Assembly (NCBI RefSeq): GCF_963675165.1
Contig: NC_087393.1
Coordinates: 3,105,502 to 3,169,501 of the forward strand
Direction of reading: 5' to 3'
DNA from: Halichondria panicea
Taxonomy: Eukaryota; Porifera; Demospongiae; Suberitida; Halichondriidae
Length of the DNA: 64,000 nt
Below are positions 1-64,000 of this stretch, piece by piece (within the stretch, counting starts at the first letter, position 1; the number at the start of each line of letters is the position of its first letter). The notes under the pieces were generated by a model that saw only the letters and a program-made list of their open reading frames with translations, searched no databases and had not been told where the DNA came from. The position numbers and the translations under genes were made by a program.

Positions 1-3000
1 CAGAGAGTTTGGACACATATCTGTACTCTTCGAGATGCATCTTGCCTGACATTCTACCCATGCTCATTAAGAGTGACCAAGTTAGCCATGACCAATTTAA
101 GGTTAGCTGTTATATACATGCATGTAATAGCTAGTGCACCACATACCACCGTAAGAGCTCACAGTCATGTCTAAGATCTCTCTCTTTTTATATGTTACAG
201 TTGTCGATCCTCGTAATCATTGTTGTTCTGTAGGGTGCACTCCATGTTGTTATGCTACCATCCGTCATTGGTACCATCGTTCATGATTGGAAGATCCTCA
301 GAGACACACTGCCAATCATTGTCAAGGTGTGTTAGTTAATACCCTCAATGTCATCAATAACTTGTGTAAATTCGTATGGTGTTTACCCTGTCGCAGGCGG
401 ACCACTCCGAGAAACCATCTATTCTGAACTTGATGAGTACGCTTGTGAAGGCTTTAGTGCATGGATACGAGTACTTCACACTGAGTTTCCAGGTTTGCTA
501 ATAGTATTTTGTATACATATGTGAATGTATATAAAAATAATAAAGATACCTGACGGTTGCCAAGAGAGAGCGGTAGCCTTGAGTGGGTCAGTTGTGTCTC
601 TTGATGATAGACATTTGGGTCACCAAACAATGATTGCCACGTCTGCTCAGGCTATCAGGTGAACCAAACATCATAAAAAAAAATCATGTATGTTCGTTAT
701 TACTGTACAGTATCTACAATGAGCTAATAGAAGAGCTCGTTCAACTCCAAAGTGAGAAATTGTGAGTCCATATATACTGTCACTTAACAACATTCAATGT
801 GTGCAGTGGTTACAAGTATCATATCACTTTTCCATGTAGGCAATGGCGTCATTCTGAAATGGGTATTCGGTTCTTGGGCCTGCTGATTCGACATGATCAT
901 CCTTTCCCAGTGTCAGGAGTGAAGCTTATCGTCAACTACCTAACTCATGACCTACTTTCTGTTCGAAAGGTCAGAAGAGCAATACTAGTACTATAATTAT
1001 ACTACAGATTTAAGGCCAAACCAAATTAATTGATTATGTGTTCACGAATCGATCTTCCCAGGTCTCAAATTTGCCTTCCAAAAATTTTAATTAAGTGAGT
1101 GGATGAGGCTCATTCTGAGCATGTGCATTAAAACATTAATCAGTGTGGGATTTGATATTTTATACTATAAAGTATTGTGGTTTGTACACGTGTGCTAAGA
1201 AGAAATATTGGAAACTAACTTTAGAGAACTCGTAACCGTCGTCGGTTTCATAGCTGTAGATGGGCGTGGCCCGGCTAGCGAAGCTGATAGCCTGTTTCTA
1301 CACACAGCGTAATTAACACAAGCAAATATGCTCAGTTTGTGCAACTCACTTATATTTAAAGGTCTATAACTATTGTAGCAGTTATCCAGCATGCTCGCCC
1401 ATTTTAGCAATAAAAGACTATAAATAGCACCCACAGTACGCTTATAACTTTACTAGTTTTACTGGGTGTGGTCAGTAGCAAGTACTACACGTGGCTCACA
1501 GATTGGGCATGTTAGAAATTGCTGAAAGAGATGATGTCTCGAAGAAACACAACTTTCTTATTTTGAGTGAGTTACCTGGCAAAATAGCCTCGTTTATAAG
1601 GCGTAACACAGATAATTAACCCGAGGCGCGTCAGCAGCCACGGGTTATAGTAGTTGTTTGGTTTGTTTGTTTGTGACAGGTGAATCTACTCACCTGGATG
1701 CCACAGCACTGCGTTTACAGCATGGATAGCCTTCACACAACAAGTTATTAGTTTTAATAGTGGCAGAATTTGATGTTAAACCTTCATCGTCAAATAAAAA
1801 CTAGCAAAAGCTAAGAAGCTTATGACTGGGTCGATCTGCTTACCTGGATGCCTCTAGCACTGCGTTTACAGCATGGGTAGCTTCCACACAACAAGTTAGT
1901 ACTTTTAATAGTGGCAGCTTTCGGTGTTAAAGCTTCATTGTCTAATAAAAGCAAGCAAAATGTAGCTTGAACAGAACTTGGCACATGCGTTATTTATCTG
2001 AAGTGATTCTGTACCAGGAACAATGGAACAGGGTCACTAAAGTAGAAAGCTTGAATTATAGCTCCTGCTGCTTTAGCTGACTGGGATTGTACTCCGGTAC
2101 TCCATGCAGAACCTGGAGCCATACTTTTCTGAGACTCTAGGCTTCTTTGCTGTGATCCTAATCCACAGTGCATATAATTATCTATATAGTACCAACCTGT
2201 TCTCAAATGTTTCAGCATGCCTCCAGTCTTTATTGCTCCTGAGTTGCTGTGCTAGACAATTAAGTCATACATGATAACAACATCACTACATGCACTGCAT
2301 TATATCACTCTTCTTTATAACATGTCACCAGCTGAGGGTTTGCACTTTAGTGCTAGTTTTCTATGCTTTACTGCAGATTAAATGTAAAATCCTCACGTGC
2401 ACTGCTCCGTTACCAATCCCTCTTCCTCTAATCAATGCTGCAACTTACTTAGTATCCTGTTGTCAAGTAAACTTGTTGTATTGTAGTTTAGCCTCGAGGC
2501 AAGGTTTGCGCGTGCGCACCAGCATCTAATTCTGTTTTGTCGTTGTCCAGAAGCCTTCAAGATACTAAATATGCAGTGCCTTTGTGCTTTTAAATCCCAT
2601 ACACACCTGCAAAACAGTTTCTATAACTTCTATGCAGTATCGTTTTACGTCTGTTTATACTGTGCATATATGCAAGAAAGATTGAAATACGTAATTGTTG
2701 GGCTTAATTTTGTGTCTAGATTGCTCTGTGGGCTATGCCACTTCTCTTGCAACTGCAAAAACGTCCTGTTATCAAAATTCCCGTGGATATTGCTAAAGAA
2801 ATGAAATCCTCTTCTAGAGGTTCTGGTCAAACATCTCACAAAATCGGAGAGAGGGAAAGCATAAAATGGTTTGTATAATTGGTTCACATGTACTATCAGT
2901 GTAGCTGTTTCAAATAAGCAGTCTTACATTCTGTGCATGCGTGTGCCCTGCATGCCCTTGAATTACTTTGCACTCTACTTGCACTCAACACTGCTTCAGG

Positions 3001-6000
3001 CTCTGTTACTCCCCTGAAAGTGTGCCCAAGAACAAGGAGGAGTGGGACAGTTTCCCATTCATTGATAAGACCCACTGGGGCTACTACTGCTGGCCAAGGT
3101 GAGTAAGCAGGGGTGTCAGTGGTAGTCCTGATACCTGGGATGTGCCCACACTGGTCGGTGGTAGTTGCATGGTACTAACTACCTCTAGACAAAAATAACC
3201 ACTTCTTAGGACTAGTTTAAAACATACATGTAACTTTATCTGGTGTGTTGAATTTATTGGGGATATGAAATAATTGCCACTTCAAAAACCCTGGGCACAT
3301 GACCATGATATACGTATAATTCATTACTTAGTAAGCCCTTATGAAGCATATTTTTCTGTAGGACATTGTTGACAACAGCTTCCAGTGATGTGCAACCACT
3401 GCTAGCCAGGGCTCCTGATCAACTGTCACAGGTACTACCCACTTTACATGTGCAGTACACAATAGTTTCACTGCCTGTCAGGAGGAGCTTGTTATCTATG
3501 AGGCCTTCCATTCTCAACACTTTGTGGACAAGCTCGTGCAATTTTTGTCCCTGGAAGAGGTTAAAGGGAAGGATCGCTATGACTACCGCAAACGCCTTCT
3601 GTTTAAGGTGTGTTAATCAATTATAGTATACTAGTACCAGTACTAAGTTGTTCAGTTTGCTGACAGAATGTGTGACTTCTTCCTGTAAACTTTTTGTTGT
3701 GGTCACATGTGCCAATGTACATGTTGCTTGAGCACTGTAATCGGGTGCCTACATGTCATTGTGTATAATTATTATACTGTAGCACCTGTTTAGAAACTAT
3801 GGTGATTCCTTCCTTTCCCTCTTCCTGCCTCACTTGGAGAGACTGGTCACTGACACACTGGTGAGATGGTGCTATATTATAATGATGTATATAGCTGTAT
3901 ATAGCAGAGCTGTGCGCTACAGTGTAATTGTAGTAGTAATTGTAGTGTAGTTTTTACATGTGTATGATGTTGGTAATCAAATTCTTCGAGCGTCTTTTTT
4001 AAATACTGGTGCAGGAAAGCAGTCAGCGCTGTGCCAGTGAGATCATAGCTGGAATTGTCAGTGCTAGTAAGAACTGGCCATATGAAATGGTAAACATTAA
4101 CTACATGTGCATGTACATGTCTTCCTTGTACACATGTACGTGTTTCAATACTGTGTTCATGGCTGTTTGTAGAGCTTTGTACGTCTGGTTTTAAGTGACA
4201 CTCAAACTAGTCTGTTGTCCCAACAGCATTAAAATTGGTTGTGCTGATCTGGAAGCATTTGTGGGCTGGATGATACATGTAATAATTTTGTGACATAATT
4301 ATGTGGTATAAATATACTGGTCACTTTGTTGGAATCAATAGTGTACCTCGTACAAATTACCATTGTATGCTTGGTTTATAATTAACACACTTTCCCGTAA
4401 TAATTGTTTTCATTCTCTATCATTCTGTTTTAAAGATTGAGCCAATGCAAAAGGCCATGGGGAAACTGATAATGCGAGTTATCGAGGAGATCACAGTAGA
4501 GACTGTGAACGACTGGGCCAGTTGTCTCACTGATATTTCAGTGAGTTAATTGCTGTTAATTAATGGATGTTGTAAATGAAAAGTATGATAATGTTGTTTC
4601 AGGCAAATCGAGACCCACACAAACTTCACTGGCTGTTTGAAATTCTCATTAAGACTCCTCTAGAGGGGAATAGCGGGTCATTCAAAGATTCAAGGCATGT
4701 ATATTCAGACTAGCTTATTGCTGTGATCATTGAAGTGTTATTTTTTGCAGTCGGCTGTACCTGCTTCAGTCTGCCCTTGCTCAGCAAGAGTGGAGAGTGC
4801 CTGGACTGCTGCAACAGGTTATGGAATACCTTAATTCTCACCTTGCTCACTCCTTCAAAAATGTTCGGGAGAGCGTCGGATCGTAAGCTACAATACATAT
4901 GTACATAATTATACCTTCAACTCCATACATTACACTGTGTTGTGTGTGCATGATGTAGTGGTAATATTATCTACAGGTTAATCTCACAGTCCCTTGTGTG
5001 TGATCTGACAGTATGTCCAGCTTTGTTCAACCCTTGTGCTGCTGAGTTTGTGGCTAAATTGCTTCCTCAGTTGCCCTCCATTCAGCAAACATCTGCTCTG
5101 ACAGGAAGCGAAGACGCCCTGAGATTGTGTAAAACAGGTATGTATAACTATTCACATAGCAAATAGTACAGTTCATGCCCCTGGGGGAGGGGGGGGGGGG
5201 GTCAATGACTGCATGCTATATTATACAAAGTAAGCTAGTATACTTGAGTACCCTATTCAATGACTGCAAGACTTGTATGTATAATTTATACATGTGTATT
5301 TCTCATTAGCTTTAACGTTTTTCGTGAAATCCTACGATCTCTCTCACGCTGAATACTTCCAGTTGCTAGCCAAGGTACATTTTTAAAGGTTTTGGTTGCG
5401 AAATAATAATTTATACTCAGATGCTTCCATTGATAACTGTTGAAGATGGAGAAATACGACCTCTTCTACTGAAGGTAAGCCATTCGATCATGCTTAAAGC
5501 TTTTGCTTGTATCTGTGTGATAGCTATAGCATGTGCTGGTTTTGTGTAAAAGCAACCCAGTTAGAATTAATAGAGATCTTAGCCATGCACTAATTGTGAG
5601 CACAGATTAAGTGTGTGTGTGTGTGTGTGTTTTCACAGGTGTGCTCTCTTCTGGCTCATGTCAAACTCAGGGAGAGTTCTGCAGCTTCAGTACTGGAGTC
5701 TCTGAAACAGGTTACAAATGTAGCACCTAGTTTGCACTACATGTACCAAATACAATTGTAAGGATCTCCGGTCACCTGGAATTACTGGGTCTTGGCAGGA
5801 GTGTGCATGAATACACTCCTGGTCTTAATTGGTATTCGTACGTGCATCGTTAGAAGCAGATGTCATAATAATTATATTATAATACCCTATAATACCAACA
5901 GGGACTGGTGTGTGAGTTGTGGAAGGTCAGGGTGTTGACCCTTCAAGTGCTACAGGTTGGCTGTTTGTAATTTAGTGTATAAACAACAACAACATTACAT

Positions 6001-7987
6001 TCTTATCGTACGTATATGTGTACCTTCCGTAATTAAATTCCTGTTAAGTGATATGCTGCTAAAATTACTGTGTCTCATGTGCCCTTGTTTGTTTACCCAC
6101 TTTGTTCACTTTGTTTACCCACTTACTCTGCCTTGCTGTTGGCTATGGTATTTATCGAGCCACTGGCATATGAAAATGCAACCATGTTGCTCATACAGAA
6201 GGAAGCTAGGTGTGACGTAATTAATTACATAATTGCTTATTTTGAATTCCAGGTTTTAGTATTCCAGAATCTCTTCATCTTTGCTGCTCTCTGTTTAAAC
6301 ATTGCAGAATTGATACTGAAATTGTTTGAAGATTCCCAAACAGAGGTTAGTATGTGTATACTGTTTTGGCTTCACTATGATGACTGATGCTGTGTGTTTG
6401 CTAGGTCCGGGAACTAGCAGCTGCTTGCATAAGTGGTTTCGTTCGTTGTGGCTTTCTTTCCAACATAGACAAACTTAAAGTGCGTAGGTTAAACTGCCAT
6501 AATAAGATATATAACATATGTATATAATTGTAATGCAGGGTTACTTTATGAAGCAGTCACAGTGTATTCTGCCACCCAAGGACAAAGCCAAGTCTGGTTT
6601 GGGAGACCAGTATGAATGTGAGCCTAGTTGTTACACTGTACTCTTACGATTATATGTACTACCTTATCTCTTATAAAATTGTTATAGTGCATCTGATGAA
6701 ACGTCACTGTGGAGTACTGGGACTTGCTGCACTGGTGGAAGCATACCCTTATTCTGTACCGATGTGGCTTCCTGAGGTCATGGATGAGCTAGCCGTGCAT
6801 CTACATGACCCAGCTCCCATTGCTGTAAGCCTTTTGAGGGGAATAGGGTATTAGTTTTATTTCATGGATTAGCCTTGCTAGCAGATGGTGTCTTTGATAT
6901 GGCGTAGGGAACCCCATTGCCTCATTGCCTTAGTTGTTGAGCTGTATTAGTTTCATCCAGTAGAAATATGTATAATGTCTTGCTCATGCTTGTAAATACG
7001 GTACAAATGATCGTTAGAAAATGCAGCGATCATCACGCTAAAAAGCTTGAACTGTGAGACAAACAGACGGATTTCCTGTTGCTGAGCTCTCTGTAGTACT
7101 CGCTACTATGGGACGAGCCTCAGGGCTCACCCCAATAATTACACTAAGTACCGTAGGTCAGAAATGCGCTTAACCCCGAGGCTCGCCCCAATAATTACAC
7201 TAAGTACTGTACGTAGGTCAGGAATGCGCTTAACCGTAACAACGAGTAAGGTCTTTTATGTGCGATAATGCACTTTATAACACGCCAGTACGGTATAGAG
7301 TAGCAAAGTTATCAACAGATTTTGCTACGTACGAATCTGAAGAGACTGTTAATCAAATCCGAGAAGCCTGTAGAATCTCTTATGTGCATCTAAATTGCAA
7401 TAGTAGAGCAGGACACACGAACAGACTACTAACTGTATACCTCACTTGCGCATGTAGACTGAGGCATAATGGTGTATTGTCTTTTGGACCTGTCTGCATA
7501 GTTTTACAGATAGGTGTGGACTAACTTATGGTGAGTGGGCAAGTCAATTATCCTTTGATGACCGAAAACCACTTCCTTTAATTCCTGGAAGCACTATAAA
7601 ATGTTTATGTTTTGTGTTTTGATTCTCACATAATTTATGGCTTTATTGTAATCTACCTGGCAACATGTTTTGGCATGTATAATGTTTATGCTTGTAATCG
7701 GCATACATGTATGATATAAATAATCATATAGTTGAAATTAAAGTTAGTTCACATTTCATAGTATTGAGACACTGTTTAGAATAGCAATTCTCTTATGTCA
7801 ATATCTTTATTGTGTGAGTATGCAGCATGGAATGCTTTATCCATTATTGTAGGCCACTGTAAAGAGGACAATGTCTGAGTTTCGGCGTACCCATCATGAC
7901 AATTGGAACGATCATAAGCAGAAATTTTCTGATGACCAGTTGGCGGTCATGACTGACCTTCTCGTCTCACCTTCCTATTATGCGTAG
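1..7987 (+). CDS. PSME4: PSME4 / PA200 proteasome activator, C-terminal ~810 residues (5' end outside window)
   Basis: PA200/Blm10 is a large HEAT-repeat protein that caps the 20S proteasome and stimulates ATP-independent degradation, notably of acetylated histones. I join 25 exons: <3-101, 234-326, 397-492, 546-658, 711-761, 840-969, 2720-2868, 3000-3098, 3362-3431, 3482-3607, 3783-3860, 4015-4089, 4436-4540, 4603-4694, 4751-4882, 4977-5137, 5310-5374, 5421-5474, 5639-5710, 5902-5955, 6253-6345, 6405-6479, 6539-6617, 6688-6824, 7853-7987. All junctions keep frame. Diagnostic stretches are [11 protein letters not shown] (exon at 3000), [17 protein letters not shown] (4751), [10 protein letters not shown] (6688) and the C-terminus FRRTHHDNW...LLVSPSYYA, whose terminal Tyr-Tyr-Ala is the proteasome-gate anchor. 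The intron after 4694 has a GC donor. The start of exon 4 is uncertain (546 or 567). The family is normally ~1840 residues, so about 1000 are missing upstream. Identity is very secure. Confidence 0.96.
970..2719. repeat. PSME4 intron 6 carrying dispersed repeat family B (about 1618-2360)
   Basis: This 1.75-kb intron, the longest in the visible part of PSME4, holds a dispersed repeat of about 740 bp. It begins near CCCGAGGCGCG at 1619 and continues through ACAGGTGAATCTACTCACC and GCACTGCGTTTACAGCATG, which itself occurs twice (near 1705 and 1860). The same unit recurs at 34637-35350, and reversed at 28745-29012. No coding sequence is visible in it and its class is unknown. Confidence 0.7.
6825..7852. 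other. PSME4 last intron, no gene seen
   Basis: A 1.0-kb intron. Two near-identical ~60-bp stretches (about 7120-7170 and 7172-7230, sharing AATAATTACACTAAGTAC) form a short direct repeat. An 88-codon open frame at 7258-7524 has no splice support or recognisable content and is treated as chance. Confidence 0.5.
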
Positions 7988-8240
7988 TTTATTTTTGTGG
8001 CATTCCCACATAGTATAAAACAATATTATTGTATATAATAATGATGTAGTGTTAGCTGTAAAATTATTTCAAGAAACATAATTATAGTGTATAATTTTGA
8101 ACACTCTGAAACTATATAATTATACAAAAAATAATTATCGTGTGAGAAAGGACATTAATTAAGAACGTGATTGGTTCAGTATGAATGTTGTATACACAAA
8201 GTCAAGGAAAGTAGGGCAAATCTATGGCCAAGAGATAATG

Positions 8241-9246
8241 TTAGTTAATTGATATACCACTGTATCGTGATCCAACAGAGTCTCGTGAAAATATGCTGCC
8301 TGCACTCGACACTGAATCTCTTCTCGATGGAGTTCTTGATCCTCTCATTCTAATTTCGGATATACTTGGGTGGGGGGGGGAAGGAGACAGGTTTTCAGTG
8401 GCAGCGTAAAATCTGTCAGCAAAATCCTGTAGTTGTTTGCTAGCATGTCCTCGATTTTGTTTGAGGTCCTGGTTTTCTTCCTCTAGCTTTACCACTTTTG
8501 CTTCAAGGTGCAATCTTTGAAGTTGTTCCTATAATTGTCACAAAGGAAGTGCTCATTGTATAAGCTTATGCCACTTAACTCTACTGTATTCTCTCATAAT
8601 TATATCTAGCTTACACTAACCTCTTTCAGCTGTGTCTCCATTGATGATACTTTCTTCTCCAATACAAGCATTTTCCTTAGCAGCAATTGAGTTTGCTCAC
8701 TGTAAAAAGGAACATGAAAAACTTGCAAATTCATGCCTCAAATGTTTCTAACCTGATGCTGAATGTGTTTTCGTCTTCTGATCTTGGTCTAGATTGAAGT
8801 GAGTCTGAGCCACTCTGAAAATAAAATCACAAAGTTCAAAATAATTATGTATCTATATGTATAGCTAGATAATCTTTTAGCCAAATATAATTTCTCAAGA
8901 CTATTTACATGATTAAATCTATACACAAACTGAAAGCAGAATCTAGATAATAGACCTGGTTTCCAAGTGATGTGCAGTCCATATCGGATTTACTATACAC
9001 ACTCACCCTCTTCATAGCAATAGAGATTCCTGGTGATCTTCTGGCCACTAACAGTGGGGATCCCACGCCACTGTGTAAGTCCTCAGATTCTCGTCGCCCA
9101 ATTAGGTCAGAGCTGGATAGAGGACGAGGACGACATGCTCGTGATTCACACATCTCTTTGTCAGAAGGACAATCAATGAAACACAACTTCTCTGGCATAC
9201 TGTACTGTGCACTATTAGTCACACCGGTGTGTGTTCTGAATGGCAT
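8241..9246 (-). CDS. Small coiled-coil protein, unrecognised (239 aa)
   Basis: Four exons join in frame: 8956-9246, 8753-8814, 8621-8699, 8241-8528. The start is the ATG at 9246; upstream exons cannot be excluded. The N-terminal ~110 residues are polar. Residues ~118-185 form a predicted coiled coil rich in L, E, K and Q (QLLLRKMLVLEKKVSS, then LEAKVVKLEEENQDLKQ). The C-terminal ~55 residues are Ser/Arg-rich with RTPSRRDS-type phosphosite-like motifs. It starts only 174 bp downstream of the stop of the LIM-RGS-PX gene on the same strand and converges on PSME4 with 253 bp between stops. I do not recognise a family. Because an in-frame stop separates the two genes I treat them as distinct, but an alternatively spliced read-through from the upstream gene is possible. 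Confidence 0.7.
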
Positions 9247-9419
9247 GCAGTTTACTTTTGTCCATATAAATTATGATCTCATCCTGGAAATCTATAACTG
9301 TCAACTTCCTGCATGCATGTGCATGCATGTGACTTTCATGATCACAAAACACTGATTCAAACAAAACAAACTCAACCAGCTATATTAGGTTAGATGTATA
9401 ATTATGGAACAAAACAATA

Positions 9420-12400
9420 TTAAGACTGGACCCGACTGTCGAACGACTCGTCCTCTTTGTCAGTTTGTGTTTGTGTCAAGAATTGTTTGACTAGGGAACT
9501 GAAGGAGATCTCTGCAGACATGGCCAGCACACCCTGTAAGAAATTAAATAGCTATAAGTAGACATGCATGCAATACACAACCATTAAATTATTATACACG
9601 TACAATGTACAGTTTGTATTATATTATAGGCTAACTATAATTATACCAACCTGCAGAAAATGGTTTAGATCTCCCAGTCGCAGATGTGCAACATTCTTTG
9701 TCTGGCTGCGCCCAAAGAATATCTTCTTTGGCATAGGAGGAAAAGGAACCTCCTGGAAAGTAGCTTTAAGTTCTTGATGTAATGCGTAGAAATCACTGTA
9801 CCTACAACAATTATTATAATGATGAGAATGACAATGGAACAATTATTATTGTATGATGTCAAGAGTGGATAAGAGTTACTAGCTCGATCTGATCTATGCA
9901 TGACGCACTGTACAGTCATGCAGCTGGTTTCGATAAAGATCCCATGCATGCAATATACAAAATAATTATAATGATTTGCTACATTACGATGCAGTTTTCG
10001 TTACTTTCTTATAATAATAGCCGCAAGTCGACATAATTATTATTAGAAAACACTAGCTATCGTAAAATAATGACAATGTGCATGGTAGTGGTCCTGGTGT
10101 GATCATAATCGTGCTGTCAGTAGCATGCACTGCTTTAATTATTGTAAATTCCAGCTAGTGCAGTGGGGGAGATAGTGGGAATTAAGGAAAAGGAGAGACA
10201 GTACGTGTGTGTGCATGGGATAGTGGGACCAGGAATTAAAAAGTCATACATGTACTTGAGCGATGTAATTGCATGGGCTTGTTTACGAATCAGCTGCGGC
10301 TGAAATGCATCATATAATTGTTGAGTATAAAATAATTATATCAGATTGCTCGTGCAATTATATAATATATATATAGAGGTAGGTCCTGCCATTTCCAATA
10401 ATTAATTGCTTATTGCTAATAGTATGGCTAAGAGTGCAATATGGGATTAATAGCACGAGTAACAAGCAATGGCAAGGATACTAATTGTACGAGGCGTAGC
10501 CGAGTGCTATTAACCTTGCCAGTGCTTGTTATGAGTGCTATTAATCCTTTAATCGCATGTTGTCCTATTATTTACTGTGATTCGTACAGTGATTAATCGC
10601 GTATCAGTAATTACACGTCGTCATTAACGACGTGCAATTACTGCCTTGACGACCGCAAGTTCGAATAACGGCCGCGGCTAATTTTTTACTGAAACTGCAG
10701 CTAAACAGTCCTTAAAACTGCATCACAAACGATTAAACAATCAATAGTATGGCTACTCGTGCAATAATTATGGGATTAATAGCAATCACTGGCAAGGTTA
10801 ATAGCACGAGGCGTAGTAACCTTTCTAATCGTGTATGATGAAGTTCTCTGCAGTTTTTATTAACATTTTCTGCCGTGGCCGTTATTCGAAAACAATTTGT
10901 TGTCATTGACAGCGTGCAATTGCACACTGTCAATGACGACGTGCAATTACTGGACCGGATGTGATACGGGATTATAATTGCTGTACACTTTCCAGTCGCT
11001 AATAGCACATCATACGATTATCCCGTGTTGCACCTTACCCCAATACAATTTTCAGGAATGGGAAAGTATTGTGCAGAAAGTCAATAATTAATTGTAAGAT
11101 ATCATAATTATTAGCCTCGACTCTAGGCCCTTGAATCGAGGCCACTAAACTATAATTATACTCTATAGAAACTTGCAGTTTCCAAGGTGATAGTGTAAAT
11201 TTTAAACTATATATAGAAACCTGCAGTTTCCAAGGTGATAGTGTACATTTTGAAACATTTGAAGTAGTACAATGACACACCCTGAAGCCATATCCGTAGT
11301 CAGATCAGAATATTGGCACTTACCAAAACCACTACATTGTCATGAACTCGGTCATAATGGTTTTTAAGATACGATATCATAAAAAATTATACATACTGCA
11401 ACAATGTATCTAGTTAGAGATTTTAGGCTCATACATACCTTCGATAAACGGTGTACATACGATCATTCCTCTCCACTCTGATACAATAAACCTGCATCAA
11501 GGAAACATTTATGTGATACATACATACTACAAGTGCATGGAATCTCTCTAAGCAACCATGCACTTACAAAGCAATGAAACCAGAACAACCAAAGGCTCGT
11601 CCTGAACTACGTATACTAAGCAAAAAAATTGCTAGGTGAAGAAAAAGTGATTCACAGAGCGTCTCTATATAATTATACCTCATTTACATCAATTTGTATA
11701 GAGGCCTCCCAGATGATGTAATTATTAACTTATATAATTATATCGAACTCTTTGCAAAAATATGCCTACTTAAATAAACGACCATTCCCTCTTTTGCTTC
11801 GAAGTTCTTGCACAAGAGTATTTTGACCCGATAATACAGAATGAAGAGTTTGAGCATGCGCAGTAGCTACATGTTCACAATTTAGTGAAGAAAGCAGAAA
11901 GTAGGTAGTAGCTAGTTAGACTCTACCCCTTGCGGGACCATGCAAGATCAGACGTATAAGTATCTCTGCGTGCCCTTGCAATTGTATATGCAGTTAGGGA
12001 ACAACTAGTCCTATATGCATAGAACAACCAACACAAATCTCAGAACAAAGTCATCACCCAATGTTGCAGGTTACCTTGCCTTGATTGGTTTGCTGCCTTG
12101 ATTGGTTTGCTGAATAAATACTGATAGCTCTCGATCTAGGAGTATGACCTACAATTTCAGCTCTCTTCTCACTCTTCCAATAGCTATTGTTCTAGTGCAG
12201 AGCTAACTACTAAGTAGAGTAGCAACACTCGATCCATAAACAGTTTTGCTACGCACTCTTCTGAAAAGGATGCAATGGCTGTTGTATAGATATTAATTTT
12301 ATTACACAGCCACGAGTGCCACATGGGATATATTGGCTCAGTAGTGCGTACGCCTGAGGGCCGCAGCTAAAGGCCTCGAGGACAAATGTCACTAGCAATA

Positions 12401-15400
12401 TCTAAATAAACTCCCGGCCTATAAAGGTAAAGTTTGCTATTACAGTGGAGGGTGGGCTTTAGGCTTAATTTAGAGGTCACTGCAACAGCAGTCACAGTCC
12501 ACTGTCACAGCAGGGTGAACTACACAGAGGAAGTCATGTAGTACCCATGCCAACTATAGGCGGCTAAAGCAGGTGAACTGTGCCATAATTATTATGGCAG
12601 ATTTGGCACACTGTTTTCTTTGATCTAAGGCGTTAAAATGTAGACTCACAAGCCGTCACTGTTTGCACAGCCAACAGTAGCCTCGGTCCCAGGCCAATTT
12701 TTTTTTAATAGAACGAAGTTGAAAAATACGGCCTGGTATTGATTGTATCTGGGCGTGGCAGGAACCGGAAACCAAAGCAGAGATTCTTCACATTTTATTT
12801 CCTGTCATATTTCACCGTATAAGTTTAATACCGTAATTTAGCTCCGTGTATGCTCTTAAGTAACTGAAATCTAGCCATAGATTATCTAGCAAGCTAGCTA
12901 CTGCAAGTTTAAGTTGTTCAGATTAACGTATACATTGTCTGCTTCACAAGAAGGCCCCACTCTCATTGCAGAACAGGCCCAGCTCTTGTCAGAAGGAAGA
13001 AACGTCTTTGCCATAGTTTTCAACATGGTATGGCAAGTCTCTTGCTTTCACTCACTGCCCTTTGTGATGGACTACAAACTAGTAGGTAGGACCAACACTG
13101 CCGGCCCTTGTCGACAGGTGTGTTGTTCTTGCAAATCTCTCTGCTTCTTGTTTTTTGGTTCCTAACCACGCCAATTAAGATACACACCCAGATACAATCA
13201 ACACCAGGCCTAGTTGTCGGCCTAGCTAGAAACAACTCGGCCTGGAATCGAGGCTAAGCCAACAGTAGATTGGTCAAACTTTGTATAGAATCTTATATGT
13301 TGCACAGTCAGCATATCAGAAAAGAGTCGAAGTGGCTGTGGTTTTCGTGACTTCAGTCCACTGCATGTAATACTTAAATTTAGTTGACTAGATCGAGTGT
13401 CTAGTGCTACGTCACTATCAATGATATTGTGCTAACTGCATGCGGTCTAGCCGCTTGATTGCCACAGATATCGTGGCAAACGTTGCAGAGTCTCACAGAG
13501 TTTGCCCAGTCTCTTTTTGTGTGCAAAGGTGCTGGCTTGCAAGTATAGTTAAAATGCAGCAAATTTATTAACCTAAATTTAGCAAGGTTTACTGATATAA
13601 TGTGATACTACTTATGCACTCACACAGGAAGCAAGTAGAATAGCGTAATTATTATATGGGGTGGTTATGCCGTACTATTAATATCAACAACCAACATTAC
13701 ACAACTATGCACCCAGACAATTAAAAACGAATGACACCACACACTTATACTTACATAAAACTTTGTCTGGAGATGTCTCTTGTCAAAGCTGACGACAGTG
13801 GCTGCCATGGGTCTACTAGTATCTGTTGTATTGACTTCCCTACAAAAATATGTGAATATAGTGATATATATAATAGTGCATAATGATCTATACGTACAGA
13901 CTTTCAACACACAGGTGTACGTGACACCCAAGAACTTGTTACTTCGATCAACACAGTCAGGCAAATTAATGTATAAGAGACTATGGCTATAGACCATCTT
14001 GGCATGCTAATGAAAACTACTCTTGGTAATACATACAGACTCTAATCAACTACATGCGCCGATAATCATTCGCTCTCATTGACGCGGAATAGTGCTCATA
14101 TTTTTTGTGATGCGTAAGTATTATATAGCACATACTGTACATCAAAGAAAACTCTGACCTATGTTTTTGTCTTTTATCATTGTCCCTAGTAACAAGGGCT
14201 CGCAGGTAGCTTTGTCCATCTTTGCTTTGCAGGAATCGAACCGAAACAGAGTTTTCCATTATTTCATATACGTAACTTTGAGCCTCATTAAATACTTCTG
14301 TGAAAGTAAATGAAGTTAGAGGTATATAAAGCGCACACTCTGTTGTGTAGCTGGCTGGCTATAAATACACAATCAACTGCATTACAAGTACATTTGTATG
14401 TAGCATTGTGAATGTTCAAATTGAAACTGATACAAATTGTACGGATTAGTGAACCTTGACTGTGTGGTGTAACTTGTACTTCAGCAACTATGTGATCTTC
14501 TAAAGTCTTCGGTAGGCCCACCGGCAGCTCAGCATAGTAGCCAATATATTTGAGCACTACATAATCAAAACAAAATAAAGTGTCAACAGAAAGGTCATGC
14601 ATACTTGTGGATGCCTAGCTGGGGAGGGTGGAGGGGGTGGGGGGTTGCCTGAATTGGGGGGAGCTGGCCATACAATTACAATAAGATCTATACAATATAC
14701 ACAGTGACAATTATTAGTTTAATGCACACGACTATCCACTATAGTCTCAACGTTCGTCTGGTGAGCACCCTTTGATGTGAGGGTTAGACACATACTGTAT
14801 CTGGAACCATTGTTTATACTGTTTAGTGTTGCCAAACAACTAACCCACTCGTATACTCACCAAAATCCCACAAACAGTGAATATGAAAATATGTTACAGT
14901 AATTATGTACACATCAAGCAATTAAGGTACGTATGTATAGACGTCATAAATACTACGTACTAATATGATGGGCGAACAGTTTTGTATCCTCTTCATTCCC
15001 ATCAAAATACTTGAAGTGTTCCACATCAAGCCAAAAGAGGAGCAACTCAATTGAAGAGTCTTCAACACAAAAATTCATCAACTATAGAAAATAAGCCACA
15101 AAACATTGCAAAATGATTGATGTACGTGCGCTGTAATATACTGTTAGCAGTAACAATCAAATACTATAAATTATTATGGGTTAAGCTGAGGTTATAAGAC
15201 CAATATGCAGAATCGCAATTGGGTCAGGTGGTTTAACATTAACCCGTGACAAACTAATGTGGTGGCATACCAAGGAGACTCCTAATTCATCATATAGAAT
15301 GGCGCGCAAGGATGAGAGACTGAGCTTAGGGTTCTTCCTGGCGGCAGATGGACTGTCACTCAAGCATATTGGATACGAAACAGATGGACGCAGTAGAGTA

Positions 15401-16723
15401 TGAAACCTAAGCAGCAGCAATATTACATCAAATCAACTAGCAATAGTCACGTACAACAACGCAATAAAGTTGGCAAGAAGCCATAATTGGTGTAAGATAC
15501 ACCACCGTCACATGTGAATGGAACGTACCTGGCAGATGGTAAGTCAGAGACAGCCTGTGAGAGGGACTCTAGACGGGGAGGCAGGGTGTGAAAATCAAGA
15601 TCCTACAGGAATTAGACAAGAACAAGCAGTAGTACCCGACAGTATATCATCACAAAAATAATATTTACACACACTTTTCTTTGATCGAGACAAAGGCCAA
15701 ACTAAATCACAATATCAGTAAACAAAACACATTAGACAACATCATTCATACAATCTTTTCAGCAGGCTATCACACTACCTAGCTCAGCTTTCATTTACGT
15801 ACGCGAATAACAATGTTGCCAATGATGACAAGTCAATAGCTGCAGCATGGTACTATACACAACGTTCATACAGTAAATTAGAAATAACATACTATATTCA
15901 GGGGAGGTTCACTGAGTGTACGGTGAAGCTTTTCGTGTTCAGGTTTTGTCTCTACTTGTATTCTTCCACCTCTATCAGGCTGATTCCATTCGCTGCCAAA
16001 CACAGGGGTTACACACTCGGCACAGCATGGTTCACTTCCACTGGCATATACTTTGCTTAGTTTGCTGAACATCTATACGACAACGGATACAATAAAATTA
16101 TGGATTTACGCACCCACTGAAAGGTACCATAATTAGTATGAACACTATTCTGTAACAATAATAGATCTGTTAACCTTTTGGCAATGACAACATTTGAGAC
16201 ATTCCTCATGGAAATCTTTGTTGAGAACTCCGACATGGCCACTTGTAATCGTCCTTCTACATATCTGACAGGATGGGGAGCAAAGGGGGCACAGAGGGCC
16301 GCCATTCTCGAGGAGCAAGAACTGGCTGGTTGGGTCAACTACCTGACCACACTCAGCACAGACAAAGCATGAAATATGATACAAGGCTCCCTCAAATGAG
16401 ACAACCAAATGTGAGGAAGTAAACAAAAGCATGCAAGAAGAGCAAGCTGACCCATTGATGCTGACTTCAGACTGGGTATCATTTGTACGTTTGATAACGG
16501 TGAGATCACAAGCTTCAAAATCAGACGTTGTTAATGTACTTAGCTTATCGCAATCCACTTGAGCAAAAGGTTCACTTGTAGACCGATTCTTGACGATACA
16601 GGACCTCGGGCTCTTAAACATACGAGGAGTCACTCCACCACCAGTGCCTATTGACCTCACAATTGTAAAGTTGGCTGCTGGTCGATCGTGCCAGTAGGCA
16701 TTCAGGGAAGCTGATTTTAACAT
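9420..16723 (-). CDS. LIM-LIM-RGS-PX domain protein (567 aa)
   Basis: Eleven exons sum to exactly 1704 nt and join in frame: 16175-16723, 15893-16072, 15529-15602, 15271-15406, 14961-15081, 14455-14556, 14159-14297, 13755-13839, 11439-11491, 9651-9801, 9420-9533. Residues 94-148 form LIM1 (C94/C97, H116/C119, C122/C125, C145/C148). Residues 152-203 form LIM2 (C152/C155, H172/C175, C178/C181, C200/C203), with LIM2 split by an intron. Residues ~296-421 match the RGS fold (FCVEDSSIELLLFWLDVEHF, AQSYVYEIMENSVSVRFLQS). Residues ~443-552 are a PX domain with YCIRVERND, the phosphoinositide-binding VYRRYSDF and the PFPPMPKK loop. RGS domains bind Galpha, PX domains bind phosphoinositides on endosomes, and LIM domains bind proteins. 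The inferred role is a membrane-recruited adaptor linking G-protein signalling to other partners. SNX13-type RGS-PX proteins lack LIM domains and have PXA and nexin domains, which are absent here. Confidence 0.85.
10423..11010. repeat. Two adjacent copies of a palindrome-rich MITE family (AATAGTATGG ends)
   Basis: Within the 1.6-kb intron of the LIM-RGS-PX gene, two related units (about 10423-10750 and 10745-11010) share AATAGTATGGCTA ends, GGGATTAATAGCA and the core CGTGCAATTACTG. The core is flanked by short inverted repeats such as CACGTCGTCATTAACGACGTG. Related copies lie at 56495-56790 in BBS1 intron 1 and as a short remnant at 30541-30610. No coding sequence is seen. Confidence 0.65.
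11492..13754. other. Long intron of LIM-RGS-PX gene with repeat debris
   Basis: This is a 2.3-kb intron between the exons carrying PX strand 1 (ending in KFY) and PX strand 2 (starting VYCIRV). It contains a reversed fragment of dispersed repeat A (about 12150-12240, antisense of the segment reading AGTTAGCTCTGCACTAGAAC). It also holds an imperfect inverted pair of GGCCTGGAATCGAGGC-type sequence near 12665-12745 and 13195-13255. No additional exon is needed for frame continuity and none is seen. Confidence 0.5.
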
Positions 16724-17060
16724 CGTAAAAACTGCTACGTTACGACTTGTTGATTGAAGAAGTAGCGCTTTCTAGTTCTGTCTCTATGACCAAATGGAGT
16801 AGTGTTGATGAAGCCGAAGCCATGTGGCTTATAATATTTATTGGCATGGGTGGGGCTAGAGCTCCTTTTATATACAGTCTAGATGGGCGTTGCCCACTTT
16901 GTTTTGCTCCTTGTCCATGGAGCTGAGGGAGTACTTGTGAATGTTTCTATCAAGCGCTGAGTGCAGACTGTACAAGCTGACCTAGACACCCAGGTACGTA
17001 TATTAATTATTCTAATAATCTGTACACTTCAGTTTTGTCTGTGAAAACGTACCTACCCTA

Positions 17061-17346
17061 AGACCTCGATTTAAAGCGACACTATTAACGATTCCAGAGG
17101 TCGCTTCTTTTGGAGGTTGGTGTCGCATATTTAGCTAATTGCATGTATCTCTACTTTATAGACTACTTGCCTTAAAACTTGTTTTCCAGTGGGTTATAAT
17201 CGAGGCTAGGGTGTGGCTTACATTTACCTTCATAGGGCGCGACATTAAAAAATAATTGTCATCGCTGCATGCTGTTGCTACTTTTGGAGGTCTGAGTGCG
17301 AGGGTATCGCAAATTTGGAGGGTCGCCTTTAATCGATCGAGGTCTT
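17061..17346. repeat. MITE with AAGACCTCGAT termini
   Basis: Inverted ends AAGACCTCGATTTAAAGCGA and, in reverse, AAGACCTCGATCGATTAAAG flank about 285 bp. Internally GTCGCATATTTAG and AGGTCGC repeat. A related copy lies at 40598-40915 and a piece near 33470-33530. No coding capacity. It sits in the ~1.9-kb space between the start of the LIM-RGS-PX gene (16723) and ERI3 (18659). Confidence 0.7.
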
Positions 17347-17434
17347 GCAGTATTAAAATCTACGTGTACATCACTTTAATAGTAATTAATAGTACGGTCA
17401 CACCAAATTGATTACGTTTCACAGACCTTTAAGC

Positions 17435-17497
17435 TGTCCTAAAGTGGTGTTTGTGGTATCAAACACCACAAACACCACAAAATATCACTTTAGGACA
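17435..17497. repeat. Short perfect-stem hairpin
   Basis: Arms TGTCCTAAAGTG (17435-17446) and CACTTTAGGACA (17486-17497) pair exactly, with further pairing of GTGTTTGTGG against CCACAAACAC inside. It is probably a very small MITE. A similar motif (CTCCTAAAGTGG) makes another hairpin at 57187-57218. Confidence 0.7.
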
Positions 17498-17620
17498 GTT
17501 GTCTGACCTTGACCATGCACTAATCGTTTTACAGAAAATCCATGAAACATAAATTATACTATAGTAACCTATCCCTCAATATTAAAACAATTGTTTTCAT
17601 GTTATTATAACTGTGTTAAT

Positions 17621-17960
17621 TGCCTCGGTGCGCATGCGCAAGCGAGGTAGTTTGTGTGTCTGTGTGTCTGTGTGTGTAGACTGCTACAGCTGCTCAAGGA
17701 TGAATCAAGAGTTTCTATAGGCTTCTAGTCATGTTTTCTTGGATTTTAATTCGTGGAATTGCAAAATAATGCTTCGTTCTCGAGTTATGCCTAGTTTTGC
17801 TTACTTGGAATGCCATTGCAGCCTTTTCAGAGGAGCACGTAGCCAAACTTGTTTACCGAGTGTTGCTACTCTACTTAGTAGTTAACTCCGCACTAGAACG
17901 CTAGCTATTGGTAGCTGCAAGAGTGAGAAGAGAGCTGCAAGGTTATGCTGATGCATTTTT
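17621..17960 (+). repeat. Dispersed repeat family A, truncated copy with NRF-1-type palindrome
   Basis: It begins GCCTCGGTGCGCATGCGCAA and contains GACTGCTACAGCTGCTCAAG, GGCTTCTAGTCATG and GCTAGCTATTGGTAGCTGCA. Other copies are at 23244-23939, 31174-31729 and 34141-34636, with reversed or partial copies at about 12150-12240, 31840-32115, 39702-40410, 51783-52090 and 53391-53481. The full consensus, ~500-700 bp, ends in an AGCACC-CGC-GGTGCT hairpin followed by TTCATT. The copy here lacks the 3' part. It contains TGCGCATGCGCA at 17629-17640. Confidence 0.75.
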
Positions 17961-18658
17961 TTTGACTGTCGCATGGTGAAACAGGTTAGGTACAGTTGAG
18001 ATTTCCATATTGTCACTGCTGGTCACCTTAAACGAGCATGCAGAGTATGAAAGGTCGTGCCCATGCACAGAGCTCTTTTTCTACTCAGAATTCTGGAAGT
18101 GATCATTGCCAACATGGCTTTTGATAATACCAGGAGCACATGAGGAGATCCCCACAAAAATTACCCGCTATACAGTACTCACTATTTTAGATCAAGCGTT
18201 ATCAGCCGCCCTGCACATGTACAGAGCATTTAATTAATGGGCGGAGTCCAACCAACGCTGCGCTCACGCTAATTAGCACATGCAAACAAGAAAATGTAGT
18301 TAGACGATAAATTCTTGCATAGTAAGACGCTCTGACCTCCACAAAATTTTAACGTAGGCATGGCTTACCGGAACGTATGAATACAGTACAGGCAATGAGA
18401 TTTTTACTCACAAAAACCACCGTTTCTCGAGTTGAACGAATTTTTACCGCACAAAACTTACCCGCTATACGGTACAATGAATAATGTTAGCAGCACATAG
18501 TGGTTATTACATGTATATGGCAATGTTTGTACATAGCAGGACGATATCAAATCGGTGTAGTAAGACGCCAGTTGTGTTAGCTGTCAACATTTTAGCCTTG
18601 TGACAGATAATATTAATCTGTCCGAAAGTGTCTCATCTTTTTTTCACCCAGATTTGCC

Positions 18659-19279
18659 ATGGCTACATTTTCGGAACCACTGAAGGCAATAGAGGCAATC
18701 GACTACTTTCTAGTATTGGATTTTGAAGCAACATGTGAGAATAAAGTGAAAATGAAACCTCAAGAGATAATAGAGTTTCCTGTCCTCAAGGTCAATGCTA
18801 AGACATTGAAAACAGAGAGCATATTCCATACCTATGTTCAGCCGACTGCTAACCCTGTACTTACCAGGTTTTGCATTGACCTTACTGGCATCACTCAGGA
18901 AATGGTAACTGGCCAGCCGATCTTGAAAGAAGTGCTGGAGGATTTCCATAAGTGGATGAGAGACAATGGCTTACTAACGCGTGATGTAAATTCTTGTTTC
19001 GTCACCTGTGGTGATTGGGATTTGAAAACCATGCTACCTAGCCAGTGTAGGCACTTTAAGTTGCCGTTTCCAGATTACTTTCTCAAGTGGATCAATATCA
19101 AGGATTTGTATTCTCGTGTAACCAAAGAAAGAGCAACTGGTATGCCCGGCATGCTCAGAGGGCTAGGATTGGAGCTGGATGGACGTCACCACAGTGGGAT
19201 TGATGACAGCAAAAACATTGCCAAGATTCTAGCTAAATTGATCGAACTTAATTTTTCTACCCAGCCTACTGCAGAATAA
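18659..19279 (+). CDS. ERI3: ERI3-type 3'-5' exoribonuclease, single exon (206 aa)
   Basis: This is an intronless CDS with a strong start context (GCCATGG). It is a DEDDh exonuclease of the ERI1 subfamily. ExoI is D21/E23 in FLVLDFEATCE, ExoII is D121 in TCGDWDLKTML, and ExoIII is H178 and D183 in HHSGIDDSKNIAKI. Phrases such as DYFLVLDFEATC, PQEIIEFPVLKVN, FVTCGDWDLK and HSGIDDSKNIA match ERI3 better than ERI1, and there is no SAP domain. Family enzymes trim structured RNA 3' ends using two metal ions; the cellular substrates of ERI3 are less clear. All catalytic residues are intact, so it is probably functional. Being intronless among intron-rich neighbours suggests a retrocopy or lineage-specific intron loss. 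No poly(A) tract or target duplication is evident. Confidence 0.93.
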   Translation: MATFSEPLKAIEAIDYFLVLDFEATCENKVKMKPQEIIEFPVLKVNAKTLKTESIFHTYVQPTANPVLTRFCIDLTGITQEMVTGQPILKEVLEDFHKWMRDNGLLTRDVNSCFVTCGDWDLKTMLPSQCRHFKLPFPDYFLKWINIKDLYSRVTKERATGMPGMLRGLGLELDGRHHSGIDDSKNIAKILAKLIELNFSTQPTAE

Positions 19280-19732
19280 TTATTACTAGATAGGAAGATC
19301 TACATGTAATAATGTTTTTAAATTATTAGACGTCTAGACGTCTAGGCCATAGTAGTTTTTCAATTTTGTCTAATGCGCATGCGTAGTTTTCACTGCAGCT
19401 GGTTTGTCAAGGCAGAGGTTTATTACTTTAGCTAGCTAGCTGTACTTCTCATTCGAACTCTCAGCCTCTCAGCCTCTCAGCTGTGCCCAAGACAAGCCTG
19501 GCAAGAAATATCATGATGCAAGACGATCAAGTAGTGTGCAGTAACGATTTGCAAGCGGACACCGACGAGGTAAAAAAATCTGGAAACTAACGAGCTATCT
19601 AGATATCTATAATTATTACATACATGTATGTACATGTCTAGTGACGCCAAAACTGTTCCTATGTTTCCTGATTATCTGTACAGACTCTCTCAGGTCATCC
19701 TAAGTTGCATGCATGTATTTGTAGCTAGCTAC

Positions 19733-20189
19733 CGTAATTCACCCGAATTACCGGGACACAAAAAAATAATTACGGCTCAGTGTCCCTTGGAATAGAGCAA
19801 GAAAAAATTACGTTAAAGTCTAAGTGTCCCTTGTATTAGGGTGTCCCGTAGTAATTAGAACAAATATTTCCCCATACGTACGTACACGGCCTCGATTCCA
19901 GGCCGAGGCTAGCTCTGCAGCTAAAATGTCTTTCGTGCAGTTTAGAAGCTGTGTACGCGGGTTCCATGTCTACAAAGTGGTGTCTTCAACCGTCAGTGAC
20001 ATATTACGGTGCCAGAGAGTAGAATCCATCTAGTCTCTATCGAGCTAACATGCTCTTTTTCGTTCTAATTATATTGGGACATCTAATAATATTTACATTT
20101 CCTGTTGTTCCTTAATATAGAGTGAACAAAATTACATAAGTCCAAAGTGTCCCTTAGAATAGAGTGTCCCGGTAATTTGGGTGAATACG
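19733..20189. mobile_element. Tc1/mariner-like MITE, TA-flanked, 29-bp inverted ends
   Basis: The ends CCGTAATTCACCCGAATTAC and, in reverse, CCGTATTCACCCAAATTACC are inverted and each is flanked by TA. The motif GTGTCCC recurs inside. There is no transposase frame, so it is non-autonomous. Confidence 0.7.
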
Positions 20190-20378
20190 GTACTAGACTC
20201 GAGAAAGGGACTGGCCAGCTGCCGGTTGTGTTGAGACACCTGAGAGTTGTCCCGTTGTAGAACAAAATACGAATTGTGTGGGTGATACCGTACCGTATAG
20301 CGGGTTATTTGGAAGCACTAAATTTTCGCGGATTTTATTTTCGAGGGCAGTGACGTATCCAGTTATTAATGTAACTTA

Positions 20379-20652
20379 TGCACCTATCAATGGCAAGCCC
20401 CACCTCCCCCAACACGGGCATAGGTGGGGCTATAAGTGGGATTTGACCTTGAATTTTGCCCCAGGGGCAGGGCAATTGATTTGACATCATTGCGCATGTG
20501 CAGTAACTAACACAGCCATGTGCTGATCTGGTACTGGTCATTGCACTTATACACGGGGATTTGACATCGAGGCTGCCCCAGATGTGGTGCAGTTGAATTA
20601 TGTATGTTTCAAATCCCCACCTATGCCCGTACTGGTGCCATTGATAGGTGCA
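20379..20652. mobile_element. MITE with TTA target duplication (PIF/Harbinger-like)
   Basis: Inverted ends TGCACCTATCAATGGCA and TGCCATTGATAGGTGCA match exactly and are flanked by TTA on both sides, as expected for Harbinger-type insertions. The interior contains GGTGGGGCTATAAGTGGG-like repeats. No coding sequence. Confidence 0.75.
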
Positions 20653-20677
20653 TTACTGTTTAGATTCCGAGTAAATT

Positions 20678-21070
20678 AACTACCGTAATTGATGTAATTA
20701 CAGCGCCATGTCAGCATCGGCATAATTGTTTAGGTCCTAAAAAACCGCCAACCGTTGTTGGAATTATTTATTTCTGGCGCTTATAAAAAGGCTTGTTTGA
20801 GACATCAAGACAATCATTCTGCCTTTGACCCTTCACACTTCTAAACAGTTCACGAGTCATTCAGCTCTCAACGGTGCGCAGCTAGCAAGTGAAACTGAGC
20901 TAGACCACACCCATTTTCTCTACAAATTCTATACTAGCTGTAGCATAAGCGCCACCATAATGTAGGCGCCAGCTGGGCTGACCGCAATTTTTGGGGGTTT
21001 AAAAGATATGCGCCACTCGGAAGTGGAATAAATTTTTTGTGGCGCTATAATTACATTAATCACGGTAGTT
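20678..21070. repeat. MITE with ~30-bp inverted ends (AACTACCGTAATTGATG)
   Basis: The left arm AACTACCGTAATTGATGTAA with AGCGCCA is mirrored by TGGCGCTATAATTACATTAA and CACGGTAGTT at 21040-21070. The interior is AT-rich, with GCGCCA/TGGCGC repeats, and has no open frame of note. Confidence 0.7.
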
Positions 21071-21405
21071 ACGGTATCATTTTACTAATTTTGGGACTGC
21101 GCATGTGCACTAACACACATGGAGTACCTGATCGTCTTTCGACCTAGCGTTACAGAAACGAGGCTATAAATCACTATGATTATACTCTATAGCTACAGTG
21201 CTTAGAATTAAAAAAATTCTCACTTGTTTGTGCAAATTGTACTCTACCGAGATTACGCCCACCCTAATTGCATGCTACAAAGCAGCTACAGGTGGGATGG
21301 GCTTAATTTCGAAAACAGTAGTTTTGTCTCGAAATTAAGCCCATCCAGGTGTTTGCCTCGAAATTAAGCCCACTCATTAAGAAACTATTCTTCTCTGTCT
21401 GCGTC

Positions 21406-22079
21406 CAGAGGAGGCTGGAACCACTTGACCTTAGCTAATTAAGGTCACTAATTGGATTTATCCAAACTTCTCTTGCAGACTACCGTATAGCGTGTAATTT
21501 TCGTGGGGCAAAATATTCGTGGTTGGAGGTCTGACCACGAATATTTGAGCTATATGATTAGTATAATTAATAATAATTATATTGATTTTTAATCATAATG
21601 ATGCGTGTTCAATAGAAATAATATCAGTGAGGAATAAAAGTCAATACCCACGAATGAAGTGACCTTGCCTACCCTTTACCTGCAGTGCAAGCTCCAACCA
21701 CGAAATGTCTCAACCGAATATTTTGTCCCCTGAAAATTACCCGCTATACGGTACTTCAAGCCTAGTTTTTAGTGTCTATCAGTATTTTTCAGGGGGGGTC
21801 AATTTTATTTTCGCAAATTTTGCTCAGAAGCAGAGATACAATCAAAAGTCTTGCTCTTGCACTAGCCTCGATATCTTGAGCGGCTTGTTCGAGGTCACTG
21901 CATAGCTGGCTTTGAGACTTGTATCTTTGCTTCTGAGCAAAATTTGACCCCCCCTGAAAAATAACGTTTTGAACTGATAGACACTAAAAACTAGGCTTGA
22001 AGTAGTCTGCAAGAGAAGTTTGGATAAATCCAATTATTGACCTTAATTAGCTAAGGTCAAGTGGTTCCAGCCTCCTCTG
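21406..22079. mobile_element. CAGAGGAGG-family transposon A (non-autonomous, 9-bp target duplication)
   Basis: The ends CAGAGGAGGCTGGAACCACT (21406) and its inverse (ending 22079) are perfectly flanked by the 9-bp duplication GTCTGCGTC (21397-21405 and 22080-22088). The arms are long (over 100 bp) and almost palindromic. The left arm is interrupted by a TA-MITE at 21483-21751. It belongs with elements at 38307, 43842 and 46945. Confidence 0.85.
21483..21751. mobile_element. Palindromic TA-MITE (CCGTATAGCG family) nested in element A
   Basis: The ends CCGTATAGCGTGTAATTTTC and, in reverse, CCGTATAGCGGGTAATTTTC lie between TA duplications (21481-21482, 21752-21753). The uninterrupted right arm of the host element shows the empty site: GCAGACTACTTCAAGCC with a single TA. 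Full or partial relatives are at 22876, 27020, 35603, 36513, 48372, 52435, 54170 and 62899. Confidence 0.9.
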
Positions 22080-22875
22080 GTCTGCGTCTGAGGCCTGCCA
22101 GCTCTTGAAATACAATGAATACATCAACATACAACAACGGTAAATGCATGGGTAAAGTAGCTAGGTATAAAGATCGAGTCAAGATTCTGCATCAGAATTA
22201 AGGTTGTTCCTTGTCACTGTCAGAGTCTTCAACAGAGATTCAGAGAAGATTGTCCTTGTCTCTTATACTTGCTAATAGGATCTAGCTACATATCTAGCTA
22301 TATTCAGAGCTTAACCAGCGTACACAATAAACTGCTAAACCTTTTCTTAACAACTTGCTCACTGACAAATGCATCACTTTATGGTGGGCGTATTTTCGAG
22401 GCAAATTAGCCTATGCAAGAACTTTCACTCAAAGTAGGGGTGGGCGTAATTTCGGACGTGGGCGTAATCTCGCGGTAGAGTACGGTATTATCCCTCGACC
22501 GCACGTGGTTACATTAGACTTACTTTGCATGCTGGTGGAAGGCTAAGCACTGCTGTTATCAGAAGATAAAACGATTAATTTAATAGCAATTCATGTACCT
22601 TAATCAGCCGACAAGTTTGTTTGAGTTTCTTTGCTAAGCAAAAAGGCACCCAAAAAACCCGATAATTTAGTAGTGATCAGTGTGTGTATTTATGTAAATC
22701 ATACGAAATCATGCATACATGCCTCCCTATTCAGGAATATTGTGCGAGAGTTTCAGACTTTAGCCGACAACGATAGGTCTTTTCCATTGCTAAAGCGGTG
22801 GGAAAAGTCTTGCTGTTTATAAACCACCACATACCCACCACCTTAGAGATTTTTTGTTGTACCTACACAATGGTA

Positions 22876-23080
22876 CCGTATAGAGGGTATATTTCGAGGG
22901 TATAAATGTTCGTGGTTTTCGTTGATTAGGCATGAACTGCAAACATTTATAACCGCGAATTTAATATTTCATGCATGCACGCTGCAAAAAAGGCGCTATT
23001 CCACGAAAATTAAATCAACGAAAACCTTTCTAAAGGCACATCCGCGAAATTTATACCCTCGAAATATACCCGCTATACAG
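22876..23080. mobile_element. TA-MITE, CCGTATAGAGGGTATATTTC subfamily
   Basis: Inverted ends CCGTATAGAGGGTATATTTC and CTGTATAGCGGGTATATTTC are flanked by TA. The internal arm GGGTATAAATGTTCGTGG is partly mirrored near 23040. The same subfamily is at 54170-54370. No coding sequence. Confidence 0.75.
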
Positions 23081-23243
23081 TATCAGCAGTATTCTTGGAA
23101 ATGTTACAATACATTGTTAATTAAAGCCAGTAGGCTTTAACTAGGATTAGCACTTTTCACGTATTTTTTCCTATGTTTAAACTGTTATATCTCTGCAGGG
23201 AAGCATTACATCTGAAAACTGACTGCACAGCGGTGAGCAAGTT

Positions 23244-23939
23244 ATGCCTCAGTGCACATGCGCAAGCGAGGTAGACGGTAGTGTGTGTTAATTGTCTGTG
23301 TCCGTGTAGTCGACTAGCTGCTACAGCTGCTCAAGGATCAATGAAGTGCATGTAAAAGTTTCTATAGGCTTCTAGAGAGGATTTTAGGTTGGTTGGCAGA
23401 CAGTTAAAAGTTGAAGCATGACCACACACTGTACGTGTCTTCTTACTATAATGCAATTAGTAATCATGGTTGACTGCACTTCAACTTTTAACTTCTGCCA
23501 GCCAACCTGAAATCCTCTGTATACGAGTCATGGATTTCATTCGTGGATTTGCAAAATAATGCTTCGTTTTCGAGTTATGCCTAGTTTTGCTCACTTGGAA
23601 TGTTATGCCATTTCAAGAGTGCGTAGCAAACTTGTCCATGGAGTGTTGCTACTCTACTTAGTAGTTAGCTCTCCGCACTAGAACGCTAGCTATTGGTAGC
23701 TGCAAGAAGGAGAAGAGAGCTGCAAGGCTCTACTGATGCAGCAGCCATTAATTTTATACTTTGTACTTTTGGCATCCTTTTTAGCATCAATCATGGTCAA
23801 TCGTTTCAGTTTCCCTGTGATTACGGCTTGCATGCCAAAATTACCGTAAAAACATGTGTGTATTAGCCATAGCTAATAGCTTTATGTTATGTAGCTTTGA
23901 CACATCCACCAAGACATCAGCACCAGCGGTGCTTTCATT
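23244..23939 (+). repeat. Dispersed repeat family A, near-full copy with a nested MITE
   Basis: It runs from GCCTCAGTGCACATGCGCAA to the terminal AGCACCAGCGGTGCTTTCAT hairpin. At 23375-23518 it is interrupted by a small palindromic MITE (AGGATTTTAGGTTGG / CCAACCTGAAATCCT arms), absent from sister copies. The NRF-1-like palindrome has one mismatch here. Confidence 0.75.
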
Positions 23940-25369
23940 TGTAGAGCTATTCTTTTGTTGTGTGTATTATGATACTCAAAAAACGTTCACATAAAAGTGC
24001 ACTATTATCACATTTCACCGCAAATGAGTGAGTGACTGACTAAGTAAGTAAGTAAGTAAGAAATTTCTTAATAAGCTTTTCCTCAAGGAGCTCTGAAGTA
24101 CAACTCGCTTCCACAAGAGCTCAAGAGAATAATAACTACCAACGTTCAAGAATAGTGTACACAAACTGTTCTCTTCAATGTCTGACTGCAACTAAACTAT
24201 TACATACATAATTATAATTATTTTTCTAAAACTCCATACTTTCTTGTCTTTTTGTTTTACTGTTTGTCGTTTACAGGACCTGCATTAAAACCTGCACTTG
24301 TGGATGCAGCATTTTCTGCCCAAATAAAAAGTTATCTATCTATTAATTTTATCCTCAGATTTGGGATTGCTTTCACGAGGCACACTGCCATCTTCTCAGC
24401 TTGACTTACCTAGAAAATTCCGCCATCTCTAGGCTGACTTCTTCATTGCTCGAGCGGCCAGTTCTCGAGAAACACATCGTGACTACTGGAAACAAAACTG
24501 AGCTTCCAAGTCTTGCAAGTTATTATTGTCTTCTAATTTTATGTTGAACTCAGGTAGACTCTGTCTTCCATTGTCTTTCTAGATTTTTTCTGTTGGATTC
24601 AGCTATAATTATCGATCTACTCAAGTCCTTCCTAGATTCTCCTCTGTTGCACTCAGTCAGTACTCTGTCTTCCAAGCTATTGTCTTCCTGTTTTATCATA
24701 ATTTATTATGTTGCATCTAGTATCATGTATGTACATGACAACCGTATAAACTATGACACATAACGTACATAAATTATCTGAAGATGCTTTGAAATGTGAA
24801 GAAAATAAGATGGACTGTAGAAAATGTGCTTCCCACTAACAACATCTCTATTCGACGATCTGACCCAAAAAAAAACAGGAACAAGACCAACAAAAACATT
24901 TTGCTACGTGAAAAATTGCTATGATTGGCTGGAAGAAACAAGAAAGCGGGCGAGTGCATATCTCCAATCCATTACAACGTCATTCACATGTACTGTATAG
25001 ATTTCGTATCGCGATACGAAATTATTCTACCGCTATAGATTCAATGTCACCATCCTGAGCTGTACGAAAATTAAGAATACGAAACATTTAAATGGGTCAT
25101 TCGTTATGAAAATTACCCGCTGTACTGTATGTTAAATTTTGGCTGGTAGGGAGATGTTCGTTTCCTTATAATACATACAGTCTACAGTACATGCATTTTG
25201 GGGGACAATTTGTGGGATTTAATGGTCATTGACAGTGCAAAATGTATTTTCGGTTTTAGGCATACATGCACAGTCCATCCATGTATGCAAACTTCAATTC
25301 AGAAAAATAATGATTTTGGGCCTAGAAACAATTTTTGTTGCTTAAACTGCATAACTGATAATTATTTAG
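23940..25369. other. Gene-free stretch upstream of the first recognised DMC1 exon
   Basis: It contains a TAAG microsatellite (about 24040-24060) and a degraded TA-MITE half near 24990-25130 (ending GAAAATTACCCGCTGTACTG), with no convincing gene. The first DMC1 exon with the start codon should lie here or further left, but no candidate stands out. A 120-codon open frame at 25198-25560 runs through two DMC1 exons in another frame and is not coding. Confidence 0.4.
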
Positions 25370-28300
25370 GATTCCTTCTTTCAAGATATAGATGCTCTTC
25401 AAAATCATGGGATTGTGAGTTTACACACAATAGTGTATGTGACATAATTAAGTTGCTTTTCAAACTAGAATGTTGCAGATATCAAGAAATTGAAGTCAGC
25501 AGGGATATGTACCATCAAGGTGTGTTGTATAGTAACAAGTCTAGAATGTTTATGGACTAAGTGTAGGGTATTCAAATGACTACTCGCAAGAAGCTCTGCA
25601 ACATTAAAGGCATATCAGAGGCCAAAGTTGACAAAATTAAAGTAAGCTACGTCACTGGGTTACAAAAATTTAATTTTTTCTATTTTTGCAGGAAGCTACT
25701 GCCAAATTAATCGTGAGCAAAAAATATTTTTGCCTATTTAAATTTTACTGGAAACTATCTATCTAGGATGGAGGTTTTCAAACAGCACTCGAATACAGTG
25801 ATAAGAGGAAAATGGTGTTTAAGGTGTCAACTGGCAGCGGTGAATTGGAGTAAGTACTAGCTACACCGTACAGTTGAATCTAAATGAAGTATATATAATG
25901 TCACACACACACACACAGCAAACTACTTGGAGGTGAGTCCTCAGAGCAACTTGTACTCAGTTTAAACTTACGTACTGTGTTCAGGTGGTATTGAAAGTAT
26001 GTCGATCACCGAAGTGTTCGGAGGTAAGCTACTTTAATTATGCATGCATGGAATAAATATTTCCCTCATCTCAGCAAATAAGATTATGTGTATTTTGTCT
26101 CTTTTCTGGCTTCCACAATACAAATGCAGTTCAAGCTACTTTAATTATTCATGCATGGAATCCCTCATCTCAGCAAATAAGTAATCAAGACCATGTGTTA
26201 TTTTGTGTCTATTTTCTGGCTTCCACAACAATACAAATGCAGTTACATGTCATTAAGAATAACGTGGTGGCCATATTTCAGGGCGAGTATTGATCATCAG
26301 CAATCCCGAAACGAAACGAAACGGCCGTTTACCATAGTGCTAGAAATGCATGCATGATTCAAACTATAATGGTATTTATGTGAGTGCATGCCTATCGTAT
26401 CGCATAAATTTGAATCGTACCTTCATTCGAGCCCTGTACAATCACCATTGATATTGCGGCACTTAATCAAGGAAATAAGAATGCAATATTTATGTGTGCA
26501 TAATATATTATATTTCTAGCACTACGGTATATTGAGGTGACCTTAAAATTATTACCAGAGAGCTGGATTAGCGTAGAGTCCACTGTAGTCCCAAGGTTAG
26601 CTAGAATTACATGGATATGACATGAGACTTTGATACCCTCTGGCAACATTGTTGGTTTTGTGCACATTCTCATAAAAGTTGAGCTAGATCTACTACATGT
26701 AAAGAGTAGCCTTTACATGTAGTAGATCTAACTCAACTTTAACTATGTTCTGATATGCTTGACCATGGATTCACAGGAGGTTGTTAATTGTGGCTGTCTA
26801 GCCTACTGGTGGCACTTGGTATGGCCACTTTTTGGGTATGGAGATCAATGCTAGCTAGGTTTGGCTGTTGAAATGAGGTGACTTAATTAAAATTAATATG
26901 TATCGTATTGAATGGTCATCCCGACACCTTCTGCACTAGACAATTTAAAGACTAGTGTACAACCATGATCACATTTTCTCGATTATTATATGGGCGATTA
27001 GCCATTATTAAAAAAACTACCGTATCGGGGGTAATTTTCATGGGGTAAAAAAATTCGTTCAACTCGAAAACGGTGGTTTCGTGAGTAACCTGCACTGCAT
27101 TCATACGTTCTGGTAAGCCACGCCTACATTTAAATTTCGTGGAGGTCTGCTTCCCACGAAAAAAATGAATATTTTACCCCACGAAAATTACCCGCTATAC
27201 GGTATTCATTTTGCCTCAGAGTTCAGAACAGGGAAGACGCAGCTGTCTCATACTCTATGTGGTAAGCAAAATTGTGGTAATCACTGATGCTCAGTAAAGC
27301 TATACAGTTACTGCACAACTGCCTGGAAAGCACAACTACAGTGGTGGAAAGGTGGTGTTCATAGACACTGAGGTAACTACTTGTCTTAACCAAATTCCAT
27401 TACAATGACACATGATTTTCTATTTTACAGAACACATTGTATCCAAAGTCATATTCTCAGTATTATTATTTAAACTGTAACGTACAATGTAAGTGAAGAC
27501 TGTCCTTAACATAATTACCTAGTCGTCCTGGAAGACTTAAAGAAATAGCAGATCGCTTTAATCTAGACCACAGTGCCATGTTGGATAACATCCTGTATGC
27601 AAGAGCATATACCAGTAAGTTTAATCCCCGTTAAGCACTATAGATTTACAATATCTTTATCCTCACACAGGTGAACACCAAATGGAGCTTTTAGATTGTG
27701 TTGCTGCCAAATTTCATGAAGAACCGGGAGTATTCAAGTTGATGGTATTAGTATTTTCCCCCCGTGCTCATTCATTTAGCCTAATTGAACAGATTGTTGA
27801 CTCAATAATGGCTTTGTTTCGCGTGGACTTTTCTGGGCGCGGGGAACTTGCTGATCGTCAGCAGAAACTTGCTCAGATGCTCTCAAGGCTACAAAAGATA
27901 TCTGAAGGTAACGAATACACGCTGAATGCATGAATGATTTACAAATAAAATATTTGTGTGGTCTAGAATACAATGTAGCGATGTTTATAACGAATCAGAT
28001 GACGGCAGATCCAGGAGGTAAGCTAGCTGATGCACAATGCTAATAATGTATGACAAAATTTGCTCTTTATCTGAAACAGCAACTATGAGGTAAGCTTTCC
28101 TACAATATTATATTAGTTTTCATTAGCTTCCTTTGTAGTTTTCAAGCTGACCCTAAGAAGCCAATTGGAGGGAATATATTGGCACATGCTTCAACTACCA
28201 GAATAAGCCTCCGCAAAGGAAGGGGAGAAGTCCGCATTGCCAAAATATACGATAGGTGTGTTAAATGAATTTCTGAATGAAACGAGAGGTCATTACTCTA

Positions 28301-28448
28301 GTCTTTGTGTTAGTGCTGCATACTGTTGTGTTGTGTTAGCAATCCCATCCCCATCTTACAACTACCTTCCCTCCTTAGCCCCGACATGCCAGAAAGTGAA
28401 GCAACTTTCGCAATAACTGCCGGAGGCATCAATGATGCTAAAGATTAG
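25370..28448 (+). CDS. DMC1: DMC1 meiotic recombinase (323 aa visible; first exon not found)
   Basis: DMC1 is the meiosis-specific RecA/RAD51-family strand-exchange protein. Seventeen exons join in frame: 25370-25414, 25469-25519, 25567-25641, 25692-25712, 25767-25849, 25919-25932, 25985-26023, 27220-27261, 27308-27372, 27431-27438, 27523-27614, 27671-27744, 27793-27907, 27967-28017, 28080-28089, 28139-28255, 28379-28448. They begin [15 protein letters not shown], continue through the helix-hairpin-helix region, Walker [10 protein letters not shown] and Walker [13 protein letters not shown], and end [13 protein letters not shown]. The L2 segment [14 protein letters not shown] is DMC1-type, not RAD51-type. 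Exons of 8, 10 and 14 nt are remarkable. An in-frame stop just before 25370 shows that an upstream exon, coding ~17 residues in relatives, is missing from the model. All catalytic motifs are intact. Confidence 0.96.
26034..26245. repeat. Tandem duplication (~105 bp x2) in a DMC1 intron
   Basis: The block AGCTACTTTAATTATGCATG through CTTCCACAATACAAATGCAG is followed directly by a second, slightly diverged copy with small deletions and insertions. It lies in the 1.2-kb intron after the exon ending at 26023. Confidence 0.8.
26675..26740. repeat. 30-bp-arm hairpin, one mismatch, 6-nt loop
   Basis: Arms 26675-26704 (AAAGTTGAGCTAGATCTACT onward) and 26711-26740 are reverse complements at 29 of 30 positions, separated by AGTAGC. 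The shape resembles a miRNA precursor or a minimal MITE. It lies in sense orientation in a DMC1 intron. Confidence 0.8.
27020..27202. mobile_element. TA-MITE in DMC1 intron
   Basis: Inverted ends CCGTATCGGGGGTAATTTTC and CCGTATAGCGGGTAATTTTC are flanked by TA. The element ends only 17 bp before the exon starting at 27220, so it supplies much of that intron's 3' end. Confidence 0.8.
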
Positions 28449-28744
28449 CTCAAACTAACAAGTCCCTATGTACAAAATTAATGTATCACCAGTCAATTCA
28501 ATATGCACCAAGATGTTTAATCTCCTCATGATCATGTTTCAAAATTGTGTTCAAATAATTATCTTCTATGATTGTGTACTGTACTGTCTCTAATCTTATG
28601 CTGATCCAGTGATAAATACAAGTGTGATGGAAATACTGTATACATGTACGTGTAGTGGGTAAACTGGAGCACTGAAGAGTGCTAACCCTCGGCTGTTGAC
28701 ATGAATAAGAGGAGTGTTCAGTTACACAATAATAAAGAAGCGAC

Positions 28745-29012
28745 AAACTACAACTTTACTTTTAATAGTGACTGGTAAAGTATCACTTCAGCTGCAAAAA
28801 AATTATGTAGAGCTAGTCTTAGCTTTTGCTCGCTTCTATAATTATGACAAAAAGCTTTAACGTCGGAATCTGCCACTATTAAAATTAACTCGTAACTTGC
28901 TGTGTGAAGGCTATATTCATGCTGTAAATGTAGTGCTATGGCATCCTGGTAAGCAGACTCACAAATTACAAACAAACCAAACGACTATTATACTTTAATA
29001 TGGCCTCGGGTA
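28745..29012 (-). repeat. Dispersed repeat family B, reversed partial copy
   Basis: Antisense match to the unit at 1618-2360 and 34637-35350: CCACTATTAAAATTAACTCG, CAGCATGAATATAGCC-like and GGCCTCGGGTAAT segments in reverse order. It fills the gap between the stop codons of DMC1 and LAMTOR3. Confidence 0.6.
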
Positions 29013-29173
29013 ATAATTATGTTAGATTAGGTGACAGTTTTTGTCTTCCAAATTAAGCTTTTCACATAACGTACTAACTCCTCTTATTGTATACTGCCAG
29101 TAGGCAATTAAATGATCAATAGCAACACACGTACAACTTACAATATCAACACACTCATGGCAAAATGCAGATT

Positions 29174-32100
29174 TTAATTGGCAGCTACAGCAGACTTTAA
29201 GTCAGTGACAGTTTCTTTCATTTCTTCCTCGAGCGCATAAATGAGTCCTGGAGAAAACAGAGTTTATCATAAATGTGGAGTACTTCATTCTTTAAGAGTA
29301 CAAGCATCACCTGTATTTGCATCCACAGCAGCAATGAATGTGACGACTAAAGGGAAATAGTTGAACTGTACCACCTGATGACCAGAGTAGTAAGATATGA
29401 TGCTCTTGTTCTTTCCCACTTCAAGCTTGCTTGCCTAAAATTAAGGAGAATGACAAAACATGAAGTAAAACACCCCTATCAATACCTGTACATCGAACCT
29501 GTTCACTTGCAATGGAAAAAACACCAAGAAACGGTGGCTTCAGTGCAGCTGAAGGCACGTTCCCTGAACGAGCTGAAGAGCAAAAAGTCACTACATAAAC
29601 AGTTGGGAGAAATTGAGGAATTCAGTGGAAATGGCTACTTAAGAGTCAGACACAAATACAGCAAGAACAAATTCAGGCATCTGAACAGTTTTACCATCAT
29701 TACAATAATAGTTTCAATCCGTACTGCTCACAGTCTTTTGAAAATGAAAATGAGCTTGTAATTGTACATCTACTGAAGGCTCTTTCGTTTCAGAGTGCTC
29801 TTAATATGAGAACACAATAACAAACCAAGCGTACGTGTACATTCCCCATTAATTTTAAGCACTATGCATACGTGCATTAATAAATGCTACACTGATCATT
29901 AGATGCTCAGAAGCATTCGTCCCCGTGCGTGAGCTGAGCGGCAAAAAATGTTTACCGTAATTATTATAACTTTATCATTATGGGGAATGATTGTGAATCT
30001 AGAAGCAACAATTAGAAAACAGTGATTTTATCGCCTTCGAAGATCGCCTACAAGTTTCAACTATAACTAGCCTATTATCATTAGAACTAACTAGTTCGCG
30101 AGAACTGCTCATCCACACACACCATTCACTCTACCCCTGCTGCGCACTGCACGGGGTGATTAAATATGTATAGAAGTGATTAAACCTTCAATGAGAATGA
30201 CACCATCTCGATCTGATACCACAATGGCTTCAAGTCCGTCCACCCTAAGGAACATGATATAAATCAGGTCATCGATAAAAGTGTGTGGTTTGTAGGTGAT
30301 CTATAAACCTTCAATGTTACATTATAATTATGTATTAAAAAGGGGCTCTAAGAGCTATATACCAAAGTTGACCGTATAATGTATATTTAGCTATATACTT
30401 GTATCCTTTCGAATTATTGTGATGAGTAAACCTTGAACAGGTTTTACTCTGTGGCTATTTGGGCATTGATGTACGTGTATTACAGTATGATGTTCTATTA
30501 ATGACTGGAGAGTGTACAGCAATCCCGTATCACATCTGGAATATCAATAGTATGGTTACTCGTGCAATAATTAGGCACTCTTAACCCACTCTAAACCATA
30601 CTATTAATATACTAGGAAGTGATGCAAGCTGCGCTGTGCTAATGCCTCTCGCCATGTTTTGTTTAGCTCAAAAAGTATACCAGGGTTTTGCAGAAATAGA
30701 GGGTGTAGAGCGTTCCTTATATGGATATCTAATCTTTACACATTGTGGTGTCATAAACACATTGTGGTGAAATGCCAAGTCTGCTTAGGAAGGAAGCAAA
30801 CAAAATGGCTTTTTCTTGTGAAAAAAAGATCAAGGCATTATTTGGGATATAAGATGGAGAATAGTGCATCAGACAGAGCTGCTTGGACTATCTTATCAAA
30901 GTGTTGCTGAGAATCTTCATCAACTGTTTGTAGAATAGTGCCATGCTGACTTAGATCTACAACTTTATGGTTGACCACAGATAACCATATAAGGAACGCT
31001 CAACGCAAAACGCTTTTTTGTGGATATTGCAAAGATTCTGCAAAACCTTGTAGAAGAGGTATGCATTTAATACTTAGCTTTGTGTTATAATTGTTGTTTA
31101 CACATAAGTCTATCTGATTGATCTTCAAGGTTTCATAAGTATATTTTGCATCAATTTTCCTGTCAACGTAATCATGCCTCGGTGTGCATGCGCAAGCGAG
31201 GTATACGGTAGTGTGTTTGTGTGTGCATGTGTGTAGACTGCTACAACTGCTCAAGGATCAACGAAGTGAAAGTAAGAGTTTCTATAGGCTTCTAGTCATG
31301 GATTTTAATTCGTGGATTTGCAAAATAATGCTTGGTTCTCGAGATATGCCTAGTTTTGCTTACTTGGAATGCCATTGCACCTTTTCAGAAGAGTGCATAG
31401 AATAACTTGTCCACGGAGTGTCGCTACTCTACGTAGTAGTTAGCTCTGCACCAGAAGGCTAGCTATTGGTAGCTGCAAAAGTGAGATGAGAGCTGCAAGG
31501 CTCTGCTGGTGCAGCCATTAATGTTCAGACTTGAACTTTTGGCATTGATCGTTTTTAACAACAATCATGGTCGATCATTACCCGGGTACTCATTGAGTTT
31601 CCTTGGCCTGTGATTCTGCATGCAGAAAATTAATGTTGATCTCAAGCTCATGATGTGTATAAAAAGTATAAAGCTATTAGTAGCTTTTGGTACCTCCACC
31701 GAGGCATAAGCACCTGTGGTGCTTTCATTTAAAAAAAAGGGGGTGGATCTGCAATGAGGTCAGAGTTCATAAGGCTGCTTCTAGTAATACAGTGTAAGCT
31801 GTAAGCATGAAGCTTTGCAGCTTTTTCTTGACTCTAGCGCTTTAGTGCATGGCTAACTGAATATAACTTTAATTTATGCGAACAAATGATGAGACTGTAG
31901 CAGCCTTCACTGTGAGTTAAACTAGCCATAACTCGAGAAAGATGCTTTTGTTTGCAAATACACAAATCAAAGAGAACGTGGCTAGAAGCCTATAGAAGCT
32001 GTTAGTTTTCGTCGCATTGCAACCGTTGAGCAGTTACAGCTGAAACACACACACACACACACACACAGTCAGCTGCTTTAATTACCATATCCCTCGTGCG

Positions 32101-33034
32101 GCTACGCCTCGAGGCTTCAATTATCATGTAGCCCCTGCCTTTCATTATCAACAATATAACTATGTAGTTCAGTAGGATCCCCTGTACCAACAATTTTAGT
32201 GGACAGCGATATCACAGAGTGACTTACGTTGGTAGAAGTCTCCTTACGAAAGTCTGCAGTTCCTAAAGAAAAGGAACACACACTTACTCTACATCATTGC
32301 AATACAGTAGACTCTCGTTAATCCGGCCACTCTTGGGACGGAATAGCGAGGTGGCCGTATTTCAAAAAATAGCCGCGGCTAAAAAGCGATCCATTACTAC
32401 TAATTTTGCAGTTCTGTCTCGAGGATAATGAATCATGTTGCTCTCTATTTAAGAGTAATCCAATTTTATCTACCAAACCACACCCAAAATGTCATATCCG
32501 GCCGTAATAAACGTATAAAACCCTAGTTTGGGGCAGCCAGTACTGGCCAGTATATGGAATAGTGAGTGGTCGCATTTCAGGGCGAGTTTTGTGCAATAAA
32601 CACATCTAGCTAGCAATCTGTGCCAAAGCCGGTATATCGAGATGGCCGTACTTCAGAGAGCCGGAATAGCAAGAGTCTAAGATTCAAATCGATCGGAACT
32701 ACATGATTAAGAGAGAGGATAATTTTTACCATATAAAATAAAGGTGTCACTCTAATTAATCTTACGCCGTAACTAATCTTTCGTAGCTCTAATTGTTCGC
32801 AAAATTAGCAAATTTTTTGAAAAGTGGCCGCCGCCACTCTATAAAATATGATTTATTACACCCCCAAAAAGAAAAGCTTTAATATATAGCTAGGGTCACC
32901 TAGCTTATAGTGCCTTGAGGTCTTACGATTGACTATCACGGACATAGTGCTAGCGTCACACACAGTTTAATACCTTTTATACAGTAAATTCTATAGCTAG
33001 ATCTATTTGCAAATAAATAACTCACATCTGTCAT
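29174..33034 (-). CDS. LAMTOR3: LAMTOR3 (MP1), Ragulator subunit (116 aa)
   Basis: LAMTOR3 is a roadblock-fold subunit that pairs with LAMTOR2 in Ragulator, anchoring Rag GTPases and MEK1/ERK scaffolding on lysosomes. Six coding exons join in frame: 33026-33034, 32228-32262, 30186-30244, 29499-29548, 29311-29434, 29174-29247. The first coding exon is only 9 nt (Met-Thr-Asp), then ELQTFVRRLLPT, VDGLEAIVVSDRDGVILIE, LKPPFLGVFSIASEQ, KNKSIISYYSGHQVVQFN and FPLVVTFIAAVDANTG. The human protein is 124 residues. The ~8-residue shortfall lies between GVILIE and ALKPPF, where relatives have an acidic loop, so either a short exon in 29549-30185 was missed or the loop is absent. It is divergent from NOL12. 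Confidence 0.93.
31174..31729 (+). repeat. Dispersed repeat family A, full copy in LAMTOR3 intron
   Basis: It runs from TGCCTCGGTGTGCATGCGCA to the AGCACCTGTGGTGCTTTCAT terminal hairpin, 556 bp. It lies in the 2-kb intron between LAMTOR3 exons 2 and 3, antisense to the gene. A reversed fragment of the same family with an (AC)n tract follows at about 31840-32115. Confidence 0.75.
32305..32680. repeat. MITE with TAGACTCT inverted ends
   Basis: The ends CAGTAGACTCTCGTTAATCC and, in reverse, TTAGACTCTTGCTATTCCGG are inverted. Internal GGCCGTATTTCA and CAGCCAGTACTGGCCAG are shared with a second copy near 33870-34075. It lies in LAMTOR3 intron 1. Confidence 0.65.
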
Positions 33035-33220
33035 TTTTGCTCTGTGATCTTGTGGATGATACAAGTGTTATTTCAGATGGGTGTGGCCATCTACTTCTAA
33101 CTCTGGTTGGAGCCGCCTTGGCCTCGGGACCGCCGCTTGACACATGTGCTCTGAGGTAGAGTTGAGTATAGTACCAGAGACTCTGTCTACTAGCTGATTT
33201 TTTCTGAGGTCCCTGTAAAT
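33035..33220. promoter_or_regulatory. Divergent LAMTOR3/NOL12 promoter
   Basis: Only 186 bp separate the LAMTOR3 ATG (33034, minus) from the NOL12 ATG (33221, plus), so both promoters and both 5' UTRs must lie here or overlap. The stretch includes GC-richer sequence (GGAGCCGCCTTGGCCTCGGG, around 33110) in an otherwise AT-rich region, and GATGGGTGTGGCCATC, an imperfect palindrome. No TATA box is obvious. Confidence 0.6.
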
Positions 33221-36200
33221 ATGAAACCAAAGAAGCTACATGTGAAGAAGCAGGCAGTAGTGTTTGATGAAACATCTAGGAAGTAAGTTTAGCCTAGACT
33301 ACACTGGAAACTACGCCCCTTTCTTCTGGGAAAGGGACTGGCCAGGTGACTATCAATAACTTGTCCCAAAGTAATGTATAGTTAAGTTATAGGTTAACTT
33401 ATAGTGACGCCACTGTTTTGCTGGTGCGTACTTATTCGTTTTAAGGTGATAATTACGAAGACAGATGTCGTCTTTTGGAGGTTGAAAAATTATGTTAAAG
33501 TCTGGTGTCGCATATTTAGAGGGTTGCATGTTCAGGGTGTCATACAGGGGGGAAAGGGGGGATATCCCCCCTAGCTCCAATTTCCCCCCCCCTTTCAATT
33601 ATGACTGAGTGTCCATAGCTGGGTATTGAAATAACAGTTGACCTTTTTTTAGCAACATTTTCTGGTTACTTTTCTCATTTCCCCCCTCTACTTCAAAATC
33701 CTGTATGACACCCTGATGTTACTCTACTATCCTCGATTCCAGGCCGCTTAAATTACTATATAGCGGCCTGGAATCGAGGCTATGGTTTGACCTCTATTTA
33801 GGACGACACGACATAAAAGAGTTATTGTTAATTTAACACAGCAGTTGCTACTTAGCCTTTTAGAGGCCAGAAAATTGCGGTTCTGTCTCGAGGATGGTGA
33901 AGGATTAATGATCTCTATTTAAGTGTAATCCAATTTTATCTGCCAAACCACACCTAAAATACCAAAACGTCATTTCCGGCCGTTGTAAACGTATAAATTA
34001 CATTGAAAACCTAGTTTGGGGTAGCCAGTACTGGCCAGTATACGGAGAGAGCCAAACTAGTGAGAGTCTACTGTAGTCACCTGACCAGTCCCTTTTCTAA
34101 ATCCAGTCTTAGACTAGTTTCAGCCCATACTTATTAATGGTGCTTTGGTGCGCATGCGCAAGCGAGGTATACAGTAGTGTGTTTGTGTGTGTGTGTGAAG
34201 TACAAGTAAGAGTTTGTATATTTGTGGATTTGCAAAATAATGCTTGGTTCTCGAGTTATGCCTAGTTTTGCTTTCTTGGAATGCCAGCAGAAGAGTGCGT
34301 AGAAAAACTTGTCCATAGCTAGAGTGTTGCTACTCTACTTAGTAGTTAGCTTTGCACTAGAACGCTAGCTATTGGTAGCTGCAAGAGTGAGAAGAGAGCT
34401 GCAAGGCTCTGCTGCATCAGCAACTAATTTTAGACTTGGACTTTTGGCATCGATCCTTTTTATCATGGTCGATCATTTCCCCACTCTTTGAGTTTCCCTA
34501 GCTGTGATTCTGGATTCTGCCTGCATGCAGAAAAAATAAATGTTCATGACAATTATAATGTTTATTGCTAATAGTTGTGTTAATTATGTAGCTTTGACGC
34601 CTCCACCGAGGCATCAGCACCCGCGGTGCTTTCATTACCCGAGGCGTGCGTGGGCGGCCACGGGTATAGTAGTCCGTTGGTTTGTTTGTTTGTTTATGAC
34701 AGGTGAATCTACTCACCTGGGTGTCATGGCACTGCGTTTACAGCATGGATAGTCTTCACGCAACAAGTTACTAGTTTTAATAGTGGCAGATTTTTATGTT
34801 AAACCTTCGTTGTCAAATTAAAATGAGCAAAAGCTAAGAAGCTTGTGTCTGGATCTGCTTACCTGGATGTTATAGCACTGCGTTTACAGCATGAGTAGTC
34901 TCCACACAACAAGTCAGTACTTTCAATAGTGGCAGCTTTCAATGTTAAAGCCTTGTTGTCGAATAAAAAGCTTGAACTTGCACGGTGGCCTCTAGCTACA
35001 TGCGTCCTTTATTCTAGGTACGTATTTACAGCTGAAGTGATCCTGTACCAGGAACAATGGAAAAGGGTCACTACAATAAAAAGCTGGAATTGTGGCTGGT
35101 TTGTTGTCTTTTGTTAGCTGACTCTGGGATCCTACTCCAGGAGCCATACTTCTCTGACACACCAGGCTTCTTTGCTGTGATCCTAGTCCACAGTATCCTA
35201 GTCATGTCTATGTACCACTAAAACTCAGTTCTCAAATGTTTCAGCATGCCTCCTGTCTGGTTTAGTTTTATTGCTCCTGCTGTGTTAGACAGCTCAGTTG
35301 TGCACTGCATTATATCACTCTTGTGGTTTCTTTATAATCATGTCACCAGCCGAGGGTTTGCACTTTTATTAGTGCTTTAGTTTTTTATTGTTTTCTGAAA
35401 CATATTCAACCTATTAATTATCAAGGCTAGTCTCGCAAGCAGGGAGGAAGGACCTCTGGTAGAAGTGACCACTTTTCCTTGTTCTTTCTGACATACGTGT
35501 GCTTGCGAGACTAAACTAAGTCAAGGTACCCCTTGGGCATTTCTATAAATGTGTGTAGCATAGTCTTGCAAATTTTTAGTGGTGAATACAATACTCTATG
35601 TACCGTATAGCGCGAAATTTTCGTATATTTCGTGGAATGGCCTCTAAAACTGTTTCGTTGCATAATGTTCGTGGGTTGACTGCTTTCCAGAAGCCACGCC
35701 TTGCACGTTATAGCAGATAATTCTAATTAAAGAACAATTTTCATGGACTTATTTTTGTGTAGGATTGCTAACCCATAAAAACAGCGAAAATTAAGCCCCT
35801 TGATCGTGGTATTCTAACAAAAATCATCTGAATTTGTAGAGGGAGAGGAATTTGAAACAAGCGGAAAACCAACCATATTTCTCACTGTGTCATTTTAATA
35901 TCGCATAACATGCATGAGTAAATACCAAAGATGGCAGTCGAAGCAGTTATAGCAGCTATTCTTAGAGGATGAAACTTCCTATCTGAAACTCGATGAAAAT
36001 GACTAGAGATACTGGGAATTTCTGCACAAGAGTGGGTTTTCAACCAAATAGTGCGCAACGCAAAACCTGGCCACTCTCAAGTACTGTGTACCAGTGAATT
36101 AGCTCATTCCAGTACATGCATGTAGAATATCTGATTTATGAAGACTGTAAACATGTGATATTGATACAAGCATTGTGAATGAGAAAATCCTCCCCCCACT

Positions 36201-38841
36201 GACGTCTGCATGCGAGGCTAGTAACGATCCAGTTACCAAGCTAGCAAGCAAAGAAAAAGAGATCTGAGCCTCTGTAAATCATCATAATGATGTAGTTGTC
36301 TGGCTGCATGTTTGTAAGTGGTAGCTCTATTGAGATCTCTTAAATCAACACTTCATTTGAAACATAAAACAATTTCGCCAGGAGATGCTTGATAACTCCA
36401 ACGAATATAATAACTGAAGTAAATTCTGTGGTATAGAAACAGTTACTACTCTGGCTCTGGATCCACTGCTACTACTGCATGCCTAGTAACTGCTTGTTTC
36501 CACTATGCAATACCGTATAGCTGGTAATTTCCGGGGAACAAAATATTCGTGGTTTTCGTGATTGAAGCTCTGACCACGAATATTTTACCCACGAATGAGG
36601 TGACCTTGCCTACCTTTACCTGCAGTGCAAGCAGCAACCACGAAAATATTATCCACGAAGTGACTAAAATAATATTGCTCAAATGTTTTGCCCCCCGGGC
36701 TATACAGTAGTTTTAGAAGGCATGGAAACGACAGGAGGAAGTCAACTAAATCACTAGACTCGCAAGCCACTCCCTTTTCTCTGATTGGACGGGGGCGGGA
36801 GAAAAGGGACTGGTGACTCTGGGCTACAGCTTGTGTAAATCAGGAATGCTATTAAATATTAATGTCACGTGCAAATTATCCAATTTATTCTGATGCGTCA
36901 AAAGCTAAAGACACACAGAAGACAAGTATACAGATCTATCTAGCCAGCCTTTTGATTTTATAGATCCTTGTACCAGTGTCTGTTGTGCCACAACTTGTGG
37001 ATTAGCATGGAACAGCTGATGAACGTAGAAATCTTGGCAGTCCTTTGAACCGAGGAGTGGCAGCGATTTAAGACAGCTTGTACAAGTCTGACTACTCTCA
37101 ATTCAACTGCTGCCGTCTGCCATTATCTGTCTTGTATTGTACAGGTTATTAAAAGCTTTAGGCAACCAATGACTTTCGGCTGCCAGTTCTCATCACGTAA
37201 AACTAAAACAAGCTAATCTCTGCTGGTGTCTTAGAAGTTAGATGACTATATCCTAGCTGAATGCCTGATGATGTTATTACTCCATCATCTTCTCTTTTCT
37301 AGCACTAGCATCCATTCTTAAACTGTAGCTAAGAAGCCCGCGATCACTTTTGCAGGCTACGCAATTCTACTTAACCTCACGCAATTTTTGGATCACGTGG
37401 AAAAATCAATGAATAATCTCTACCCAAATTCTGGTAGAGACACAAAATGTGTCCCAGAGTCACCAGTCCCTTTTCTCCCGCCCCCGTCCAATCAGAGAAA
37501 AGGGAGTGGCTTGCGAGTCTACTAAATCACTCTGAAAACAAGAATGTATTATTTTACTCAAATCAATTTGTGCATGCAATGTAGCTTTCATTGCCTTGGT
37601 AAATTTGATACTAAATTCATTGCTAAATTTGATTTCATGCGATAACAACCTGCAGGTTTAATACATGTGCTAAGATACCTCGGTTTCTGCTGTATCTTTA
37701 TAATGACTTCATAGGGTGCCTACATCAAAGCTAGGTGATGTACTGTATTACTAGAATGTTTTGCATAATTTTGCAAAAATAAACTCACAGGTATTGCTAT
37801 GACACGTACACGATCCTGGCCCAGAACGCAATAGTTGTAGATTGCAATGGGTCACACTTTTTGTCTCATTCGCAAAGGGTTTCACACGCAAAATATTCTA
37901 GCCTACTGACTTCTATCAGCAACAGGCCGTGTTTCCTCTGTGCATGCAGGGAATACTTAACAGGATTTCAAAAAAGGAAAAAAGAAAGAAGACAAAAAGC
38001 AAAGCTTGAAAACATGAAACTGCAGAAAGAAGCTCGTAAGAAAATGAGGACTGAGGTGGGTGTAGCAGTCACAATATCTTTGTTCCTGGCCAATAGAAAA
38101 AACTAAGACAGTCCAGCATGAATTGTCCTTAGCTTAGTCATGCAGGGGTCATCTTCCATACTAAGGCTCTCTTTAATGTGCCACATGATCATTCTATGCC
38201 CTATATCTAACTCTAATTTCAGAAAAAAGATGCCGTAAAGAAAAAGTTGGATGCCTACGGGCTGGCTAACAGTAAAGATGGTGAGCTGTGTTTGTTGATA
38301 ATTATTCAGAGGAAGTTGATCTTTACTAGTGTAGAGAGCTATACTAGCTATACATGTAGGATAGCTACTTTTCTCTGAAAGTTTCCATATATCTTTTTTC
38401 TGTCTCCTTGCACGCACATTCCTCTGTAAAACATTTTGATGTGACCAACCTCCTCTGATAATTTATGGCCGAAGTTGATCTTTACTAGTGTAGAGAGCTA
38501 TACTTAGCTACATGTAGGATAGCTACTTTTCTCTGAAAGTTTCCATATATCTTTTTCTGTCTCCTTGCACGCACATTCCTCTGTAAAACATTTTGATGTG
38601 ACCAACCTCCTCTGATAATTTATGGCCACTCAATCAATCAGTGATTATCAATCATTTTGCCGCTATAATAGTGGTTGTAACACATTATTCTCTAATAGAT
38701 TTCGGCCTTTCTGGATCTGTTGGGTTGAATGCTCCTGAAAAGTCTTGTGCTTACGAAGATCACCCAAACCATGTTGTCATCATAAACACTCAACCACAAT
38801 TTGGACAGTCGTTATCAACTCTCGCTAATATAGATTCTTGA
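33221..38841 (+). CDS. NOL12: NOL12 / Rrp17-like nucleolar protein (122 aa)
   Basis: NOL12 (yeast Rrp17) is a nucleolar RNA-binding protein required for rRNA processing. Four exons join in frame: 33221-33282, 37950-38055, 38223-38280, 38699-38841. The signature is AVVFDETSRKEYLTGFQKRK followed by a Lys/Arg/Glu-rich helix (KERRQKAKLENMKLQKEARK), the standard NOL12 N-terminal region. The protein is short: human NOL12 is ~213 residues, and the C-terminal half here is reduced to ~48 residues with no recognised motif. Intron 1 is 4.7 kb and packed with transposons. The start is the first ATG after the divergent promoter and matches the family N-terminus (short basic leader before VVFDE). Confidence 0.9.
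33535..33715. repeat. Small inverted-repeat element (AGGGTGTCATACAGG ends)
   Basis: The ends AGGGTGTCATACAGGGG and, inverted, CCTGTATGACACCCT flank C/G-homopolymer-rich sequence (GGGGGGATATCCCCCC). A partial relative (AGGTGTCATACAGAAAGGGG) is at about 51518-51600. It lies in NOL12 intron 1. Confidence 0.65.
34141..34636 (+). repeat. Dispersed repeat family A, 496-bp copy with perfect NRF-1-type palindrome
   Basis: It begins TGCTTTGGTGCGCATGCGCA (palindrome TGCGCATGCGCA at 34149-34160) and ends in the hairpin AGCACCCGCGGTGCTTTCAT. It directly abuts a family B copy at 34637, with no spacer. Confidence 0.8.
34637..35350 (+). repeat. Dispersed repeat family B, near-full copy
   Basis: It starts ACCCGAGGCGTGCG and reads through GACAGGTGAATCTACTCACC and GCACTGCGTTTACAGCATG (twice) to GCACTGCATTATATCACTC. 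It is parallel to 1618-2360. No protein-coding signature. Confidence 0.7.
35427..35507. repeat. 81-bp hairpin MITE (TAGTCTCGCAAGC ends)
   Basis: TAGTCTCGCAAGCA and TGCTTGCGAGACTA are exact inverse ends, with near-palindromic interior. The ends resemble the larger element at 36755-37521 (TAGACTCGCAAGC), so this may be an internally deleted relative. Confidence 0.7.
35603..35809. mobile_element. TA-MITE, CCGTATAGCGCGAAATTTTC subfamily
   Basis: The left end CCGTATAGCGCGAAATTTTC follows TA and the right end is decayed. The interior shares GGAATGGCCTCTAAAAC and GAAGCCACGCCTT with copies at 52435-52668 and 62899-63125. Confidence 0.65.
36513..36707. mobile_element. TA-MITE in NOL12 intron 1
   Basis: Ends CCGTATAGCTGGTAATTTCC and, inverted, CTGTATAGCCCGGGGGGCAA are flanked by TA. 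It shares AAATATTCGTGGTT and TGACCTTGCCTACC with the copy nested at 21483-21751. Confidence 0.75.
36755..37521. mobile_element. MULE-like element with perfect 9-bp target duplication
   Basis: Inverted ends of about 69 bp (TAGACTCGCAAGCCACTCCC inward to GACTCTGGG) lie between perfect 9-bp direct repeats CTAAATCAC (36746-36754, 37522-37530). The interior (~630 bp) has no transposase frame. Long ends plus a 9-bp duplication fit a Mutator-like non-autonomous element. Confidence 0.85.
38307..38457. mobile_element. CAGAGGAGG-family MITE D, with tandem duplication of the unit (to 38629)
   Basis: Left end CAGAGGAAGTTGATC and inverted right end CAGAGGAGGTTGGTC are flanked by ATAATTATT and ATAATTTAT (7 of 9 identical). 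The 159-bp unit 38312-38470, element plus flank, is repeated in tandem at 38471-38629. Both lie in the last NOL12 intron. Confidence 0.7.
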
Positions 38842-39194
38842 ATATAATTATCAAACATCAGTCTCTGGTAAAACAGAAAAAACACATTCACCATCACCTG
38901 CACTATTTACACTGTTGTAGGAGCTATATACTGTAATTTTAACTTCAGAATGTTATAGAACCTGAGTAGATATAATATATATAATTATATCGAGGTGGCC
39001 ATATTTCCGAGAGCCAGAATAGTCAGAGTCTACAAAAAGTAAAGGCCTTTGAACACCTATTCTATATTATATTATAAGTGCCAGAAATTTATTTGTAGAA
39101 ACAGTTGGCACTTCTTTTAGGACCTAACAAATTGCTTTCTACCCGAGATGACTTATCTTATGGTGGCACAGGCAGCTATTACATCAACTGCATG

Positions 39195-39425
39195 CATGTG
39201 GTATATATATTATATAAATTAATAGTCTTTAAATTCTCGTTTCGATTGTCTATGCATAATTATATTAAGTACAGAACGCTCGCATGTGGTATATATAATA
39301 GTCTTTAAATTCTCGTTTTCGATTGTCTATGCATAAGTACAGAACGATCGCATGTGGTATATATAATAGTCTTTAAATTCTCGTTTTCGATTGTCTATGC
39401 ATAATTATATTAAGTACAGAACGCT
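39195..39425. repeat. Three tandem ~78-bp repeats
   Basis: The unit GCATGTGGTATATATAATAG...CTTTAAATTCTCGTTTTCGA...AGTACAGAACGCTCG occurs three times with small indels. It lies between the NOL12 and SH3-gene stop codons and is a minisatellite. Together with the AT-rich sequence around it this explains the gene-free gap 38842-39543. Confidence 0.85.
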
Positions 39426-39543
39426 TCATTTTCCCGAAAACAGCTTACCAGACACCTGCAATTAACGAGCTGTGCATGCTGATATGTGTATAATAATTAT
39501 AGTTGCTAATAAAATTATATTCAGTGTTCAGGCTTCAGGTCAT

Positions 39544-42343
39544 TCAAAGGAACTCCACATACGCTGTTGGGAAAAATCCAGTTTGAGTCCTCAGTGTACC
39601 CTGCAATTGAAATGCAGTGTGAAGCATGAAAGATTTTCGCATACGAGAGAGATGGATACAAACATTAATCATGTTACTATAGGTGTGAGACTACCACAAT
39701 TAATGAAAGCACTGTGGGGGCTGATGCCTTGGTGGAGGTGTCAAAGCTATACTAGCTATTGACACATTATATCACGATGAACATAAATTGTTTGCATGAG
39801 TGTGCATACAAGCAGAATCACAGGAAAACTCAAGAAGTGGGAAATGATCGACCATGAAAAGGATCGATGCCAAATTTCCAAGCCTAGCAAATATTAGCAT
39901 ACCGCTATTTTTCTGTGCATTGCAAAAAATAATGTGTTGCTACAAAAAGTAAGTTAATTAACTACTAAGTTAGTAGCTGACACAGTTTATTGACAATGAT
40001 TTCCATGTAAATTTCTAGCTGGTGTTGCAGTTATTCTGAAGGCAAAATGTGTGTGTCTCTCTGGCTACTTTCACTTTCATTAACCAACCTGATCCCCTCT
40101 ATGGCGAGTTATCAGTGCATGCAGATTCTTTCCAGCCAGACATTGCTCAAGCTACATACATCATCGCTGTACTGCACTCTACCCTATAGTCTAGCTAATC
40201 CTGGTCCAACCAGACAACAGACACAGCTAGTCACAAGTTATAAGCTCAGCAAAGCAAGAGTAGCCACAACTTCTTTACAGTTGTTCAGTATCTATGGTAA
40301 TGTGAGCAGAGACGTCACATGAATGATGACGCGTGGCCAATCTCCTCTGCACACAGACAGACACAAACACACTACTGTATACCTCGCTTGGCACTTGCGC
40401 ACCGATTTCATAATGAAGCACTGTGCCTCGGTGCAGACACCAAAGCTGTACGGATGAAGCTACAGTACTAAACATTATTTTCCAGTAAATCAACTGCATG
40501 CAGGGAATGGTACAAAAGAGTCAACCGTGATTGCTGCTAAAATGGATTCCGAAAGTTCAAATTCCAAGCTTGCTAGTGCAGAGCTAACCACTACCACAAG
40601 ACCTCGATTTAAGGCGATACTTTTACTAAGCCAGAGGTCGCTTATTTTGTTGAAAAATTATGTTGAAGTCCTGATGTCGCATATTTAGAGGGGCGCATAT
40701 GGTTGGAGAGCTCTACTTAGTCTATTTCACGCTGCTTAAAACACGTTATTTTCAAGTGGGCTAGGGTATGACTATAACATTTACTTCCATTTATGGTGCG
40801 ATACTAAAAAACAATTGTCAATGCAGCTGTCGCTACTTTTAGAGGTCAGAAATTGCCTAAGATGAGGATGTCGCATATTTGGATGGTCGGTCGCCTTAAA
40901 TCAAAGTATTACGGTAAGTAGAATAGGCAACAGATTTTGCTGCACACGAATCTGCAATGGCCTTGAAAGTAAACAAAAACCTAGCCAGGGTTGCATTGGA
41001 GGGGTATTTCGCCTCCCCCCCCGCCCGGATCAGGCAGATTCATTAATAGGCATTTGTAAGCAGGCAAATAAAGAGCAGAAGCGCTAAGCTGCTACATATG
41101 CAGCAAAGGTCAAGAACCCAGAACAAGAATGTTTAATCTCTCATTAAACGTGACCCTATTGTATCTGGCATTCCTCCTCTGCACACACACACAAACGGTA
41201 TACCTCGATCGCTGTGCATGCGTACCCGAGAGATAATTATACTAATAAATTATAGTATTGCATATTGTAGCAGCTCAGTAGCAATAAACGTTTTTTGTAA
41301 TGCGACTATACCTTGCACCATCCATTGTCCAGCTTGGTGACTTCACATATGATTTCACCATTCTGAAGCAGAGTTAGCTCATCTTTATCTTGCGCATTGT
41401 AGGTATGCACAACTCTGGCATTTTTCGTCTTTTTTCTAGTGTTTTCTGAATTAAAGCAATAGAATAATGCTAGTGACCAATAGCGCAGTTGATGTGTAAT
41501 GATTGAATCTTACTATTTTTGTTAGTTACATCTGTAAAACATGAAAAAACATGCAGCTGTGGTTCCCAAAGGTCACAGTGAAGGTTGGCTTCTTTACGTG
41601 TGACCAGTGAAGATATGAAGTCATAGGTGTCTCTCCTCACACTGCTAATTCCCTTGCTGAGAGACAGCAGTGACCACAGGTGGACTGAGAACACCAGTAG
41701 TGACAACACACCAAATACACCAATCCCAACTGCTAACTACAACCATTGTAGCATTAATCGGAAAATAACTCTTAATTAATGTTACGAGCACAATACTTAG
41801 TCAGGCTACCTATTAATTTATATGGCCATAAATTATAATGCACTCAAACTCGTTCCCACGAGTTGTCTCTAATAAGTTATAGTGACTTGTGTAACGTTTT
41901 ACGTTTGAATAACACGATATTTGTGGTATCTCAAGCGGTTACCACAACGTATAAGTTCATGGGATTAAGAGGAACTGGTCGGATTATTTCATCTCAATGT
42001 ATATAAATTATTTGTCAGTGTGCAAAAAAATTGTCTGAGTTGCAATTGGGTGCAATTGGGAGTCTATTGAGCTTTCATAAGACATTTTGCTATAATGTAC
42101 CCTAGCCGTGTAGCATAACAGAAAGGATACAGCCATCACGGCATATGATAGGAATTCCATGCCATCCATTTCCCAGGTGGTTTCAGTATCAAGATCTGAC
42201 AGATGATGGTCGCAATACAAGGGGCGGAGATGATATGACTCAGAAAACAGTGTAGCATAACCACTGTCACAAAGACATATTCCATCTTTCCAAAAACCTC
42301 TCAGGCAAGTATCAACATCCATATCCATATCATCCTCCTCCAT
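39544..42343 (-). CDS. Membrane protein with EGF-like cysteines, two hydrophobic segments and a C-terminal SH3 domain (218 aa)
   Basis: Four exons join in frame: 42101-42343, 41514-41736, 41312-41445, 39544-39600. The N-terminal part is acidic, then carries an EGF-like cysteine pattern (CLRGFWKDGICLCDSGYA...C). Two hydrophobic stretches follow (FLSYAVMAVSFLLCY; LAVGIGVFGVLSLLVFSVHL), then a soluble region and an SH3 domain split over the last two exons: ARVVHTYNAQDKDELTLLQN, then DNGWCK and GTLRTQTGFFPTAYVEFL to the stop. The ALYDY-like, DELxL, GW and GxFPxxYV positions are all present, though the usual second Trp is Cys. I do not recognise the family; PEX13 also ends in an SH3 domain but is otherwise different. 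The frame is open upstream to an ATG at 42463, but that stretch contains the TGCGCATGCGCA palindrome (42378-42389), so I prefer the ATG at 42343. Confidence 0.75.
39702..40410 (-). repeat. Dispersed repeat family A, reversed degraded copy in SH3-gene intron
   Basis: The left edge AATGAAAGCACTGTGGGGGC is the inverse of the family 3' hairpin. The right part carries ACACACTACTGTATACCTCG, the inverse of the 5' segment. The middle has diverged or been replaced. Confidence 0.55.
40598..40915. repeat. MITE with AAGACCTCGATTTAAGGCGA end
   Basis: A relative of 17061-17346: left end AAGACCTCGATTTAAGGCGA, internal GTCGCATATTTAGAGGGGCG and right end GGTCGCCTTAAATCAAAG. It lies in the 1.7-kb intron before the last SH3 exon. 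The remaining intron sequence to 41311 holds a TA-repeat-poor region with a short (CA)n and no gene. Confidence 0.6.
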
Positions 42344-42377
42344 TCTTTTTTCCAGCTGATGATTAGGCTGCGCTGAG

Positions 42378-42389
42378 TGCGCATGCGCA
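42378..42389. promoter_or_regulatory. Perfect NRF-1-type palindrome TGCGCATGCGCA
   Basis: A 12-bp perfect match to the NRF-1 core, 35 bp upstream of the preferred ATG of the SH3 membrane-protein gene. It is not embedded in a family A repeat here, so it is a credible native promoter element. Confidence 0.5.
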
Positions 42390-42469
42390 TGTCGAACAAA
42401 TTTGATTTCGATACGATATTCCTCGACCTCAGCCAGGGAGCCCTCTCTGCTGCCGTGCGCCATTGATGA

Positions 42470-43185
42470 ATCCGTGCTGAAGCGTCAGCCCCCACCACTA
42501 GGTCACGAGCACTGGCCCTCTCCACTGGACTCGCTCATGCTCACGACTGGCTTAATCCCCTCTCCCTCACTTGGACTTCACCTCCAACATCGTGAGTTTC
42601 GCTCATGCCTGTGCTAACTGCTAGGAGTCCCGCTGCACAATGAGCAGTTCACCTGCCCCAAGTGTCATGGTGTTGCTGACTCCCTTGGTGATCACCAGGT
42701 GGGATGTGGGGGCAACAGCGACCGTATCAGCCGTCACAATGCCTCGCCATCCGTGACGTTGTTTTTAACGCTGCTCAGTCTGCTGCTCTGGGCCCTTCAA
42801 AAAGAAACTCCAGGGCTGGTTCCAGACTCCGCTTCTCGCCCTGCAGACGTCCTCCTTCCTAATTGGATCAACGGCCACCCGGCCGCTCTTGACATTCACG
42901 TTATTTCTCCCCTCCAGTCTCTTACATTGGACCCAGGGCCACGCTCTCCAAGTGGGCGTCCAACGTAAGCTGGCTTCCAATCTCCCCAGCTGCCACTTGT
43001 GGGTTTGACTTGCATCCCTCTAGTGGCCGAAACCCTTGGAGGCTTAGCAGAGGACTTCGTCTCAACCATCCGCGATATCAGCCGATCAATTTGTCTACAT
43101 TCAGGCATCGACCGAGACATAGTCACCACTAAACACCTCTTTGGTCAGTATAGCTCTTTGGCGAGGTAACGATACCATGCTCATA
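42470..43185 (+). pseudogene. Decayed retroelement C-terminal fragment
   Basis: Across several frameshifts the plus strand encodes pieces recalling the C-terminal part of invertebrate retroelement polyproteins. There is a Cys/His knuckle (FTCPKCHGVADSLGDHQVGC), then a nuclease-like block (RPADVLLPNWINGHPAALDI) and VAETLGGLAEDFVSTIRDIS. No reverse transcriptase part is present and frames change at least three times, so it is inactive. The local GC content is clearly higher than the surroundings. A short part of the downstream flank (CAGGTCTCCCATTCCATCACC) is duplicated near 43390. Confidence 0.65.
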
Positions 43186-43841
43186 CACAGGTCTCCCATT
43201 CCATCACCTGCTGGATGGGCATAGCTAGATTTACTAACTCTTCTACTCGTTTGTACCAACTTTACCCATAATATTATTAGATTTTTGCTTTATCTATGGA
43301 TTTACTAACTCGTGTTTTATGTATAACTCTCTACTCGTTTGTACTTTACCTACTCGTTTGGCCATAAAGCTGTTCAAAAATTTTTTTCAGGTCTCCCACT
43401 CTATCACCTGTGCTGGATGGACATTACCATACGTGCTTACACGCCTACTTACTAACTACATGTATGTTTCAATATTCTACTTGTCTGTACATCTGCTTGT
43501 AATTGTTTGTACTTTCTATGAAAAATTTTTTTGTGTATTAGATCGAGACTACCATCACTCTTGGAAATTCCAATCATATCTTTATTTACAACGTAAGATC
43601 TACTCACATTAATTTGGGGTAATCTCTTACGTTGTTTAGTCGATCTAGTTAGTATACAGCAGTGGACATCATGAGCCACCATTTCAGTAGCAAACGTATA
43701 GATATACCTGTAACCAGTGTGTAGCAGACTCTAGGTACGTACGTAGAAGGAGAAAACATTTCCCAGGAAAAGGATCAAAAGTCTCGGGATGCACTTGTCC
43801 GATTTTTCTCTAATAAAAAACTATACAAGTCAGCTATAGAT

Positions 43842-46574
43842 CAGAGGAGGTACGACATAGGTTGACCTTTTTGCTAATGAGTTACTCCCGTATTGCATTC
43901 CTGCAGCATGACAGGATGTAACACCCACATTTACCTAGAGGAGGTGTGGCCCCGCGTCATAATTTATCATCAAGTTTCACGGAGGAATTGTGAGTGTACG
44001 GAGAAAGAAGAGAATATACAGAAGCACAACACAAACACTTGCTCTCCTAGCTAGCTAAAAGACTACAAACGATCATAGTACTCCACAGTAGTTATAAATA
44101 ATGCCTAGCTATATCCTGTGACATAAGAAAATGAATAGCATAGTCATAGTTGAATAAATGAGCTAGATAGATAAACACAAAGAACAGTAAAATAGCGCTG
44201 ACGGTGCATAAACACCTGTTGAGTCAACACAAATATCATGTGGGCGTGACATCCTGTCATGCTGCAGGAGTAACTCTACAGTTGTTCCGCCAAGATTCCG
44301 GAAGTACTATATAAGTACACAAATTTATTTGCAACGGAAGTTCAACTTCCGCTATCAAAATGAAGCTAATACTAAAAGTAATTAAATATTCACACACTTA
44401 TATTCTACGAAGTATTGTACATACACTCACGAACGAGCTCAGGCACGTAGAACTGTTCCTAGTCTACATGCATACACAAGAATAGTTGTTAAGCTTTTAT
44501 AAGTTTGGCTCCAAGAGCTCAAATAGCACTCTATGTCATATGATAGTACTCCTCTAGAACAAGCGACAAAAAATTTTGCTAACAAAGTGAAGCTACGTGA
44601 TGGGTATCAACAAAATTTGTAAGCTTTGAGCATTACTTTGCAAAAACATTTTGCTTGTACCCAGCTTTGAAGCAAAAATTATGAGCTTGCAAAACTTGAC
44701 CACAATTTCCATGTCAAACCACATGGAGTCCCACAAGATGGAGTGTACCACACAGACTATGGCACATCATAGACATTCCAGGTTTGTTGTGTCACACAAT
44801 AACGATATAAAAAATTAATACAAACATTTGTAAAATAGTGTCTAGCTAGTAAGCGAAAAACTAGAAGGCAGCTTTCTTTTGGGGAAGTCAGTGACAGTGT
44901 TGCAGACAATGGAGTATGTGAGTTGTGCCATGGCGTCAGTGGGAATATGAGTAGTCCAAGCAACTGGCGAAGTGAGCCAGCACGTACCCTTGCAGCCTCC
45001 TTGAACATTGATTTCACTCGTCAGGTTTGTCCTAAATGTAGAAAAGATATAACACGCTGTTTAGGGGATGATACATACGCACCACGATGGGACAAACCTA
45101 ACAAAAAAAGCATATGTAGTGTATTGGAATGTACAGATGCTATACTAGCGTCACTCGGTAAACCCAAAGATCTCATAGAAGATGCATTTCGACGCGCTAA
45201 AGTGGATGTGACTACATATCCTTTTTTAGCAAAATAGGAAAAACAACATTTTTACGATATTTTTACCAGAACGCTAAGTTTATATCTTCAGAATTGGAAA
45301 GCTCGACCCCAGACACCCTAGCAAATGTAAGACTTTCAAATCAAGAGTACGAATTGGGTTTTTTAGCATTTGTACGTCTGGTGGGAACAGCTTACTTTAA
45401 ACAACATGCAACAGGATTTGACACTAACTCACCAGCTACATATTACCATTCATTGTCTGAACAAAATTTAACAGTTAAAGAACAACACTCTATTTGGCTA
45501 GACAATATAAGGCAAAATATCTGGGACAGGGTCAAATTTGAAAACGAGATGATACCATCTGATGATGCACTTTTGCTTCATTGGAAGTGATCGTGTTGGG
45601 TTCTACACATGTGGCAACAATCTGATCAACCCATTATGACATTAGAGCCATTAGAAAACTACGGTTGGAGTATCACAGACAATGAGCTCACCATTAAATG
45701 GGATACTGCCACCAACGTACAGGCTGTCCGTGATCGAGTCGACTCACTCCTTAAAGGATGCAAGTGTTCGACAGGTTGTTTGACTGGACGGTGTGACTGC
45801 AAGAAAAGGGGGAAGCATTGTTCAATTGGCTGAGTGTTTAAATTGTGGTAATAACATAGCAGGGTCAAAACAGAAGGAAACTCACATTATATCTCTGGAA
45901 GAAGATGTGGAGGCAGGCAGATTGACAGACAGAGAAGGGGAAGACATCGTCGACTGGGTGTTCAGACAAAATACAGGGAGTGACAGTCAAACCAGTCAGT
46001 CCGAATCAGAGCCTGAGTTAGACTAAGATTAAATTGTTATGTTTAAGATATTGTTTGTTATGCTTAAAATATTGTTTATGTTTTTACTTGTACTCAAATT
46101 GTGTGTGGCTTTACTAGGCATGCTAAAACAAGTGACAAAAAATTTTGGTAACAACGAATCTGTTCCTTACTTAGCATACACTGTAGCTAAAGGCTTGTAC
46201 AACAGCTACCAGCTAAAACTGGCTTGTACTCGCTCACCGTTATTCCATAAGCGCCGTCTCAGTAAAAATTCCAGGGGGGCTGGTGGTAGCTTTTTGTAAC
46301 AAAAACAGTGCAACCTCTTTCAAAAATAAGAGGCATGGCATTATTTAAGGCTTGGTGGTTGCTACAACACCTATGCAGCCAGTATCAGACGTTATAGCTT
46401 GAGTTATAGGACTGTATCTTCAGCTATTGCCACTAACCTACACACTATCAAGCGGAGCTTCTTTGTGATTTTTGTGGCTGTTGATGACGTCACGGTTGCA
46501 AATATATTCACGTGAGCTGTCAGATGGCGGAGCAACTGTCTAGCAAAAGGTCAACCTATGTCGTACCTCCTCTG
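43842..46574. mobile_element. CAGAGGAGG-family transposon B, 2.7 kb with coding remnants
   Basis: Inverted ends of ~34 bp (CAGAGGAGGTACGACATAGG continuing GTTGACCTTTTTGCTA) are flanked by perfect 9-bp duplications GCTATAGAT (43833-43841, 46575-46583). The interior holds a broken plus-strand coding region (44890-46024). A separate inverted-repeat pair at 43881 and 44275 (arms containing TGCAGCATGACAGGATGT) is probably an earlier nested MITE. It is the largest member of the family in this window and may be the decayed autonomous form. The right end lies 11 bp before the ATG of the next gene model. Confidence 0.85.
44890..46024 (+). pseudogene. Transposon-encoded zinc/CXC-domain protein, broken
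   Basis: Open segments in shifting frames: around 44890-45236 with paired cysteines (CELCHG and CPKCRKDITRC); 45276-45587 (NAKFISSELESSTPDTLANV through SDDALLLHWK); then, past a TGA at 45588, LHMWQQSDQPIMTLEPLENY and a CXC-type cluster CKCSTGCLTGRCDCKKRGKH ending CECLNCGN-like after one further frame shift (~45833), running to 46024 with an acidic tail. The order resembles CXC-bearing proteins of invertebrate DNA transposons. No catalytic DDE triad could be assigned. Stops and shifts show it is inactive as it stands. Confidence 0.6.
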
Positions 46575-46593
46575 GCTATAGATAGTACACAAG

Positions 46594-49469
46594 ATGGCTA
46601 GAGATGTAAGCAAGAAGTCGAAGAAGGGTAGGTCTCCCGATTATTGCATGTATGCTATTACCAGTGTGAAAGTGGCAATGAAAACTTATTGTCACACAAA
46701 TTGAAAAGCTTGTTAAATAGTTGATCTACATAAGAATTTCCCAAAAATAATTATTGCCATGTAAATTCATGTATACGTACAGTACAGGGTACCAGATGTT
46801 GATTATTGTAGGCGTGCATGGCAAGGAAAGGCTTAATTATTTAGCAACATCCGGTGCCATGTATTGGACATCATCTCATAAATCTTGCATCAAAAATCGT
46901 TCATCTGATTGTGAGAAATGGCAACACATGGTATGATATTGGCACAGAGGAGGTCCGACAACCGTGCGCCTAACATTAATGTTTGCTGAATCAGCATTTT
47001 CATAAAACTTGCCTTTAGAGGTAGGTGTCACACTCTTCTTAGACTTAGCCCTCTGTCTTGTATTGTTAGGTCTAGTTTTAGTAATAGGAGCTCTAACTCT
47101 CCTGTAAAGGCAAGTTTTATTAAATGCTGATTCAGCAAACATTAATTCTAGGTGCATGGTTGTCGGACCTCCTCTGATGTTGACATGTAAACATCAAAGT
47201 ATCACCTGGCCAGACAGGCCACAACCCCATAATGTTTGGCAAAAATAATTATACTGGTTTGCATTCCGTAAATACGATAGGTTTGATTTTATTTTCTGTC
47301 AAATCTCTCTTGTTATAATTATAGTCAGTGATAGATAGTGTAATAAATTATTGGCCACGCAAACCATGCCCATGCAATATTTAGGGTTAAAGCCTAGTTT
47401 GCAGTGTGGTTAATTGTAGATCTACTTAAATTGTCTCATGCACACGTTTCGTTGTCGATCTTTTGACTGAGTCAGGTCGTACTTTTCTCGGGGGACATCA
47501 AGGAGAACTTTTTGCCCTCGAGAGGATACGTCTGGTCCCCAGACTAGTCATCACGTAACCTCTTACACAGGCCTCTTGAGAATAATTATTTATTTTGCTA
47601 TTTTCGACTTTATTAATTAGTGAATGGTTATATAATTATTATAGCGCATGCGCAAGTAGTCAATACCAGACCCTCGATCTGGGCGCTAGCAATAATTAGG
47701 AGCGGATGTGGACGTAGGGACGAGGCTAGTCATTATTAATCCTATAATTATACGAAGTCGTAAGAATTCCTGCATGTTTAAGACGTTAAATTAATGATAC
47801 AGTACATTTTTACTGACATGCTTTATCAATGATTCCTGCAGGCCCTGTTGCAGGATATGGTCCAAAATATCCTGGATTCGGTCTTCCAAGGTTTGGCAAA
47901 AGAATTAACGTATGTCCCTCAGACCATATAATTATATTAGAGTACGTAATGACCTTGGTGCTGAAAGTCCGAACTGGAGGGATCATTCGAAGGAGTTACA
48001 AAAGAAGACTGCTGAACCACTGTCATGTTCTCAATTTCTTAGCAATGGTATGATTTTAATAGCTAGTGCATAGTCACCTGATAATTATGATTTGGAATTT
48101 TACCATAGGGTGGGTTGAGTATGAAGTTGAAAAGTCAGAAATGAAAACCATCGGTGGTGGTAAGCCAAAATCATACTTTTATTTTTCTATTATTCTATGT
48201 ATTAATACACACTGTACTCCAATTTTATGTACGGTGTATAATTATTTTGTATATGATCTATAAGGTTCATCAATATAATTAAGTCATGTAGATGCTCAGA
48301 CACATCCGTAATGTTTTTTGATACCATTCGATCCTCACTGTGTTAATCAGTTATAGATTCCACCATGTGTACCGTTATAGCTAGTAATTTTCGGGGGGCA
48401 AAACATTCACACGAATTAATATTTTGCCCCTGGATATTACCAGCTATAAATACAGTGCTATAACGGACACCTTTGGGGAACAATGTTTTGGCCCCTATAT
48501 ACAGAGGTAGCCTTTGTTGAGGGGTTGTTTTGTACACAAACTGTTCATTTGGGACCTGGGTGCCTGGCCGTTATATATAGCAACTGGCCTTTATTCGGAG
48601 GTGGTTGTTAATAGAGGTTCCACTGTATATGCATTTTGACCTCTGAGATCAAAGGAAACACTGTGCCAATGTCTGCCATATGGCACAGTTCAGTTCAGTG
48701 CCTTTGCCCTCGGCCTAAGTCACTACTGAGCCAATATATCCCATATGGCACTCATGCATGTGTCACAACTATTACTTGTTACAATAATACAGTTGAACCT
48801 CCATAAAACGGACATCATTTGGGAACAGCGTTTTGGTCGATTGTTACGGAGAGGTGTTCTTCCTTGGGAGGTTTTGATTGCCAGCTATGCATGTATGCTC
48901 TTAGAACTTAATTTGCTAACTGCTTCTTTAGCTCATACAATATAGAAAGGGCTGTAGAGACAAGCTACAGCTAGGTTTTCACGATTGTGCAAAATAATGC
49001 CATCTCAGCAATATTTTCCTGCTAATTCTGGGTGTGGTTATCCGTTCTGGAGGTTATTTTCCATTGCTATAAAGCGATTGGGGGACTAGAAAGCTGTTCG
49101 TTATACGGAGTATAGAGAGGTGGCCGCCCCTGAGAGGTTGCTTTACATATTGAAGTCATTTAATTGTATAGTTTCAACTCTTGGCCGTTATAATTATATA
49201 TAGCGTACATGCATGTGGTGCTCGATCTTTGGAGGTGATCATTAATATATGGAGGTTCCACTGTTTTATTATATGCTCTTTGCTTCTTGTTTTTAGATTC
49301 TGTTGAGATAATAGGACAAGACCTTCTGAGTGAAGATCAAGGTAAATTCATTAATGGTGCAATTATGACTGCTGTGTGTCACTGGTTCTTGATGTACTCA
49401 TCCATAGACTATTTGATCAATGCTGACAAATGGATAGAATTACTGAAACAACATACGGCCTCAGATTAA
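46594..49469 (+). CDS. Small unrecognised protein, about 140 aa
   Basis: Proposed exons are 46594-46627, 47842 to about 47890 or 47909, about 47941-48056, 48107-48160 and 49298-49469; the last three join well in frame. The readable protein starts MARDVSKKSKK, continues GPVAGYGPKYPGFGLPR, then VRNDLGAESPNWRDHSKELQ, WVEYEVEKSEMKTIGG, and ends DSVEIIGQDLLSEDQGKF...WIELLKQHTASD. The junction between exons 2 and 3 is unresolved. The strong donor at 47910 gives the wrong phase, whereas GTTTGG after 47890 gives an in-frame join. Pro/Gly/Tyr-rich N-termini like this occur in axonemal microtubule inner proteins, but I cannot name a family. The ATG lies 11 bp beyond a transposon's target duplication, so exon 1 is tentative. 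Confidence 0.5.
46945..47176. mobile_element. CAGAGGAGG-family MITE C (palindromic, 232 bp)
   Basis: Arms of ~72 bp, starting CAGAGGAGGTCCGACAACC on both strands, surround an ~85-bp loop. The flanks ATATTGGCA and ATGTTGACA are 7 of 9 identical (two transitions), consistent with an aged 9-bp duplication. It lies 370 bp from the right end of transposon B, in intron 1 of the unrecognised gene. Confidence 0.8.
47177..47841. other. Rest of intron 1 of the unrecognised gene; nothing identified
   Basis: AT-rich sequence with several ATAATTAT runs and an NRF-1-like GCGCATGCGCA (47644-47654, 11 of 12 to consensus with the preceding base). The latter could mark an alternative promoter for the downstream exons. 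No exon or clear repeat otherwise. Confidence 0.4.
48372..48455. mobile_element. Short TA-MITE remnant
   Basis: It begins CCGTTATAGCTAGTAATTTT after TA and ends in the inverse CTGTATTTATAGCTGGTAAT, an 84-bp deletion derivative of the CCGTATAGC family. Confidence 0.6.
48790..49263. repeat. MITE with CAGTTGAACCTCCAT inverted ends
   Basis: The ends CAGTTGAACCTCCATAAAAC and inverted CAGTGGAACCTCCATATATT enclose ~470 bp containing TTGGTCGATTGTTACGGAG and GTTCGTTATACGGAG. A shorter relative ends near 48625 (GAGGTTCCACTGTA). It sits in the last intron of the unrecognised gene. Confidence 0.7.
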
Positions 49470-50126
49470 AGATGATCGATTAATTGTTTCGTGTTCAATC
49501 ATTGTTCTGTTTTTTTCATAATTATTGTTAATTATTTTGTGTCATTAACGCGATCATTAATTTAAAAACAAAATGTTACTGGATGGTCATTTACATATCG
49601 TCACTCATGCACTCCTGATAATGTATATAGGGCATGCACATGTACGCTTTTCTTATAATTATAACTATAGCATTATAGACTTTGATCACTCCGTAGGTTT
49701 GAAAATTGTAAAGCTAATATACCCCTGCATTAATCAGCCACACCTTCCATGCAGGAAAACATCTAGCATTAACTAGCTGTATATAATTATAATTATATAC
49801 AAAATTTATACTATGAGTAATTCAATCGGGCTTCTATTTATTATCAGCTTAAGGGCTGGCTGTTAAATAATCTTCCATTTTTTATTTTGCATAATTTCAC
49901 GTGCACTACGATATGCAGTTTGTATCTTCTGTTTAGCCTAATCGGTGCTGAAGAAATTCCTTGTCCTGTAGATTTACTTAATAGCACTAGCACGGAGGCG
50001 TGCACCTGCTGCACCATTCATTCTGCCGAACAGACATGCATTAACCACAACTGTTACTTAACTTTACTCTCAATAAAATTAATGTTAACGTACTGACTAT
50101 AATGATAGCCATTCTGTAACTGACAA

Positions 50127-53100
50127 TTACACAACAATAACACTTTCACTAACAGGCATATTAATGACAGCGGTAATAAGTGGGATCGGGTTGCCAGGCT
50201 TAAAAACAAATACACGAATTTCATCAGTTTTCCCCATATCATCCAGACATTCAACCATGGTTTCGAAGTTGTATGAGAGAAGAGGAACAAGTAGAGGGAG
50301 CTACAAGAGAGGTAGCGATTTAGAACACACAAATGCCAGTATGAGAATTAAATGTAGAACTAACTTGTTGGGTAAAATAATTGTGCCCAGAAACTACGAG
50401 TAGTTATACGGACTGACTTACCTGCAATAGCTTGTTGCTTATCCGATATAATGATTCATTGCACCTGAATGTAACGAAGTGGTCTGTAGCAACTGTAACC
50501 AGAGACGTGTTCTGAATAACCACGGTCAGTCTGAAAAGAGGCCCCAAGCCCTGCACCTGAATAGATGGACAGATTATTTATAATGATGATCTGTCCATGT
50601 GTTTATGCATAATCATGCACGTACAATGTAGGTATGTACAGTAGAACCTTGGACACATTTTTTTCCAGAGCCATGTAGTAAAATTTAATGTGTATAAACC
50701 ATGCTTAGTTCTGTACGTGGTTCACTTATGACACGTGGTGGTCTGCGTATACACATAATTATGATACACACCTACATGTACCTAAATGGTAACTGATGTT
50801 ATATAATTATTTGCAGGACACGCCTGTTTATTAGCTGAACTTTGACCCTGTTGTAGAGACATCTCCCCAGCCAAATAATCGAGGTTCTATTGTACATGTA
50901 CCTGTGCTGAAATCTTTAGGCACGATGTGCTGGATGTTGCTACTGGTAACATTGAAGTACCAATAGCTTTAACAAAGGAACGAGCTGTTTCCAACTTTAG
51001 CCGCAATAAATCACGCTGGAAAGTATTGTGCATCACTACATGTAGAAAAGAAAAAGCACTATGTACATGACATTGTTTTCCTGTCTGACCCTTACCTACA
51101 CCGTTTTCCCTTTCTCGCACAGTTTGGTCCACAAATACTTTCGTTTTTTTGGGAACATTAAGCTTCACTGATTGAGCCTTGGGAGGACCAGGAGTAAGTT
51201 CTTTGACATCCAGGTTTGCTGTTCTTTTCAGGATCTTGATGATTAGAGACCCTCCTTGAGTTACCAGCAAGAGGGATGCTTCCTCACGTCCAAATTTCCC
51301 AAATTTCATCCCAACCACTATATCCTAAGACAATGAAAAGGGGACAGCAGATCATTCGGTTGGAACAACAAAAAAAGCTACTCTAACCATCAATACACAC
51401 TTTTGGCATACTAAAAAATCACAACATGGTTATAAATAAATAAAGAAGCAGGTTAATAAAAAAAAATTACTGCATGTACTTGCATATACCGGGGTGAGTA
51501 GCAGCCACAGGAAAAGGTGTCATACAGAAAGGGGAAAAGGAGGGATATCCGTTCTAGATCAAATTTCCCCACCCTAGAACACTAGAATTACATCTTGGTG
51601 AAGAGGAATGGCCTGTTCTGCTGACTCAAGGAAAAAATCCACAACCCCACTAACGACACCCATTCAGAACTGAAGTAATAGTTATGGTTATTACTATCAG
51701 CAAGAGTGTCGAACTACCGAGTGTCGAACTACCGATACTCTACAAAAAACTGCGCAAAGTAACATGGCTAGCACGTGATGAAATGAAAGCTGCTGATGCC
51801 TCGGTGAATGTGTCAAAGCGACATAACATAAAGCTACTATTGCATGATAATTATCCTGATCGATGAACTCTTTCGCAGAAATAATCGACCATGATTGTTG
51901 CAGATGCCAAAAGAACGAAGTCTAGCCGCGGCACCAGTACAGTAGAACCTTGCTCTCTTCTCACTCTTGCAGCTACCAATAGCTAGCGTTCTAGTACAGA
52001 GCTATAACTACTAAGTAGAGTAGCAACACTCCCTGGACAAGTTTTGTTACGCACTTTTCTGAAAAGGCTGCCAAGTAAGCATAACTCGAGAGCGAAGCAT
52101 TATCTTGGTAATTGATAGTTGCAAACAACGGCATCATGATTCTAGCTAATTTATTTGTGTTGAGTTAGGCCTCGGAAGCTATATGTATGTGGTAAATTAT
52201 GGCTTCATTTATGTGAGTATGCCAGGGACTTATTACATGGAAAATGCTAACTTTTAGCTTATCACCTTTACAGCATACTTACATTTTATTTTTAACAAGG
52301 AATCCATTGGTATATCAAGTGAACTATGAACAACATTATTAAGGCCAAACCCAGTCATAGATCAAAGTTCCACTGCACGCACACGCACACTGATAGGGGA
52401 CATTACGTCAATCTCTTCACAAATGTATCTAATACCGTATAGCGCGAAATTTTCGAGGCACTTATATTTCGTGGATTGGCCTCTAAAAACCATTTCGTTG
52501 CACAATGTTCGCGGAATGACTACTTACCGGAAGCCACGCCTTTAAATATTTGCACGATAGCAGGTAATTCTAATTAAAGAACAATTTTCGTGGACTTAAT
52601 TTTCGTATAGAATTCTAACCCACAAAATCCGCGAAAATTAAGCCCCTCGAACATTTCGCGCTATACGGTAGTTGACAAATAGTCGAGTTGATCCTGTTAC
52701 AATACAGTGTACATCCTCAAAACCCACCAGAATGATTTTACACCTAAACTACAGGGAGCGGGCCGTATTTCAACACCCCAATTCAAAATTCGGCATGGCA
52801 CACTTGCGGGTTTATACATTTTTCAAATAAAAGGGAGTCTTCTAGTATGTGCCAAATGGACACTTTTCCCATACTAATAAAGGAGCCACTCTAACCTTAA
52901 CACCAACTTGAACATTATGGCTCTAATTGTGTGCGCCAAATGCAGCAATTTAAACGTGCCGCCACTCTAAATGAGATGCTAGTAGAGACTCAGGTATTTT
53001 TTATCGTAATTGTGACAGGCTCTGGACTATTGGAGCAGAATTTAGTATTGAGCTACAGCTAAATTTATGCCTACAGTACAGTATAAATGAAAGCATTTTG

Positions 53101-56100
53101 AAAAGGGGGGGCAGTTTGAAGAAAATGTTTACTAAAAAAAGGTCAACAGTTTTTTTTAAAGCTCAATCAGTGTAACTTTTCTTATCACGGATTGATTGAT
53201 GGCAGTATGACATACATAGTAGCAGAAATGGATGAAATCTTGCTCTTCAGCTTTAAAAGTCTACAACTAGTTAACTAGAGATCGTCTGCTATTCTGCATG
53301 CTGCAATGATTGCTGCTCTAGCCACACCCACTTCGTGAGCCAGAAAGGGGGCACGTGCCCCTTGTGCCCTGCACTGGATCCGCCACTGATCAATGTGTGT
53401 ATAAAAGCTAGCTATTAGTAGTTTTATGTTATGTAGCTTTGGCACCTCCACCGAGGCATCAGCACCCGCGGTGCTTTCATTATAGATAGAAGCGCTTTTC
53501 AATAAGGTAATAGTATGAGATTAAGTAAACTACAACTGTATGACAAGTTATGGAGGGCCATAATAATGTGTACTTTCGATGTACATGACGTACTGATACA
53601 CTTTACTCACGTCAACTCGCAGAGTGTGCATGAGATACTTGTCCCTGAAGATCCTTATCTCTTTATTTCTCATGGCCACAATCACTGCCTTTACCCCCCG
53701 GGCCTGATAGTCTAGCAGCTCCAGTGCTGTGATTGAGTCAGGCAGCTTGAAGCTCCACTGACGTTTGCCCTGCATGGAGAGATAAAAAATGAACATGTTT
53801 ATGCTCGTCAAAGTGTGTATGATCTTCAACACAAGCAGCGACTGTTAAACTTAAGACTACCAACAAAAGAGTACCTTTGTAGTGTAGCAGGAGAGAGAGT
53901 TGTCCATGCACCCAAGCACAATCTGTTTGTCCATCTGGAGCAGGCCACACGGCTGTGACCCAAGAGCAATCTTGTACTTGGGTGTCCGCCCTCCTCTCTT
54001 GAAAGTGTAGACAGATGCATCTCTGCAGGCCACTGATATCTGGTAGTCCACTTCATAAAGCCCACTCACACTCAAAAACACTGGGACTGCCGGCAAAGAC
54101 ATCTGGAAGGCAGGATAACAGTGGTTTCACAAGTTTGCTCAAAAAAACTAACTGTCCACAATGTAACTACCATATATATTTGTATATTGGTGTATTTCGA
54201 GGCTATAAATGCATGGTTTTTGCGGATTAAATAACTGCGAATTTAGTATCGATGCATGCATGCATGCATGCTGCAAAAAGGCTGCTATTCCACAAACATT
54301 AAATCCGCGAAAACCTTTCTAAAGGCATTTCCGCGAAAATTTATACTCTCGAAATATACCTGCTATACAATATTCATTCACAGTCATAATAGCCAGAAAA
54401 GTTGGCGGTGCCCTAAATTTGACCCTTTGGCAGTGTAATTTAGATTAGCCGTAAACGAAAACATTAGCGTTTTGCATGGGTCAATTACTACTGACAAGTG
54501 CGGTTATAAGAACTACATGTATATAGCTGTCTTTTAACTAAAAATGATCATCGGGTGGGGTCAAATTGCAAGTGAAGTTGTTAGTTATAGTCTAGGGGCC
54601 AGACATTTTCTCAGGCAAAAAATGATTGTAGAAAAAACGTCTGGAGACTCGTACAACTTTTCCGTGTGCTCTTGGAATGTACTTTAAAGACTCGTGCGAT
54701 TTTGATGCTTAAAGAACAAGTAGATTGACGCACATGTAGTATGTAATATTGAGTAAAACTCACATGACACGCATAATATGTATGTATTTCGTTGGCTCTA
54801 CCCAAATTCCACTAGATCACGCAAAATCGTTGCAAAAGTATCCAGCCTACTATTCTCAGCTCTCAGAATAGGTCTGGTCCCCAGAGAGTAGCCTGATATC
54901 AAACCGTACTAGCATCGATCCGTGGACATGCAAGAGGGATGTACGGGTAATACAACTCGAGATGTTAGCCTGAAAAAATATCAGGCTTGTCTTGAGGCCA
55001 GACCTATTCTGAGAGCTGTAATTTAGAAAAGGACCCCTCTGGATCTCACCCCACAAGACAATAATTTTGGTATTTGGGGTTTACTCTGACTTGCATACAA
55101 AGGTTCTCTATATAAACCAATCAGCATCTTAAAAAGCTACTCGCCCTCACAGACACTACTGTACTGGTTCTAGTATTGCTACTTTATTCTTCACCACAGC
55201 CTCGATTAAACTGCAGGGAAACATGGATTGTAATTTCCTTTATCTATGCTACTACGTAGAAGAGGGAAGCCAACACTGATTTATATTCCATGGATTGTAT
55301 TAAGGACATACACAAGATCCCATAGCACCTTGGTTAGAACAGTGAAGGCCTCAGGGTCCAGGATGTAGAGGCCCTTGTTCTCAGTGCCCGCCACTAAACA
55401 GCTGACAGCATCGTCCTCTGCATGACTCTTCTTCAGGGTGCTCAGGCAAGTGATGGTAGATTGACGTTTCAGCGGGATATGCTTGAACACACTCACAAAT
55501 GGCTGCAACTCACTAGGATCCAATTGAAGGAACCTATAGTGCATGCAGTTACATCACCATATATTCGCATGTGAGCAAATAAGAAGCTGCTCACTTGAGT
55601 GACCGAACAGAGAGTGGGATATCAGCACCTTCATGATTCATACTCGCCAGTGCTTCCCTTAGTATGACTGGGTCGATCTTATCCTGCGATTTCAAACAAA
55701 AAAATCATCATCGGTGGTAGCAATCACTTTAGCATTGACATGAAAGTAAAGAATTATTACCAGTTTGGTTTCACGTACCTCTTTGACTTGAGCCCAGAGA
55801 TCACATTCAGTACTGTTCAGCTCAAGTGAGGGGAGATTAAATTTGAAATATGGCCTAAAGTTCTTGTAGATGTATACATTAGAGCCAGAGGCAATAGCCA
55901 CAGCTGGTGTGTGTGGGTCTGTAGTGTCCATGTAGAACGTACATACTCCGGTTGGCAGGTCTAGTAAAGGAGTCTCAAAGATCATCTCTGTGCCTACAGG
56001 CACATGTACAACAATAATAATTACACGTCAAAAGTATAAAGTCAGAGTGTCATGGGAGACTCACGCGAAGATACACACCTTTGTAAACTTTGAGCTTAAT

Positions 56101-57660
56101 GTCAAACTGCCCACTCCCCATGTCTCCGATGAGCAATAAGTGATCTCCGTCACAGTTCACATCTTCGAGGGCTACAAAACGAGCATTTGTTTTTAAGTAT
56201 GACTGCACCGCTCACTTTCGTCCCGCTCATAGAAACTGTACGTGAACAAACTCACCCATACAGCTTGAAAAGGTGTAGATAGATGCAACAGGGTCATAGT
56301 GAGCATCTAACCAGGACCCAGTCCTACATTGAATTCGACAAAATAAATGTACTCAAATGTACCTTCACCACTGTAAAAAGGTGCCATTCAAATATTATAA
56401 CTGGACTTAAATAGGCTCTAACACATTAAGCCTCTAAGCTTCAACTTGAATGTGGCTGCCACTCAAATTGAAGCGCCGGCCCGCATAATTTGTATAATTA
56501 ATAGTATGGCAATATGGGATTCATAGCACGAGTAACAAGCAATGGCAAGGATACTAATTGCACGAGGCGTAGCTGAGTGCTATTAACCTTGCCAGTGCTT
56601 GTTATAATTAATCCCTTATTGCAGTAGCCATACTATTGATTGTTAATCGTTTGTGATGTAGCTGCAGTTTCAGTAACCGCGGCCGTTATTTGAACGTGCG
56701 GTTGTCAAGGCAGTAATTACTGATAAGCGATTAGTCACTGTACGAATCACAGTGAATAATAGGACAACATGCGATTAGTTCTGTTATAATTTATGTTCAC
56801 CAAATAAAAAGGTTTTTGTGGTGCCTTCATAATACGGTAGGCAACTAAAAAAATATCTTTAGCCCTTTCTATACACGAGCATTTAATTTAGCTGCATCAG
56901 GTTCGACAAATATATTTCTTCTTCTAGCTCAGTAGGTGTTCTAGATCTTGTCACATAGAACTAGTACGTATCTACCTAGCCTTCGTCCCAACAACCACTT
57001 TTGCTCCTAATTAAATATAGGTTTGTGTATACAAGGCTAGTATTTATCATACTTCTTCGAAATAACTTCTAATTATGCACCAATGGGATCATGTATTGAA
57101 AGTGCAGTAATGTACAGTACTCTCACAAACATTTTAAAAATTTCAGTATACACTAATGATGTGATTACAGCAGCAGTACATGTTTGGGCTCCTAAAGTGG
57201 CGTATCTTTTAGAGCCCAACATGCAGTAATTGTACGTTTAGTCCCACCTGGCACTTAAATTATGGTTGCATTTATGTACTACAGGTAGCAATCTCATAGG
57301 TATGTACGCAGGTCAATCAACAGTTCAATTTTTGGTCCTTGTAGTTTACAGCTGCATCTAGTGCAGCTATGAACCATGCAGTGCATGCACATAACAATAA
57401 TATTATTATAGGCCAAAAAGTAAAAGGAGAGTGCCTCGGCATCACAAACAAACATGCATTTTGGAGCAATGGTTGGCGCTTCTTAGGACGTCAACAATTG
57501 CATTCAGTCTGCGCTGGCGCGGCGTTAACGCGCGTTGTAACGTAATGTCAACTACAGTAAGATACGGCGTAGGGGGAACTCTATTCTGGTGCTGAAACTC
57601 TTACCCATCCAAGGGGTCCTCTTTGTTTAGAGAGATATCTGCAGCACCCTCTTGAGTCAT
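50127..57660 (-). CDS. BBS1: BBS1, BBSome subunit (594 aa)
   Basis: BBS1 is the BBSome subunit that contacts ARL6/BBS3 and cargo, moving membrane proteins in and out of cilia. Twelve exons sum to 1785 nt in frame: 57605-57660, 56256-56323, 56079-56171, 55779-55993, 55595-55683, 55329-55533, 53875-54102, 53611-53769, 51096-51324, 50902-51035, 50422-50556, 50127-50300. Landmarks are SWLDAHYDPVASIYTFSSC, the propeller segment YIYKNFRPYFKFNLPSLEL, KRQSTITCLSTLKK, EDDAVSCLVAGTENKG, GGSLIIKILKRTA, KLNVPKKTKVFVDQTVRERE and the C-terminal appendage. The length matches human BBS1 (593) almost exactly. The residue corresponding to the common human disease Met lies in the FVTFRC...SLY part only approximately, so I do not assign it. 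A perfect X-box lies upstream. Confidence 0.97.
50639..50892. mobile_element. TA-flanked MITE beside a BBS1 splice donor
   Basis: Ends CAGTAGAACCTTGG and inverted CAATAGAACCTCG lie between TA dinucleotides. On the gene's strand it begins only 9 nt after the exon 10 donor, so that intron consists mostly of this element plus ~80 bp. Confidence 0.75.
51325..53610. repeat. BBS1 intron 8 with several nested repeats
   Basis: This 2.3-kb intron holds a partial AGGTGTCATACAG element (51518-51600), a reversed family A copy (51783-52090), a full TA-MITE with ends CCGTATAGCGCGAAATTTTC (52435-52668, TA-flanked) and the 3' end of another family A copy (53391-53481, ending AGCACCCGCGGTGCTTTCAT). No gene was found. 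Confidence 0.7.
54170..54370. mobile_element. TA-MITE in BBS1 intron
   Basis: It is related to 22876-23080: shared GTGTATTTCGAGGCTATAAA, CCGCGAAAACCTTTCTAAAG and CGAAATATACC. The left end is decayed; TA flanks both sides. It is in the intron between BBS1 exons 6 and 7 (54103-55328), which also contains an inverted pair around AATAGGTCTGG (54867-55015). Confidence 0.65.
56495..56790. repeat. AATAGTATGG-family element in BBS1 intron 1
   Basis: It shares GCACGAGTAACAAGCAATGG, GAGTGCTATTAACCTTGCCA and ATAATAGGACAACATGCGAT with 10423-10750. Parts are in rearranged order (AGTAGCCATACTATTGATTG is internal), suggesting a palindromic or composite element. The rest of the 1.3-kb intron (56324-57604) has a CCTAAAGTGG hairpin at 57187-57218 and a short GC-rich patch near 57510. 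Confidence 0.65.
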
Positions 57661-58078
57661 GGCTTCTTTAGGCCAGAAATTTGAAAGGGGTGACACCTTG
57701 GCCTACGCCTACATTTATTTGGAGGCGTGATAAGTTCTGATAGAGTGCAAAGTTCTTTGCTCACGTTACCATGGATACCGAACAATGGTAAACAGTTATG
57801 GAAATTAATCGCTTACTTTGATTTAGCCTCCTTCACAAGGCCTTCTCTTCAGTGCGGAGGCTAGCTTTGATTCTGCAGTATGATCAATCTAAGAAAAATC
57901 CAACTGTCAATCAGCTGTGCCAGCTCAGTGCCAGCTCAGCAAAAAATAGTGCGCACGTGACATGTCCAACCAATTTGTAGTTTTTAACTAGACGATCAAT
58001 ACAATTGTGATGTCTGACACTTTATCTGGATATGATCGATCGCATGGATGATATGATAGATTTACTCGACTAAAGAAG
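57661..58078. promoter_or_regulatory. Divergent BBS1/ACTR8 promoter with X-box and E-box
   Basis: 418 bp lie between the two ATGs. At 57765-57778, read toward BBS1, GTATCCATGGTAAC matches the RFX X-box consensus GTHNYYATRRNAAC at every position, 105 bp upstream of the BBS1 start. A CACGTGAC E-box (57954-57961) lies nearer ACTR8. No TATA box is seen. Confidence 0.7.
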
Positions 58079-60681
58079 ATGCCTAGACAGAAATCAGAGA
58101 AAAGGACTCACTCTGAGGCTTTTGGAACTAGTGACTCTCAGCCACAACAGCTTTATGATGTGAGGAAAATGCAGCTGTTACATGCAATAACTAAACTCAT
58201 GACTAATCTTCACCAGGATGACCTCCCAGCCAGTGATGCCCAGCCCACCATAGTGCTGCAGATTGGTTCCTCTACTCTGACACTTGGCTTTGCGACTGAC
58301 CCCACTCCCCAGTCTATCCCTCACATTATTGCATATAAGGGGTATGGTCTGACTACGAAACCCTCAAATAAGAGTAGGGAAGGTATCAGAGACGAGACAC
58401 TGGTGTTGGATTTCCCATGGATAATCACTGTGAGTACCATCAGGGTCGGAGTTGCATTTGTGTGATACAATACCAAATCTTTAACCTACCTTAGCCTGCC
58501 CTTGAGGATGCGAGAGATTCTTCTCTGTCCAAGATACAAGAGAGCCTCGAGTTGTTGAGAGCTGGAGCAGGTATACACGACACAGAGGTGAATGTGAGGG
58601 AGTACCTTGCACACAACTCACGGGTACAGCCAGAGGCCAGAGAGAGTGAGGAACTCTCGATGACTGATATCTCTGCTCAACCTCGCTGTCTCATTGGAAA
58701 TGAGGTTCGCCACAGCAGAAATAAATGGCAATTGATTGAAATATTTTGTGCCGAGCAACATTTAGTGCTCAATATTCGAAACAAACTGCTCCTCTCCCAT
58801 GCTTTTCTATCGTTTTCCAGGTACTGTATTTGCCTCCTGGCTCTGGGTACACAGTATACAGACCATTGCGATACGGACAGTTGAACTGCACCAACCATGA
58901 CTCTCTGCCTCAATGGGCAGCACCCCTTTCACGCAGTGCCCTACTGAGCATGCTTGAAGACCTATGGACCAAGGCTTTTGAGGAGTACCTGCAGATTGAC
59001 AAGAGAGACTTTAAGGTTTGTTAGTGCTTATAAAAAAAATGGCCACATTATGGGTGGGGCCGGGGGGGTTTACGAAGTGCTGCTCAGTAGTTTTGTAATA
59101 CATCAATTTTGTATCTATACATAAGTATAACTGTTTGCAGTAGACTGCGATTGCCAATTAGCATTTATTTTATTATATATATACCACAGAATCACCGTAT
59201 CGTGTTACTTGTATCAGATGTGATTAACAGAGCTCTGTTCAAAGAATTCATGAATATCCTGCTAGTAAAAATGGAGTTTGCTGCTGCCTTTTTGCATCAG
59301 GTAGTAAATCTACATGCATGCATGTAGTTGTTGTTTCTCATCTGTTGGCTGTAGCAATTATCGTGTTTATTGAAATAATCATGCGTAATGTGTCTGTCGT
59401 CTAGGAGTCTGTGTGTGCTGCATATTGTGCTGGTATGGCTTCTTGTTGTGTGGTCAATGTTGGTGATGAGGTTACTCATATTTCTTGTATTGAGGAGGGA
59501 ATGTCCAATCCTAACACCAGGTAACGCACATTAAATAATTAATGTAATAGAGCAATTGCTATGGCTACACTTACAGGCTAATTCTTCATTATGGTGGCAG
59601 TGATATCACTCGACTTTTCTTCTCCCTTCTTCAAAAGGTTAAATTACCTATATCACTCTCAAATACAATTAGCTTTGTACTTATTGTCTCCTCACAGACT
59701 AAGTTCCCTTATTCGAAATGTACCTCTGAGAGTCGTTTGGACGGTGTTTTGATTCAACAATTGAAAGAGACAGTATGCCACCTTGATGCAACTATCTGGG
59801 GTGTGAGGAACTATCAGTTCTCTGTCATGAGTCCCCTTCCCGGTCGCCTCTTAGATTACGAGATAAAACTATCTGATGAAGGTATAATTGCAGCAATGGG
59901 TATGTTCTTCCCGGCTGCATTCTGTCTGCCAGACTACACTTTTCTAATGAGAGGTCAGCAGCCACAGGCACCAGAGAGAGAGGATTTGTTGGAAGAGTGT
60001 CTAGACATTCCCCTGGCCCAGAGGCCCGTGGAGCAGAGTGAAAACTTGACTAGTGAGGAGCAGCTTGCAGGGATGTTTGTTGGTCATCCCTTGAGGCCAG
60101 GGGAGGTGGGGTTACCAGAGGTGACACGGCGCATAAGACGTGTAAACAAAGGGAGAGTGCTGCCTTTGGATCAGGCTGTACATCTTAGTATCAGCTGTAC
60201 AAGTGAGTAACTAAACGAATGCACTGTTCCATGAATCAGATGTTGTTCTATATATATTAGACTTCACATTGCAACTCTCAGGTTCTCTCGAGTTGAAGGG
60301 CAAGCTCTATTCTAGTATTCTGCTTGTGGGGGGAGGTCTCTCCTTTCCTGGCTCCTCGAAGATGCTGCAATCTCAATTGGAGCGAAACTCACCGCCAGCC
60401 GACAGTATTGATGTCTACTCTAATGTTAGGGTGAGGCCAAAAAATACATGTACATGTAGCTGATCAAGTGGTCAAAGTGATGCGTAATGAGAAAGTGTTT
60501 AGGCTGAGAGGCATTTAATTCTTTTTATAATATATAGGAGCTGGATTCTTCTCATATTGCGTGGAAAGGAGGGGCTGTGCTGAGTTGTTTAGACACTTGT
60601 CATGAGCTGTGGATAGACAAACAGGAGTGGGATTTTAGTGGTGTTCGGCTGCTGAGAGAGAGAGCACCATTCCTCTGGTAG
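58079..60681 (+). CDS. ACTR8: ACTR8 / ARP8, INO80 chromatin-remodelling subunit (613 aa)
   Basis: ARP8 is a nuclear actin-related protein in the INO80 complex, forming the ARP8-ARP4-actin module that senses linker DNA. Nine exons sum to 1842 nt in frame: 58079-58429, 58495-58704, 58821-59015, 59190-59300, 59405-59520, 59577-59637, 59698-60202, 60282-60430, 60538-60681. Key stretches are the phosphate-loop-like IVLQIGSSTLTLGFATD, QESVCAAYCAGMASCCVVNV, LILHYGGSDITRLFFSLLQK, CHLDATIWG, YSSILLVGGGLSFPGSSKML, IAWKGGAVLSCLDTCHELWI and the C-terminus LLRERAPFLW. The human protein is 624 residues; the insert after residue ~400 is somewhat shorter here. The start is the first ATG after the promoter and gives a basic N-terminus (MPRQKSEKR). 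Identity is secure. Confidence 0.97.
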
Positions 60682-61009
60682 ACACTTCATTTGTACTACG
60701 TGTAGTTTTGTGTGTAGTGATACCTCCTCCAATTGTATGACATTATATATACATACCGAAATAAATGCACAAGCCACATTCACTCATCCTTATTTTGTGG
60801 TTTTGGTCTAAAAAATTAATAATGATTACCAGCTGTAGACTATATAACATTTCTTGGGAACATGAGGGTGCAATAAAATATGGACTTGGCGTTCTATATA
60901 ATTTAGTGAACCCCTTCTGAAGCCCGGTTATTATGACAGTATTACAAAAAAACACATAATTTACATGTAAGTGACACACAAACGGAGCACATTAGCCCAT
61001 AATAATTTC

Positions 61010-63414
61010 TTAGTCTAAGAAAAAAATGTTGGTGAATTCTTTCTGACACAGTTTTCTTACTTCCTCTGTAAAAATAATAGTGTGTGTTTGTGTGCAGTGA
61101 GTGTTAGTTCGGCAATTACAAGTCTACATACATTCGGTAAAACCCCTCCTCTGAAGGTAAACAGCGATATGAAGGCCAGGCACCTAATAGTTAGTCTACA
61201 AAACCTCAATAAAGGTGACCTGTGTATAAACGCTAAAACTTAATTTGTATGTTCCCAAAAGTGTAACATGGTTCCACATATTTTCATTACATGAGTAATT
61301 AGGGTTTCAATTGTATGTGCATGGCGTCCCTATACATGAATTGTACGTGGTACAAAAACCAGAGTAAGTCACTGAAATTCGCCAGGCATCAATACTTGTC
61401 AGCTGCATAATTATACAAAATGAGAAAGGTTCTACACACCAACAGGTGGATGGTTAGTAGATGGCCTTCCATGTGCATGATCATTCGAAGAAAAAAAACT
61501 GCCAATAGTTTGATTTTTGGTACAGCGTATTATATCTCTAGAAGTACACAGCTAGAGCTAATTAGCAGACACATACCTAGATAGAGTACAGTATATGGCG
61601 GACCAATCGCTTGCAAAGCTGAGCTAGAGTCGTTTGTGCATGACTATTGTAAAGTGCCTAGTCAGCAATGAGCCCATGCACCCACCCTAGCAAGGCTGAG
61701 CCACCTGTTGCTGTTGGATCAATCTCATTTTGTTTGTGCATTGTATGCACTTTTAGCCGACGAGTAATGCTGCCACCCACCATTGATCTCAGCAAAGTTG
61801 GCACTCTTCTGATTGAGGACCACAAAAAACCTCCGATGACCCGACTTCCTGGTGACCACCCATGAGTCCCCTAGTGTACGCATGATTGTTTCCCCCTCCT
61901 CTATACTGTCATACTCTGAGTTTATCTGAGTAAAAACGAAACACATAAGCAAGAGTGAAAGGTACTTACATACTCTATGAATATCAAAACTAAAAAACAT
62001 TTGCAATGTGAACGTTGCTAGGATTGCCAGGAAAAGAAAAGCGTGAAAAAGCGAAGAAACAAGAAATTCGGCGAGTGCATAACTCCAATCCGTTACAACT
62101 TCATTCACATGTACTGTTTCAATTTTTTATTCGTTTTGTGCTTTTCCTGGCCAATCCTTCAGTAATTTTTATCATAATAATTATAGTGAATTTTTTGCAA
62201 CGAATATGAATGTCTTAGGCACACTACATACATTCATAGCACCCACTTATACATGTAGCAGTGCTTTCCATGAAACCAAGTTTTACAATTTACACTTACA
62301 TCAGCTAGCAGCTTCATAGCTTCTGACAAAATGTTCACATAGGTTGAACGTCGTGAAAGTAAAGGGGACTTTACTGCGAGGTTCATCTCATTAAAGTAGA
62401 TGAATCGATACTGGGGGTCCAGGCTGCATGTAAACACATGGAAATTATGTCGGTAACAATGATAAAAATTTGAAGTGTGGACACATTACTGCATGATCAC
62501 TATAATTTGTACTCTTGGCAATTACATAGTCATACATGTGTTACGTACATGTAAAATGTCATTTACATTAGGACTGAATGGTAGCCTAAGAAAAGTACCA
62601 AATGTGTTGATGCCGCCTCATTGCAATGGCTATACTGTAATTCAGTATTCTTCATGGGCATGGGGGACTAATAGCTATCATGCGCTTTTTGCTAGCGTAT
62701 ATACATCTACTTACATGTACATGTACTTCTAACAGAAAAATGCCCTTTCATACAGTACATGTAACAGACATAGTTGAGGAATGCGTTTGGTCATTATAGG
62801 GTTGTTTTGAATTATGGGATCTACATGGGTACTTAATTTTCAGGGGTGGCTACTAAAGAGGAATCTTACTGTTATTCTACTACCCAATTCGATTATTACC
62901 GTATAGAGGTGGGGTAAATTTTCGTGGGGCTTAATTTTCGCTGATTTCGTGGGTTAACTAGCAATTCTACACGAAAATTGTTCTCTAATTAGCTATAACG
63001 TGCAAAGATTAAAGGCATGGCTTCCAGTAAGCAGTCATTCCACTAACATTGTGCAACGAAGTGCTTTTAGAGGCCATTCCACGAAAATACATGTATAAGT
63101 GCATAGAAAATTTCACGCTATACGGAATTCGCGCTAACAGTATAATTAGGTTTATGAAGGCGCGAGCAGGCGCTTACATGTATATGGCCTAGCTAGCTGA
63201 GACTGACAACACAAACAGACAACTGACTACAATAATTATGCATTTATATTGCTCCTTCAGGACACCACTTGAGGCAAATTAACCTATATGTCTCACCCTT
63301 GAGGTTTAGATTTGTCTCTAAAGTCAGAAATCTCTCGGGAAATTTGTGCTAGCCTTGGTCCAAGGAAAGTGTTCAACCGCTTACAGAAGTCAGATGAGGG
63401 AGAAGCTTTCTCTC
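61010..63414 (-). CDS. CCZ1: CCZ1, Rab7 GEF subunit, C-terminal part (N-terminus outside or unresolved)
   Basis: CCZ1 forms with MON1 the guanine-nucleotide exchange factor that activates Rab7 on late endosomes and vacuoles. Four exons join in frame: 63297-63414, 62300-62423, 61781-61925, 61010-61065. They read SDFCKRLNTFLGPRLAQISR, then LDPQYRFIYFNEMNLAVKSP, NILSEAMKLLAD, INSEYDSIEEGETIMRTLGD, SWVVTRKSG...FFVVLNQKSANFAEIN and the terminus EEVRKLCQKEFTNIFFLD. This matches the C-terminal third of animal CCZ1, including the conserved FFLD ending. The upstream exon must end in phase 1; I could not identify it between 63415 and 64000. The gene converges on ACTR8 with 328 bp between stops. Confidence 0.93.
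62899..63125. mobile_element. TA-MITE in CCZ1 intron
   Basis: Ends CCGTATAGAGGTGGGGTAAA and inverted CCGTATAGCGTGAAATTTTC; TA precedes the left end. The interior shares AGAGGCCATTCCACGAAAAT and AGGCATGGCTTCC (inverse of GAAGCCACGCCTT) with 35603 and 52435. Confidence 0.7.
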
Positions 63415-64000
63415 CTGCGTATATTCAAAAAAGTAATGAGTTTCATGAAGTTAACTCACCAACCAACACTTACTTTGAACAAAGAAGCACATCAGAGCAT
63501 TTCCAGCCTGAAACAAACACATTACAGTTTAAAGTTTATTACATAATTAACTTACTGCATTGAAAGACTGTATATAACAGCTAGAACTTTATATCGACTG
63601 AATAATTAGGGATACTGCATGTAAATTAATTTCTATTCTGCAGTCTGCAGATTATAATTTGAGAAGTCACTGTTTGAGAGCAGCGCACACACCTACGAGT
63701 TGATTGATCAGGGCATAGTTTCAAATGAATCACGGTTTCAATTTTGAACACACCTATTAATCACTTTGCCGAGGATAGGCTCATGGTGTACAAGGCAAAG
63801 AGTACATTACGTAACCAGACAAGGAACATGTATACAGGAGACCAGACAAAGTACTGTACTGTATGGACAATTAATATACAGCAGTGGTCAAAGTTTACCT
63901 AAAAGGCTATACTATTTGAGAGAGGATCATTAATAATTAATTATGATTACGAGAGTGGCCACTACAATGACTACATTCGAGAATTATAGTATACTACACT
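63415..64000. other. End of window, probably CCZ1 intron
   Basis: No exon with matching phase or CCZ1-like translation was found. An 83-codon plus-strand frame at 63312-63563 is antisense to the CCZ1 exon and is not considered coding. Confidence 0.4.

Follow-up and report, generated by a model that had tools for sequence, protein, structure and literature searches.

On the minus strand of contig C17 (NC_087393.1) of the sponge Halichondria panicea, within the 64,000-nucleotide stretch that we analysed and call the window (positions 3,105,502 to 3,169,501 of the contig), lies a predicted gene of 11 exons, spanning positions 16723 to 9420, that encodes two LIM fingers, an RGS domain and a PX domain. 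An initial annotation had already assembled such a model from 11 exons and 1704 nt without a frame error, and our independent rebuild arrived at identical numbers: 1704 nt, or 567 amino acids and a stop, with phases that agree at every join and GT-AG borders at 10 of 10 introns. The gene model is real and well formed; what is unusual is the order in which it strings together known modules.

The exons and the domains they encode

Exon 1 (16175..16723), which is backed by the Pfam LIM match and by a genome match over residues 1-185, encodes residues 1-183, that is, the start codon, an N-terminal tail, the first LIM finger and most of the second. Exon 2 (15893..16072; residues 184-243), for which the model frame has the best codon score of the six, contributes the end of the second finger, with its last two zinc ligands, and then a linker; the linker is continued by exon 3 (15529..15602; residues 244-268), a 74-nt piece without homology that is placed by codon score and a frame test, and by exon 4 (15271..15406; residues 268-313), where the RGS domain also begins (solved-structure RGS match and codon score). 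Exons 5 (14961..15081; residues 314-354), 6 (14455..14556; residues 354-388) and 7 (14159..14297; residues 388-434), all within the RGS alignment, carry that domain to its end. The PX domain starts in exon 8 (13755..13839; residues 434-462), the alignment with PI3K-C2alpha beginning at residue 445, and passes through exon 9 (11439..11491; residues 463-480), which lies inside the PX alignment, to exon 10 (9651..9801; residues 480-530), which holds the RY pair, the PPMPKK loop and the Arg of helix alpha2 and coincides with a Pfam PX match at C17:3115152-3115310. Exon 11 (9420..9533; residues 531-567), also covered by the PX alignment, supplies the C-terminal part of the domain, a tail and the stop codon.

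Codon usage favours the model frame, which ranks first of six for 10 of the 11 exons, the sole miss being the 53-nt exon 9. The score was trained on 12 putative coding frames, each of at least 250 amino acids, from fetched loci, three of them (L004, L016 and L024) overlapping parts of a single gene, and we treat it as supporting evidence only.

Pfam, run on the 567-residue model at E values up to 0.1 and with curated cut-offs applied, gives scores far beyond chance for LIM (two stretches, 2.3e-16, 60.2 bits vs a cut-off of 22.9, the best at residues 94-147), for RGS (residues 300-413, profile positions 1-112 of 117, 2.4e-14, 54.2 bits vs 23.9) and for PX (residues 470-551, profile positions 4-83 of 84, 1e-17, 64.9 bits vs 21.6), and it bears out the earlier reading of two LIM fingers, RGS and PX in that order. 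No other Pfam family was found in the model up to E 0.1, and both of its NCBIfam matches fall far under their cut-offs. The first finger (16280..16444; residues 94-148) sits wholly in exon 1, where it coincides with a genome LIM match at C17:3121781-3121945, and has as its eight zinc ligands C94, C97, H116, C119, C122, C125, C145 and C148; the second (16013..16270; residues 152-203), which Pfam finds in the rebuilt model, crosses intron 1 and has C152, C155, H172, C175, C178, C181, C200 and C203. Read from the model sequence, then, the ligands are complete (16/16), and the LIM part is nearest, among solved structures, to ISL-1, LMO4 and LHX chains. The RGS domain (14221..15312; residues 300-413, exons 4-7) and the PX domain (9471..13808; residues 445-551, exons 8-11) are each defined by Pfam and by alignment with solved structures.

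What else of this kind does the sponge carry? The assembly that we searched holds 131 Mb in 39 contigs. A search with the whole protein returned 13 matches. Eleven of them are the exons of the gene itself, and the remaining pair consists of an open frame with LIM alone (E 0.0125) and a stretch of PX (E 0.069). The search of the 131-Mb genome yielded neither a second copy nor a close paralogue. Among the matches listed, every other LIM is more than 20 kb from any PX or RGS, the nearest being about 25 kb away on C17; these LIM, PX and RGS lists are lower bounds that miss domains split between exons. The genome has 42 Galpha matches and one PI3K_rbd match. Wnt matches number ten, in keeping with an animal genome.

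A lipid pocket apparently kept and Galpha contacts replaced

A PX domain that binds PtdIns3P has an Arg and an aromatic residue where strand beta3 joins helix alpha1. To these beta3-alpha1 residues the rule adds the Lys of the PPK loop and the Arg of alpha2 (PMC6449406). All four are present in the window PX (R480, Y481, K506 and R521; 4/4 by string search and alignment), with 19 residues separating RY from the PPK loop, and K506 and R521 align with the Lys and Arg of a CISK-type PX in the solved-structure alignment. Because none of the four side chains that PtdIns3P binding calls for is missing, targeting to a membrane is likely, and the phosphoinositide targeting suggested at the outset is strengthened by their presence in what appears to be an intact pocket; judged by these residues, the PX domain likely binds PtdIns3P. 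H488 sits at the position of the secondary lipid site of PX domains, and that site is doubtful here because few basic residues come after it.

Has the RGS domain kept its contacts as well? Three contacts of RGS4 with Galphai1, namely N88, N128 and D163, are described as critical (PMC8252600). We aligned the window RGS with the solved RGS12, RGS18, RGS6 and CG5036 and with five RGS loci of the same genome, L001-L005, leaving out L006 and L007. If we have assigned the RGS4 residue numbers to the letters of the alignment correctly, as we presume, the three positions hold L (exon 5), G (exon 6) and S (exon 7), so that 0 of 3 contacts are kept, and the E87 and R167 positions are retained as Glu and, in exon 7, Arg. 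A canonical RGS encoded elsewhere in the genome (L002+L005) retains N88, N128 and D163, and the loss is therefore not general in Halichondria panicea. N88 is also present in the partial L003 and in L001, axin-like by eye, which has neither of the other two; L004, which is of the SNX13/14/25 type, keeps none of the three and, like the window RGS, has L at the N88 position.

With all three critical Galpha contacts replaced, the window RGS is unlikely to be active as a GAP and more likely docks or sequesters a partner. We infer the loss of activity from an alignment of remote sequences, and other residues could compensate. An RGS domain can bind without accelerating: that of SNX14 binds Galphas and has no GAP activity (PMC7956473).

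What might a protein with such parts do? We give roughly even odds to a peripheral membrane scaffold made from one gene, with PX on PtdIns3P, RGS docking without GAP action and LIM fingers recruiting. The C-terminal PX domain would bind PtdIns3P, with H488 perhaps adding other phosphoinositides, and would thereby put the protein on the endosomal membrane. The RGS domain in the middle, its fold kept and the contacts that speed GTP hydrolysis gone, would dock or sequester a partner, most likely Galpha without GAP action, and the two N-terminal LIM fingers would recruit cytoskeletal or signalling proteins. The membrane site and the binding partners of the scaffold are the ones that we infer for it.

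The same loss of Galpha contacts would also suit an RGS fold that docks some partner other than Galpha, as in axin or GRK, in a protein unrelated to G proteins; axin-type use of the fold is a known precedent, but we identified no partner site, and we consider this unlikely. It is rather unlikely, too, that the protein is an active Galpha GAP on endosomes, as the initial annotation proposed, with LIM and PX positioning it and RGS switching off Galpha, even if the RGS fold is complete (profile positions 1-112 of 117), the E87 and R167 positions are retained, Galpha genes exist in the genome and the nearest solved relative is RGS12, which we take to be a working GAP. Every one of the N88, N128 and D163 positions is altered, and these are the positions named critical (PMC8252600); coupling to Galpha is thus weakened as far as normal GAP action is concerned. 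The docking scaffold stays our preferred reading.

One transcript or two

A scaffold of this kind presupposes that the LIM part and the RGS-PX part are transcribed jointly, as they presumably are. Domains themselves cross most of the exon joins (LIM2 over exons 1-2, RGS over exons 4-7, PX over exons 8-11), and the joins without homology support are those from LIM to RGS (exons 2-3-4) and from RGS to PX (exons 7-8). Could two transcription units have been wrongly joined, one that encodes LIM alone (exons 1-2 or more) and one for an RGS-PX protein? The join between LIM and RGS, with its exon 3 linker that lacks homology, has the least support of any, which speaks for this reading. Yet the minus strand shows no AATAAA or ATTAAA from 16842 to 14723, and the model lacks any in-frame Met codon between residues 184 and 315. 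Residue 315 is already part of the RGS domain, so a separate RGS protein would need another first exon for its start. Exon 3, moreover, scores best for codon usage in the model frame, and it is needed, because exon 2 joined straight to exon 4 gives a stop and the reading frame fits solely with exon 3 included. We consider two units quite improbable. One observation counts against the model at its other end: no AATAAA or ATTAAA was found from the stop codon down to 8800. Another minus-strand open frame (8908-9270) starts about 150 nt downstream of the predicted gene end.

Origin and known relatives

The sorting nexins SNX13, SNX14 and SNX25 have the order PXA-RGS-PX-Nexin_C (PMC7956473). PXA has 13 matches in the sponge genome, on C2, C3 and C15 and none on C17, and Nexin_C has three, on C2, C3 and C15; at C3:6675849-6678704, PXA, RGS, PX and Nexin_C lie on one strand within 2.9 kb, mostly in one long open frame. 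Among solved structures, the window RGS is nearest to RGS12 (4.8e-7 over residues 299-418, vs 0.054 for SNX13), and the window PX, in the best 60 of 120 matches, is nearest to PI3K-C2alpha (1.2e-10 over residues 445-557, vs 1.1e-5 for SNX14). The comparison with SNX13/14/25 in the initial annotation holds for the order, RGS and then PX, and is otherwise mostly formal, both domains being nearer to other families.

That the gene is a derived SNX13/14/25, its PXA swapped for LIM and its Nexin_C lost, is very improbable: the order of RGS and PX agrees, and one of the three contact changes, L at the N88 position, is common to L004, but the best matches of both domains (in solved structures only) lie with RGS12 and PI3K-C2alpha rather than with SNX13 and SNX14, and a separate PXA-RGS-PX-Nexin_C gene stands on C3. 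Judged from these matches, the window gene probably arose by a separate fusion of RGS and PX and not as a cut-down sorting nexin. A regular expression for a PI3K-C2-like PX motif matched four loci, all overlapping the window's own exon; the nearest other PX loci in the genome are L037 (4.5e-5) and then the SNX-type L024 (9.5e-4), and no genomic donor of the PX was found by a search that exon-split PX domains would escape.

Is the combination new? Within 5.39 million open papers, the scope of our search on this point, we found no LIM-RGS-PX protein. A survey of proteins with FYVE or PX domains, published in 2010, names LIM and RGS, separately, as partner domains of PX (PMC2837644), so that a protein of this architecture may already have a database entry. 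Prokaryotic contigs gave 52 pattern matches for LIM exon 1 (183 aa) and 108 for exon 10 (50 aa), none of them confirmed in either case; viral contigs gave none for exon 1 and 16 for exon 10, with none confirmed, and the exon 1 frame has no match in phages. These contig searches covered prokaryotes or viruses only and are no evidence of absence in animals. It is plausible that LIM-LIM-RGS-PX is a new combination of known modules. More tentatively, the gene might represent an undescribed animal family—an R12-like RGS joined to a class II PI3K-like PX, not derived from sorting nexins—in which a dead RGS would dock on PtdIns3P membranes and the LIM fingers would provide a link to the cytoskeleton. 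For the specialist, the surprise is a modest one, because LIM and PX are known with many partner domains. If there is one transcript, animals would have fused RGS with a phosphoinositide reader a second time, independently of the sorting nexins, and the gene would allow a clean test of how an RGS fold behaves once its GAP contacts are gone.

How does the protein stand beside systems already known? Its LIM part scores 52.0 bits against a stretch that we take to be that of Rga1, and a LIM-only open frame of the same genome scores nearly the same (48.9 bits), so that kinship with Rga1 is not established. The fungal proteins Rga1 and Lrg1 likewise have LIM fingers at the N-terminus and a GTPase-regulator fold after them, which in their case is RhoGAP (PMC3914944); Pfam finds no RhoGAP in the window protein, which has RGS-PX in its place. 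PI3K-C2alpha, the best solved match for the PX, has GR, K, VA, R, LN and LQ in common with it over residues 445-557 and differs in having Thr-Phe where the window PX has Arg-Tyr; class II PI3K combines a kinase with a C-terminal PX-C2, and Pfam finds neither kinase nor C2 in the window protein. RGS12, of the R12 subfamily, offers the best solved match for the RGS (4.8e-7), which lacks the Galpha contacts; the other domains of RGS12 were not found by Pfam in the window protein. SNX13, SNX14 and SNX25, like the window protein, have RGS and then PX in one chain, but they carry PXA and Nexin_C, whereas the window protein has neither and has a LIM pair instead. It is SNX14, with an RGS that lacks GAP activity (PMC7956473), that provides the precedent for the window RGS.

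The repeat within intron 9

The long intron 9 of the minus-strand LIM-LIM-RGS-PX gene owes part of its length to a dispersed repeat with inverted arms (window 10417-10807). A 651-base query gave at least 129 matches, with 40 scored out of 514 candidates; among those 40, the majority of the long matches span query positions 151-408, at 87-95%.

Open frames and genes around it

Directly downstream of the gene lies a minus-strand open frame (window 8908-9270) that, by eye, resembles an exon whose donor would lie near 9009, and farther downstream, on the same strand, is another (8244-8528) that, also by eye, resembles a coiled coil. A Pfam search of these two frames returned no match, and they could be the gene that follows or provide an alternative 3' end.

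Across the window, 3 of the 10 stretches searched against Pfam had a match above cut-off, and these mark neighbouring genes: an RNase_T exonuclease (18617-19276, plus strand) that looks ERI1-like by eye, BBS1 (55695-56027, minus) and Intu longin-like domain 3 (61728-62126, minus). Two plus-strand stretches that resemble, by eye, pieces of actin-related protein 8 (58052-58462 and 59551-60207) had no match in the same search.

Sorting nexin domains elsewhere in the genome

On contig C15 of the Halichondria panicea assembly (G000), PXA is matched nine times and Nexin_C once over about 85 kb (G000:C15:677974-763112), which looks like a set of tandem copies. On contig C3, PXA, RGS, PX and Nexin_C all lie on one strand within 2.9 kb (G000:C3:6675849-6678704; loci L004, L010 and L016), and this is a gene of the SNX13/14/25 type, the sorting nexin family with which the LIM-LIM-RGS-PX gene is compared.
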